The notes under the pieces are model-generated. The model was given only the letters and a program-made list of their open reading frames with translations, ran no database searches and was not told where the DNA came from. This document shows positions 1 to 64,000 of a DNA stretch of 64,000 nucleotides, one piece after another (positions within the stretch are counted from its first letter, which is position 1; every line of letters begins with the position of its first letter). Location of the stretch: assembly GCA_022925895.1 (NCBI GenBank), contig JAKSYS010000131.1, positions 46,774 through 110,773 on the forward strand, given 5' to 3'. This DNA comes from Fragilaria crotonensis. Lineage: Eukaryota; Bacillariophyta; Fragilariophyceae; Fragilariales; Fragilariaceae. The translations under genes were made by a program, and so were the position numbers.

Positions 1-2270
1 GCCTGCTCGGATCTGCCACATTGATTTCGTGGTGACGTCTTTGACGGTATCGAACGTTGGGTCAAAGCGACATGGAACTGTGGGCTAACCAGTCCAGTCT
101 CTCGACTCAACACAAGCGATACGCTTCTCCCGTGTTGTGGGGATTTGCCCAGGTAGATGCCTGGTTTGGATCGGTGCCTCCATTTGTGGAACGGTCTCTG
201 TCCTTGGAGTTCGTTTTCAAGACATACGTCGGCGACCCAAAAGGTTTCCAGTGTTTGGGGTTGCTCGAGACTTTGGTTCCCGCGAATATATCGATTGGAG
301 TTCTCCTGTCTCGATCCTGGAAGCTCGGTGTGTTATTCACCGCTTCGTTTGCGTTTCGTATCGCGTAGGGCCATAAGTTGGCGGTGACGCTGTCCTTCCA
401 TCGCGAACTTGCGTGGATTAGCATCGACCTCGCCAATTCCTGTAGCTCCCTTATTCGCCTTTCGGCATGGCCGTTTTGGTGGTGGGCGTTTACCCCTGCA
501 AAGGTCATTCCTTGTTGGTCCTTTCTGCACGCCTCCATCCATTGGTGGGCTTTGAATATGCCGTTGTCGGCGTGGTAGTTCGAGATCCGGACGCCATGGC
601 GCTGTGCGAATGCCTCGAAGGCCTTCTTGCCTTCTATCGTCTCTTCAGCCGAAGCCGTCTTTTGCAGGTAGACGAATCCGAGTCGGCTAAATTGATCGAC
701 AAACACCGTTGCATATTTGTATCTCTTCGTCGTCAGGAACCCTGTCATCTGCGCGATTAAACCTGGTGTCGGAGAGACTAGTTGGTCGACAGATACGACG
801 TGTCCGGGTCGTTGGGCCATTTCACCCTCCTTCCCTAGTTTGGATGTCTTGCCTCGCCATGGTCGCCGTGTTGCCTTCGAGTAAAGGCACGCCGAACATG
901 TTGGTATCCTGCAGGTTGCAAGTCGTTTCGGGAGTATGCCTTGCTTGGCCATCTCTTGTAGCTTGCGCATCGAGATGTGGCCGTATTGATGGTGTAGCAT
1001 CAACAGCTCGGCCAGGTCGCTCGGTTGTCGGTCTTCCTCGTCGGTTATGACGTTTATTTCTGACGTGGGCTCCGTTGTGTTTCCTCCCTCTGAGGCCGTT
1101 GTGATGGGGCCATTTAAGGAGAAGTCGACGGGCGTCGCTCTAGCGGATTCGTCGGTTTCGGTCGTTGTCGGAGGGGGCGTCCATGTTTGTTGCCATGGAG
1201 TTGCCTCGTCCGACGGTCGTTCCTCCACATCGTACGCGTCCGCTTGCTCGTCTTCGTCGTCGGAGATGATTCCACTTGGTAGGGCGATAGGATCTGACAT
1301 TGGTTCGTTCAGATCGGCCTCACAACAGAACGCCTTGAAGTTCCGATAACCTGGAGCCAACATGAACGTCGCGACGTTGTCCCGTTTTCCCAGTTGAATT
1401 GTTTTCTGGTGTCGTCCACCGTCCCAAAACATGACACACTCGTTGCCATCGGTGCGCTCTCCGCACTCGCGCTGGTGTCGCTTGTGGCGTGCTTGCGTCT
1501 GGGCCCAATGTTGCGGGCTGAGCAATCGCACTCTGCCATCTGGAACGTAGTACGAATTTGGGATTTTGAATGTCGTGACAATTCCTGGTCGTCCTCCCAA
1601 CTCCATTTTAACGTGCCGACCTTGATGTTCGTTGTTCTGGATCCCCAAAACCTTTCACAATCCGATTGCTTGGTTCGAGTGGTCCGTCGAAATCATCTGG
1701 GTCGTGGGATATGCACGCAGAGCATCGATTATCTATTCTACGAGTTCTGAATCCGTATCGAAACGCACCTCCCTCTCGGTCGATATGGTCGCGTTCGCCT
1801 GCATTGCCAAGACTGCGGACATCGCCATCACCTTGCACGTGGTGCGACAGTGTCGATGCACCACGCCTCGTATTCGGCGTCGTCTCGTTCCTCTCGGCGT
1901 GGCAGCGATGCGTTCAATCCATTCGCCTACCACGTTTGCCAACCGTGTCGCCTCTTTCGATCCTCTCATCCACCAACCTGGAGGCTTGCGTTTCCTCCTT
2001 CTGATCGTTGGTGATTGAGGATCGACGCGATCAATACGATGAGCAGTTGGATCGGAATCCTCGCGGTTCGCAACGCTTTAGTTGTTAGGTCGCAGAGGGC
2101 TGGTTCGACACGCTCTCGGATCGTGTGTCCGATTCGCTTAATTGTTGTGAGTAGTAGGGTGGGTTGAGGCCATTGCATAGTTATCGTCAGCACTAGTAAC
2201 GTTATCGTTAATAACGTCGTTGCCAAAGTCGCGGCCCACCCTCCCCGTCAATCACTGTTTTCGTCGGATA
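1..2270 (-). pseudogene. pol: copia pol fragment: aspartic protease and integrase
   Basis: Pol polyprotein of the copia element, read right to left. A protease-like FDTDS motif lies near 1760, followed by SACISHDPDDF-type sequence. The integrase follows between about 1000 and 250: a zinc-binding region with HHQYGH and CSACLYSK, then a D,D-35-E core seen as SVDQLVS, HADNGIF and NGHAERRIRELQ. The integrase is the enzyme that joins the element's cDNA to the host genome. The longest open stretch is 107-1648. Frame changes are needed near 1735, 1640 and 205. After the last one a copia-typical stretch (KWRHRSKPGIYLGKSPQHGR) continues to the window edge, so the gene is cut by the window and not by a deletion. 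RT is not visible. Confidence 0.85.
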
Positions 2271-2324
2271 CTTCATGCTCAGCGACCTTCTGCTCCATCT
2301 TTGCAACATAGGCCTTCGCAATCT

Positions 2325-3544
2325 TCAACTTCTTGACAATTCCTTTCTTGTTGTCTTTGTTGTCGGAGCTTGCGGTTCTCTTCGTCGCATGTGTTTCCGA
2401 GTTGGGTGGTGGTGCACCTCCGCGGCAGTCCTTGGGCTTGTGTGCCCTCCATTTTCACAGGTGCCGCCGGTGTCCTTGCCACACCAGTAGTAGGTGAATT
2501 CCTTGAATTTGGCTACCTTCTTCTCACCGGGCTTTGGTGGAGGCCAGTTCTTAGGGTGTTCAGCCTTTCCACCATCCTTGCCCGATTGTTTGGTCCGCTC
2601 TCCGGTCTTGCTTTTCCCTGTGGACGCACTTTTCTTTCCCATCTCGATGGAGACCTTTTGTTCAGGTTCTTCATTGTGGAGGTGAGCTTCGCTTCGAGAG
2701 CGACGATCTTTTCCTCCGCTGTGGGGGCGTTCCAGGTACCTTTCTCGACCATGGCGTCGTACTTGTTCTTCGCCGATATCATCAAGTCGTCAGGGGATAT
2801 TTCGTTCCCCTCCTCGTGGTCGTCCTGCTTGCGAGTGAGCCAAGCTCTGAACGTCTCGTCGCTCACTGCACCATAACCCTTGAAGAGGTTGATGAGAAGG
2901 TCGGAGGTTGTCTGGTTTCTCGCCGACAATGACTGGATGAGGAGCTTGACGTATTGGTTGAACTTTCCGATATCGCTGTCGATGGTGATGATGTATGTGT
3001 CCAACGTCGACAACTTGGTTCGGATTTGATTCGTTGTCGCGTTCGTGTCCAAGTGACTCTCGCGAATCACAATCTTCAAGAGGGCCACTCCACTGTTGTA
3101 CCTGGCGCCATCGATCTCGACCTGGTACTGATCTGCCCAGATCATGACCTTCTTCTTCGCCTCGCTCGTTAGGGAGGCCATGAGGCATTGGTACAACATG
3201 TAGGTGTCTTGTGCCTTGCGAACTTGAGATCCGATGTAAGTCCTCTCGGATTCGATGACTTGCTCTAACGTGATGGTGCCGTAGTTCTCGAGCATGTTTT
3301 CCTCGTCGGGGATCTCTTCTCCGGGATTCGTGGTGACATTGAGAATGCCGTCCATCCATCCCATTTCCATAGCGCGGTCTTGGACTTCGCGTAGGAACTG
3401 GAAGAGTCTGTCGGCATCACATGGGAATGGGTCGTCGGTGACCGCGCGAATTCCCGATCGATAGATCTTGTGATGTTCCGCCCTTGAGTAGTCGAGGGGG
3501 CCATCGACGGCTTGAGCCGGAGCCAAAGCGAAGTTAGCAGCCAT
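2325..3544 (-). pseudogene. gag: copia gag-like polyprotein N-terminus
   Basis: Capsid-type gag of the copia element. The main open frame (2513-3544, 343 codons from ATG at 3544) is an alpha-helical protein beginning MAANFALAPAQAVDG. It contains a retrotransposon-gag-like helical region with LSARNQTTSDLLINLFKGYG. Near 2640-2660 the sense of the reading changes frame: a Lys-rich linker (GKKSASTGKSKTGERTKQ) and a Cys/His-containing stretch (YYWCGKDTGGTCENGGH, near 2480), possibly a degenerate zinc knuckle, continue in another frame to about 2325. No intact gag-pol frame exists here. The call rests on position upstream of protease and integrase and on general similarity to diatom copia gag. Confidence 0.75.
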
Positions 3545-3599
3545 TCTAGCTTAGCGCAGAGGAAGCGTGAAATTAAAGTTGATTCACTTCGGTGAAAAA

Positions 3600-3766
3600 G
3601 TAAAATTATAAAGATAAATCTATTCTTCAAACTCCGAACACGAGTAGTGGTTCGCTCGTATCCGGTATGTATTGCACGATCAGAATTTCACAATGAAATT
3701 CCGATGACCGATGACTTTCCCGATGGGTCAGCGTTTTAAACCTGACTCAGCCTCGATTACGTCACA
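3600..3766 (-). repeat. putative 5' LTR of the copia element
   Basis: About 165 bases between the gag leader and the LRR-flank junction at 3766/3767. In element orientation it starts TGTGACGTAATC and contains a small palindrome (gaatttcattgtgaaattc, on the + strand near 3684-3702). The inner end and primer-binding site could not be fixed. The partner LTR is outside the window, so the length is an estimate. Confidence 0.4.
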
Positions 3767-3915
3767 GATTCGTGTTTGTGTGGAGAGTTGAGAGAGAGAA
3801 GAATGAAGGATTGATACTGGGGACCATGTACAGTACTCCGAGTGCAAGTCGTCGTGTAGGGTGTAGGATATATGAGTAAGGAGGATGCATGGATTACATT
3901 TAAGTGGTTAGACAA
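3767..3915 (+). repeat. remnant of an LRR-gene 3' flank
   Basis: Matches the conserved 3' flank of the LRR genes (gattcgtgtttgtgtggagag, then a tail ending in ggatgcatggattacattta). The same order is found at about 11937-11980, 26897-27050, 42555-42720 and 57650-57825. The LRR gene to which it belonged would lie beyond the copia insertion, off the window. Confidence 0.75.
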
Positions 3916-3919
3916 TCCC

Positions 3920-4720
3920 AATAATGTGGAGAATGCCAGATCATCATTCCGGTCCTTGCATTGAGGGTGCCCTTCTTGATGGCTTGCTTCTGCATCGGTG
4001 TAGAAAGTGGTATCCTCTTGTGTGTGCGAGTGAAGTGTATGCTCGTTCTGTCAAAGGCAGTGTTCAATCTTCTGATGCTTTTCTGCAATGGCTGAAGCAA
4101 TGAAGCCATACGATGCGTGTAACAACAAATGAGGGAAGGTACGTTTTGTCATTGGGGCCACCTTGAATAACAAGATACGCAAATAAAACAGATTCGAAAT
4201 GCAAGTTATCATCTGAAGTACTAAAGTCATGTTATAAAAAAGCCCCGAAATAACACCGTGGCATGAAGCATTGAAGCGCTCCATCCCTTTTCCAGAGTTC
4301 TCTGTCAGCCGTAATGACCAAGCCTTGTCTAACCGTATCGCAATATCCCTGCGCTCTAATTTCCTGCTAAAAAAGGCGTGCGAGGATACCTAGTTCGAGT
4401 CGGCATGGCAAATCTCATCCATCCAAAAAGCTGCTGATTCAAAATAGCTTCGTCAACTCCAATGGCATCCTTCCATCCTTTTTCTTGCTTGCACTTGCAT
4501 TCAAAAAAATAAAAGAACCATATGAAATCATTGTGAATAATGTTGTCAACTTCGTAATTTGTATTTGATAATCGTCGGACCCCTTTCCATCCTTCAAATT
4601 CGTCACAACCGGATTTAGTAGACGCCTTCTTCCTGAGTCTCTGATGCTGTTTATCGAGTCTCGATGGATCAAGGTTCTGACAAGAGTCACCTCTTTTCAA
4701 CGGCTTTGTCGAGCCTGTTC
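3920..4720 (-). pseudogene. family U gene remnant, copy 1
   Basis: Degenerate minus-strand copy of a gene family I do not recognise. Shared pieces with the other copies include AIKKGTLDARTGMMIWH-like sequence (near 3960-3920; here IKKGTLNARTGMMIWH), ASCHGVISGL followed by a hydrophobic stretch (near 4270-4190), and a block near 4560-4690 that recurs at 9560-9700 and 54260-54400. The hydrophobic stretch suggests a membrane protein, but no intact frame is present. It lies head-to-head with the LRR gene at 5.7 kb, as in several other units of the array. Confidence 0.5.
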
Positions 4721-5480
4721 AAGATGTGGCAGATCACCATGACAATAATGTCAAGTCTACGATTTGGTCAGACTGGACTGATCATGACTCATGACTGATA
4801 ACGCCTTTCTGACCAGACGAAATTCCTCACAAACAAAGCTGATATACTAAGCGCAAGCCTTTTTCTTCATGAAGCAAGCGTAATTGAAAGTCGAAAGTGA
4901 ATGAGCTCTCGACATGAACAAAAACGAGATACATCGGCCGCCCGAACGATGTAAGCGGTTGACATGGTGGGCTGTTTGCGCGGCGAGATCCGAAGTCGAG
5001 TCTTGACTCTGGACCCAAATGACACGTGCTTCGTACTGGTACCAGTACAACGTACATGGTACATGGTACCGACGGTCGATGATCCAAATGGCACATGCTC
5101 ACATGCTTGATATGTATATATCATATATGGATGCGTATACTTCTGCTGCAATACACCATTTGTTTAGAGAAATATATATATTTGGGACTATATATCTATA
5201 TGTATGAGCATTGTCCGTACAATTGAAGGGTACGGATCTGGACGCAGACCCACTTATGTACGCGATGGGAGATTGACAATTCAGCCATATACTGTACGTA
5301 CGCATGATACACATGACATATGATCCGGATCATCATTTCTGTGAAAACATTCTTTTATCCATATGTATATATATATGGAATGATGCATTAATTGTGCTTT
5401 GTGCGTCAAGATTTTGAGAACTACTGGTAGTAGTATGGCATACGACGTGGAGTGTATTATTAGACAACAACTATAGAACC
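4721..5480. other. intergenic spacer, AT-rich with GTAC palindromes
   Basis: No gene seen. It contains AT-rich tracts (tatatata near 5110-5200 and 5360-5375), a cluster of GTAC-centred palindromes at 5036-5070, and a block at 4855-4990 that resembles 15630-15770 and 54590-54690 upstream of other LRR genes. A TCCGGATCAT motif at about 5322-5331 is shared with other upstream regions. Confidence 0.5.
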
Positions 5481-5484
5481 TTTT

Positions 5485-5710
5485 GCGGACTGAAAGCGTC
5501 GCTTTCCTTGACCTCATTGTTGTGTTTACTTGTAGGCTCCTCAGACAGGACGAGACGATTGATAGTACTCGGAGTAGTTGTAAATTGTTTGAGTACTCTA
5601 GAGTTGATTTGATCCGAGGTCTTGGAGACCCAATCGCTTCAAATACTTCGACGCTTCAATTCACGTGCACACACCCCACCAAAAGCACCGATTTATAATT
5701 CTTGCTTCTG
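5485..5710 (+). promoter_or_regulatory. conserved LRR-gene leader, copy 1
   Basis: Block shared by all better-preserved LRR loci immediately before the start codon. It has ttgacctcattgttgt near 5508, gagttgat near 5601, cttggagacc near 5620 and a tcacgtgcacac segment near 5660. Homologous blocks lie at about 10130-10331, 16135-16324, 37620-37865, 40575-40788, 48630-48880 and 55435-55652. Conservation among copies suggests promoter or 5' UTR, but recent duplication alone could explain it. Confidence 0.45.
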
Positions 5711-7172
5711 ATGGCGAATTGGGGCAGTGCCGACGACGTTTTTGCAAGGAATCACGACGTTGCTCCTGGAGCATTTCACGTACGCTCATCTCGCAACACT
5801 GCCACAAGTCGGACCTTCAGGTCTCCAATACGTCCGTATGTTTCGCCCGGAGAGTTTGCGGATGAAGAATCTAAGGTTGACGATGAAGTACCCAGCTCCG
5901 TAGCTGCTGGAAGTGATTTGTATACTGTGGAAGCACAACGGGTTCCCGATGGCAATGAAGATGGAACGGTTATGGTTGTTGTCGAGGCCCGCTTCGTCAG
6001 CAGAATGAAATGGTACCAACGTCGATGGATTATTGCTGCACTTGCCTGTGGTTTTGTTGGTGCGGTGGTTGTTATTGTTGTCCTCGTCGTTCGACCCCCA
6101 TCTGCGGCTTCTACCAGTTCTTCATTTACGTCCCCTCCCACCGTCCCAATTACAGGCGCGCCCTCAACCCCGGAACTAACAGCGGCGCCCCCCACTCCGG
6201 TTCCATCTGAAGACGCGCCTTCCACCCCCGAACCAACCACGGCGCCTCCAACCACGGCCCCAATTACAACGGCGCCCGCAACTCCCGATCCAACACGGCC
6301 GCCCCCCACGTTCGCTCCACTTGCGCCCATAACACCTACCCTAAAACCAATCAGCACGGCGCAACCCACACAGGCACCAACTATGAGAAGGCCCACCACC
6401 ACCTCGAAACCGACTTCCTTGACGCCGGTAGCAATCGCCTGCAGCTTTCTTTCCATTCCAAATGTGACAAAGTGTCGATCGACATTAGTGTTCGACTCTT
6501 ACAATAACGGCGACTTAGAGAATCGCAAGATACCAACTGGTTCCACTATTCCCAGTGAGATCGGACACTTGACGCAGTTGACGTTTTTGGAATTCTTCAA
6601 CAATTCCTTGACTTCTGCAATCCCCAGTGAAATCGGACTCCTGACGCAGTTGACGGAATTGTCGTTCCACATGAATTCGTTGACTTCGACGATTCCCACT
6701 GAGATTGGACGCTTGACACAGTTGACGATTTTGTCTTTCTCCGCCAATTCGTTGACTTTCACGATTCCCAGTGAGATCGGACTCTTGTCAAGATTGGTGG
6801 GTTTGTCGTTCTGGGTCAATTCTTTCACTTCGACAATTCCCAGTGAGATCGGACTCTTGACACAATTGACGATCTTGGATTTCGGGAATCAATTCGTTGA
6901 CTTTCACCATTCCCAGTGAGATTGGACTCTTGACACAATTGACGGCGTTGGATTTCTCCTACAATGCATTGACATCCACCATTCCCAGTGAGATTGGCCT
7001 CTTGACAAAATTGACGTGGGTGGGTTTCGCCAGCAATCAGTTGAAGGGGACAATTCCGTCATCCCTCTGCTCACTCCCATTACTCTACTCCTCTATCTTC
7101 ATCGACTGTGGTGAAATCACATGTGCTTCAGGTTGTTGTAAGGATGGTTTTACTGATTCTTCCTGTGGCTAA
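5711..7172 (+). pseudogene. LRR membrane protein 1, one frameshift
   Basis: Leucine-rich-repeat surface protein of the local family. The start is ATG at 5711 (MANWGSADDV), aligned with MENRGSADDV of the paralogues. The N-terminus is shorter than in the intact copies because part of the cytoplasmic region is missing. MKWYQRRW precedes a hydrophobic helix (about residues 108-133), then a Pro/Thr stalk (STPEPTTAPPTTAP), an ACSFLSIPNVTKCRS cap and roughly seven 24-residue LRRs. Lack of a signal peptide and the basic residues before the helix suggest an N-in, LRR-out type II protein. One extra base near 6890 shifts the frame, and the repeats resume in the next frame to the Cys-rich end (ITCASGCC) and stop at 7172. 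No kinase domain is present. Pseudogene or base error. Confidence 0.85.
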
Positions 7173-7430
7173 AGTGAAAGAATGAATGGATGAAGGCAGC
7201 AAGGAAAAAGCACAGGAGACGGGTCGTGTTAGCGGATATTCAAGTACAATAGTTTGACTTTTATTTTAGGGGTCGGAAGCAAGGAATGGATGGGATCTCA
7301 GTCGGATGGATATTGGCGGCGGGCGGTGGAGGTGTGATATGGGATTCGTATTTGATGTGTGGAGAGTTGAGAGAGTGAATCGGATGGGTATTAGTTCATT
7401 GTTCATTGTACCTGGTACTACAGTACTGCA
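7173..7430 (+). repeat. conserved LRR 3' flank, copy at LRR1
   Basis: Same order of elements as after the other LRR genes: aagtgaaagaatgaatggat, ggcagcaagg, gagacgggtcgtgtt, then a purine-rich tail with gtgtggagagttgagagag. Likely 3' UTR and downstream DNA carried along in unit duplications. Confidence 0.65.
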
Positions 7431-8578
7431 TATTTCTATGAATGAATTGGTCTGTCACGTCTCGTACTCTAGTACAAGTACCGGTACTCCTGAGTTCATT
7501 GTCCTGCCTTCACGAAGAAATGCTTATGGTTGCCTTACTATGGTACAGTGCCAGTACTAGTAGGCTTGCCAGAGCCGATGCACTCTCTCTTTCCCTTCCA
7601 GTGCTCACGTGTGTCGACAGTCGTGGTTCATTGACGTTGACCTGCTTGCAATAATATCGACACATCGATGATTATGTGGCGATCCAAGATGCCTCCCGTG
7701 TCACGTGTTCAGTGGTACAAAATGCAGAATCTTCCGATAGAACCATTGGCCATTCGTACTTCATGAATTGGGGTCCTGGCGAGTGCTGCCAACTGGCTGC
7801 GTAAGGTTCTTCTTAGTGGTGGCGTCTTCCCCCCTTGTTGAATTTGTCCTTTCTCTAATTCTCAATATTACATTCCACGACCTTCCTGTCTGGCACCGCC
7901 ATGGTATAGGTAGAGAAGATGGTGTTGATGAGAAGATCAAAGGACAACAGTTTCCTTTCTCCCCTGGCTACTGACTACGAGCTGTGAGATCTAACCCGAT
8001 GATATCGTGGTGGTTGAATACAAAAATCGACTTGTATCATGCCTGCCCGCATATGCCATTTTGGAATTGATTGCACATCTGCTGCCTGTCAAACTTGTTG
8101 TTGTTGAGGACTGTAGATCGGGCAACCGAATGTGTGGAAAATGTCTCAGTACTCGTCGATTCAGGTTCGTCATACATTGTAAACGGGCAGATGGTTGGAG
8201 AGACAACCTGTCTCTTGTTTGATTTTTGCTTGGAGACGAGGACCTTTTGTTTGCCGCCTTTTGCGCATGGTAATTTAATGCGGATGATGGTCTTGTCAGG
8301 TAGGTTCTTTGTGATTGCCTTGAGACACTGTGTGTTGGCCTTCATGACCATTGTCGTTGCTTATTGCTCGTTCTGTAGTAGATCACGGAATTCGTTTTGT
8401 TCAGCTATCACATTGTTTGAAAAATGGGCGTCGACTATATCTGATGCTTCGACGGTGTCTCGCATCTGATTGACGAAACACATTGTCTGCATCGAATTCT
8501 TCCGTGGAGTAGCGTGTTATGGTGTTATGGTGACTCCCCCTTGCATGCTTCGCAGTTTCGACGTCACGAAGGTTTTCT
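7431..8578. other. spacer, no supported gene
   Basis: Short GTAC-rich palindromes occur near 7470-7560. Small open frames on both strands show no recognisable domain. The 8000-8570 part may belong to the decayed minus-strand family U gene, because a similar relation of spacer to that family is seen at 53.0-54.0 kb, but I cannot align it confidently. Confidence 0.4.
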
Positions 8579-9820
8579 TTACCCTCGAGCTTTTCTGTCG
8601 ATTTCGAAAAAGGTGCATGTACTATGAAAGGCGACTACATGTGGTGATCGAGGAATACTGTTGCGTGTTGCTGCATACCAGAAACCGATGGATTGTCGGT
8701 ACAGGCATGCCCTTGATGATGTGACCGATCCATCCTTGTCCTGGGACAGGATAATGGATATCATGTTTGGTGACGGGACACATACACACACACACACACA
8801 CATGAACCTGCTTGGTATCATTTCTTGATCGCCGTGACCGGTTCCGATGGGTTTTGCTCGCCTGCCGTACTAGATCCAGGCCGAACACTGTGTTACTACT
8901 TTTCGCGACAATCCACCAATCTTGACTCTTGACGGAAAAGGTTTCAGCCTTGACCATGCACTGGATCCTCTATTAAAAGGGGGACATGCCCAAGAGATGG
9001 CGTCAATGTGCCAGATTATCATTTCTTCAGCGTGGGTTGCATCGAAGGTGCCCCTTACAATGGATGCAGCGTCGGTGTGTAATAGTGGTCTCCTCTTTTG
9101 TGCAGGATTGAGGAATCAATCCATGCTGCATGAAGTGCAATTGGAACAGTAGTCATCGCCTGGTCGGTGGAACGTTGAATAGTTACATACACGAACAAAA
9201 CATATTCGAAACCCAAGTTGTCATCACTTCGATCAATAGTATTATAGGTATACAAATAACAAAAACCAGAAAACGCATGCTGTCATGAGGCAATAAATGA
9301 CTCCACAGTAGGGAGAAGAAGCCCTATAGCACCAAGGACATCCTGGCAACTGACGGAGTGATGATCGTATACTTCACTCAAAACGTTCATGAGCCCTTAG
9401 AATCGCGACAATAGCCCTCTTCGTATACCGCGACTAGTACCTCTTCCTTCTTTGAAACAGCATTGTTCCAGGAAGGATGCGATTGGCACTAGGTAAGCGG
9501 TAATTCAATCTCTGCTTGGGTCTTTCAACTCCACATGGATCTCAACTTGAACTCTTTGTGAATAAAGTTGTCGATCATGTAATTTGTATCTGATAATCGT
9601 CGGACCCCGACTCCGGTCAGTTTCGATCCTTGAGTTTGCCATTGACTCATCACCCACTCCAACGGATTTAGACGTCTTCCTGAGGGCTCGACTGCAGTTC
9701 GTCGAATCTCGGTGGTTGAGTCTTTTGAAGCAAGCGCAATCCAAAGAGTGAATAAGGTCGAATCTTCTGACGGTTCGGCTTGCAAGAGTTGGCGGGCGAT
9801 CTGGCGAGGACACGAATACA
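8579..9820 (-). pseudogene. family U gene remnant, copy 2
   Basis: Degenerate minus-strand copy of the unrecognised family. DWWIVAKSSNTVFGLDLV (near 8920-8870) resembles IGWLIVEYHKVIGMPLV at 29.9 kb. The block read near 9065-9010 corresponds to the GTLDARTGMMIWH block of other copies, and 9560-9700 matches 4560-4690. Stops and frame changes are frequent. It is head-to-head with the LRR gene at 10.3 kb. Confidence 0.45.
8781..8802. repeat. (AC)n microsatellite
   Basis: About ten alternating AC dinucleotides inside the decayed family U copy. The related region near 53930-53938 has only a short acacataca stretch, so this is a local expansion. Confidence 0.85.
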
Positions 9821-10331
9821 TCTACAGTATGACTGTACCAGGTACCATTCGTTACATTGTTACATAAGATGTCTGTAGACTCGATAGGTTATGGAGCGTC
9901 CCCCTATACTTTAGTACCCGTATAACGAATCAATGGTATTCCCGAATCATTTTTTTCTAAATCGAATCTGCCGAGCCTTCATTGTTCGCCGCACACCCAT
10001 ACGCCCATACACATGTCAGCTCACCGCTCTCGTCATACTCTGGTAGTGTTGTTCAGGAAGATATTAAGAGCTCCGAGGTTGTAAGTACTCTAGGAGTGCA
10101 TCACACGTTTGAGAACACAAACAGTTACTATTCTTGACCTCATCAGCTCTCAGGCAGGACGAAACGAGAAAAAGAGTGGTATATTGTTTGGATACTTTGT
10201 AGGAGAGCTCAGAGTATTTCCGGTAGTCTGTCGCAGTAGATCTGATTAAAAAGCTTGGAAACAGCGCTAACTTTTCTACTACAGTACTCCGATACGCCAG
10301 CACAAGCACCAGTATCGAAATCTTGTTTCGG
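9821..10331 (+). promoter_or_regulatory. upstream region and leader of LRR gene 2
   Basis: Contains the GTAC-rich segment (9826-9850), a degenerate form of the TTCCGGATCATTTTT motif (cccgaatcattttttt near 9940) and the conserved leader from about 10130, including ttgacctcatcagctc near 10133 and a modified form of the segment before the ATG at 10332. Inferred promoter and 5' UTR from conservation with other units only. Confidence 0.4.
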
Positions 10332-11740
10332 ATGGAGAATCGTGGCAGTACCGACGACGTTGTTGACGTTGTCAGGGACTCTTCGCTTGATGCCGAGGCC
10401 CAACACCTCACACCATGGTATCAACGTCGTTGGATTGTTATTGGTCTTGCCTTGCTTGCGTGCGGTCTTGTTGTTGTGGTGGTTGTCCTCGTCGTTCGAC
10501 AGCCATCTGCATCTAGCAGTTCTTCATTGACGTCTCCTCCCACGGTCCAAATTACAGGCGCGCCCTCCACTCCGGAAGTAGCAAAGGTGCCCCCCACTCC
10601 GGTTCCATCTGAAGACGCGCCTTCCACCCCCGAGCCAACAACGGCGCCTCCAACCACGGCCCCATCCCCAGAGCCAATTACAGATGCGCCCATATTTCAA
10701 CCAATTATTGTCCCAGTTTCGCTAGCGTCCCCGACGCCGAAACCAATCAGCACGACCACCTCGAATCCGATCTCCTCCTTGACGCCGGAAGCAATTGCCT
10801 GCAATTTTCTTGCAATTTCCGAACATGACGAAGTGTCGATCGACATTGAGGTTTGACTCTAGAAATAATGCAAACGACAAAACGACTGGTTCCACCATTC
10901 CCAGTGACATCGGTCTCTTGACTCAGTTGACGTATTTGGATATCTCAAGAAATGCATTGACTTCCAAAATTCCGAGTGAGATTGGACTCTTGACAAAATT
11001 GACGTTGTTGTGGGTCTCCAGCAATCAGTTGACTTCCACAATTCCTAGCGAGATCGGACTCTTGACAAAGTTGACGGAGTTGGATTTCAGCGGCAATTTT
11101 TTGACTTCCTTTATTCCCAGTGAGATCGGACGCTTGGCACAGTTGATGGCATTGGATTTCTCCGACAACAGATCATTGAATTCCACAATTCCCAGTGAAA
11201 TCAGACTCTTGACGAAGTTGACGTGGTTGGATTTCTACAAGAATGCGTTGATTTCCACCATTCCGAGTGAGATTGGACTCTTGACACAATTGCAATTGTT
11301 GGATTTCTATGGCAATTCGTTGACTTCCACCATTCCCACTGACATCGGTCTCTTGACGCAGTTGACGTATTTGGACTTCTACAACAATTTGTTGACTTCC
11401 GCAATTCCCAGTGAGATTGGACATTTGACGCAGTTGACGGTGTTGTCTTTCAGCTACAATGCGTTGACTTCCACAATTCCCAGTGAGATTGGTCTCTCGA
11501 CGCAGTTGACCTGGGTGAATTTCATGAGCAATTCATTGACATCGGCTATTCCCAGTGAAATCGGACTCTTGACACAGTTGACATACTTGTCTTTCTCCAA
11601 CAATACATTGACTGGGACAATTCCGTCGTCCCTCTGCTCACTCCCTTCTCTCTACGGGGGGGGGGAATATCTGGATTGACTGTGGTGAGATCGCATGTGC
11701 TTCAGGTTGTTGCTGGGATCCTTTATCATTCTGTGGCTAA
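10332..11740 (+). pseudogene. LRR membrane protein 2, two frameshifts
   Basis: Same architecture as LRR1 with a very short cytoplasmic N-terminus (about 28 residues). MENRGSTDDV starts at ATG 10332. WYQRRW and a long hydrophobic helix lie at about residues 35-60. The Pro/Thr stalk follows (STPEPTTAPPTTAP) and then about eleven 24-residue LRRs, the longest run in the window. An extra base near 10829, in the cap before the repeats, breaks the frame (in-frame text resumes as FPNMTKCRSTLRF). A run of ten G at 11656-11665 moves the frame again just before the Cys-rich end, where CASGCC is readable in another frame to TAA at 11738-11740. The 10-G run is a likely slippage or base-calling site. The helix-stalk-LRR layout suggests a surface adhesion or recognition protein, which is inference. 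Confidence 0.85.
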
Positions 11741-12000
11741 AGTGAACGAATGAATGGATGAAGGCAGCAAGGAAAAAGGCACAGGAGACGGGTCGTGTTT
11801 GCGGATGTTCGAGTTTGACTTTTGAGGGATTGGCGGAAGCATGGAATGGTGGAATCAGTTGGAAGTATTTTGGCGGCGGATGGTGTGATGTGTGATGTGT
11901 GATGTGTGATGTGTGATGTGTGATGTGTGATGGCATTCGTGTTTGTGTGGAGAGTTGAGAGAGAGAAGAATGAAGGATTGGTACACCTTTCACCATCACG
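11741..12000 (+). repeat. conserved LRR 3' flank with expanded 7-bp repeat
   Basis: Standard 3' flank (agtgaacgaatgaatggatg, gacgggtcgtgtttgcggat). Within it a GATGTGT-type 7-bp unit is repeated about six times at 11884-11932. Homologous flanks at 26.9, 42.5 and 57.6 kb have one or two units. Confidence 0.85.
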
Positions 12001-13297
12001 TCCGCCCATGAGACAGATGTTGCCTTTCCGACGATACTGTCCTTGTATACTACCAGTACTGTCGCTCGTGTATTGACTCGTACTTTGCATATATAAAGGC
12101 CTGATCGTTTCTCATTCACGAGTTCACGAGTACAAGTACCCTGGTAACTACAAGACACTGTCCCTATTGTATGAATACGGCCGTACCGAATCCAGAGGCA
12201 TTCGACAATCAACAGATTCAAGTCGAAGACACAACACACTGATCTTTGTGGAAAGTGTCAAGAAAGTTAAATATATGATGACTCTTCAAAGCGTGCGCAT
12301 CTTTATTTCTGACTGTAGTAGAGTAAGGGCGTACTCCGGCCTCCCGAGGAGGACCAGGGGTACATATTTGTGGTGGCTGCAATTCAATCCCGAGTTGCGG
12401 TCTCTCGTGTGAGTCTACTAGAGTCGAGAGTAACCCACCGATACACCAATCGCGGTTTTGTTTTTGTTCCTTCATATGGTTGTCTGCGACACGAGTATCG
12501 ACTCCGCCTATACCTCGCACCCATTCCAATGGCTTTCCGCGGAGGAGTGATAATTAGCAAGTCGACGGGGCTGCTCTGTGCGTGATGCATCAGGAGGCGG
12601 AGTTGTCGTCGACATGAATCGGCATGGAGTTGCCGCTATGATGAAGCTGGTGATCAATGGCAACGGTGCGATGTCATCAGTCGGTACTGCATCGAGAGTG
12701 TGTGTGGTGCGAGTGCGAGGATCCCGTGCTTGGCGACAAGAGTCGATTTCGGAGCTGCGGTAAAAGTGGTACGCAACTCTGCGCTGGTGCTTGTCCGATA
12801 GGGCTGATAGCCAAGGGCCCAAGATTCGTCCCACTACCTGCTTGAGCTATTCGTCGATCTGGGCGTATAGTTCACGTGTCGGTTGAGGTGGCTGGAGCAG
12901 GTATTCGAAAGGGTGTGTGACCTGCCTTCCGCCTCCAGGTGGTTACGCACGTCGCAGAGTAGTGTGGCGAGGAGCGAAGAGTGATAGCACGAATTCGGAG
13001 ATGAATATGTACCAATATGCACGTCCGACTCAGCATTGTGAGTGGCCAAAAGCAGTACCTTGGTCTGCCTCCATATTGTTCGTCGTCAGTCAAGGTCGAC
13101 TCGTAGCCATGAACCATGATCGAGTGCAAATACTACCTGAGATTGAGTGCTTTGTCGGATTTGGCTGGGTGGTGATATTCCCTTCGAATCCTGGCGACAC
13201 TTGAATGGATAACCCATGACCCTTTTCCATTACTGTGCCCGCCTCAAAAGTGATACTCCTTCTCGTTAATTTGCTTGCTCTTGCCCTTGGTGCTTTC
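12001..13297. other. spacer, no supported gene
   Basis: Open frames up to about 195 codons exist, but they overlap the 7-bp repeat or have shadow-like composition, and none shows a domain. GTAC-containing sequences occur near 12050-12150. A short stretch near 12880-12960 is GC-richer. I see no confident gene. Confidence 0.4.
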
Positions 13298-14381
13298 ATG
13301 TCGATCTGCCGACGACATTGATGACGTTGTCAAGGATTCTTCACGTGGTGATGGCATTCAGGGAGCATGACTTCGCTGAAAAATGTTTGTTTCATCTGCC
13401 AAAAGAAGCATGGTCACGTCATCCGCTCCGACTGGTTCCTCTCCTTATGCTTCGTACCCGTTGCCATTAGCGTCAAATGTTAATGACAATGACGGTCGTG
13501 ATGATGTTCATGCTGGTAGAGTCAGTAGTAATCAAAAATTGGAACATGCAGACAAGCACTGTGCGTGGTAGGAGGTTGTCACGAACAAATGAGAACAGTT
13601 TGAACTTCAACTAGAATGAGAACAGTTTGAACTTGGTTCGAAGAACAAGCAAAAGTACAGCTACTCCAGGAGCTATGGAACGCAGAACAATACATGGAGT
13701 GAATCTCATCAAAGGGTCATGTCAAAACGAAAGAAACCGAATACATGCAACAACTGCGAACCACACATTTTACCTGGGTTATGAATGATAAACTAGAGAT
13801 GGCAAGGCCTCCTGTTATTTTTCGGACATTCAGGTCTGCAATGACTTTGCACTCTCACCAAGAATCCAAACCGGAAGATGGAGTATCAAACTCCGCAAAA
13901 GCATTTGCCGGTGCGCAAGACCGCGGTTACGTTGCAGCTGCAAGTGGTTGTATACTTCGGAAGCCCAACGGGTAAGGGATGGAAACGAGGATGGAACGGT
14001 GATGGTTACCGAGTCTCAATACGTCAGAATGAAATGGTACCAACGTCGTTGGATTGTTGTGGGTTTTGCCTGTGGTCTTGTTATCGCAGTGGTTGTAATT
14101 GTTGTTCGTTGGCTTCTACCATTCCCAGTGTGATCGGACTCTTGACACAGTTGACGGCATTGGATTTCTCTTACAATTCGTTGACTTCAACAATTCCCAG
14201 TGAGATTGGACTCCTGAAACGGTTGACTTGTTTGTCATTCCAGGGCAATGCGGTGAAGGTGACAATTCCGTCATCCCTCTGCTCACTCCCTTCTCTCGTC
14301 CCTATCTGGATTAACTGTGGAGGAATCACATGTGCTTCAGGTTGTTGTTTGGATGGCTCTGTTTGCTCTTTCTGTAGCTAA
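13298..14381 (+). pseudogene. LRR membrane protein 3, rearranged pseudogene
   Basis: Decayed member of the LRR family. The region after 13298 keeps DNA similar to the N-terminal coding part (gccgacgacattgatgacgt near 13309; a Ser/Pro segment near 13420-13480), but the frame is lost. From about 13870 the juxtamembrane part and helix are readable (MKWYQRRWIVVGFACG near 14030), after which the sequence jumps directly into LRR text, so the Pro/Thr stalk, the cap and most repeats are deleted. Only about two LRRs and the SSLCSLPSL plus CASGCC end remain, with stop at 14379-14381. Clearly non-functional as a full receptor. Confidence 0.85.
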
Positions 14382-14456
14382 GGCAACGAATGAATGCGCA
14401 ATGCTTACAATGAACGAATGAATCTAAAGAAATGAATAGATGAAGGCAGCAAGGCA

Positions 14457-15369
14457 TTAGTTTGATGTCGGAAATGACTGGTGGGTACAGACCGAGATTT
14501 GGCGGCAGATGTGGGATTCTTTAATCTTTCGGCATGGTCCAGCAATGATTGACAACTGTGGTATGACATTCACGTCAAGAAATATTGATGGCGTGCCAAA
14601 CTCTTTACCAAGGACGACGACCCAATCGGAAGTATCCATGATTGTGCTGGTGTCTTTGTCTTCCTTCACTGCATCTTCCGTTATAGGCAGCATTACTTCA
14701 GAGACCCTTCCGCCGGCGTACAGCCGGTTCCTTGTCGCGACGCTCGCGTGTTTGGCTGTGACAAATCTAGCCTTGGATCGGTGCTCATGTTTCCCATTCA
14801 GATTGTGCCCCTTCTCATGGTCTTGGCTCGGAAAGGGAATCCTTTCCACCCAGAGTGTCGTTGGATATGCCATACAATGCAGCTTGTTTCCTATCGATGG
14901 GGGGTTCTTATTGTTCGCATCTTTTCTGGGCCGGGATGGATGTTGTTTTCAGCAACGCCGGAGGGGTGTGAGCAAGTGTGCCATTTGGACCTCATTGGCA
15001 GCAGTAGCATTTTGCATTTCGAGATTTTCCATCATTGAGTGTGTGCCAAGTGGTAGCGGGGCTTGAAATGGACGACCTGATCCATGCGTTGTTGCCGTGG
15101 GGCCCACATGCCAGGAGATACTCAAGACGCTGCTTGGCGTAGCGACCAATGTCGACGTCAATCACACCGACGAGGACACAAATGAGAATGAGAGTAATCC
15201 ACGTTTGTAAAAAAGAAACAAAAAAAAGCTCCTGGAAATCGGAGTCTGTGTAAGCTGAGATTAATGGTACGGCGGCTGATGTTGCATTGTTGTACCTCAC
15301 TTCCAAGGCAGAGCCTTGTTGGGGTTCTGAAGTTCTTGGTGGGGGAGGCGGGATGTCGGTTACAGTCAC
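14457..15369 (-). pseudogene. unrecognised minus-strand gene, possible family U relative
   Basis: Two minus-strand open frames in one region: 14992-15369 (125 codons, starting MTVTDIPPPPPRTSEPQQ with a hydrophobic segment FLQTWITLILICVLVGVI) and 14457-14873 (138 codons, with DTSDWVVVLGKEFGTPSI). The latter phrase resembles the DWWIVAKSSNTVFG block of family U. They could be exons or pieces of one broken gene; I found no convincing splice junction. A + strand frame (14509-15066, 185 codons) overlaps and is judged a shadow. Function unknown; one membrane segment is likely. Confidence 0.4.
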
Positions 15370-15639
15370 ATGACTTGTGGCGACAGTAGTTTTATGAACA
15401 GGTCTCGTCTTTGGAGCTTGCCAACGCTTCTACTTGCTCGTGAGGAAAAAGGAGATTGTGGTGAACAATTCCCGTAGGAGCGACGTTCAATGAACTCGAG
15501 CCTTGCTTCAAGTGGCAGATCACACTGACATTACAGTAACAACGTCAAGTAAGTCAAAAGTCAAGAAGGATGCCTTTCTGACCAAACAATTCTCCTCACA
15601 TCATTAACTTGACCGTAACGCAAGTCACCCTTTCACTCC
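15370..15639. other. short spacer
   Basis: No gene seen. The segment 15500-15600 resembles 4720-4830 and 54440-54560, which are the start regions of the family U upstream blocks. Confidence 0.4.
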
Positions 15640-16324
15640 ATTTTCCTCATGTTGAAGCAAAGCAGAATCGAGAGAAGTGAATCAGTTCGACGATGCATAT
15701 AATACATAGTGGCCGGCCGAACGAATTACGTGTTGTGACGATGGTTGTTTGCGAGACGACGAGACGACCCATTCGGCGAGTGGGCAGTGGACAGCTGACA
15801 TACTCCGTTCTCGCCGTAGCAATCTGGTATGTGGTACTACCACATTCCACATACTCGTACCACATACCATACACCACATGTCTGCACAATTCATTCTGTC
15901 AAAGGTACGGAGTTCTCCAGTTCAAGTATGGTACTAGTACTAGTACTTGAGTACCCGTACGATTCAATTCCTGTGATGCGGATCATTTTTTGTGCGCAAC
16001 CTGCTTGCCTTCCTTTCACGCAGACACAAGCTCTTCGCTCGCATTATGCACTGTGGGAGTACTCCAGAATCCAGAGTGCGAGCGAGGTTGTGAATACACC
16101 GCAGCACACTTTGGGGGGGACTGAAAGAGTCACTATCTTGACCTCATTGTTGTACTCACTTGTCAGCTCCAAGGCATGACGAAGCGAGTATACGAGTTGA
16201 TACTTGTTTGGATACTCTCGTAGTGCTCGGAGTGAAGTCAGAGTTGATCTAATTAGAAAACTTGGAGACCAATCGCAATCGCTTCAAGATTTCAACTCGC
16301 GTGCGTACTACAGTCTTGTTCCGA
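15640..16324 (+). promoter_or_regulatory. upstream region and leader of LRR gene 4
   Basis: Holds the upstream block common to 4855-4990 and 54590-54690 (ggccggccgaacgaat near 15712), a dense GTAC palindrome cluster at 15925-15960, the ggatcattttttgtg motif near 15979 and the conserved leader from 16135 (ttgacctcattgttgtac, cttggagacc near 16260). ATG follows at 16325. Confidence 0.45.
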
Positions 16325-17649
16325 ATGGAGAATCGCGGCAGTGTCGACGATGTGGATGACGTTGTCAAGGATTCGTCACGTGATGCCTTCCAGGAGGAGG
16401 ATTTTGTTGGAGCATTTCCGTCCGAGTCGCCAAGCATGGCCATGTTGTCATCGACTCCGTCTGGTTCCTCTCCCTACGCTTCGTTACCGTCGCCATTAAC
16501 GATAAAGGCTGATGATCGTGACGTTTCTAATGGTGGTAGTGTCAGTGGTACTAAAGAATTGGAACATGCACTACCGAGTGAACCAATGCCTTCAACCGAG
16601 CCTGAGATGGTAGACTCCTTGGAACGGCCTCCAGCAGGTTCTGCAAGTGTCACAGCAAACAATCATGACGTTGCGCCCGGAGCCTTTGCCGTCGTACCAT
16701 CATCTCGAAATACTGCCACAAGTCCGACATTACGGCCTCGCCTAAAACGTTTGTACGATTCCAAACGAGAATTGACGAATGAAGAATCCAAACAGGATGA
16801 GAGTATAGCAAACTGTGCATCCGCCGGAAGCGGTTTGCATGGTTTGGAAGCCCAACAGGATCCCGATGGAAACGAGGAGGGAGCGACGATAGTTGCTGCG
16901 GCCCAACTCGTCAGAACGAAATTGTACCGACGTCAGTGGATTTTTGTCGGTCTTGCCTGCTATTTTATTGGCACGGCGGTTGTGATTATTGTACTCATCG
17001 TTCAACCACAATCTGCATCTAGTAGGCCGTCATTGACGTCTCCCACCCGGTCACCGACCTCCTTGACGCCGGAAGCAATTGCTTGCAACTTTCTTTCCAT
17101 TTCAAATGTGACAAAGTGTCGATCGACATTTATGTTTGACTCTGATTTTGGCGACACAACGACTGGTTCCACCATTCCCAGTGAGATTGGACTCTTGACA
17201 CAGTTGACGTCTTTGGATTTCTACGACAATCAATTGAGTTCCTTTATTCCGACTGAGGTCGGACTCTTGACACAGTTGACGTTTTGTCATTCTTCGAAAA
17301 TTCGTTAACTTCGACGATTCCCAGTGAGATTGGACTCTTGACACAGTTGGGGTGGTTGTCGTTCTACACCAATCAGTTGACTTCCTCAATTCCAAGTGAG
17401 ATTGGACTCTTGACAAAGTTGAGCATTTTGGCTTTCGGCACGAATTCGTTGACTTCCACAATTTTTAGTGAAATCGGACTCTTGACACAGTTGACAGCAT
17501 TGTATTTCTCGGTCAATACGTTGACTGGGACAATTCCGTCATCCCTCTGCTCACTCCCTTCTCCCCCCACTATCTACATTGACTGTGGCGAAATCACATG
17601 TGCTTCCGGTTGTTGCTATGATTTTGATACTTATTCATTCTGCGTCTAA
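16325..17649 (+). pseudogene. LRR membrane protein 4, one frameshift, LINE behind stop
   Basis: LRR family member with an N-terminal cytoplasmic region of about 200 residues (MENRGSVDDV...). It includes the conserved DVAPGAF and DGNEEGATIV motifs. A diverged juxtamembrane motif (LYRRQW) precedes the helix at about residues 203-226. The Pro/Thr stalk is nearly absent, with only a short PTRSPTSLTPE linker before the CNFLSISNVTKC cap. About six LRRs follow. A one-base loss in a T run near 17283 breaks the frame in the second repeat; the rest reads on in 17284-17649 to CASGCC and the TAA stop. The LINE target-site duplication begins with this stop codon, so the coding sequence itself was not cut but its 3' flank was displaced by 9 kb. 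Confidence 0.85.
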
Positions 17650-17663
17650 AGTGAACGAATGAA
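17647..17663 (+). repeat. LINE target-site duplication, left copy
   Basis: taaagtgaacgaatgaa, identical to 26735-26751. The unit continues into the LRR 3' flank (tggatgaaggcagcaag) only after the right copy, as expected if the intervening DNA is an insertion. Confidence 0.95.
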
Positions 17664-17757
17664 CACAATTTTCTAGTTTAGTTTTGCGCAAGTACGTTCT
17701 GTCCGCCGTTCGTAATTGCGTATCCCGAATAGGAAGTTGTCGCGTAGCACCACCACC

Positions 17758-20631
17758 ATGACCATGACCGCCCATGCGGCGCTCCCGTCTCCTCCCGATC
17801 CTGCGGCGTACCATGATCCGCATCACCCGACGTATGGTTTTTATACGACGGAGTGGCAAGCCATCCCGAGGTCAACCGCAGGAGTCGAATGGTTCTCTGT
17901 CGAAGAGATACAGACGTGATGCCAACGCGCATGCCTACAGGCAACATGGAACACCGCAGAACTGGTCTCGATATGTGACCTTAGGCTTCTTTGTGTACGA
18001 TGACTGTACAAAGTTCGATACTTTGTGGATGAAGTACAGTTCTGACCCGATCATCTGCCATCGAATGGTATGGTACAACTTTATGTATCATGTCGACAGA
18101 AAACTGGAGATTTCCAACACTTTGTCGGCATGGGCCACTGATGTATCTCAGCCATATCTCCAGCGTCATGCACCGCAATATCTCGCCATCAATACGATTG
18201 ACACGTCATGGACAGATTACGTACACGGTGATCGAGACATTATGGATATTGAAGTGACTCAATGGACACAGGTCGGATCGAAGAAGCAAAAGACCCAGCA
18301 GAGGGCTTCATCGCCCAACACCCTGAATGCCTTCAAAGTTCCACCCGAATCTTCCACCAAAGAATCTGCCAACGTATCGTTCCTTCTTTCGAGCACAGAG
18401 GACAACTCGTCCGTACGTGATCTACCTACCACCAACTTGCCTCCCTCCACGGAGGATTGTGGTTCTCAGAACAAGAAAACCACATCCTCCAACAGCACTA
18501 CAGCCTCAGATACCTCATTCACTGCGGACAAACAGTCGGAATTTAACCCAGACCTCAATGTCCCCACGAACGACGGAACGTATCGCCTTACTTTCAGATG
18601 GTCCCCACAAGGTGATTTTCTCGCTACAACGAGCAATCTCCTCTTTGGTTGACCGATGTTCATGCAATGTTGTGCGAGCTATTCCCAGACAATGATTGTT
18701 TTTTCTACCGATGGGAAAGTCGTGACCTCCTGCTTTCCTCAGAGATAACTACTCTGTCACCAGGTGAGCTGAGAGAATTTCTCTCTCCAAACATTGCATT
18801 CCTGCCGACTACCTCCCAAATCATTTTTGGCGCTCGTGTTTGCTTTGCTGCGAAATTTCCAGGTCAATGGAGAAACAAAGAGAACACAGTAACCAAACTT
18901 GCTGAACACAAAGTACAAGTGAAGATCTCCAATTCAACCACAACTAGCGGAAAAATTGTAACAGCCGGTTACATTCTTTTCAAAGCTGCTCGAACTACCC
19001 AACGCACCCACTTCCTACAGAGTCTACGCCAACAACTACCCAAAGACACTATTCTACTCTTTCATTGCACACCAATGGAACAAAAGATTAACCATCTAGT
19101 GATTCAGTGCGGTGAAACTCACGTGTCACCATTGTCAAAGGCACTTTCCGCTCTATTGACTGGGCATAATTCTCCCTTGTTTCTTCCACGTATTGCACTC
19201 GCTCAACTGCAACCATCGCAGATTAGCGCATATTTTGAGATGCAAGATGTATACGCCAAAACGCTCAAATCTTTTCCGTTATTTCCGACTCTGATCAACT
19301 TGGATAAAATCAGGAAAGAAATATTTGAAAATGGCAGGGTGGTTGAACGCTCCACACGGGAATGGGCGCGCACTATTTTTCAGGACGCTGATGATCCTGC
19401 GGCTCGATGCGAAGTCGTGAACGGAGGCTATGATCAAAAAGCCTATTTGCTAGTCCCAAGGCAGTACGCCCAGCAAGCTGCCGATCATCTTCGGCAATAT
19501 CGATTGAGACTTAACCCCATTGGCAAGCGCGAAGCTCGATTTCGCGACAGTCTATCCGGATTTCCGTCAGTCATTCATATCGATCACTCCACTCAGAAGA
19601 ACTTGGATCTTTTAGCACAGATGTCATCAAAGGATATATGGAAACATGCACCATCATCGGTGCGGGGTATCACGGCCGTGGCGAACAACGCAGAGGACCT
19701 ACCAAATCCCCAACGTTCACGGGGAAAGCGAGTTGGCTCAAAGGCATCTAATTTGTCCACAGGAGAGGCTCTATCTTTGGCACCAACCGATTTGGAAAAT
19801 GGCGATGACAACACTGCATTTACTCAATCGGCGACACAGTCCAGGGCTACCGCATCGGTCATGTCTTCTGACACCACACGACGGCTAAACGAGTTAGAAG
19901 CCTTATTTCGACGTCAACAGCAGGAAACGGCGGAAACTTCCACTCTCACGTCGCAAACCGCAACCAGATTAGACAACATCGAGTCCAAACTGGGCCGGAT
20001 CGACGATATGGATGCAGTTCTACACGATAGCCGCGACAAATTAGCAGTCACGATGGAACGACAACAAGACTCCCATGTTCAAATCGTAGATTTGAACATT
20101 CGCGTGTCAAAATTGATGGATGTCATTGATCGCATGGCAACTCGGATCGAAGTACTCACAGCATCAATTGTAAACGGCGAACACGGACACCAGTTTAAAG
20201 TCGCAGAACACAACCGGACTACTAGCACTCCGGACTCCACACGGCGACGGACACTCACGGACATGCGCGATTTGGAGGAGAGCACTGAACACGACCGGAC
20301 CAATCGTCTTCCCTGCAATCTCTTGAAGAAATCTGACAGTTCCTCTATAAACCAGGTGGAGCCTACGTATCGGAATGAATCTCTACAAACAAATTCACCG
20401 ACAAAGAAAAAGTCGCGATCACTTCACGACGAGCTAGAGGAAATGTCCTTGGGGTCAACCGAGTTTGAGGATGAATTGGAGGAAGAAACTCTTGTGACCT
20501 TTCAACCACATCCCGCACTCCCGGACATATCATCAACAATGGATGCATCCGACGACAGCTCATCACTTTTGCCTAATCTGGACACTCAATACAACCAACA
20601 AAGTGATCCAGAGGGAGGCGACAACGAATGA
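17758..20631 (+). CDS. LINE ORF1 (RNA-binding/gag-like), interrupted by two frame changes
   Basis: Unrecognised ORF1 product. The likely start is ATG 17758 (MTMTAHAALPSPPDPAAYHD); that frame stops at 17919, while the downstream frame (to 18652) carries on with natural-looking text (NWSRYVTLGFFVYDDC), so a one-base shift near 17915 is likely. A second change of frame occurs at 18649-18652 (TTGA): TFRWSPQGDFL before it and CFFYRWESRDL after it look like one domain. The remainder (18649-20631, about 660 codons) is soluble, with a probable coiled-coil region near codons 415-515 and an acidic, Ser-rich C-terminus. ORF1 proteins of LINEs generally bind element RNA; no CCHC knuckle is visible here, so that role is inferred. 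It ends in an ATGA overlap with ORF2. Confidence 0.7.
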
Positions 20632-23600
20632 TGACGCCTTCAACCGATCAGAATAGCAACGTACTGGAAACTCCCTTTTCGAGTCATAGGCACCAGCAGT
20701 CAACCACACAAAACATGAATCCTACTACGGCATTTACGCTAAGGCAAACTCATGAAGGAAGTCAGGACGGTGCTGCGGAAGCAACACGCCAGGAACATAT
20801 CCATGGCATTTTCAGGAATACATCCAACAGATCCGAGGAGACTACCGGCGATATTCCGACCTTCATTAACAGAGGTCGTTACACATCTCGAGGGATCGAC
20901 AGGCATCCTCCCATACCACCGTCTCAGGTTTTGCTGTTTCAAAAGCAGCGTCCAGGACGTCTAACGATTCGACGCACAGTGGATCCGGTGGCAGATCAAA
21001 GTTTTGGCGACGCTATTGTTTACAAGGCTCCGAACACAACGAGAGTGATGTTTCAAAACGTCAAAGGTCTTACATCCACACAGGAAGGTTCCGACTATCG
21101 GTACTTTCTATCATCCATGCTATCGTACTCTGTGGACATTTTTGGCATGGCTGAAACAAATTCGGGATGGCAACACCCACACTTGCGGAATGCTTTTAAA
21201 CAGTGCGTCCAAAGGCAATTCCAGTACGGAAAAACAGTCTTCGGTTCGCCATCTGTCGCGATTGATCCTCTCCATGACAGGAAACCTTCCACGCTGGGGA
21301 GTCCTCCAACTGGTTCGAGGCGCATTAACGACAGCGGTTTTGGTCCACCAATAACGGATCCAACTGGTCTTGGTAGGTGGAGTGGTTTCACGCTGATCGG
21401 AAAAGACGGTCAGAAGTTTAGCATTATTACTGGTTACCGTACATGCGCGAGCTCCATATCCTCAGCACCCCTAGGAAGTACATTCCATAGAGAATACGTG
21501 TACTATCAGGAGCAAGGAGAACAACACCCACAACCTAGGACAAACTTCTTGACGGATATTTCATCTAAGTTAAGAGAATTGCGCGAGCAAGGACATGCCC
21601 TACTGCTTATGATGGACTCGAACGCAGTTCTTGAGAGAGATCACCGACTCGAAAACATGCTAATGTCCCAGGACCTTGAAGACCTACATCGGCTGACTCC
21701 TGCACCGTCAACTTTCATTGGGTCTGCAAATAGGAGAATCGATTATATGTTTGGTTGCCCTCGAACTCGTAACGCTATGAGTCGTCAAGGTACTCTATCT
21801 TACTTCGAAGGTCCACAATCGGACCATAGGGCTCTGTACATTGATATCAATCTGTCATCTCTCTTTGGGGCGGACGTTACAGAGACCTCCTTACCAACGA
21901 TCCATCGACGTGCTCTTAAGAGCGGCAATCCAGAACTAACGGAAAGATACCACAAGGCGATTCGAGAGTATTACTCAGATCACCGAATGAAAGAGCGAAT
22001 CGATACACTGTTCAAAACACATCGAGCGATGACACGACAGCAGGTTCGGAAATTCTTGACTGCATGGGATGATGATCAAGGACGTGCGATGCTAAAAGCT
22101 GAGAATTCTTTACGCGTCAGACCAAAACTCTACAAATGGTCGCCACGGCTACGCAATGCGGGAGTGTTGATGCGATATTGGAAACTGCGATTACGAGAAC
22201 ATCAGTACGGGGAAGATTACTACACTACATTTAGCCGCTGGGAGAGACAGATACAATCTTGCGATCCATCTTTCGTGCTCCCCGACCGTTCGATAGAGTT
22301 ACCAATATGTGAGGTACGGAAACGACTTAATCAGGCGACAAAAGTACTGCGCAAAACTCAGAAGGACGCGTCCGAGCTACACAACAACAATTATGCGGAA
22401 TTGCTCGAAACCTACGAAATGGACAACAATCCTCTTACAAAAACAGAATCGGCAAGAAAAGCTCGGATTGTAAAAAGGACTCTACTTGGCGAAACCAGTA
22501 GACAACTCTTTGGTAAACTCAGGCAGATCGTCAAACCGACCGAGTATTCGGCTCTTTCTCAGGTATTGGTTCCTCGACACCCGGAATCGAGCGATGTTAC
22601 ACCCCCCGGACAAGTTCACAATCTACTCCAACACAGTTGCCCTGACAATCTCATTTGGGATACTGTGATCACACGGGAAGATATCGAGGCACATTTATTG
22701 AGCTTCAACAGAGAAGCTTTCCGAGCAGCTGCTGAATCACCGTGCGGACATGGATTGATACACGACGCACTCACGTTCACGAGTCTATCTCCGGAGTCGG
22801 AGGCTCTATTGCAAGGCGAAATCCCGGAGGAGTGGTATGGAGACCGCGACCTGTTACGAGAGTTTCTTGCTTCATTCCAAATTCCGGGTTCAGTACTTGA
22901 AAGCGGACCAATATCCTGCGACATAACCGCGGCTGATATTGTGAAAGGCTTCAAATCATGGAAGGAGACGACAACCACGTCGCCGTCTGGGAGGCACTTG
23001 GGCCACTATAAGGCAATGATTCAGGATAAAATGCTTTTGGAGTGCTTCCGCAAGTTTATGAATATAGCAATCTCACGAGGGATTTCTATCCCGCGATGGA
23101 GCAATGCTGTGAATGTGATGATAGAAAAAGACCCTGGCCGTCCTCAAATCAACAGACTACGGATTATACATCTGTTCGAGGCTGATTACAATCTTTTTCT
23201 CAAAATCATGTGGGGATCCCGCCTGGTCAGACGTTCGGTTCAGCTCCACCTATTAAATGATGGTCAACACGGATCGGTTCCGGGACGCACAACAATGGAC
23301 CCAGTAATGTTAAACCAACTCACCACCGACCTGTGCAGAGTCCTCAAAATCAACTACGCTCGTTTCGATAACGATGCGTCGGCATGCTTTGATCGAATTA
23401 TTGTAGCATTGGGTATGTTGGCAGCTCGAAGGTGCGGGATGCCGCCAGAGGCCATCCGTACTCATGCAACATCTCTCGAATTGATGAAATACATGGTGAA
23501 AACGGTGTACGGAGTATCAGAAGAGTCGTACAGCGGGACGCCTTTGGAACCTCTTTTCGGTACTGGCCAAGGAAGCGGGGCATCACCATCGGTGTGGCTA

Positions 23601-24794
23601 TCACTCGTGGTACTTCTGCTGAATACGTTGGAACGTGTTATTCCCGATCGCATAAGCTTTCGATCAGTGGATGGCTCTATTACTCATAGACGACTGGTGG
23701 ACGCGTTTGTCGATGACACAGCTATCGGGATAACAGATGATGGTACAAAATCGATCCATGAATTGACAACAGCACTAGAAACGGTCGCACAGACATGGGA
23801 ACAACTTCTTCATTTTTCAGGGGGAGCTCTTAATCTGAAGAAATGTTCCTGGTACATTATGTATTGGGACTGGCGCAATGGTCGACCACAAATGCGACCA
23901 TCGTCTCCCTCCGATCCTCCCATCAATTTATATCAAGGGTCATCATCCCATCATCAAAGGGCGACAATTCGACGACAAGAGATCGACGAGTCTGCAAGGA
24001 TTCTGGGTGTGCATCAAACTCCGTCAGGGGATTTCTCGGCACATATCAAAGCTCTGAAAGCCAAGGCTGACAAATTCGCAGGTTACCTCAAATCACCTCG
24101 ATTAACTCCTGGCGACATTCGAGTTTTCCATCGCACTATATACGATCCGGCCATGAGGTATTCACTGCCAGCCGTAGCGGTGGACGAAGAAGAATTGGCT
24201 CAGGTGCAGACAAAAATCATTCCGACGATTGTGCAAAAACTTGGACTCTCCAGCAAATTACCGGTCGCTGTACGTCACGGTCCCATATCCATGGGCGGAT
24301 TAGGACTCATGGACCTTCGCACAGAGGGAGGCATTGAAATGATTAAATATTTTCGTCACGAGGTTTACGGCAACACAGAAGTCGGGAAGTTGCTTCTTCT
24401 TCAACTTCAAGCATCACAACTCGAATCGGGCGTTCCCATGCAACTACTAGCGGAACCGAGTCTACATATACCGTATCTCACGCCGACTTGGATCCTTTCA
24501 ATGCGTCAGTTCATGTCCAATCACAACATTAGCATGGACATCACAAATGTTCTCTCGCTTCCACTTCGGGGTCCACATGACCAGTACATCATGAACTCAA
24601 TCCGTTTGAAGGGCTATACAACGCAACAACAGACCGATATCAATCTCATACGACTGTTCCTCCAAGTGACGACGATAGCCGATATGGTGGATTGCCATGA
24701 ACCTCTAAGATTGCAGCATGGGCACTTGACGGCATACGACCTACAGATTTTGTTGTCAATTCGACGTGGCCGAGGCAACAAACTCCGACTGTGA
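20628..24794 (+). CDS. LINE ORF2: endonuclease and reverse transcriptase
   Basis: Intact 1388-codon ORF starting at ATG 20628, which overlaps the ORF1 stop as ATGA. Residues about 135-410 are an apurinic-type endonuclease: FQNVKG, AETNSGW, MMDSNAV, RIDYMFG and SDHRALY supply the expected N, E, D/N, D and D/H positions. The RT spans about 770-1080: motif A is FDNDASACFDR (about 911-921), motif B GTGQGSGASPSVW (about 978-990), motif C FVDDTAIG (about 1027-1034). The endonuclease nicks target DNA and the RT copies element RNA onto the nick. The FVDD variant of the catalytic box and the DNDAS form of motif A fit stramenopile LINEs as I remember them. No stop or frame break is seen, so this protein could be active. 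Confidence 0.95.
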   Translation: MMTPSTDQNSNVLETPFSSHRHQQSTTQNMNPTTAFTLRQTHEGSQDGAAEATRQEHIHGIFRNTSNRSEETTGDIPTFINRGRYTSRGIDRHPPIPPSQVLLFQKQRPGRLTIRRTVDPVADQSFGDAIVYKAPNTTRVMFQNVKGLTSTQEGSDYRYFLSSMLSYSVDIFGMAETNSGWQHPHLRNAFKQCVQRQFQYGKTVFGSPSVAIDPLHDRKPSTLGSPPTGSRRINDSGFGPPITDPTGLGRWSGFTLIGKDGQKFSIITGYRTCASSISSAPLGSTFHREYVYYQEQGEQHPQPRTNFLTDISSKLRELREQGHALLLMMDSNAVLERDHRLENMLMSQDLEDLHRLTPAPSTFIGSANRRIDYMFGCPRTRNAMSRQGTLSYFEGPQSDHRALYIDINLSSLFGADVTETSLPTIHRRALKSGNPELTERYHKAIREYYSDHRMKERIDTLFKTHRAMTRQQVRKFLTAWDDDQGRAMLKAENSLRVRPKLYKWSPRLRNAGVLMRYWKLRLREHQYGEDYYTTFSRWERQIQSCDPSFVLPDRSIELPICEVRKRLNQATKVLRKTQKDASELHNNNYAELLETYEMDNNPLTKTESARKARIVKRTLLGETSRQLFGKLRQIVKPTEYSALSQVLVPRHPESSDVTPPGQVHNLLQHSCPDNLIWDTVITREDIEAHLLSFNREAFRAAAESPCGHGLIHDALTFTSLSPESEALLQGEIPEEWYGDRDLLREFLASFQIPGSVLESGPISCDITAADIVKGFKSWKETTTTSPSGRHLGHYKAMIQDKMLLECFRKFMNIAISRGISIPRWSNAVNVMIEKDPGRPQINRLRIIHLFEADYNLFLKIMWGSRLVRRSVQLHLLNDGQHGSVPGRTTMDPVMLNQLTTDLCRVLKINYARFDNDASACFDRIIVALGMLAARRCGMPPEAIRTHATSLELMKYMVKTVYGVSEESYSGTPLEPLFGTGQGSGASPSVWLSLVVLLLNTLERVIPDRISFRSVDGSITHRRLVDAFVDDTAIGITDDGTKSIHELTTALETVAQTWEQLLHFSGGALNLKKCSWYIMYWDWRNGRPQMRPSSPSDPPINLYQGSSSHHQRATIRRQEIDESARILGVHQTPSGDFSAHIKALKAKADKFAGYLKSPRLTPGDIRVFHRTIYDPAMRYSLPAVAVDEEELAQVQTKIIPTIVQKLGLSSKLPVAVRHGPISMGGLGLMDLRTEGGIEMIKYFRHEVYGNTEVGKLLLLQLQASQLESGVPMQLLAEPSLHIPYLTPTWILSMRQFMSNHNISMDITNVLSLPLRGPHDQYIMNSIRLKGYTTQQQTDINLIRLFLQVTTIADMVDCHEPLRLQHGHLTAYDLQILLSIRRGRGNKLRL

Positions 24795-26425
24795 AACAGC
24801 AGCGCCTGTGGAGACGGTATATAGCGTCACAATTTCTCAGGTACGGCAGGGCATGGAGAGTAGCACCCCAAAGCACACTGAAGGATCTGAAGACCCAAGT
24901 CAGCATGGAATCTTCGCAACAACACGACGACGCATTGACCCTATCGTCGAGACTCAAACGATTACCAAGGAACACGCGACGCCTCTTGTCTCACATCAAT
25001 TTTACATCCGATGAGGACACCCTTTGGAAAGCATGCCAACGCAAACAAATTCTTACGATTGCATCGGACGGCGGTCTGAAAGGTCGCAAAGGTACGTTTG
25101 GATGGAGCGTGACGACTCCAAAGAATGACATTCTCTGCGAAGGGGCTGGACCTATCGATGGACCGTACGATACCGCTAGTTCTACGAGATGCGAACTCGG
25201 TGGATACGCGGCAGCTCTCCTGTTTCTCTCATTGTTACACCGACACTGGGGACATCGTCATAAATGCACGTTCCGATGGGTAACGGACAGTCAAACCGCG
25301 ATAAACAACGTGGTGCGGGAAACTCGAGCATCATCAACCAAGACACGTCAACCTGCGAACTCTGATTATCTGGGAGTCATTCGATCGGAAACAAAGTCTC
25401 TTCGTCGAAAAATAACGACGAAGTGGATCAAAGGCCATCAAACGGTGCGATCCGATGTCTGTAATGGGCATACTCGGGATGTCATCCGTAACAATCACGT
25501 TGATTCTCTGGCAACATGGTATCGCGAACAATCCAACAAACGCCAATCAATTGAGAAAACAGATCACACTCCTGAAGCACGAGTCACGGTATTGCTTAAC
25601 GGGGTTCGTTTGGTATCACAGGTCGAGTCCAGTATTCGATTCCACATAAACGGCTATCACTTGCGGTTGCATATCCAATCGCAAAATCGGTGGTCGAATG
25701 CCACTTGGAACCGAATTGACGTGGAAGCTCTCGGGCGTTTCTATAGACGATTACCACCGGCTGCACAGGTGGCGCAAACAAAATTCATGTTCAACCAATG
25801 GCATACGGGCGTAACGAGGATACGTAACGCAAAGGTCAAGGATCTCCAGCTTCGATTATGTCCGTGCTGCAAGACGATGGACGAGACGACACAGCACGTC
25901 CTTCAATGCCGATCGAATTCGGACCACGAAAAAGGACTACAAGTTTTCAGAAAAACACTGTCCCCGAAGGAACCCCATCCGGTGTTTCACATCCTACGAG
26001 ATGGCATCATCTCCTGGGTGGAGGGCATTGCCGTATACGATCCTCCGTTCGATCAAATTCCGTCTAAATTCCACGAACGCCTGCGTGTAGCCTTAAGTGA
26101 TCAGCTGACGATTGGTTGGGATAACGCAGTCAAAGGATACTTGAGTGTCGAGTGGCGATTCATGGCGGAGGAAGCTATGTTTGATTCTTCACCAGCTAAA
26201 CCGGACACTGGTTATTATCGCATCCAAAACATTCTTAAAGCCGTTCACGTACTCACGCAGACAACATGGAAGGCCCGGAACAACATGTTACACGACAACC
26301 AGGATACCATCAACCGACACATTCGGGAAGCGGAGGCGGCGGAGATAACTGCAATGCATCGACAATCGGAAACCTTAAGAGCAGGCGATCGGCATTACTG
26401 CGAGCAACCATTGGAAAGATTTTAA
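24791..26425 (+). CDS. LINE RNase H and zinc-finger-like frame
   Basis: Separate frame overlapping ORF2 by four bases (GTGA, 24791-24794). RNase H motifs are present: TIASDGG (about residues 90-96), RCELGG (about 133-138), VTDSQ (about 164-168) and NHVDSLA (about 235-241), giving D, E, D, D. RNase H removes RNA from the RNA/cDNA hybrid. A C-terminal CPCC...H...C pattern (about 356-375) resembles the zinc-binding end often found after RT in LINEs. There is no ATG near the start, so the frame is expressed by reinitiation at GTG, by -1 frameshifting from ORF2, or was once part of ORF2. After the stop at 26425 the text continues plausibly in the -1 frame (LNKSTSSRRRWLRYMKM) to about 26601. Confidence 0.85.
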   Translation: MKQQRLWRRYIASQFLRYGRAWRVAPQSTLKDLKTQVSMESSQQHDDALTLSSRLKRLPRNTRRLLSHINFTSDEDTLWKACQRKQILTIASDGGLKGRKGTFGWSVTTPKNDILCEGAGPIDGPYDTASSTRCELGGYAAALLFLSLLHRHWGHRHKCTFRWVTDSQTAINNVVRETRASSTKTRQPANSDYLGVIRSETKSLRRKITTKWIKGHQTVRSDVCNGHTRDVIRNNHVDSLATWYREQSNKRQSIEKTDHTPEARVTVLLNGVRLVSQVESSIRFHINGYHLRLHIQSQNRWSNATWNRIDVEALGRFYRRLPPAAQVAQTKFMFNQWHTGVTRIRNAKVKDLQLRLCPCCKTMDETTQHVLQCRSNSDHEKGLQVFRKTLSPKEPHPVFHILRDGIISWVEGIAVYDPPFDQIPSKFHERLRVALSDQLTIGWDNAVKGYLSVEWRFMAEEAMFDSSPAKPDTGYYRIQNILKAVHVLTQTTWKARNNMLHDNQDTINRHIREAEAAEITAMHRQSETLRAGDRHYCEQPLERF

Positions 26426-26734
26426 ATAAATCGACGTCTTCAAGACGGCGATGGCTCCGTTACATGAAAATGGCCCAGGAGAGATCAAGTCGAGACGGGA
26501 AGAGACAAACTTTACTGACAAATTTTTCAGAACTTCGGTCACGGTTACACAACGTTCAGACACACTTGAAATACGGACACCGACTTAAGACTTCGCGTTA
26601 GGGATGGGGTTAGGATAAAATGATCGTCGCCGCCATGGAATACGGGCTGGCCACGACGGGGTACACACGCTGGTTTTGCTAAAAGACCAACGACGGTGAC
26701 AACCCTTAATAATTAGGTTTATTATTATTAATAA

Positions 26735-26751
26735 TAAAGTGAACGAATGAA
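26735..26751 (+). repeat. LINE target-site duplication, right copy
   Basis: Identical to 17647-17663. It continues directly into the conserved LRR 3' flank. Confidence 0.95.
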
Positions 26752-27200
26752 TGGATGAAGGCAGCAAGGAAAAAGGCATAGGAGACGGGTCGTGTTTGCG
26801 GATGTTCGAGTTTGACTTTTGAGGGATCGGTGGAAGCATGGAATGGTGGGATCAGTCGGATGGATTTTGGCGGCGGATGGTGGTGTGATGTGTGATGGGA
26901 TTCGTGTTTGCATGGAGACGAGTTGAGAGAGAATGAAGGATGGGTACTGGTTACTGAATATTATGTACAGTAAGCCGACGACAAATACTGGTGTAGCGTG
27001 TAGAACGATGAGGTTACATGAGTAAGGAGGATGCATGGATTACATTTAAATGGTTGAGATTTGAAATAAAGATGGTGTGACGTAATCCGGTTGTTATGTG
27101 TGACATGCGATTGAATTTATCTTCTCATTGCAAGATACTACTACCTTAGAATGGGAGAAGCACCTATGTTCGCAAATCTTGGAATATTTGTTGATGAGTC
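26752..27200 (+). repeat. LRR 3' flank of gene 4, displaced by the LINE
   Basis: Contains the same ordered elements as 42390-42860 and 57490-57973, including ggcggcggatggtg, ggatgcatggattacattta and gatggtgtgacgtaatc. It then continues into shared downstream DNA (gtccagaacgtccgtcactc near 27259, also near 42922). Confidence 0.85.
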
Positions 27201-27792
27201 AGTCTCGGACGTCTCGGATACTGACTTAGCTATTGTCCCTCCTTAAAACTCATAAAATGTCCAGAACGTCCGTCACTCATACCTTTCATCCACGTTTACC
27301 TTTTAACAGGACACGAACGTAGACTTTTGGTTTGTTCGACTACTTACAGAAAAATGACAGGATTTTCTGTCCAACGATCGCTTTCCACATTCCCCGGCTT
27401 GTTCTTAAAGTAGGAATTCATATGTCATACCTCACTACTAAAGTAAGAGTCACAGAGATGTGAGTCACATTTTCCTTTTCATTCATTCATTAGGGAGAAT
27501 TCTGCTTCCAAGAGTCTTGTCTTTGCAAGCTTGGTTGGCTTTTTTTGCGGGTAGCCATTCACGGATTACAGAGCAATTAATATCATCATTCGAGTTGCTC
27601 CACCACCCATAGTGCAAATCATGGAGACTTTTGGGCTTCATTGATGTTGACCTGCACTACGATCCTCGATTATCTTGTCATCAAAGGCGTCTCCCACCAT
27701 GTACATGGATAGCAGCTACTAGTAGTAGCTCAAATTAACAAAGGTGAAAACTATGCGTGGTTGCGCTCTCAGCAGTGAAATCTTTTGACGAA
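27201..27792. other. spacer shared with 42.9-44.4 kb
   Basis: No gene seen. 27201-27480 matches 42863-43140, and 27553-27792 matches 44165-44420. The copy at 43-44 kb has about 1 kb of additional sequence between the two matching parts. Confidence 0.6.
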
Positions 27793-28506
27793 TTATCGTT
27801 TGATGTCGTGCTTGTGAATCCAGCCGCACGGCGGCTGACTAAAGAAATATAAGTTTATCACCAAGATCACCACCAAGCTGTGCTGTCCATTGATACCTTT
27901 TTGAAAAAGCCAGCACCCCTGCTGTGTAAATTTGTCCTTGTACTTCTCAATACTACAATAGGGGCTAGTCTTCCCCAAAACATCTTCTTGGGCACTGCTT
28001 TTTCAAGGTGGAGAAGAAAATGATGAGCAGATTGGCCGGACAACATTTCTCCCCTTGCTGTGAACTTTGTGATCTTTCTGTGGTGACAATCTGGTTGAAA
28101 ACACCAATGCCGTGCATGCCATCTGACATGATGCATGTGTTGAGATTGTTCAAATTTATCCATGGTCTTCTGTTGCGGAGCGAGTGATGATGGCTTCCTT
28201 GGTGACTTTACGGGAAAGGGAAGTTTTGCAACCGAGTTGAGTTCTGGGTGTCCCTTCCATTTGCTGCCCCATACTCTGCCTGTCCAGCACTGCAGTATGA
28301 GTCTGTTGGTCTTCCAGTGTTATGAGACCAATTTGGTCAACAAGATAGTAGTAGGTAAATAAATTGCTGTCCCCTTCAGCAGGGATATCCATGTCAAGGT
28401 GGTCCAGATCCCCGAAGGACCTATGCTTGCCGGTGCAACAGGCAAAAGGTTTGTCATTGGATGCTGGTTGGGCCAAAGGTTTGTCATTGGATGCTGGTTG
28501 TTGCAT
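27793..28506 (-). pseudogene. family V ORF, broken copy 1
   Basis: Paralogue of the 247-codon minus-strand ORF at 44.4-45.1 kb. The N-terminal part (28156-28506) begins MQQPASNDKP and continues HRSFGDLDHLDMDIPAEGD. The frame is then lost, and the C-terminal text is spread over two other frames (GEMLSGQSAHHFLLHLEKAV near 28050). An in-frame 30-bp direct duplication at 28445-28504 repeats QPASNDKP. Function not recognised. Confidence 0.55.
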
Positions 28507-29348
28507 GCGATTGTCAATTGTGGGGCGAACCTTTTAATCAAGAACGAGAGTAGTTAAAAATCACCAGTGACACTGTCAGAAGACTAAGACAGGGACTGAG
28601 CTGAATGTTGACAAACTAGTATGCAAAATGCAACAGCCTTGCAATGATTTGATAAGGATACATGGCTGTTGAACACGCGCGACCTGCAGATGAAGTTGTA
28701 GTTCAAGAAATGCATCATGGCAGAAATAAATTTAGGAATATCTTGCGAGAATGGTGATGAATCAGGAAATTTTTTCACCAGAAATACATAATAATTCAGT
28801 AATATTTGATTACAAGCTCATGAATCTGCATGGATATGTGAAACTGAGCATTTGCTAGTCAAATCCTATCATTTCAGCATAAGGTTACACTGTTGTTGGG
28901 TGTGCGTTGTTTTGCAATATTGAAATGAAGAAAAATCAGAGGTCACGTGATAAACCAGCATTGCAAAGGATCTATCCTCAGAAAGATTCTTTAAGACAAC
29001 AATTTGTGGGGCTCTTGAAACGGCATGCACTCATAAATAGTATCAACCAAAAACAAATGAGAATCAGACGGCAACATTTCCGAGATGATGTTGATTGCGG
29101 AGGTATGTCAATTCATGTGATTGGAACAAATGATCAACCAACCAGCTGTTTTATTAACTAACGCTCTTTATGAGTTCACACTGGTAAAATTGGTGCCATG
29201 GTGATGGGTTGGTGAGTTCTCACCGCGATGACATACCAGCAACATAATGGTTGTGAGAGTAGTGTAATGATATGTTTTAGGTTTTAGCTGATATACTGTC
29301 GACGGATCTACTGTTGTCGTTTCTACACGCTGGTTCTCTGCCAATGTT
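28507..29348. other. spacer shared with 45.1-45.95 kb
   Basis: No confident gene. A short + strand frame (28907-29161, containing NIEMKKNQRS) is matched at 45495-45689, but the two diverge by frameshift after about 20 codons, which argues against coding constraint. Confidence 0.45.
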
Positions 29349-31410
29349 TCAGTCGCGGTTCAGACCCACATTATACCAGCGTCCAAACATCGACGATCGA
29401 TACTGAACGCCAGTAGAAAAGACACATGCGAGTTCAGTGAATGCTGATGGTCGATTTCTGCACTCAGCCCTGTCAACAAATGTTGAAATTCCCATTCTCT
29501 CGACGTTGCTTTTGCCTTCTCTCTCTGTCGTTGACACTTGGTGATTTGTTGTTTTGCCTTCGCTCTGTCGAATTGGTGGTTCAGTGGTGCTTGATGATCA
29601 AGGTCAGCTGAAGGAGCCGTAAAGAGAGTGTGTCAATTCATGACTCTGATCTCTGCTTGCGCTCACTTCTTGTATCATTCAATCACCGGCACCGTTAGAT
29701 TGTCGGCGTACCCTTGATGCGACCGATCAGGGCAGCCCTGGGGTTGTGTATTCGAGCTGGTTGACGGACCCACACATGATCCTGGAGTCATTGTTTTCTT
29801 TATCAAAGTGACCGGTCACGATTGCTTTCGTGTTTGCCGTTTGTGCGCTTCCTCGCTCGACTGTTCATCTGGTACTAGAGGCATACCGATCACTTTGTGG
29901 TACTCGACAATCAACCAATCTTGACGTTCGAAGTAAGGGTTCCGTCATTGGCCATGCTCTTCTGGGTTCTTGACACAGGGACAAGCCCAAGAAGGCGGAA
30001 GTGCCAGATCATCATTCCGGTCCTTGCATCGAGGGTGCCCTTCTTGATGGCTGCTGCTGCATCGGTGTAGATAGTGGTATCGCCCTCTTGTGTGGTGTGC
30101 AAGTGACGTGTATGCACATTCTATCAAAAGTATTATTCAATTTTCTGATGTTTTTTTTGGCAATGGCTTAAGCATGAAGCCAAACGATGCGTGAAACAAA
30201 TTTGGGAAGATTCGTATTGTCATGATGAGTGACACCTTTAATAACTACATGCGCGACAAACAAAACAGATTCGAAACGTTAATTATACATCACTTCAATC
30301 ACTAGCTACTGTATAGGCATGATAAAAAGAAGCCCAGAAACAGCACCATGGCATGAAGCAATGAATCACTCCACAGTCAACAGAATATGCCATATAGCAC
30401 CAACTGTTTCTCCTAGCCACTGGGCATTCTTGTTGTTTAAAATGTTTCGAGTCATTTCAACCACGACAACAGCCCTTTTTTCTGCCAATAGCGAGAATAG
30501 TACCTCCTCATTCTTTTGGAAAAACTCATTGTTCCAGTCGGAATACTTGAATGCAATTGGCTCTGGGTAAGCAGTAATTCCACTCCTTCATGGAATGCAA
30601 CTTTCAACTCCCATCCACTCCTAGATGGGGCTAAAGACTGATTCGCAAGTCAAGGTTTGGGATCAAACGACCACGCTGTTTGTTTCCATTTGTTGGTGAA
30701 AGCCACTTGGACACTGACCAAGAACTCTTGGATACATGTAGCTGACTTGATTGCCATCATTATTATACATGGCATAGTATGTATTCCTCGAGACACCATC
30801 CATCAAAATGATACGACGACAACGATGACGTTGTGCTCATTTCTCCAACAAGATGAATTCCTAACCATGTTCGGACCAGCAAACAGCACAACACCATCCA
30901 TTTGAATCATCAAGTTTGGATTGTAGTCGTATGCAGGAACGATGTGATTCGTTCTGCGCTCTTGGTGCAAGCAAATCAACAAGGGAGGAGATCAAACACG
31001 AACACTTTGATACCAAGACGCACATGAGGGACATCTGCTTCGACGCGCTGACTTCCTGTGTCATGAATGGATTGGAACTTGCACTCGAGAAGCATGTTTT
31101 TCTTCATGATCACCGATGACCGATGAGATGTCAGACGAGAGAGTCGAATCCATGTTGCAAAGTTTGTACTCAGAGTACAATGAAAACGAGTGTCATTGTC
31201 GACTCGACGAATTGCGTCCCCCCAGTATCTGTCAGGATATCACCCCATGGATTAATTGCCATTGTGCGTCGACCAAGCTTGTGTTCAGTTTCAATCGCAT
31301 GAGCTGTGCTTGCAACAAAAGTGGCAATGAGGCTGTCCACTACAGAAGTGGGGACCGTGAATACCACCAGTGGAATCCACATGATTTGGGACCCAGTCTA
31401 GTAGAGTGAA
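29349..31410 (-). pseudogene. family U gene, broken copy at 29-31 kb
   Basis: Minus-strand copy, best aligned with 45.96-48.1 kb. From 5' to 3' on the minus strand, recognisable pieces are: a block near 31380-31170 with AIETEHKLGRRTM; YNPNLMIQM-like text near 30915; a hydrophilic stretch with EVLFSLLAEKRAVVVEMTRN near 30500-30440; SCHGAVSGLLF near 30350; AIKKGTLDARTGMMIWH near 30050-29995; and FVDRAECRNRP near 29480. Many frames are closed, so it is a pseudogene or a multi-exon gene that I cannot splice. Function unknown. Confidence 0.5.
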
Positions 31411-31763
31411 AGCTCAAAAACACAAACCCGAGACTGTTACTATCTTGTCACAACTGCTCCTTCATCAGATCTGAGCACCTCACGGAGAAGATGTTCATGA
31501 TCAAGACTCGAGACACTCCGGTGTGCTGCACTTGACTTCGCCGACCGATGCTGCGATAAAGGTACACGTACAAGTCTAGTATGGCCGAAAATATAAAAAA
31601 CAGAAAGAGGCATGCAAGCAGATTATGTGCATTCATACAGTACTCGAGTACCAAGTAGTTCATCTTACTATTAATATTTGTATATACTGTATATATGATT
31701 TTCGTCGCGAGGATTTGTGTGATGTGAGAGAAGTGAAACCCTTGATACGGAGTACAAGCCTAA
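31411..31763. other. spacer 5' of the DNA transposon
   Basis: Matches 48080-48260 up to about 31640 and then diverges. It contains gtactcgagtacc at about 31640 and AT-rich sequence. No gene seen. Confidence 0.5.
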
Positions 31764-31771
31764 CCCCAGTA

Positions 31772-31827
31772 TTTTTTGTCGCATGGCATGCGACAAAAAA
31801 TCTTCCGAGTTTTGGGATATCCCAAAA
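31772..31827. repeat. two adjacent perfect palindromes at the transposon left end
   Basis: 31772-31800 is a 14-bp-arm inverted repeat with a one-base centre (ttttttgtcgcatg and its complement). 31810-31827 is the uninterrupted palindrome ttttgggatatcccaaaa. A related 10-bp-arm repeat with an 11-base spacer lies at 35501-35531 near the right end. They may be transposase-binding sites or hairpin-forming ends. Confidence 0.85.
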
Positions 31828-32131
31828 TTTTTGTCCTACGAAAAAGCTAGCGAGAAATTTCGTGCGACAAATGTTTTTCAGCGATTCTCATTGATGCCTA
31901 CAATTGAAGTTCGCTTGTTGCCCCTTGCATGCATTCCAGAGACCAGTTGTGCACCCTGTCTCCGTACTAAAAGTTCAGGTCTTTGTACACTGTAGGTTCT
32001 ACATACGGTAGGTATTATCTGTAGACCCTCATACAGAGGTGTATGTGCACTTTGAAGTGCGCAGCAACAACAAGCACCCGCCATTGCATCAACAAGAAAT
32101 CAATTCTTGCTCTTGAAAGGTCCCCTCAATC

Positions 32132-35100
32132 ATGTCAAACAACAGTGATGGTGGCGATGAAAGTGACTCTGATCTTGAGGATATGATGTATTTGATGTCT
32201 GGTTCAGCTGGTGATGCTGATTTGGATGATGCAGACGACGATGAGGAACCGATAGGAGAATGGAACTTCATCAGAGAGTTTGAGACAACTATCGAGATCG
32301 ATGTAGTAGACCGACATCTGCTGGAGGTGGCCCGCCAGGAGGTACCAATTGTCCTTAACCGTCTGAAAGCCAAGATGTTTGGCGGAAGAGTCAGGAATCT
32401 GTGGAAGGTTGAACCTGCTCGTTTTTTAGAGGCGTGGATGGATGCTAATTTGCTGGGACATATCAAGCAATTCATCAATAAGAACTTATCTCGGGATTCC
32501 GTCTCGAATTCAGAGATACTTGCCTTCATTCGGATTGAATTGATGCTCTCATTCTACCGAGTCTCCCCTTCGTTGTACTTTGATATGGATGAGCGAGCAA
32601 ATTTTCCATCTGCAGGACAGGGTATGGACCTCATTCGATACCGAGAGATCTTGAAGGCTTTGTCACGGTCTGGCACTTCAAGGCAGGAATCAGCATCAAC
32701 TTGGACACCTCCTATGCAGCATGACAGAGAAATGGCTGCAGCAATGGAAATTGTTCGTTCAACTGGGTCAGAGCTAGCTTTTGTTGCAGGAGTGACCCAA
32801 GTTGGTTTGGACGATGACTTACTTCGGATGCGATCAAAGAGGGTCATCAATCACGGGTTCTCACAGATCAACAACCCCTGCAAAGGGTTAGGAGTCATTC
32901 ATCATGGAGCAGTGTCAGTGGTCACTGGTTTGTATATTGGCGGGCATGTTGCAGCTCGGGGTGAGTCAACTTTGGACTGTGTGAAAATATTGCAGAGGAG
33001 TATGACAGGCGTATCATCCGAATCGCAAATCCGACTCGATGGCAACACTTTCTTCTGGGATCGAGGATATGGTGGAGTGAATGGAGAAGTCAACCAGTGG
33101 AGTGTGTCGGTTGGAGCTATGCTTTTGGGAACAACAAAGAGAATGCGATCGTTCCCTTTACATACGACCAACATCCGGGCCCAGACCGGCGGCTTATTGC
33201 AGAGAAGGTGCATCAGCCCATTATTGGGCTACGAAGGCGATAAGAAATGGTTCAAGAGTTACACATCAATATGCACTGGCCAGTCGAAACGGCTTAGGCC
33301 GGGTGGTTCTCATGCAAACGACTGATGACAGGTACGGACCGGGAAAGTTTACCCTTGTAACCCGACAACGAGGATGCGATGTCGCTCCAGAACCTACAGA
33401 TGATGAAGTAATTAGACTGTTTGAAGCAGACCATGTTGAGCAGCTGACAGATACGCAACGATCTCCAGAATGGTTCAACCAGCGTCAGTTTCAATTACTG
33501 GAACCACTGCTCTTGGACTATGGAAGCGCTACGCGCATCGGGCTCGTTACACCGCCAGTGTCACCAGTGGAGGGGAGCTGTCGCACAATATCCTGTCAAG
33601 CTGTAAAATACTTGGGTTGAAATGCTCAAATGAACTCATTCCAAATGAGGCTGTGGCTGATCGGATTTACAGTAGACATGAGTAAGTGGGGTTGTCGGTT
33701 GCACACCTAAAGATATTTGCTGAGCGAAATCTCTGCTGGTGACAGGGAGCAAAACAACTCTCATTGATAGAGTGCTTTCATGGGGAGGATCTGATCAGTC
33801 AAACGGGGAATGCCCAATACTGGAACTTCTTCTGGAGATGTGGTTTATGTTGCCCTTTGCCTCATCAACCTCAATGCGTGAAGGTACCCTCAATGAGTCA
33901 AATGTATTGTCAAGACTTCCCTGTTTCTTGATCAGGAAGCGATTTCGTTGTGACACATATCAGGGAATATGGCTTGTTATGTGCAAAAGGTATGTTCTAT
34001 GCAGCATTCTCGCCCGATGCGATTGCAGTTGCGGAGAACGAAAACATATTTGGCGAGGACGAAGGTATTCCTTTCATAGTGGAGATCAAGAGCAAATGCA
34101 CCCCGCAACAGTAATGAAAGAGACCGCATTGGCCAGGACCTACGGCACGTGTCCAACGATTTATGTTGTTATGACGGATCCTCCTACGAACGACGACTTT
34201 AAACGAATGATTCCTGAGCCCGAGTACAGGTGTCAATTGTTGCATGGCATTGCATGTGGCAATCTGCGACATGCTTTCTATGTGGTGGCATCATTGCACA
34301 AGATAATTCGTGTTGTTCATGTGAATGTTGATGAGCAGGTGGTTGAGCAATATCGATGTGCATTGCAAGAGGTACATGATCGTGAGCTTTCCTGGGTACT
34401 TCATGGTCGTTTACCGTGTTTGGGAGGAATGAAGCTGAGGCATGCAGTTGACGAGTACACTGTTCAAAATACGTTGGAACTATGGAGAGCAATCTATAAT
34501 CTTGTGAAGACCCGGGCAGACCGTTGCCAGCAGGACGCATGTTGATTCCGACCATTGTAGCAATGTGGAATCGAAGCAAAGGTCCTGTTGATGTGTTCTC
34601 GCGGTACATGAAGAACTGCCATGCTCGGCATGCACAGCTCTCACCATTGGCACACATATGGCTTCGTCTTCTGATGTCTCGAGTTTATAATGCATATCAG
34701 AGCTACATTCTCAGTCGCTCTGTTGCATTCCTGCTAAGTGATGGGTGCAATTCGTATGCTGCATTCCAGGCACACCGAAAGCTGTATGGGTCTTTTTCAA
34801 AGTTCTGCAGTTCTCTTGCTAAAGACCTAACACTCGAGGTTTCAGGTGATGACAGCAGCGACAGTGAAGGAGGAGATGATGGTGGTATCAGCATCCAGCA
34901 GACGGGAGAAGGAAGTGTTCTGAACACAAGCGGAAGGTCTTTTACATACAACAAGCGCGAGCTGTACTTCACAAGTCGCGAGATGATTCAAAGACGATTG
35001 GACCAGTCATTGCCACATGTTCTATGCAAAGTGGAATCGAAACCAACAAGCTGTGTCTGGTGCTGCAGAAAGAGGCATGATCAACCAGATCCGAAGCACT

Positions 35101-35312
35101 GCAGGCATGGTCGTACGACGAAGTTCATGTGTCCTGTGTGCATGGTCAGCCTTTGTCGTGTCAAGCGTTTCAACGGCATGAGCTGCCATGAGTTATTTCA
35201 TACAAGCAGATCATTGGTAGACTATTGCACAGCCGAGATGGATGCTGTGGTTCACGTCATCCGCATCAAACCGACCACCACCTCCGAATCGAGGTTCAGT
35301 GAATCCAGATGA
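32132..35312 (+). pseudogene. piggyBac-like transposase with embedded YqaJ-like exonuclease domain
   Basis: ATG 32132 opens a 397-codon frame with an acidic N-terminus. A first catalytic-Asp region is QVGLDDDLLRMRSK with NPCKGLGV (near 32806-32890), and a second is LDGNTFFWDRGYGG followed by LLGTTKRMRSFP (near 33031-33160). A strand like piggyBac's follows in another frame (GRVVLMQTT near 33300). Next comes a lambda-exonuclease-like segment: SPEWFNQRQF (33464), ITGTTALGLWKRY (33491), AFSPDAIAV (34006), PFIVEIKSK (34070) and YRCQLLHG (34226). Third-Asp text is WNRSKGPVDVFSRYMKN (34566), and a zinc-finger end is CVWCC...CPVCMVSLC...H (35056-35190), as in piggyBac proteins. Frame changes near 33200, 33490, 33930, 34105 and 34515, plus an intron, separate the pieces, so this copy may be dead or poorly assembled. 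Confidence 0.75.
33682..33749 (+). other. probable 68-bp spliceosomal intron
   Basis: Begins GTAAGT and ends AG (gacagggag). Removing it joins frame 2 (ending ADRIYSRH) to frame 1 (KTTLIDRVLSWGG) in phase 2 without another shift. The size suits diatom introns. An alternative acceptor AG at 33744-33745 would not keep the frame. Confidence 0.6.
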
Positions 35313-35744
35313 TTCTTCTCAGGAAAACGAGGAGCCACCTGCTCCTCGCAGAGTTCGATCTCGGATTACTCCTGTGGTAACACGAAGACTTCGGAGATCG
35401 CTGAGACCAAGGAGAGCTCCAATACGGCGGTTTTAAGACTGAACATCATTGTGTCAATGCGAGTCTCCTCGTGTTAATTTTTCAATAGTCGTATTTTTTT
35501 TTGTCGCATGCTAGCTTTTTTCATGCGACAAACTCGTGCGAACTCCGAAAAAAAATTGATGAAGTTTGCAATGTTGTAACTTTGCGAGCATCATGATTAG
35601 GAAGTTATCCTCACAGATGTAGGAAGAAGGTTAAAAGCATTACAGATCGCACTTTTCAGAATCAAATGGTTGTGGGTTGTTCCTCCGTTATTGGGTTTCA
35701 ACATTTTGTCGTCTTTTTTGTCGCACGGAATTTTCGCACTGGGG

Positions 35745-36674
35745 ATAAACTAGATAGTGAGACGACAAAAAATAAACACCACCGAAAAATCGTCCTTTTG
35801 GCTTCAAAATGTACCAAACGATTCAGAATCTTCCCGTCCACTTGCGCAATCAAAAAAAATTGGAAAAGGAGTGTTATTGATGAAGTTATGTTTAATCGAC
35901 TTTTTCGGAACCCGGAGGAACTAAACTAAATAACGAGACACTCGTATAATTTACAGTACATTCTACACGACTTGAAAGTGGAGAAACTTGACAACAATGC
36001 AAGCTATCGTACTTTGTTGCAAATTGATACAGCAAGGTGGTATTTTTGAGTCCAAACACTTGAAACATGATAAGAACTATAATTTTAATAGGCCTGAACA
36101 TTCAAATGGGTGTGGGAGATGGAGTTCATCATCGTTTGAGCTCATTCATTGGTGAGAGCCATCACGATGGAGTTTGTCGTCTGACCCGCGAAAAATTTAG
36201 CAGAACAAAATGTTTGGGGAGAAAAATTTAGCAGCACAAACGTTCGTAGAAGAAAAATATTTTCGTCGCCATCACAGCATCAACCTCAAACCATCATCAC
36301 AACAAAAATGGTAGGCTTTGAGCACCCTTTTTGCAATGAATGACATACCATTATCACTGCATCTTTATTGATGCACCTCTTTGAAGCCCTTCATGTTTTT
36401 CAGTGATGCATTGCAAATTGGTTGCAAGCATTGCTTCCTTTGCATTGACATGTGAGTATGAAAGAGCAATTGATGTCAGGAAACTTTATGAGTCGCGAAA
36501 AAAATTACCGCGAACTTCGGTCGGAGATAACTCCTGAGCCAAGGTAACTATGCCAAAAGTAGCTACAGAACCTAACCACCAAATAACGTTAAGAACAACT
36601 ATTAAACGCACGAAAATCGAAGTCAAAATGCGTCAATACGGTGTTTGAGACGTGTAAAGAAAGTGTCTCACTAA
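35745..36674. other. spacer between transposon and MITE
   Basis: AT-rich. A direct repeat of gaaaaatttagcag occurs at about 36189 and 36220. No gene with support was found; short frames have no domain. Confidence 0.5.
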
Positions 36675-37250
36675 CACATAAAAAGTGCCTGGAGCCGTTT
36701 CGACCGCTGGAGCCGTTAGACGGGGTTTTTTCGCCTCCTCCGACAAAGAAGTCACTCAATTTCAAAGTGATAGCACTTGCTATGGAAGAGTTGATCTCTG
36801 ATATACAATATAACAATGTTGTCTGGAGCAGTGAAGAAACCAATTTGTAGACTGGGTTGTAAAGCTCACTGGAAGGAGGTGGTAATTTTCTCCTCGGATT
36901 TCACCCCATTGATCGCGTACCACCAATAGGAAAAACCCTGTAGCAGTAAACACGTACAAAATCATAGTCAAATGGGGTGAAAAATCTCAACCGATGCCCA
37001 AAAATGTCTTCAGGTATGAATACATTTAAATGAAGTGCCTGGAGCTGTTAAATTCTAAAATGAGCGTCACAAGTTCAGCAACAACTTCATCAATTCTTGC
37101 TCTGGTAAACATATATGATTAATGTTCTGGATAGCCAAGAACATTACACAGCATTTGTAAGCAAACAGAATTGAAATCAAAGCAATTTTGAGCAAGATAT
37201 CTTGAGTCCACAACGGGGTGAAAGTAACGGCTCCAGGCACTTTTTATGTG
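36675..37250. mobile_element. MITE-like element with perfect 25-bp terminal inverted repeats
   Basis: 36675-36699 and 37226-37250 are perfect inverted repeats (inner part aaaagtgcctggagccgtt). A further partial copy of the terminal motif (agtgcctggagctgtta) lies at about 37034. Length 576 bp and no coding capacity. A target-site duplication is not evident (left flank ..ctaa, right flank gtac..), so the superfamily is open. Confidence 0.8.
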
Positions 37251-37865
37251 GTACTGCCTGACAACAAACCGTCTCCCTATCTAGTTTATGCTTGTACGAG
37301 TACTCCAGGGTACTACTCTAGTAGAGTACAGTGTGTGTATCATAGTAAGATAGCACAACGTACATGTACATCCGTGCTTGAATAGCTGGAACTACCGGTA
37401 GTACCCGTACGATTGAATTATTATATATTTGCGGATTCCGGATCATCACCTGCCCTTGCCTTCATTTCTGCTCACTCTCACTCACAGCTCTCTGTCTCCT
37501 TTCTCGTTGTTATACACTGGGGTACTATACTAGAGTGTATTCATTATGTGCATGGTACATGAAGTTCTTTAGAAGGACGACGTTGTAAATGCATCAGCAC
37601 ACTTGTGAGGACTGAAAAAGTCAATTTCCTTTACTTCATGTTGTTGTATTTTCGTATCGGCTACTTGCAGTGGTAAATTGTTTGAATACCCTCATTTATG
37701 TGTGCTCTGAGTACTACCGGTAGTCTGTCAGAGTTAATCGGATTAGAAAGCTTGGAGATCAATCGGTTCATCGCTGCGACGCTCCAACGTTTCAACTCAC
37801 GTGCACACTGATCTATTACAGCACTCCAATAACCCCAGCACCAGTATACGAATCTTGTTTCCCTG
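37251..37865 (+). promoter_or_regulatory. upstream region and leader of LRR gene 5
   Basis: GTAC-rich palindromes at 37290-37335 and 37360-37415, a ttccggatcatc motif near 37436, and the conserved leader from 37620 (accggtagtctgtcagagtt near 37713, cttggaga near 37751, cacgtgcacac near 37799). Closest relative is 48400-48880. Confidence 0.45.
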
Positions 37866-38990
37866 ATGGAGAATCGCAACAGTGCCGACGACGCTGATAA
37901 TGCTGTCAAGGTTTCATCAGGTGCTGGAATCCAGGAGCACGGACTTGCTGAAGAATTTCCGTCCGAGTTGCCAAGCATGGCCATGTCGTCGTCGGCTCCG
38001 TCTGGTTCCTCGTCTACGGCGAAGGACCATGACGATCGTGACGATGCTCATGGTGCTGGTCGTGTCGGTGATACAAAGAAATTGGAACACGCACTACCGA
38101 CTGAACTAATGCAATTTCCCGCCGGGTTAGGAATGGCAGACTCGATGGGAAAGCCTCCAGTTGTTTATGCAAGCAATTCCGACATTGCTCCTGGAGCATT
38201 TCCCGTGGTACCATCATTTCACAACATGGCCACAAGTGAGACATTAAAGTCTCGTCCAAGAAGTTCCTGTGCTTCCCCAAAAGAGGTTACGAATGACGAT
38301 TCCAAACAGGTAGATGGAGTGCCCAACTCCGCAGTTGCTGGAAGTGCTTTGTATACTGTGAAAGCCCAACGGGTACCAGATGGCAAGGAGGATGGAATGG
38401 TAATAGTTGCCGAGGCCGAACACCTTGGAACGAAATGGTACCAACGTCGCTGGATTGTTGTGGGTCTTGCCTTGCTTGCGTGCTGCTTTGTCGCTGCGGT
38501 GGTAGTGACGGTTGTACTTTTCCTTCGACAACCATCTGCATCTAGCAGTTCGTCGCCGGAGCAAATTGCCTGCAACTTTCTGTCCATTCCAGACGTGACA
38601 AAGTGTCGATCCAGTCGTATTTGGCCCTTTCAATAATGCGAGGGACAAAACAACTGGTTCCACAATTCCAAGTGAGATCGGACTCTCGACACAGTTGGAG
38701 GCCTTGCATTTGACATTCTTGGATTTATCCAGCAATGAGTTGACTTCCACAATTCCAAGTGAGATTGGACTGTTGACACGGTTGACGTTTTTGAACTTCG
38801 GGGACAATTCATTGACATCCACAATTCCGAGTGAGATCGGACTCTTGACACAGTTGACGGAGTTGTCTTTCGAAAGCAATGCTTTGACTTCCACAATTCC
38901 CAGTGAGATTGGACTCTTGACGCAGTTGATTAGTTTGGGTTTCGGCAGGAATTCGTTGACTTCCACAATTCCCAGTGAAATCGGACACCC
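37866..38990 (+). pseudogene. LRR membrane protein 5, frameshifted and 3'-truncated
   Basis: ATG 37866 (MENRNSADDADN). The long cytoplasmic region (about 190 residues) shares EFPSELPSMAMSS and DIAPGAF motifs with the others. KWYQRRW and the helix lie at about residues 190-220. The Pro/Thr stalk is entirely missing: the helix is followed at once by SSSSPEQIACNFLSIPDVTKC. The frame breaks near 38600. Four to five LRRs then read in 38695-38990, the first one distorted by additional bases. At about 38987 the LRR text ends mid-repeat (PSEIGH) and unrelated DNA begins, so the Cys-rich end is lost. Confidence 0.85.
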
Positions 38991-39617
38991 AATTGACACC
39001 AGAGAACCTCCCCACATGTCGAATTGCCGCCCTTACAAACTCACCCTAGCATCAACATTCTCGCTTGAAAAAAACTCTGTCTGCGCGACAACGTCACCCA
39101 AGCAAGCGATGAGGCATGATAGACTGGATTTGCAAGCACAACAACCGAAGCAAGGGATGCATTCCCATGATGCAAACAACAAGTCAAAAATAAAATAGAA
39201 CACATATTTTTCATGCGTAGTAGTAGGCAGTAAAACGTCCAGTGGCAAATGAATAAAACACATACACTATTGTTTCTACGAGCATTCAACGCTGAGTATG
39301 TATCAAATTGTTTTGAGCTTGAGAGAAGTGGTGGCCTGCGCTTATAAAAACTCGTCATTTGTAGTCCCGGCTGAAATCTTCTTAAATCTTCTTATATTTC
39401 CTTAAATAAACTTTCTTAATAAAAAGTAGTTCGAAGTCCATTGTTGTAACAATAAGGAGGTACGTGTAATCTTCTCAACTCAATTCTTTCTCAAGGGGCA
39501 GGCGGGCTCGCACGTTCTTGGCTCTGTACACGACTTAAAAGACGTTACCGTTCAACGTCGAACTACCTGCAAGGACTCAACTCCATAACCCGGAAAATTA
39601 TAAAATGTTAGGGTTAA
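38991..39617. other. unidentified 0.63-kb insertion or junction DNA
   Basis: Not LRR-like and not seen elsewhere in the window. It has a TATA-like cttataaaaactcg at 39342-39355 followed by several aataaa-type signals (39405, 39417), which is an LTR-like order, but no paired TG..CA ends or target duplication could be established. It joins the cut end of LRR5 to an LRR 5' fragment. Confidence 0.4.
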
Positions 39618-39866
39618 TTGGAACTTGCACCACCGGGTGAGCCAATGCAATTAACCCCCGGGTTTGGATCAGAGATCAGACGTGGGACATTGGACACAAA
39701 TACTTGTCACATACTGTGCTACCATGCAAGCCATTCTACACAGTACAATGTACGTAGACTTGAAGGGTACGGAGCGGTCCACTACTCTCATGTACCAGTA
39801 CGATTCAATCATATTCCGGATCATTTTTGTGAAAGAATCTCTTCCTTTGACTCGCACACACAACTA
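39618..39866 (+). pseudogene. LRR-gene 5' fragment plus upstream DNA
   Basis: ttggaacttgcaccac through agtacgattcaat is near-identical to 55062-55260. The first 65 bases correspond to the middle of the cytoplasmic coding region (LEHAPLGYPMQLTPGFGSE in the copy at 55 kb), and the rest is upstream-type DNA with the ttccggatcatttttgtga motif at 39813. It shows that a truncated N-terminal piece became joined to a second promoter before the 39.6/55.0-kb duplication. Confidence 0.7.
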
Positions 39867-40470
39867 TCGTTGTGTTTAAAACAAATTCAGATTTTGAATT
39901 TGTTTTAAACAGTTTAAAACTGCTCAAAACAACTTTGTTTAAAACAGCAACAGTTCACAGTAGGAAGTACTACAGTACTCCAAGTAGTCAAGTACTCGGA
40001 GTAGACCACCGCAAAAACTACGGTTCAATGCCTTGAGAACAAGACAACAAGGATAACCAAGATAGAAAGGAAGTCCTAAGGACTAATCAGCATGAACTTA
40101 TAATTGCACTTATGCCTGACAATACTCTGCCTTGTTGCATGCAGGTTTCCCACCAACTGAATGGTATGGATCCCCTATCTGTCCACTGATAACATCCTTT
40201 AGTCTCACCATTCTTGAATCAATATGAAGTAAATTGTCTCACATGCATCACTTAACTGATGTTATGCCTTTGGATGCTGTTTCAACATATAAACAGTATA
40301 GTTATGTGATGAGCAATGAGACTTGTCGATAAAAAACCGCATCATAACCGTAAAACCTTAACCCTAACCTCGATTTCAATTAAACAAATTGTTTTTTTGA
40401 AGAAAAAAAGTTGTTTTAAACAGCTGTTTAAAACAGGGTGTTTTAAACAGCAATTAAACAAACACAACGA
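39867..40470. mobile_element. MITE-like element with TA duplication and GTTTAAAAC palindromes
   Basis: Terminal inverted repeats tcgttgtgttt (39867-39877 and complement of 40460-40470) lie between TA dinucleotides at 39865-39866 and 40471-40472. The related locus at 55290-55320 lacks the element, so it behaves as an insertion. Both ends carry many copies of gtttaaaac/gttttaaac. TA target and length (604 bp) suit a Tc1/mariner-type MITE. No coding capacity. Confidence 0.75.
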
Positions 40471-40788
40471 TACAGACAACTCTCTCTGTTACCTTTTAGT
40501 AATGTATTCTTATTCATTGTACAAGGTTGTGAGTATACTACAGCAAACGTTTGAGATCGCAAACAGTGGCGATTCTTGACCTCCTCATTGCCGTATTAAC
40601 GTTTCGTCTCGCGTGCACGGACGACTCGAGAATAAGAGTGGTTCATTGTGTTGCATACCATCCTGTAGTAGTGCTACCGGTCGTCTGACGGAGTTGATCT
40701 GATTCGTCGGTCTTGGAGACCAATCGCATCAACGCTTCAACTCACGTGCACTCTCTTTCATTCCAGCAATATATAACACTTGTTTCGG
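40471..40788 (+). promoter_or_regulatory. leader of LRR gene 6
   Basis: Near-identical to 55300-55652, including ttgtgagtatactacagcaa, the block cgtctgacggagttgatctg (40682) and cttggagacc (40711). A tatataa sequence at 40770 lies 19 bases before the ATG, so it may be in the transcript and not the TATA box. Confidence 0.5.
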
Positions 40789-42378
40789 ATGGAGAATCGT
40801 GGCAGTGCCGACGACGTTGATGACGTTGCGAAGGATTCTTCACGTGCTGGAGGAATCCAGGAGCATGACTTTGCTGAAGAATTGTCATCTGATTTTCCAA
40901 GCACGGCCATGCCGTCGTGGGCACCTTCTGGTACCTCTCTCTACGCTTCGTTATCGTCGCCATCCGCAGCAAAGGTTGATGATCGTGACGTTGCTCATGG
41001 TGCTGGTCGTGTCGGTGATACCAAGAAATTGCAACATGCACTACTGATTGGTTCGTATGATTCCCCGAGAGAGTTTGCGACTGAAGAATCCAAACAGGAA
41101 GATGGAGTGCCAAACTCCGCAGCTGCTGGAATTGGTGTGTATGCAGTGGAAGCCCAACGTGTACCAGATGGAAATGAGGATGGAACGGTGTCGGTTGCCG
41201 AGGCCCAATACGTCAGCAGAATGAAATGGTACCAACGTCGTTGGATTGTTGCAGGTCTTGCCTTGTGTGCGTGCGGTGTTGCTGCTGCGGTGGCAGTGAT
41301 GGTGGTACTTTTAGTTCGACAACCATCTGCTTCCAACAATTCTTCATTGACGTCCCCTCCCACGGTCCAAATTACAGGCGCTCCCACAACTCCGATTCCA
41401 TCTGAAGACGCGCCTTCCACTCCCGATCCAACACCTCCGCCCCCCACGTTCGCTCCAATTGCGCCCATATCACCTACCCCGAAACCAATCAGCACGGCGT
41501 TTCCCACACAGGCACCAACTTCGAGAAGGCCCACCACCACCTCGAAACCGACCCCCTTCTTGACGCCGTTTGGAATTGCCTGCAACTTTCTTTCCATTCG
41601 AAATGTGACCAAGTGTCGATCGACATTTGTGTTTGACTCTGATAATGGCGTCACAACGACTGGTTCCACCATTCCAAGTGAGATTGGACTACTGACGCAG
41701 TTGACGTATTTGGATGTTGAGGGCAATTCGTTGAGTTCGACGATTCCCAGTGAGATTGGACTCTTGACACAATTGAGGAAATTGGATATCTCAAGGAATG
41801 CATTAACTTCAACAATTCCCAGTGAGATCGGACTCTTGACACTGTTGACGGAGTTGGATTTCAAGAACAATGAGTTGACTGGAACAATTCCGTCATCCCT
41901 CTGCTCACGCACATCTCTCTACGGGAATATCGGTTTCGACGATGGAGAAATCGCGTGTCCGACGCCGTTTGGGATTGCCTGCAACTTTCTTTCCATTCGA
42001 AATGTGACCAAGTGTCGATCGACATTTGTGTTTGACTCTGATAATGGCGTCAACACGACTGGTTCCACCATTCCAAGTGAGATTGGACTACTGACGCAGT
42101 TGACGTACTTGGATGTTGAGGGCAATTCGTTGAGTTCGACGATTCCCAGTGAGATTGGACTCTTGACACAATTGAGGAAATTGGATATCTCAAGGAATGC
42201 ATTATCTTCAACAATTCCCAGTGAGATCGGACTCTTGACACTGTTGACGGAGTTGGATTTCACGAACAATGAGTTGACTGGGGCAATTCCGTCATCCCTC
42301 TGCTCTCTCACTTCTCTCTACGGGAATATCGGTATCGACGATGGAGAAATCACGTGTGCGTCAGGTTGTTGTTTCTGA
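40789..42378 (+). CDS. intact LRR membrane protein with duplicated LRR module
   Basis: 529 codons from ATG 40789 (MENRGSADDVDDVAKD), uninterrupted. Upstream TTG at 40780 is ignored because all paralogues start at this ATG. The order is: cytoplasmic region (about 1-150), MKWYQRRW, a single helix (about 152-174), Pro/Thr stalk (about 187-257), then two tandem 133-residue modules, each with FGIACNFLSIRNVTKCRS, about three to four LRRs and a SSLCS..SLYGNI end; the second ends in CASGCC. No signal peptide. Basic residues before the helix suggest LRRs outside. No kinase or TIR domain, so it is an adhesin-like or co-receptor-like candidate by architecture only. Its nearest paralogue is at 55.65 kb, which has a longer N-terminus and stalk. 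Confidence 0.92.
   Translation: MENRGSADDVDDVAKDSSRAGGIQEHDFAEELSSDFPSTAMPSWAPSGTSLYASLSSPSAAKVDDRDVAHGAGRVGDTKKLQHALLIGSYDSPREFATEESKQEDGVPNSAAAGIGVYAVEAQRVPDGNEDGTVSVAEAQYVSRMKWYQRRWIVAGLALCACGVAAAVAVMVVLLVRQPSASNNSSLTSPPTVQITGAPTTPIPSEDAPSTPDPTPPPPTFAPIAPISPTPKPISTAFPTQAPTSRRPTTTSKPTPFLTPFGIACNFLSIRNVTKCRSTFVFDSDNGVTTTGSTIPSEIGLLTQLTYLDVEGNSLSSTIPSEIGLLTQLRKLDISRNALTSTIPSEIGLLTLLTELDFKNNELTGTIPSSLCSRTSLYGNIGFDDGEIACPTPFGIACNFLSIRNVTKCRSTFVFDSDNGVNTTGSTIPSEIGLLTQLTYLDVEGNSLSSTIPSEIGLLTQLRKLDISRNALSSTIPSEIGLLTLLTELDFTNNELTGAIPSSLCSLTSLYGNIGIDDGEITCASGCCF
41563..42360 (+). repeat. 399-bp tandem duplication inside LRR gene 6
   Basis: Copies start at acgccgtttgg 41563 and 41962. They differ at only a few positions. 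The same 399-bp period occurs in the gene at 55.65 kb (56661 and 57060), so the duplication predates or has been homogenised with that copy. Confidence 0.9.
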
Positions 42379-42880
42379 ATCTACAGCGGCTAAAGTGAAA
42401 GAATGAATGGATGAAGGCAGCAATGAAAAAGGCACAGGAGACGGGTCGTGTTTGCGGATGTTCGAGTTTGACTTTTGAGGGATCGGTGGAAGCATGGAAT
42501 TGTGGGATCAGTCGGATGGATTTTTGCCGCGGATGGTGGTGTGATGTGTGATGGGATTCGTATTTGCATGGAGACGAGTTGAGATAGAGAGAAAAGAATG
42601 AAGGATGCTTATACTGGGTACTGAATATTATGTACAGTACTCCCAGCACAAGTCTTCGTGTTGCGTAGGACGATGAGGTTACATGAGTGCCGTAAAGAGG
42701 ATGCATGGATTACATTTAAATGCTTGAGATTTAAAATTAAGATGGTGTGACGTAATCTGTTTTTCATGTGTGACATGCGATTGAATTTATCTACGGTATG
42801 CATGATACCTTAGAATGGGAGAAGCACCTATGTACGCAAATCTTGGAATATTTGTTGATGAGTCAGTCTCGGACGTCTCG
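42379..42880 (+). repeat. LRR 3' flank of gene 6
   Basis: Conserved 3' flank, followed by downstream DNA shared with 26752-27200 and 57477-57973. The stretch to about 42800 is closest to the copy after 57476, including cagcggctaaagtgaaagaa. Confidence 0.85.
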
Positions 42881-44367
42881 GATACTGACTTAGCTTTTGT
42901 CCCTCCTTAAAACTCATAAAATGTCCAGAACGTCCGTCACTCTTACCTTCATCCACGTTGAACTATAAACAGGACACGAACGTAGACTTTTGGGTAGTTT
43001 GCCTACCATACTTACAGAAAAATGACAGGAATTTCTGTCCAACGATCGGTTTCCACATTCCCCGGCTTGTTCTTAAAGTAGGAATACATATGTCATACCT
43101 CACTACTTAAGTAAGTCACTGAGATGTCAGACACATTCTCTTTTTCATTTAATCATACGAAATTGAGTACAACAGAATGTCGTGATTAGGACAATAGATC
43201 ACACTCTAATCATGCTCTTATATCATTCGAGGCTTCGCATGTTTGACATAGTTGATATCCATACTGATGACCTGCATGCCGCCGTCCTTCTCGTTAAACA
43301 CAAAACTTGCTGACAGATTGAAGCCATACGCAGAACCGATATAAACACAAAACTTGTTGACAGGTTGAAGCGATATTAGTAACGTATACACTTTTGTTTT
43401 GAAAGGACGATCTGACTATAAAAGTGAAACAAACTTACAGTGAAGGCCTCATATGCCGCGAACGTCCTTGAAGAGACAAAAGGAACTATTTCTACGTGGT
43501 CCTGTTGTTTAGCATGCAACGAATGTATTTGAACATTTAGGTTTACGTAGTCAAGGGATAAGCTCGAAAACGTCAGTGGAAGAAGGCGGGAATCCCGAAG
43601 CACAACAAGTGCATCATGCATTGGCTGCATTGCAGATTGTGGAAAGCTCCTTTGAGGTCATGATGGAATCTGCAGAATGTCTAAACATTTCACTTTATAA
43701 ATTAGAGAGATTTCGTGCTGGAATACTTTACACATTGCTTTGACAAAACTTTAGAGGTTAGTACAATAGCTCCCGTGTCGTGACTTCTGCATAAAATTAA
43801 TGCCAAGCAGAAGTGTCTTACCGGAGATAACCGCACCTTCTATCTGTCACCAAGTATTCTTGTGCTTAGAGAGAAAGACCGCAATATGCGTGCCTTTGTT
43901 CCCCGTCTGATGGTATGACTTTAAACTACCATAGCTACTACTCAGGGAAATACCTTGTTCCATGACTACAAGGTTTGTGAATTGCAGGAGCAGGCCATGT
44001 GATTTTGGGGAGAAACACAAAGATGATGAAAACAGGATTTTTTGTTAGTTTGGAAAGCCTTTGGTCGGCTTCCACTGTTTGCCAGGTCATGTTTTTTTTA
44101 AACGAGAAGTCTGCAAATGACTTTGAATTTGGATCCCTTGTCCAATCATTGATGAGGGAGAAATCTTTGCGGGTAGCCATTCACGGATTACAAAGCAATT
44201 AATATCATCATTCGAGTTGCTTAAGTTTCAAGCCTCCACCACCCATAGTGCAAATCATGGAGACTTTTGGGCTTCATTGATGTTGACCTGCACTACGATC
44301 CTCGATGATCTTGTCATCAACGACGTCTCCCACCATGTACATGGATAGCAGCTAGTAGTAGCTCAAA
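42881..44367. other. spacer with about 1 kb not present at 27.5 kb
   Basis: 42881-43140 and 44165-44367 match 27220-27480 and 27553-27740. The intervening DNA has no counterpart in the window. Small frames (43376-43630 minus, 43938-44180 minus) lack recognisable domains. Confidence 0.5.
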
Positions 44368-45111
44368 TTAACAAAGGTGAAAACTATGCGTGGTTGCGCT
44401 CTCAGCAGTGAAATCTTTTGACGAATTATCGTTTGATGTCGTGCTTGTGAATCCAGCCGCACGGCGGCTACTTTTCTTCGAATCAAGAAATATAAGTTTA
44501 TCACCAAGATCACCTCCAAGCTGTGCTGTCCATTGATACTTTTTAAAAAAGCAAGCATCCCTGCTGTGTAAATTTGTCCTTGTACTTCTCAATACAACAA
44601 TAGGGGCTAGTCTTCCACAAAACATCTTCTTGGGCACTGCTTCTTCAAGGTGGAGAAGAAAATGATGAGCAGATTGGCCGGACAACATTTCTCCCCTTGC
44701 TATGAGCAGTGTGATCTTCCTGGTTACAATAGTATGATTGAAAACATCAATGCCGTGTATGCCATCTGACATGATGCATGTGTTGATATTGTTCAAATTT
44801 ATTAATGGTCTTTGTGTCGCCGAGCGAGCGATGATGGCTTTCTCGGTGACATTACGCGAAAGGGAAGTTTTGCAACCGAGTTGAGTTCTGGGCGTCCCTG
44901 CCATTTGCTGCCCCATACTCTGGCTGCCTACTGCAGTATGAGTCTGTTGGTCTTCCAGTGTAATGAGACCAATTTGGTCAAAGAGATAGTTATATAAATT
45001 TCTGTCCCCTTCAGCAGGGATATCCATGACAAGGTGGTCCAGATCCCCGAATGACCTATGCTTACCGGTGCAACAGGCAAAAGGTTTGTCATTGGATGCT
45101 GGTTGTTGCAT
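44368..45111 (-). CDS. family V hypothetical protein, intact ORF
   Basis: 247 codons from ATG at 45111 (MQQPASNDKPFACCTGKH). Not recognised. Visible features are a D-rich start (GDLDHLVMDIPAEGD), a central IMSDGIHGIDVFNH, a GQSAHHFLLHLEEAVPKKMF segment and a Ser/Thr-rich C-terminus. No signal peptide or transmembrane helix is evident. The copy at 27.8-28.5 kb shares the text in three frames, which shows that only this one is intact, but it does not prove function. Possible fragment of a mobile-element protein or a multi-exon gene. Confidence 0.45.
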   Translation of the reverse strand: MQQPASNDKPFACCTGKHRSFGDLDHLVMDIPAEGDRNLYNYLFDQIGLITLEDQQTHTAVGSQSMGQQMAGTPRTQLGCKTSLSRNVTEKAIIARSATQRPLINLNNINTCIMSDGIHGIDVFNHTIVTRKITLLIARGEMLSGQSAHHFLLHLEEAVPKKMFCGRLAPIVVLRSTRTNLHSRDACFFKKYQWTAQLGGDLGDKLIFLDSKKSSRRAAGFTSTTSNDNSSKDFTAESATTHSFHLC

Positions 45112-45956
45112 GCAATTGCCAATTGTGGGGCAAAACTTTTAATCAACAACAAGAGTAGTTGAAAATCACCAGTGACACTGTCAGAAGACTAAGACAGGGA
45201 CTAAGCTGAATGTTGACAAACTAGTATGCAAAATACAACAGCCTTGCAATGATTTGATAAGGAACCAGGGCTGTTGAACACGGGCGACCTGCAGATGATG
45301 TTGTTCATGAAATGCATGATGGCAGCAATAAATTTAGGAATATCTTGCGAGAATGGTGATGAATCAGGAAATTTTTTCACCAGGGATACATAAAAATTCA
45401 GTAATATATGATTACAAGCTCATGAATCTGCAAGGATATGTAAAGCTGAGCATTTGCTAGTCAAATCCTATCATTTCAGCATAAGATTACACTGTTGTTG
45501 GTGTTGTTTTGCAATATTGAAATGAAGAAAAATCAGAGGTCATCGGATAAACCAGCATTGCAAAGGCATCTATCCTCAGAAAGATTCTTCAAGACGACAA
45601 CAATTTGTGGGGCTCTCGAAACGGCATGCACAATCGTTTCCACCGAGAACGGATCATCTGAGAATCAGACTGCATCATTTCCGAGATGATGTTGATTGTG
45701 GAGACATGGATCATGTCAAATCATGTGATTGGAACAAATGACCAACCAACCAGCTGTTTTATTAACTAACGCTCTTTATGAGTTCACACTGGTAAAACTG
45801 GTGCCATGGTGATGTGTTGGTGAGTTCTCACCGCGATGACATACCAGCAACATCATGGTTGCAAGAGTAGTGTAATGATATGTTTTAGGTTTTAGCAGAT
45901 ATACTGTCGACGGATCTACTGTTGTCGTTTCTACACGCTGGTTCACTGCCAATGTT
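45112..45956. other. spacer shared with 28.5-29.35 kb
   Basis: Collinear with the spacer downstream of the other family V copy, with small indels. Nothing coding was identified. Confidence 0.5.
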
Positions 45957-48080
45957 TCAGTCGCGGTTCAGACCCACATTATACCAGCGTCCAAACATCG
46001 ACGTTCGATACTGAACGCCAGCAGAAAAGGCACGTGCGAGTTCAGTGAATGCTGGTGGTCGATTTCTGCACTCAGCCCTGTCAACAAATGTTGAATTCCC
46101 GTTCTCTCGACGTTGCTTTTGCCTTCTCTCTGTCATTGACACTTGGTGATTTGTTCTTTTGCCTTTGCTCTATCGAACTGGTGGTTCAGTGGTGCTTGAT
46201 GATCAAGGTCAGCTGAAGGAGCCGTAAATGTGTGTCAATTCATGACTCTGATCTCTGCTTGCGCTCACTTCTTGTATCATTCAATCACCGGCACCGTTGG
46301 ATTGTCGGCGTACCCTTGATGCGACCGATCAGGGCAGCCCTGGGGTTGTGTATTCGAGCTGGTTGACGGACCCACACATGATCCTGGAGTCAGTTTTTCT
46401 TTATCACAGTGACCGGTCACGATTGCTTTCGCGTTTGCCTTTTGTGCGCTTCCTCGCTTGCCTGTTCATCTGGTACTGGAGGCATGCCGGACACTTTGTG
46501 GTACTCGACAATCAACCAATCTTGACGTTCGACGGAAGGGTTCCGTCCTTGGCCATGCTCCTCTGGGTTCTTGACACAGGGACACGCCCAAGAAGGCGGA
46601 AGTGCCAGATCATCATTCCGGTCCTTGCATCGAGGGTGCCCTTCTTGATGGCTTCTGCTGCATTGGTGTAGTCAGTGGTCTCGCCCGCTTGTGTGTGCAA
46701 GTGACGTGTTTGCTCGTTCTATCAAAAGTATTATTCAATTTTCTGATGCTTTTTTGAAATGGCTAAAGCAATGAAGCCATACAATGCGTGAAACAAATGA
46801 GGGAAGATTTGTATAGTAGTCATGGGTGACACCTTTAATAATCACATACGCAACGAACAAAACTGATTCGGCACGCAAGTTATGTATCACTTCAATCACT
46901 AGCTATGTTGTATAGAAGGCATGCTAAAAATAAGCCCAAAAACGGCACCAGGGCATGAAGTAATAAGAAATCACTCCGGCGCAGTCAGCAGAACATGCCA
47001 CATAGCACCAACTGCATCTCCTAGCCACTGGGCATTCTTGTTGTTCATTAAAATGTTGTGAGCTATTACAACCACGACAGCAGCCCATTTTTCTGCCAAA
47101 AGCGAGAATAGTACCTTCTCATTCTTTTGGAAAAACGCATTGCTCCAGTCTGAATACTTGAATGCGATACCATTCCTTCATGGAATGCAACTGTCAACTC
47201 CCATCCACTCCGAGATGGGGCTAAAGACTGATTCGCAGGTCAAGGTTTGGGATCAAAGAACCATGCTGTGTGTTTCCATTTGTTGCTGAAAGCCACTTGG
47301 ACACTGACCAAGAACTCCTGGATAGTACATGTAGCTGACTTGATTGCCATCATTATTGAACGTGGCATTGCTTGTCTTCCTCACGACACCATCCATCACA
47401 ATGATACGACGACGACGACGACGTTGTGCCCATTTCTCCGACATCAATGAATGAATGTCCATGTTCAGACCAGCAAACAGCACAACACAATTCCATTTGA
47501 ATCATCAAGTTTGGATTGTAGTTGTGTGCAGGAATGACGTGATTGGTTTCCCCCCTTGCGCAAGCAAACCAACAAGGAAGGAGATCAAACACGAACCCTT
47601 TGTCAGCAAGAAGTAAATGACGGACATCTGCTCTGATGGGCTGACTTCATACGTCATGACTGGATTGGAACTTGCACTCGAGAAGCCTGTTTTTCTTTAT
47701 GATCACCGATGACCGATGAGATGTCAGACGACGAAGACGAATCAATATTGCATAGTAGTAGTACTCAGAACACAATGAAACCGATTGTCATTGTCGACTC
47801 GACGAATTGCGTCCCCCAGTATATGCCAGGGTATCACACCATGGATTGTTCGCCGCATCAGCACAACCAGCGTATAATTCTTGTTCGTCATTGTGCGTCG
47901 ACCAAATTTGTGTTCAGTTTCAATCGCATGAGCCTGTCCATTACAGAAGCAGGGACCGTGAACACCAATGGAATCCGCATGATTTGGGACCCAGTCAAGA
48001 GGAGAAAGAAAACTCAAAAACACAATCGCGAGACTGTAACTATCTTGTCCCAACTGCTCTTTCATCAGGTCTGAGTACGA
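45957..48080 (-). pseudogene. family U gene, broken copy at 46-48 kb
   Basis: Collinear with 29349-31410. Readable blocks include AIETEHKFGRRTM near 47930, YNPNLMIQMELCC near 47510, MDIHSLMSEKWAQRR near 47460, AIKKGTLDARTGMMIWH near 46650-46600 and FVDRAECRNRPPAF near 46090. The frames are discontinuous and differ in position from the other copy. Products and role unknown; hydrophobic parts near 46930 suggest a membrane protein. Confidence 0.5.
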
Positions 48081-48880
48081 GTACCTCACGGAGAAGATGT
48101 TGATGACTGACATGCCGATATGACTTGACTTCGCCGACCGATGCTGCGATACCGGTACACGTACATGCTTTAGCGTAGAAGGGCTTGAAAAAAAAAACAG
48201 AGCGAGAGGGGTATCATTTAAGCAGATCTTATGTGTACAGTGTACATGTACAGTACTCGAGTACCACGAAGAACATAGAAAGTGTACTGTCAATACATAT
48301 GCACGCATATCGATATATGTATGAATGAATGGTAGGACCATGCATCATGTACATGTATCATATATGTACAGGTAAAAGTATGATATGTGTGCAGTGTATA
48401 TAGTATACAGTGTATACCCGTGCAAGAGTAGCTGGTACTGTACTAGCAGCACGATTGAAGTGTGTTCCGGATCATTTTTTTGGTTAAAATCTGTTCTTGC
48501 TCGCACTCACACACAGCCCCCTGTCTCCTATCTCGTTATTATGCACTGATAGTAGTGTATTCATTGTGCATGGTACATGAAGTTTTTCAGAAGGACGACG
48601 TTGTAAGTGCATCAGCATACTTTTGAGGACTGAAAAAGTCAATTTCCTTTACTTCAAGTTGTTGTTGTATTTTCGTATCGGCTCTAGTTGTTGTGGTAAA
48701 TTGTTTGAATACCATCGTTCATGTGTGCTCGGAGTACTACCGGTAGTCTGAAGGAGTTGATCGGATTGGAAAGCTTGGAGACCAATCACTTCATCGCTCG
48801 AACGTTTCAACTCACGTGCACACTGTTCTATCCAAGTACTCCAATAACCCCAGCTCCAATATACAAATCTTTTTTCCCTT
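48081..48880 (+). promoter_or_regulatory. upstream region and leader of LRR gene 7
   Basis: GTAC-rich palindromic cluster at 48236-48270 and 48345-48420, gtgttccggatcatttttttgg at about 48460, and the conserved leader from 48600 (accggtagtctgaaggagtt near 48739, cttggagacc near 48774). Closest to 37300-37865. Confidence 0.45.
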
Positions 48881-50641
48881 ATGGAGAATCACAACAGTGC
48901 CGACGACGTCGATGATGTTGTCAAGGATTCTTCAGGTGATGGCATTGATGAGCACCGCTTTGCTGAAGAATTTCCGTCCGTGCTGTCGTCGGCTCCGTCG
49001 TCTGGTTCCTTGTCTACGGCAAAGGACCATGATGATCGAGTCGTTGCTCATGGTGCTGGTCGTGTCGAGAAAACCAAGAAATTGGAACATGCACTGCCGA
49101 CTGACCCAGGAATGCATTTACCTACCGGGTTTGGAATGGTAGAGTCGATGGGAAGGCCTCCAGTTGTTGATTCAAGCAATTCCGACGTTGCTCCTGGAGC
49201 ATTTCCCGTACGCACGGCTCGCAGCACAGCACCAAGTCGCACCTTCAGGTCTCCCATTCGTTCCTATGACCCCCCCCCAAGGAGTTCACGAATGAAGAAT
49301 CCAAACAGGAAGATGGAGTGCCAAACTCCGCAGTTGCTGGAATTGGTATGTATGCTCTAGAAGCACAACGTGTACCAGACGGAAACGAGGACAGAACGGT
49401 GTTGGTCGGCGAGGCACAATACGTCAGAACGAAATGGCACCAACGTCGATTGATTAAATTGGGTCTTGCCTTGCTTGCGTGCGGTCTTTTTGTGGTGGTG
49501 GTAGTGATGGTTGTCCTTTTCGTTCGTCCACCATCTGCGGCTAATAGCAGTTCTTCATTGATGTTCCCTCCCACCGTCCCAATTACAGGCGCGCCCTCCA
49601 CCCCAGAACTAACCGCGGGGCCCCCCAGTCTGGTTCCATCTCAAGACGCGCCTTCCACCCCCGAACCAACAACTGCGCCTCCAACCACGGCCCCAACTAC
49701 ATCGGCGCCCACAACTCCCGATCCAACACTGACACCAACTACGAGAAGGCCCACCACCACCTCGAAACCGACCCCCTTCTTGACGCCGTTTGGAATTGCC
49801 TGCAACTTTCTTTCCATTCCAAACGTGACAAAGTGTCGATCGACATTTGTGTTTGACTCTAACAATAATGCAAACGACAAAACGACTGGTTCCACCATTC
49901 CCAGTGAGATTGGACTCTTGACACACTTGACGGAGTTGTGGCTCCATGAAAATGCGTTGAATTCCACAATTCCCAGTGAGATCGGACTCTTGACACAGTT
50001 GGGGGTATTGGCTGTCTCCTACAATGCGTTGACTTCGACAATTCCCAGTGAGATTGGACGCTTGACACAGTTGTACGGTTTCGTTTTCTACAGCACTTCC
50101 TTGACCTCCACAATTCCCAGCGAGATTGGACTCTTGACACAATTGAAGGTGTTGGTTTTCTCCAGCAATAAGTTGACTTCCTCGATACCAAGTGAGGTTG
50201 GACTCTTGAGAGAGTTGACGTATTTGGATTTCGACATCAATCACTTGATAGGGACAATTCCAAGTGAGATCGGACTCTTGACAAATTTGACGCAGTTGTG
50301 GTTCTCCAACAATGTGTTGACTTCCTTTATTCCCAGTGAGATCGGACTCTTGACACAGTTGACGTTTTTGTATTTATACTACAATCAGCTGACTTCGACG
50401 ATTCCAAGTGAGATTGGACGCTTGACAAAGTTGACGAATCTCTATTTCCACTACAATGCGTTGACTTCCACAATTCCCAGTGAGATCGGACGCTTGACAC
50501 AGTTGACGGGGTTGGATTTCTCCTACAATACGTTGACGGAGGCAATTCCATCATCCCTCTGCTCACTGCCTTCTCTATGGGATAATCGGCATCGACTGTG
50601 GTGAAATCACGTGTGCTTTCGGTTGTTGTGTCTGCGTCTAA
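48881..50641 (+). pseudogene. LRR membrane protein 7, frameshifts at a C9 run and 3' end
   Basis: ATG 48881 (MENHNSADDVDDVVKD). The cytoplasmic part reads to about 49268, where nine C (49270-49278) put it out of frame. The rest continues in 49318-50604 (juxtamembrane TKWHQRR, helix, Pro/Thr stalk with PTTAPTTSAPTTPDPT, cap CNFLSIPNVTKC, about ten LRRs). A one-base shift near 50578 gives a premature stop at 50604; in the next frame IGIDCGEITCAFGCC runs to TAA 50639-50641. The juxtamembrane motif has WHQRR in place of WYQRRW. If the three base differences are errors, this would be a full-length gene. Confidence 0.85.
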
Positions 50642-52646
50642 AGTGAATGAATGAATGAATGAATTGATCAACTGCAGCAAGGCCGCAAGGAAAAAGGCAC
50701 TGGAGACGGGTCGTGGTTTGCGGGTATTTGAGTTTGACTTTGGAGAGATCGGCGGAAGCAAGGAATGTAGGTGGGATCAGTTGGATGGATTTTGGCGGCG
50801 GATTGGATTCGTGTAAGCGAGAATTACGAAAAGTGGCTATGAAAGATGAAGGGAAGGTCGCTGGTGGCGGTATAAGGTATCAGCAGTTTGTTTACTTGCT
50901 GTTTCCGTTCTTCCACTATTTGTCCTAATTCTGTAGATTTGCTGCCATTTATTGGCGAACACATACTAAAGACAAGAAATGATATAACCGCTTGTTGGCT
51001 TCGATTGCTACAAATCATCATTTCGTACATGCCGAGGGTGGAAGGTCCATTGCTTCTTCATTTTCTTCCGCATGTCCCGAAGTTAGAGTCGAACGACCAA
51101 TCGCTGTCACAAAATATGGTTCTCGGTCCACGGCCACCGCATCACACTCATTTACTTTTGAACTTGCTCAAACTCAGGTGGTGCGCCACCATCAGCCATT
51201 TTGGTGCGCAATTAGTAACCTCAGTGACCATCGATGAGGCGATCTTGACGGAAGCACTGGCGGCTGCTTAGCCTTCTCGTAGAGCCGTCCAAGCCATCAT
51301 TTTTCTGAAATGGAAAAGCACAGCATCAAGGTTTCCTTCTATCTTGTTGAAAGACAAGGCTTCTTCAACTCGGGGTTCCAGACCAAGAATCCATGAAAGC
51401 GAAATCCCATGACATTATGACCCCTCCCGTTCTCGTTGGATGAATCTTGACGCGCAGAGGCTATCAAACTTATTTTCCCAATCATGCCCTCGTAGTGACA
51501 TGATTGCCACGATTACGACGTATACCCGTCAGAAAGAGTAGGAAGCTGTTGACACGAACTCATTGCAATCCCGACACAGAAAAAGTTACTCTGTAACACT
51601 GAGGTAAACACACTTTTGTTCACTTCATACGCCTCCTTCCCTCCCGACTGTGAATACTACAATCATCACAATATATTGTCCTTTGATGCTTTGCCATGAG
51701 TTCAGATGTCACGTGCGTCCCCTAAATCGTCAAGCAGGATTATACCGACACCATGGGACAAGATAACTTTCCGCAGCATGTACGGGGACCATGGGACTCT
51801 CATTTTGAATTGAAGGGTCGACTAAGTTGACCAAGGAATGGATCTGAGTTTCCAATCGCACAAGATGGTTTCAACATGACGCGATTGTCGGTGGGCTTGT
51901 ACTACATCAGTGATGACCGCGAATGCTATGATAATGGCAACAACCATCAAGATGGATTGGGACCCTTGCTTCTCCTTAGGCCGGACCCAAACCAGACACA
52001 AATCCCCGGACACACTTGTTTTGCTAAAATATTTCCCGCATTTATCACCGACCGTTGAGGGCCGTTGAGCGGTAGCGTGGCCTCAGTCCTTAACCTGTGT
52101 GTCTCCAGCTTTTCGAGAACACACTTGACGTGAACACACATCTTTTAGTGTAATACTGTACGAAATGATAATGCATACACTACTACTGTATAAAGACCCG
52201 TAAAGGATTGGCTGTATTTCAAATAATGTACTACTCCGAGTACTGTACTCGAGTACTGGAGAACGCGAGTAGTGGTACATAGTACTTGTACTCCGAATAC
52301 ATGCTCATCGTCGTTCTGTGCATGATGGCGTTGCCACCTTCATCGTGTCTTCACCATCGTCCTCTTCGGCCAACACACTGAGCATGCATCAAAAATGCAT
52401 ACTCACTATCGGTATCCTCAATGTAGAAGAGCAGCGACTGCAGCTTTGCATTCGTCGATCATCAATGGCGATGACGATGGCGATGATGATGGCGATAGCG
52501 ACATTACGACGCGGACGATGCATTTACTTATTATACTTTTGTTGTCAGATTGATACTGTAGCACTCCAGAGTAGCATGTACTGTGTACTGTATAGTGTTG
52601 ATGTCAGCACTATCTCGAAATAGTACCCCTAATGTAGAAAAGGGGA
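50642..52646. other. LRR 3' flank then unannotated spacer
   Basis: 50642-50820 is a shortened conserved 3' flank. The rest (50.8-52.6 kb) has frames up to 127 codons (50888-51271 +) with no domain and no paralogue in the window. GTAC palindromes cluster at 52195-52300, and a GATGGC-type imperfect repeat lies near 52467-52500. No gene is called. Confidence 0.45.
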
Positions 52647-52732
52647 CTTGTGTGTTACACAACTTTGTTCACACAACACACAAAAAGGGGGTTTTCGTGT
52701 GATGTGTGAACAAAGATGTGTAACTACACAAG
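52647..52732. repeat. long imperfect hairpin (35-bp arms)
   Basis: 52647-52681 and 52697-52732 are inverted copies with about three differences and one extra base, separated by a 15-base loop (aaaaagggggttttc). The transcript of either strand could fold into a stable stem. Unique in the window. Confidence 0.85.
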
Positions 52733-54570
52733 CTTAGACCCGGAAATGACTTTGTTTTTACATGTGTATCAGTGGGCAAATTCGCAATACACATGGAAAA
52801 ATTCTCTGTGTGTCTGCGTTGTGTGCCTGGTTAAGATGCGGCCTTAGACCAGTGGGATAAGTATGTTGTAACAGTGGTGATCTGAAATGCGTCTTGTGAT
52901 TATGTAACGATCCGTACGAAAACCAGGTACTAGTACCAGTACTCCATTTATATGTTAGCCGATACCCTGACATTCGCATCTACCAGGTACTGCTGTTGTT
53001 TGTACACTGTACACGTACGCTACTGCGTACTACACATTTTTCAGCCCCACATGCCATGAAGGACCAGATTTGACGTGCAAGTTCCGTGTGCTTCAGTCAT
53101 GGTCATCGGGGTCCAGTTCTCTCGACGTTTCGTTGGTTAAGATGGCACATCTCGTCGTCACTGTGCTCGATAACATGCTCGAGTTCAACGTCGTCGGAGT
53201 AGGTGGTCCTTGAAGTTCATGGTCGGCTGAAGCAATGCCGGTCAATGTCAGATCTCTGCTTGTTAAATTCATGTTTATTCTTGCAGGTCTTCTCATTTTC
53301 CACATCGCTCCACGTCCGTAATCTCTGACTTGAGATGGAGTGTTGCTGTGCTGTTGTGGCGACCTTTCCGAGTGAAGATAGATTCCAACTTGCACCTGTA
53401 TTATCACACGCGCCCCTGCTGATTATGCCATTTTCCTTTGGCCACGACGTTTCGGCATGCAGGACCATCGTCGTTGCTTACTATTTGCTCATGGCGCGGG
53501 GTTGGTCTCGGATTCCTTTCTCTTAGCGTATTCCCTTGTTGTTTTGAAACGTGGGCGTGTGGTTATGCCGCCGCACTGGCCGATGTTTTCTTGACAGAGA
53601 GTTGTCTCTCTGCACGTGGTTGTTGACGAAGGACGTTTGTGGGCGAATTCTTCTGTTTGATTGTCGATATGCATGGTAGTGTCTCACGGCTACTCATCTT
53701 CTTTGCTTTGCAGGACGTCTCGTTCGCTTTTCTTTCCGTCGATTGTTTCTATCGACGTTTGCGTTTTCGGAAGGAGCATTTATGATGACAGCGACTGTGG
53801 TGATTGACGCCTGTTGCGGCGTGCCGGAAAATACTGTTGGATTGTCAGGGGTGTCCTTGACGATGTGACCGGATCTGTTCTTGTCCTGGAGCAGGCTGGC
53901 GGATGTCGAGGTTGCTGACGGGACGCACACATACACATGAGCCGGGTGTCATTTCGCTTCGGTTCACTTCGCCTCGCGTTCCTCTAGCCGTTTTAGATGC
54001 AAGAATGCCAAAACACTTTGAGAGCTCGACAATCAAGCTTTGTCAGACCTTATCGCAATACGTCCCTGGCTTTTCAACTCCTGTTACAAAAGGCCGTCAA
54101 GAACCTGTTCCACCCTTGCTGAAAGTCCGCTGACGGGGACGCCTTCGAGTCGGCACGGCGATCTCATCCAAAAATCTTGACATGAAACGCTTCGTCAACT
54201 CGATATCGCATCATGCAATGATTGTTCTTGCCTACACATTAAAAGATGTAAAACAACCATTCGCAATCATTGTGAATAATGTTGTCAAAATTGCCCTTGA
54301 TCGTCCAGTTTTGATCCTCTGTTTTCTTCACCGACGTGGTCGTCCTCTCCAACGGATTAAGACACCTTTTTCCTGACGCTCTGCTGCAGTTCGTCGAGTC
54401 TCAGAAGAGTCTTCTTTTCGGTAACTCAGGAGTGACCTCATTTCAATGGGTTTGTCACGCCATGTTTAAGAGGCAGATCACAATGACAACAATGGCAAGA
54501 TATGGAGGATGCACAATTCTCCTCACAAACAAACTTGGCATAACGCAAGTCGTCCCTTGTAGTTGCTAAG
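52733..54570 (-). pseudogene. family U gene remnant, copy at 53-54.5 kb
   Basis: Minus-strand remnant. MTPGSCVCVRPVSN near 53950 resembles TPGSCVGPSTSSNTQ at about 29790 and the VCVCMCPVTKHD text near 8780. The segment 54260-54400 matches 4560-4690. Upstream of the LRR fragment at 54.97 kb, it again has the head-to-head arrangement. No intact frame. The first few hundred bases (52733-53000) hold only GTAC palindromes. Confidence 0.4.
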
Positions 54571-54971
54571 TCATCCTTTGAAGCCGTTTTCACTCCATTT
54601 GCCTTATCGAAGAGCGCGACTTCAAAAAGAAACAAGATACATCGGCCAGTCGAACGAATAGCGCATTGATGTTCGTCTGGCTTTGCGAAGCGATGAACGA
54701 TGAACAATGAGTCGTGGAATCGCATCACGCATGTACTGCTTCTATGCTTCTGGTATACTCCTATCATACATTGTATGCATACACAGAGTACAAAGTCCGT
54801 AGACTTGATAGGTACGGAGCGCTCCCGTACTCATGTATGCATACTGACAGTACCGGTAGTATGATACGATTCAATGATGTTCCGGATCCTTTTTGTGAAA
54901 AGAATCTGCCCCTACCTTCATTTCTCGCACACACACAGTTCTCTGCTATGGTAATATAATTCTTGTTCCGG
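54571..54971 (+). promoter_or_regulatory. upstream region of the LRR 5' fragment
   Basis: Block with acatcggccagtcgaacgaa (54638) as at 4931 and 15712, GTAC palindromes 54780-54855, and gatgttccggatcctttttg near 54876. It leads directly to the ATG at 54972 without the usual leader. Confidence 0.45.
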
Positions 54972-55211
54972 ATGGAGAATCGTGGCATACCAGGTAGCGC
55001 CAACGACGTTAATGTTTTCAAGGATTCTTCACGTGCTGCTGGTCGTGGCAGTGGTACTAAGAAATTGGAACATGCACCACTGGGTTACCCAATGCAATTA
55101 ACTCCCGGGTTTGGATCAGAGATCAGACGTGGGACATTGGACACGAATATTTGCCACATACGGAGTACTGCGCTACCATGCAAGCCATTCTACACAGTAC
55201 AATGTACGTAG
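54972..55211 (+). pseudogene. truncated LRR-gene N-terminus
   Basis: 79 codons from ATG 54972 (MENRGIPGSANDVN). It keeps GTKKLEHAPLGYPM from the cytoplasmic region, and after RRGTL the sequence runs into upstream-type DNA (gtagacttgaagggtacgt) to a stop at 55211. No helix or LRR. The same junction is present at 39.6 kb. Confidence 0.75.
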
Positions 55212-55652
55212 ACTTGAAGGGTACGTAGCGCTCCCGTACTCATGTACCAGTACGATTCAATATTGGTTCCCTGGATCATTTTTGTGAAATGAATCTCACA
55301 ACTCTCTCTGTTATATCTTTTAGTAAGTAGTGTTTTCCTATTAATTGTGCAGTATTCCTTTTAAGATTCAATACATTGAGAACTCCAAGGTTGTGAGTAT
55401 ACTACAGCAAACGTTTGAGAACACAAACAGTGGCGATTCTTGGCCTCCTCATTGCCGTATTAACGTTTCGTCTCGCGTGCACGGACGACTCGAGAACAAG
55501 AGTGGTTCATTGTGTTGCATACCATCCTGTAGTAGTGCTACCGGTCGTCTGACGGAGTTGATCTGATTCGTCGGTCTTGGAGACCAATCGCATCAACGCT
55601 TCAACTCACATGCACTCTCTTTCATTCCAGCAATATATAACACTTGTTTCGG
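55212..55652 (+). promoter_or_regulatory. leader of LRR gene 8
   Basis: ctggatcatttttgtgaaat near 55272 and the conserved leader block, nearly identical to 40471-40788 but without the MITE found there. Provides the empty-site comparison for that MITE. Confidence 0.5.
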
Positions 55653-57476
55653 ATGGAGAATCGTGGCAGTGCCGACGACGTTGATGACGTTGCGAAGGAT
55701 TCTTCACGTGCTGGAGGAATCCAGGAGCATGATTTTGCTGATGAATCGGATTTGCCAAGCATGGCCATGTCGTCGTCGGCGCCTTCTGGTTCCTCTCCCT
55801 ACGCCTCGTTATCGTCGCCCTCCGCAGCAAAGGTTGATGATCGTGACGTTGCTCATGGTGCTGGTCGTGTCGGTGATACCAAGAAATTGGAACATGCACT
55901 ACTGATTGACCCAAGAATGCAATTACCCGCCGGGTTTGGATTGGTAGACTCGATGGGATGGTCTCCAGTTGCTTATGCAAGCAACGACGGTGTTGGTCCT
56001 GGAGCATTTCCGGTACGCTCGGCTCGCAACACTGTAACAAGTCGGACAGTCAGGTCTCCCATTGGTTCGTATGATTCCCCGAAAGAGTTTGCTACTGAAG
56101 AATCCCAACAGGAAGATGGAGTGCCAAACTCCGCAGCTGCTGGAATTGGTGTGTATCCAGTGGAAGCCCAACGTGTACCAGATGGAAATGAGGATGGAAC
56201 GGTGTTGGTTGCCGAGGCCCAATACGTCAGCAGAATGAAATGGTACCAACGTCGTTGGATTGTTGGAGGTCTTGCCTTGTGTGCGTGCGGTTTTGCTGCT
56301 GCGGTGGCAGTGATGGTGGTACTTTTAGTTCGACAACCATCTGCTTCCAACAGTTCTTCATTGACGTCCCCTCCCACGGTCCAAATTACAGGCGCGCCCT
56401 CCACTCCGGAAGTAGCAAAGGTGCCCCCCACTCCGGTTCCATCAGAAGACGCGCCTTCCACCCCCGAACCAACAACGGCGCCTCCAACCACGGCCCCAAT
56501 AACAACGGCGCCCGCAACTCCCGATCCCACACCGCCGCCCCCCACGTTCGCTCCAATTGCGCCCATATCACCTACCCCGAAACCAATCAGCACGGCGTTT
56601 CCCACACAGGCACCAACTTCGAGAAGGCCCACCACCACCTCGAATCCGATCTCCACCTTGACGCCGTTTGGAATTGCCTGCAACTTTCTTTCCATTCCAG
56701 ACGTGACCACGTGTCGATCGACATTTGTGTTTGACTCTGATAATGGCGTCACAACGACTGGTTCCACCATTCCAAGTGAGATTGGACTACTGACGCAGTT
56801 GACGTATTTGGATGTTGAGGGCAATTCGTTGAGTTCGACGATTCCCAGTGAGATTGGACTCTTGACACAATTGACGAAATTGGATATCTCAAGGAATGCA
56901 TTAACTTCAACAATTCCCAGTGAGATCGGACTCTTGACACTGTTGACGGAGTTGGATTTCTCCAACAATCAGTTGACTGGAACAATTCCGTCATCCCTCT
57001 GCTCACGCACATCTCTCTACGGGAATATCGCTTTCGACGATGGAGAAATCACGTGTGCGACGCCGTTTGGAATTGCCTGCGACTTTCTTTCCATTCGAAA
57101 TGTGACGGAGTGTCGATCGACATTTGTGTTTGACTCTGATAATGGCGTCAACACGACTGGTTCCACCATTCCAAGTGAGATTGGACTACTGACGCAGTTG
57201 ACGTATTTGGATGTTGAGGGCAATTCGTTGAGTTCGACGATTCCCAGTGAGATTGGACTCTTGACACAATTGACGAAATTGGATATCTCAAATAATGCAT
57301 TAGCTTCAACAATTCCCAGTGAGATCGGACTCTTGACACTGTTGACGGAGTTGGATTTCAGGAACAATGAGCTGACTGGAACAATTCCGTCATCCCTCTG
57401 CTCACTCACTTCTCTCTACGGGAATATCGGTATCGACGATGGAGAAATCACGTGTGCGTCAGGTTGTTGTTTCTGA
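55653..57476 (+). CDS. intact LRR membrane protein with duplicated LRR module
   Basis: 607 codons from ATG 55653 (MENRGSADDVDDVAKD), uninterrupted. The cytoplasmic region spans about 1-200 with GVGPGAFPVRSARNT and DGNEDGTVLVAEAQ. MKWYQRRW and the helix lie at about 195-224, a long Pro/Thr stalk at 236-336 (STPEPTTAPPTTAP), and two 133-residue LRR modules at about 336-468 and 469-606, each with a CNFLSI- or CDFLSI-type cap and three to four repeats; the end is CASGCC. It is the longest intact member and retains N-terminal parts missing from the 40.8-kb gene (between HALLI and GSYDSP). By topology the LRRs should face outside or a vesicle lumen. No kinase domain. Role in recognition or adhesion is inferred from architecture only. 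Confidence 0.93.
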   Translation: MENRGSADDVDDVAKDSSRAGGIQEHDFADESDLPSMAMSSSAPSGSSPYASLSSPSAAKVDDRDVAHGAGRVGDTKKLEHALLIDPRMQLPAGFGLVDSMGWSPVAYASNDGVGPGAFPVRSARNTVTSRTVRSPIGSYDSPKEFATEESQQEDGVPNSAAAGIGVYPVEAQRVPDGNEDGTVLVAEAQYVSRMKWYQRRWIVGGLALCACGFAAAVAVMVVLLVRQPSASNSSSLTSPPTVQITGAPSTPEVAKVPPTPVPSEDAPSTPEPTTAPPTTAPITTAPATPDPTPPPPTFAPIAPISPTPKPISTAFPTQAPTSRRPTTTSNPISTLTPFGIACNFLSIPDVTTCRSTFVFDSDNGVTTTGSTIPSEIGLLTQLTYLDVEGNSLSSTIPSEIGLLTQLTKLDISRNALTSTIPSEIGLLTLLTELDFSNNQLTGTIPSSLCSRTSLYGNIAFDDGEITCATPFGIACDFLSIRNVTECRSTFVFDSDNGVNTTGSTIPSEIGLLTQLTYLDVEGNSLSSTIPSEIGLLTQLTKLDISNNALASTIPSEIGLLTLLTELDFRNNELTGTIPSSLCSLTSLYGNIGIDDGEITCASGCCF

Positions 57477-57973
57477 ATCTACAGCGGCTAAAGTGAAAGA
57501 ATGAATGGATGAAGGCAGCAATGAAAAAGGCACAGGAGACGGGTCGTGTTTGCGGATGTTCGAGTTTGACTTTTGAGGGATCGGTGGAAGCATGGAATTG
57601 TGGGATCAGTCGGATGGATTTTGGCAGCGGATGGTGTGATGTGTGATGGGATTCGTGTTTGCATGGAGACGAGTTGAGAAAGAGAAGAATGAAGGATGGG
57701 TACTGGGTACTGAATATCATGTACAGTACTCCGTGTACGAGTACAAGTCCTTATGTAGCGTGTAGGACGATGAGGTTATACAGTACATACATGAGTATGG
57801 AGGATGCATGGATTACATTTAAATGGTTGAGATTTTAAGTTAAGATGGTGTGACGTAATCTGGTTTTCAAGTGTGACATGCGTTTGAATTTATCTACGGA
57901 ATGCAAAACTATGTACAGTACTCGTATATCGTAGCTTTGAGCAGCAATATATAAGGAAATCTTGGAATGTTTG
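57477..57973 (+). repeat. LRR 3' flank of gene 8, cut by the DIRS-like element
   Basis: Follows the pattern of 42379-42860 to aaatcttggaatgtttg (57957-57973). The two other copies continue ttgatgagtcagtctcgg, while here GC-rich DNA starts. The junction marks the left end of the next element. Confidence 0.8.
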
Positions 57974-58214
57974 CGGAATGCATACGCTTTCCCGCCTCAG
58001 CGGCTGCTCAACGTTACGGTCGCCAGATAGTGTGCTGTGATGGTTAGTATGCTAGATGGCCTACTGATGGGGGTAATGACATCCCTACTAGGATTACCGT
58101 ACCCTTCATCTCCACGGGGCGGTAGCACCATAGGATGGTGGTGGTGCCTACCGTACTGTGCGGCCCTCAGGGCCAAAGGCAAATGAGGGAGGGAGCCCCA
58201 AAGGGGCGGGTGGG

Positions 58215-59398
58215 TTAGCCAGGTGTAAGGCGGAAGGAGCCGCCGCGAAGCATGGCGGCAGAGAGGCCGGTCATGACCGGCTGGGCCTGCACGTGGAGAT
58301 AACGATACATCTCGTCGGAGCGCCAGCGCCCGACGAGACGTATGCTGTCGCTGTCGACCCCGGCGCACAGGAGTGCCATCGCACCGCCGGCGCGAGTGGA
58401 CCGGATGGAAACATCCCGCATGGTGTACGCGGGGTCTGGGTGGAGGTGCAGGGTGGCACGCAGGCGGGAGGTGAGGTCGGAGGGGTGGATGTAGGTCCAC
58501 GAGGCGGTCGGGTCGAGACGAACGGCGTTCAGGGGGGTGTCGGGGGTGCCCCCCGCCTCCCGGAGGGCGATAGCCCGAAGGCCCAGGCAATGGACGGGGC
58601 AAAGGGTGGGGTGGCCCGAACGGCCATATCCCACAGTTTCGTTGCGAACACCATTTTCTGGCGCGTGAACGTGAGGGTGGCGAAGGTGGCCGCAAGAATG
58701 TCAGTAGGTGGACATGTGAAGTGGTCCAACGCCCGACTGCCAATCCAGAAGCGAACATCGCGTAGACGGAATTGAGTGGCGCCGGGGCGACCCAGGTACT
58801 CACCGGGGCGCAAAAGGAAGAAGAAACCGATGACGAGACACGAGGCCGCCGCGGTGGTCTGAGGGCTAGCGTCCTGATGCGCATAGTGCCACACCTGAGC
58901 CACCAGCGTTAAGGGCAGGGGCTTAACACGGGAAGGGGGTTCGTCGGCGCGTTGCCAAGCGCGATACAAGGAGGTCAGACGATAATCGACGCTCCCGTGG
59001 ATGTTCAAACGAGGGTCAGGGGCCCCCAAGCGGGTGTACGCCTGGCCCACCGTTCGTACGGCGTCCTCCACGGTACGAGCCCGAACAGGTCGACGGCCGG
59101 GGGCAATGGAGCCGTCGCGGTAGCGCTGGGCATAGAGTTGAAGAAGAGTGACGGGATCCCAGGTGCCCAATTGTCGGGGGTGGATGCGTAGGCTGGCACA
59201 GAAGGACGTCCAGAGTTCCCAGGCGGTGGTGGCGTTGGCAAACCGTTGGTGAGAGCACCGTGTGTTGGACGCGTCTTGGACAGCGCACCAATCAAGGAGG
59301 CAACGGTGTCGGATGGCAGGGTCTGCATCTGCCAGGAAACGGCCTGGGGATAGGTGGCATTGAAATGTGTGAGGAGCGCGTCGTTTGACAAATCCCAC
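58215..59398 (-). pseudogene. DIRS-like tyrosine recombinase, one frameshift
   Basis: Integrates the circular cDNA by site-specific strand exchange in DIRS elements. The N-terminal helical part contains NATTAWELWTSFC near 59230. The first catalytic Arg lies in FFLLRPGEYLG (about 58795-58825). The frame then breaks at a short A run near 58650 and continues in 58215-58634: HPTLCPV (58605), IRSTRAGGAMALL (about 58375-58413) and GRWRSDEMYRYLHVQ (about 58285-58330), which supplies the likely nucleophile Tyr. The box-II sequence is R-S-T-R-A-G-G-A where many tyrosine recombinases have H-x-x-R; I recall RSxRAGGA as common in stramenopile DIRS-like proteins. It overlaps the RNase H frame by about 390 bases. 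Confidence 0.85.
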
Positions 59399-61375
59399 CG
59401 ACGACTGGCATCATCGGCCATAACGTTGACGGGACCAGGCACATAGTGGTGGCGTGTAACGTAGCGGTGATGGCGCTGGTGCAAAGCGTTGTACCTCAAG
59501 AGATAAGCGCGAGCGCCCCACGACGTGGAAGCGCCTTTGTCACTCCAGGACACGGCAGCCTTGTTGTCGCTGCACAGCCAAAGGGTGCGCTCCGCGATGT
59601 CGCGGGAGTGCGCCAGGATGTCCTTGTGTGCGATGAGCGCCGTGAGCTCAAGGTCGGAGATCGACAACGTTCCCTGTGGGTGCTCGGCGGTGACTAAAGT
59701 GTCCGCAATGTGCGACGGGAATGCCTGGCGCCAGACAATGGGAGGGGACTGAGGATCTAGCGTGTCGAACCAGACACCGCCCATGCCCCGACGACATGCG
59801 TCGCATGCGCCGACGTCAGAGGGGGATGTAGGGACAAGCTCGCGGAGGCGTGTGGGGCGCCGGGCAAGGTCATCGACGAGAGCGCGAAGATCGGCGGCAA
59901 CATCATAGACACGTCGGTTGAGTTTCACGCGATGGCGATCGGCTTTGCTGAGGACAGCCTGGAGGACCGAAAAGAGGCCCTTGGCGCCCGGAAGAGCAGG
60001 GGCCATAGACCGTAGTTCACCGAGGAGTTGATGCCACTTCGGAAGGGGAAGGCGTTTGCGTGGAGGTTGGAGCAACTGTAACAGGCTGTGAAGACGGGCG
60101 ACACGGTGGGCCGGGAGATGCAGGGTTTCCGCCGCCGTGTCCACGTCCCACCCGAGGATGCGTTTCCGGGTGGACCAGTGTGCGTCCCCTTGCAACATCT
60201 TCTTGACAGAGGCCGGCTCCTTCCGGTGAATCGGGTCCGTCGAGTCTAGAGGGCGGAAGACGTCGTCAATGGCGGTGAGCGTCGCCCGCATCACGCGGTG
60301 TTGTTGGGTACGTGTTTGGGCTAGAAGGAGAAAGTCGTCCACATAAACATCAACCGCCCCCACGGGTAAGCGGTGGTGCCCGTGGTGGAAGAGTGCTGGA
60401 CCCCTTGGGACGTTGCCGATGCGTTGTGGGTGCGCTGTGGAAGGACACCGGCCGTCGTCGTCAGAAGGGTGTGTTGGCCACCGCTTCCAGCCGGTGGGCC
60501 CTCGTGAGCCGTAGTGGCGCAGGGCGCATACGTAACGCTGAGTTTGCGAGGTCGCATGCAGTCTCAGTGAGTGCAGTGAAGTAGGGTGGGGACTCGACCC
60601 ACCCCATGGGGAGAGCTAGTGGAAAAGCCACTAGCGGAGGGCAGTCGATTGCCGTTGGTAAAGCGACACCTAGTTTAGGTATGTCGGCCACCTGTAGCCA
60701 TACGCGATAAAAGCCATCAGCAATGTCAATCTTTGCAAGGTAAACAGGGCCATAGCGGCCGCGGTCAGCATGCACAATGGTGGACATTACGCGTTGCAAG
60801 GCGCGGCCGAATTGCATTGCCTCCTTCGGGGCAAGATGCAACGTTTCGGAATTGATGCCCGAGTAGGAATAGTCCACGATGAGGCGTGGGCGGCGATCGC
60901 GCTGGGGCACAACACCCATGGGTGAGATGCGGAGCTCTGGCCACGCCGCAACCGCTTCGTACGGGAGGACTATCCAGTATCCTTGCCGACAGAAGTCCAG
61001 CATTTCAGTGCAGACAAATTCTCTTTCACCATGCGATGACTTGTGTGCGCCGCGGCTCATAGCTTGCTCGACACGTTGGGTGGACCATGGAGCCGAAGTC
61101 ATCGTGACGCTGGCCCCTCGCGCACCGAGATGCCCCAAGAGGCGGGCCGCTCGGTGAGGGAGCCTCTTAGCCGTGGCAGTGATATGGGATCGTCCCCGTG
61201 CTGCCTGCACCACCGCTCGCCACCCCCGAGTGCTTACCTGTGCCGCAAACCGTTGTGCTAACTTACCGAGATCTCTCTCCGCATCCGAGATATCGATTGT
61301 TCGTTGTTTCTTCGCGGGACGAGTACTGGTTGGGGTCCCTGGGAGGGCCCCCGCCAGTTCCGGCTGGCACGCCAT
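59005..61375 (-). pseudogene. DIRS-like reverse transcriptase and RNase H, one frameshift
   Basis: RT part 60461-61375: RLIVDYSYSGIN, motif A YLAKIDIADGFYRVWL (about 60700-60745) and motif B LALPMGWVESPPYF (about 60585-60625). The frame breaks near 60472. In the second frame (59005-60363 plus upstream) motif C is VDVYVDDFLLL (about 60330-60355), followed by thumb-like sequence and RNase H: DACRRGMGGVWF (59790), ISDLELTAL (59660), LCSDNKAAVSW (59560) and VMADDASRRW (59410). Together they copy element RNA and remove the template. The last part of this frame (59005-59300) overlaps the recombinase frame and is probably not RNase H. Confidence 0.87.
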
Positions 61376-61435
61376 CGGCCAGGGTGGGGCGTGATGCGCC
61401 TGTGTGTGCGCTTCGGCCCCGCCCTGGCCTACCAG

Positions 61436-63643
61436 TCAAGCCGTGGTAGATCTGGAGGTCGCCGGGGCCACTAGATGCTCGCGGACGTACGCCAGCAAGC
61501 GCGTACGTTCGGCCTGGGACGCGAACGGCGCGTGGGTGCTGCGCCGCCTGCAAGTTGGGAAGCAACCCCCTCTGTCCACCAAGCCACGCAGAACTCTTGG
61601 CCGTCGTCGTTAGAAGGCGGGGGGTGTTCCCGTAGGAGCGCGCGTGAACCGCCCGCGCGCAGTGTGAGTGAAGTGAACTCGGAGTCATTCGTTGGGTTGG
61701 CGATACGGGCCACACTCTCCCTGCCCCCCTCCTGGGTGATGGACGAGACGCTTGTATGCACTGTGGACCCGGTAGTTGATGCACTGCCTGGGACGCTGCG
61801 ACCACTGTAACTGTTGCCTCCGCTGAGTCCTGCTGGTGCGGGCCAGGCATTCATATACGAGTCGGGGATCGCGATCCAATTCGTTGACTGGTGAAAGGTG
61901 CCTCGCTTCAGCTCTTGTAGCATCGTGGTGAACGTGGGCGCTTCCACTCCAGTGAGCCCTTCCACAACGTTGACCGATACCTGTTGCATGAACTCGTGGA
62001 CGCCGAGCTGTATGGCTCGGAGGACTCGGGCAAAGTATGTGGGCGAGACTCCGGGTGTTCTTGACAGGGATTGGTACCTAGCCGTGATAAACGGAGCAAG
62101 GTTCTGAAAACCTTGCGCCGTGGCCCACATGGCCTCCACGAAGGGATGCGGGTCACCCAGCCCTTGGAAGAGAACTTGACATAGCACCGCAAAGCGGTAC
62201 ATAGTAATGCATACATCCCCCACATCCCTGGGGAATTTTACCTTCTCTTGATCCCGCAGGGAACGCCAGTCTGCGAGGCTTGCGTTCTGCTCTCCTTGCG
62301 CGAGTTGATTGCTGACGCTTGCCGCTGCTAGCGTCGCATAGTGATTGTCTTCTCCTGCATAGGATACCATGAATGGCTGGCATCCCGATGCAAGGTCATC
62401 TGGACCATGTCCGACAAACTGAAAGCTCACAACCATCTGTTTGAGGGTTGTCGTAACAATGGGTACGTAAATCTCCGTCGACAGCCCCCGCGCCATGCAA
62501 ACTCTCTGGAACTCCTGACTCAGCACCGTGTGCTGCTCACTCTTGTGGCACCTGGCCAGGCGTGCCCAGAACGGGGCCACATCCTCGACGCTCGTGACAT
62601 TCCCAAACCGCAGAAGCGTGCGATAGGTCTCGCGGTAAGCTTCGACAATGGTTCTCGGCGTCTTGGTCTCATCGTCGCCTTCGTCAGTTCCTCCACCTGT
62701 CCGCCGTGTGGCAGTCAAGGCACGTATGGCTCCTGTGAGTGCATCAGTGTATCCATCAGCTGCGCCTCCTCTGGTGGCTGCGGCGGCTGGTAAATCGTTC
62801 TCCACTTTGGTTGTGACGTATGTGTACACTTCTGGTGGTAGGTGCAAGGGGACGAAGGTTTGCACCACACTCGGTGTCGTATTCTGCGCACCTCCGCCCC
62901 CCCCGGGCTGTGCACGCTGCCCGTAGCCACGTCACGACATTGCTATATGCGTCGAGTGCGTCCGCGGCTCGGATCGCCCCAACCAATTCTTGGTACGCCA
63001 TCTTTGCATTGACCCGTCGGCGGTGAATGAGTATGGCCGCTAGGTGCCCTGGTACAAGCTGAATGTGCCGAGGGCGTACCACTTCGGTCTCGGGGTCTTG
63101 CACGGTGTAAGGTCCAAGGGCGATCGTGGGGTCCTCCCAGGTGGCGAGCAATGCCTCCATCGCAGCGACCGTAGGAACTCGTACTGGGGTGCCAACCAAA
63201 TGGAAAGCAGACCCCGGTACTTCCACTACAGGATACTGGTGTGGTAGGATGTCCCCTAGCAGACCCAACACCCGATCGTGATACCCAGAAGGGTCGTCTC
63301 CTGGCGCGTCGACATACCGTAAAAACCTGTGTAAGACTGTAACCTCACCAATAGTGCCTTCTAGACCGGGGACCATGCACAGGAATGTCATCGGCTGCCG
63401 ATCACTCAGTGCCACCGTTTGATCCTTGAGTGCCGCAGGTGTGGGTATGTCCCCACCCCCTGCGTCTGCAAACTTGTACCCGGCCAGATAGCCTGCTACC
63501 CTTTCGGGGGCAGGGTTGTTACGCCGGTCTCCGTAGTACTCGCGATACGTACGTGGTACGGGAGGTAGTACCGGCGGTGCATCATGTCCGGCCCCCGGTG
63601 GGATAGCGGCTTCGTCAACGATCAGCTGGGCCATGTTACTCAC
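61436..63643 (-). pseudogene. DIRS-like gag protein, frameshifts at G runs
   Basis: First ORF of the DIRS-like element. ATG 63643 (MSNMAQLIVDEAA) opens a 295-codon frame. At a G8 run (complement of 62896-62903) the sense moves to the frame that contains VVQTFVPLHLPPEVYTYV and runs to 61471. Near 61573, in a G5 run, it moves again so that a Cys-rich end (EFCVAWWTEG, then GCFPTCRRRSTH) reads to a stop at 61436, giving a possible C-C-C-H zinc-binding motif. The mid-region has gag-like helices (PTYFARVLRAIQLGVHEF). Assignment rests on position before RT and general gag character. Confidence 0.65.
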
Positions 63644-64000
63644 TGGAGTGTCGTGTGCCCGCTGGAATGCTTTAAACTCTCGTGTTCGCTTGCTCGGTAC
63701 ACCTGACTCGTGGCAGGTCCCTCGATGAAGCTTGCGAGTCGTCTCGCCTTGTTGCCGTACTGGTTCCGAGAACCTGGTTCGACCAACAATGAGCTCGCGA
63801 GCGAATAGATGTTTTTCTGTTCAAGTGCCAGGTGTTCTTTTTCCCGTAGCTTGCACGTAGCCCATTAGGGGGGGCCGTGTCAAGTTCATTTGAGTGCGTC
63901 ACCAAATCTTGTGGGTGACGCGTGACTAACTCGTCCGGGTTCGACGCCCTTCCGTCTACGCTGCCGCTGACGGTTGACACGTACCTCCGTCACGGATACT

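Follow-up and report, generated by a model that had tools for sequence, protein, structure and literature searches.

Does the window encode a nuclease within a transposase, as a single polypeptide, or do two genes merely lie together there? By the window we mean the whole stretch of 64,000 nucleotides analyzed, which is part of contig C39 of the organism's own 62.1-Mb assembly, the genome that was searched. An earlier note, made from the letters alone, had described a YqaJ/lambda-exonuclease-like domain apparently inside a piggyBac-like transposase, with ordered nuclease motifs between the second and third catalytic Asp. All the peptides quoted there are indeed on the + strand and in the order given, between the first ATG at 32132 and the end of the last frame at 35312. 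They belong to a transposon of 3,981 bp (31764-35744) that begins with CCCCAGT and finishes with ACTGGGG. Its features are as follows.

31760..31763, no strand: left 4-bp flank CTAA, with one mismatch to the right flank ATAA in the window copy
31764..31801, + strand: left terminus CCCCAGT, then inverted repeat ATTTTTTGTCGCATG/CATGCGACAAAAAAT (31771-31801); ends common to the 98-99% copies
32132..32413, + strand: transposase N-terminus, acidic, starting at the first ATG, in the 402-aa frame; exon 1 of L047 and L048 also has an acidic start
32414..32683, + strand: region matching DDE_Tnp_1_7 (profile positions 2-96), upstream of D1; E 3.9e-5 and E 6.4e-6 (above cut-off)
32810..32812, + strand: D1 codon (VGLDDDLLRMRS), candidate first catalytic Asp; Asp in 9/9 covering rows of the family alignment
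33059..33061, + strand: D2 codon (FFWDRGYGG), candidate second catalytic Asp; Asp in 9/9 covering rows of the family alignment
33462..33523, + strand: first nuclease motifs SPEWFNQRQF / ITGTTALGLW, here in two frames; W, R and T invariant in family rows and phage YqaJ
33715..33783, + strand: SAP stretch (AKSLLVTGSKTTLIDRVLSW) within the nuclease domain, with a stop directly ahead in the window copy; PF02037 matches in L047 and L048
33874..33897, + strand: nuclease GxxxE motif (MREGTLNE); G in 12/12 and E in 11/11 rows, invariant in phage YqaJ
34007..34018, + strand: nuclease FSPD motif, candidate catalytic Asp codon 34016-34018; D in 14/14 rows
34082..34090, + strand: nuclease ExK motif (in VEIKSK); E in 13/14 and K in 13/14 rows
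34222..34245, + strand: nuclease motif EYRCQLLH, Gln codon 34234-34236; Q in 11/11 rows
34566..34592, + strand: WNRSKGPVD block, D3 codon 34590-34592; D in 10/10, W and N in 9/9 rows
35049..35205, + strand: C-terminal Cys/His-rich region, approximate limits; the relative L056 scores with zf-Tnp_2, the window copy has no match
35711..35744, + strand: right terminus ...TTTTTTGTCGCAC...ACTGGGG, from the compared ends of copies
35745..35748, no strand: right 4-bp flank ATAA, from the sequence

The copy in the window is decayed: D1 and D2 lie in a 402-aa frame (32117-33325), D3 and the Cys/His end in a 270-aa frame, and the nuclease motifs are spread over three frames with an in-frame stop. Five more copies fetched from the same genome are 98.4-99.3% identical to it over approximately 4.0 kb, so the arrangement in the window is not a chance one. 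These five share the ends of the window copy and sit in differing flanks. The earlier note had recognized the nuclease; the nested SAP domain, the element ends, the target duplications and the broken state of this copy were absent from it.

We searched the genome with the two halves of the protein and fetched 20 regions, which sort into group A (that of the window), group B (approximately 68-70% DNA identity to A) and group C. Two of the 20, both in group C, have a single open frame that spans D1, the nuclease, D3 and the Cys/His end. L047 (on contig C52) carries D1, D2, the nuclease motifs, SAP, D3 and the Cys/His end in a single frame of 1041 amino acids, and L048, with 66% identity to L047, carries the same parts in a single frame of 999 amino acids. 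In each, a predicted GT...AG intron separates this frame from an upstream exon 1, which is open in L047 and split between two frames in L048. L047 is bounded by terminal repeats CCCCAGACA/TGTCTGGGG with CTAA at either side, an exact target duplication, and it is therefore a transposon; that it might be a host gene is ruled out by these ends and the duplication.

Other regions of the genome tell the same story by their coordinates. Among the best candidates scored, 29 places match the nuclease region, with transposase on both sides at 25 of them, on one side at 1 and on neither at 3. Two copies (C83 and C753) have no insert; because the D2 and D3 parts are absent along with it, internal deletion seems to have produced them. 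Among the best candidates scored, none was seen by coordinates that keeps D2 and D3 yet lacks the insert. In comparisons among L047, L048 and L050 the nuclease core has dN/dS ratios of 0.083-0.132 where these are defined, against 0.055-0.058 in the N core and 0.086-0.128 in the C part, all rough values, with synonymous sites saturated or nearly so (dS 1.8-4.7) and many cells without a value. In close pairs that include L048 the larger parts have ratios of 0.09-0.35, and the L048/L056 pair gives a SAP ratio of 2.3, from a sample of 43 codons that is too small to carry weight. By these rough values dN/dS is low.

Taken by itself, the window copy, with its several frames and its stop, could be read as two genes or as a chance juxtaposition in which a YqaJ-like gene was inserted in a dead transposase. 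The open frames of L047 and L048 exclude two separate genes, and the transposase flanking the nuclease on both sides in most of the best candidates scored, the similar dN/dS in nuclease and transposase parts, and the lack among those candidates, by coordinates, of a D2 and D3 copy free of the insert all stand against such a history, which we regard as exceedingly improbable. We hold with high confidence that one chain combines a piggyBac-like transposase with a YqaJ/lambda-exonuclease-like PD-(D/E)XK domain placed between the transposase's second and third Asp. The central claim of the earlier note is borne out by these frames, from which one polypeptide is predicted for L047 and L048.

The searches brought up some further variants of the element. 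An A-family copy at C261:36999-49721 has approximately 8.7 kb of other DNA, probably a nested insertion, between its nuclease part and its D3 part. Elements of approximately 1.3-1.4 kb, a size judged from the distance between end matches, have A-family ends on contigs C537, C614, C295, C595, C19, C268, C775, C289, C265, C877 and others, and are probably non-autonomous derivatives moved in trans. At C775:78938 and C289:51905 the same element is found with identical 15-base flanks on two contigs; the region is either duplicated or was assembled separately for two haplotypes. The window copy has TTTTTTGTCGCATG-type repeats in subterminal position at either end (31771-31801, 35711-35733). Together with the related TTTTTGTCC or TTTTTTGTCGC motifs seen close to the termini of B and C copies, they are candidate protein binding sites.

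Some genes apart from the transposon were also encountered. The genome has silicon-transporter genes (match at E 4e-193), which make a diatom the very probable host. One open frame of 1456 aa at C97:29749-33762 holds three silicon-transporter domains, and a 1008-aa frame at C771:21664-24330 holds two. Lambda exo, at 100% identity, is present in public assemblies of Shewanella, Leeuwenhoekiella, Oceanobacillus, Streptomyces and other organisms (L068-L074). In three cases the contig measures 48.4-48.5 kb, and contamination of these genomes with lambda DNA is the probable cause.

What kind of nuclease is inserted? The YqaJ model itself (PF09588) gives no match genome-wide, none at E<=10 in the 20 members and none at E<=10 in pieces of the window, and we therefore file the domain as what appears to be a remote relative rather than a member of PF09588. 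Profile-profile comparison with an alignment of phage lambda-exonuclease/YqaJ proteins is significant (E 1.1e-6 to 2.5e-6, probability 89-91%) over a span of 92 columns with the first motif outside it. As a control, 100 column shuffles of the nuclease reach at most 2.1% probability, and the transposase parts have no profile-profile match to the same alignment. The YqaJ assignment of the earlier note thus drew nothing from single-sequence Pfam searches and holds at the level of profiles. Against PHROG 434 the nuclease scores 9e-4 at best, and the window's own frames reach E 0.26. An HMM of phage YqaJ proteins gives at most 3.4 bits for the window frames and 8-9 bits for L047, L048 and L050, with two motifs in order in two of these three. 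Since the window frames score weakly, it is the relatives that carry the nuclease call, through profile-profile comparison, fold and motifs.

The motifs follow the order EW..R..T, GxxxE, SPD, ExK, Q, as in the lambda-exonuclease-like PD-(D/E)XK superfamily, and eleven positions are conserved apart from two substitutions. Across three subfamilies the conserved residues are kept in nearly all rows (Asp 14/14, Glu 13/14, Lys 13/14, Gln 11/11). On a weak structural model the nuclease appears to match viral YqaJ folds, and the nearest named folds to this model include lambda-type exonucleases. The full-length AlphaFold model has moderate confidence only in the nuclease core; with it, Foldseek ranks lambda exonuclease second (prob 0.80), but at E 0.15. 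The architecture does not depend on the fold alone. Sequence searches elsewhere contributed little: tblastn of the nuclease region against phages gave 5 records at E 4, no relative was found among the viral contigs scanned, NCBIfam profiles gave nothing useful, and PDB sequence searches returned SAP domains and chance matches for the whole protein and the family but no relevant match for either of the N and C parts.

The nuclease carries an insertion of its own. PF02037 (SAP; cut-off 23.9 bits) matches L047 (E 5.2e-7, 29.6 bits) and L048 (E 1.3e-5, 25.2 bits), falls just under the cut-off in L050 (22.4) and L049 (23.1), and is found at E<=10 in 7 of the 20 alignment members. The SAP domain sits between the ITGT helix and the REGTLNE helix, so that it is nested inside the nuclease domain, which in turn is nested inside the transposase. 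Conservation is lower in the SAP part (51-56% identity among L047, L048 and L050).

Is the surrounding transposase truly related to piggyBac? PF13843 (DDE_Tnp_1_7; cut-off 22.4 bits) matches the window upstream of D1 only, at profile positions 2-95 (E 6.4e-6, 26.1 bits), and exceeds the cut-off also in L053 (24.6), L059 (28.3) and L060 (27.9), all these matches being confined to positions 1-97 of 349; L047 scores 11.4 bits, under the cut-off. PF13842 (zf-Tnp_2, the C-terminal zinc finger) reaches 24.2 bits in L056 against a cut-off of 24.0, stays below it in L050 (20.4) and L058 (15.7), is found at E<=10 in 4 of the 20 members, and has no match in the window, L047, L048 or L054. D1 and D2 were assigned by motif. 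The family alignment has D1 in 9/9, D2 in 9/9 and D3 in 10/10 rows, with W and N in 9/9 and G in 10/10. The third-Asp block, W-N-R-G-K-G-P-I-D, has a spacing equal to that of Y439, N440, G444 and D447 of T. ni piggyBac, as given in the available text of PMC7351741. D2 and D3 are 506 residues apart in L047, and D346 and D447 of T. ni piggyBac 101 residues (PMC7351741, same portion), so that about 400 extra residues stand between the second and third Asp. That the insert would start exactly after the corresponding strand is our reading of the motifs.

The genome itself is rich in conventional piggyBac transposases without the insert (L001-L008, L097-L102), and it has 84 PF13843 matches, a few of them in the insert-bearing family. 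Fourteen canonical copies split by their third-Asp block into a YYxTCxxIDxHNR type and an HxxxRHxVDDHNN type. Profile-profile comparison of the catalytic blocks with these 14 copies gives no significant match, and the kinship to piggyBac, as judged from the sequences, is therefore a distant one. In hhalign runs against two alignments of the 14 copies (8 + 7 rows) the N parts reach 0.1-2.8% and the D3 block 0.2-0.5% probability, some of the weak alignments falling at the D2 and D3 blocks, and for the C part taken whole the probability rises to 26.8% (E 6.9e-4) with one of the two canonical groups, the alignment falling at the finger. As to the piggyBac-type Asp regions and Cys/His end of the earlier note, the Asp are kept in the family rows and the flanking ends score with piggyBac Pfam models, but the kinship is more distant than was worded there.

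The ends of the copies bear on the same question. The family termini are 5'-CC, as are those of piggyBac. Exact 4-bp target duplications flank 15 of the 24 copies readable at both ends; read by eye, they are TTAA (6), TTAG (2), TTAT (2), ATAA (2), CTAG (2) and CTAA (1), and all 15 have the form NTAN with a central TA. For C614, C295 and C268, with right end ACCGGGG, the duplication was likewise read by eye. The other nine of the 24 have inexact pairs (the window, L054, L061, L049, L050, L063, L057, C19 and C775), C289 having the same flanks as C775 and the two being counted once. Outside the 24 are copies with one end lost, beyond the locus or unreadable (L048, L055, L065, C537, C595) and copies whose flanks were not in the sample (C327, C164, C504, C538, C198, C100, C715, C67, C87, C261). 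N440 of T. ni piggyBac makes contact with A-2, and T-3 is held by Y439 together with residues of the insertion domain (PMC7351741, available portion). The family keeps W and N at these two places and T and A at these two bases, the outer bases being variable; the two may be linked.

A separate DDE superfamily with similar ends might account both for the catalytic blocks that find no significant profile-profile match among the 14 canonical copies and for target duplications that are NTAN, not strict TTAA. Such a reading leaves aside the DDE_Tnp_1_7 scores above the cut-off in the window and three relatives, the zf-Tnp_2 score of L056, the piggyBac spacing of the D3 block, and the 5'-CC ends, unlike the 5'-RR of Kolobok described in the accessible part of PMC9587614; we consider it very unlikely.

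What might a second nuclease do at this site? For second-strand cleavage DDE transposases use water (Tn7, Tc1/mariner) or go through a hairpin (piggyBac, hAT), according to the portion available of PMC6900584, and their insertion site holds DNA-shaping domains (PMC7351741, PMC6900584, both in part). Since the nuclease lies at the insertion-domain site of DDE transposases, it is well placed for the second strand or a hairpin. In the mechanism we propose, the DDD site would make the transferred-strand cut and the joining, the SAP domain would hold the inserted nuclease at the transposon end or flank, and the nuclease would cut the other strand or open the end hairpin. The arrangement would then be a one-chain analogue of the two-nuclease division of labour of TnsA and TnsB in Tn7. 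Second-strand or hairpin processing seems the likeliest role for the nuclease, with a chance a little short of even. It is tempting to go further and suppose that the nuclease took over the non-transferred-strand cut or the hairpin opening and so freed the element from the strict TTAA hairpin chemistry of piggyBac, which would make it a eukaryotic transposase with both cutting enzymes in a single chain, a possibility that we put forward only tentatively; it is consistent with exact duplications that keep only the central TA, equivalent to the T-3 and A-2 contacted by Y439/N440 in T. ni piggyBac.

An active nuclease might instead work as a lambda-like 5'-3' exonuclease that resects the donor break or its flanks, the gap being repaired from a sister copy with a rise in copy number, while the DDD site keeps strand cleavage. 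The lambda-type exonucleases among the nearest named folds of the weak model point this way, as do ISL2EU and KolobokE, which carry such nucleases outside the transposase core (PMC4482050, PMC9587614, in the parts available); a repair role, however, needs no location inside the catalytic region, where the nuclease sits and where insertion domains touch transposon ends (PMC7351741, in part), and we find resection possible, if doubtful. More improbable is a purely structural insert, one that took the place of the piggyBac insertion domain and serves to position DNA but does not cut it. The insertion domains of Hermes, Tn5 and piggyBac do help to shape or hold DNA (available text of PMC6900584 and PMC7351741), but the retention of the Asp, Glu, Lys and Gln residues in nearly all rows of three subfamilies speaks for more than a scaffold. 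Overall, the explanation that we favour, with moderate confidence, is a decayed copy of a piggyBac-like transposon with an inserted nuclease and SAP domain, the nuclease acting on the second strand or the hairpin.

How does the family compare with known systems? A search of the open-access literature found, among the papers listed, no published nuclease inside a piggyBac-like catalytic region. The P element transposase has a GTP-binding enzyme-like domain inserted in its RNase H catalytic fold; that insert is of the GTPase type, not a nuclease, and the transposase belongs to an unrelated superfamily. In bacterial Tn7, the PD-(D/E)XK nuclease TnsA works beside the DDE transposase TnsB at the same ends, as two proteins, in contrast to one chain with the nuclease within the DDE region. 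With YqaJ, lambda exonuclease and LHK-Exo the family has in common the motif order and perhaps, on a weak model, the fold; it differs in the lack of a PF09588 score, the SAP insertion and the embedding in a transposase.

T. ni piggyBac, as far as described in the available part of PMC7351741, has in common with the family the DDE_Tnp_1_7 start, the zf-Tnp_2 end, the DDD order and an aromatic-N-x3-G-x-h-D block at the third Asp. Both make a 4-bp duplication of the TTAA type, NTAN in the family and strict TTAA in piggyBac; and where piggyBac has a three-stranded insertion domain (residues 372-433), the family has the nuclease and SAP (PMC7351741, in part). The family offers a natural test of second-strand cutting and of which piggyBac parts set TTAA specificity.

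KolobokE is likewise a single transposon with a DDD/E transposase, a PD-(D/E)XK lambda-exonuclease-like nuclease and TTAA-type duplications. According to the part available of PMC9587614, however, it belongs to the Kolobok superfamily, with 5'-RR ends, a C/DxxH signature and the nuclease downstream of the transposase domain rather than inside it; the 5'-CC termini rule out an identity with Kolobok or KolobokE. ISL2EU, of the PHIS superfamily, is also a DDE transposon with a YqaJ-type exonuclease, but has another transposase family and a separate YqaJ ORF, present in "most autonomous candidates" and of a role stated to be unknown in the accessible text (PMC4482050); the single frame of L047 and L048 rules out this identity too. 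The family thus joins a pattern in which differing DDE transposons, ISL2EU and KolobokE among them, each carry a lambda-exonuclease-like protein. Here the nuclease could alter the way in which the element excises itself from the genome, and a second nuclease at the insertion site, if true, would represent a novel design for cut-and-paste transposition.
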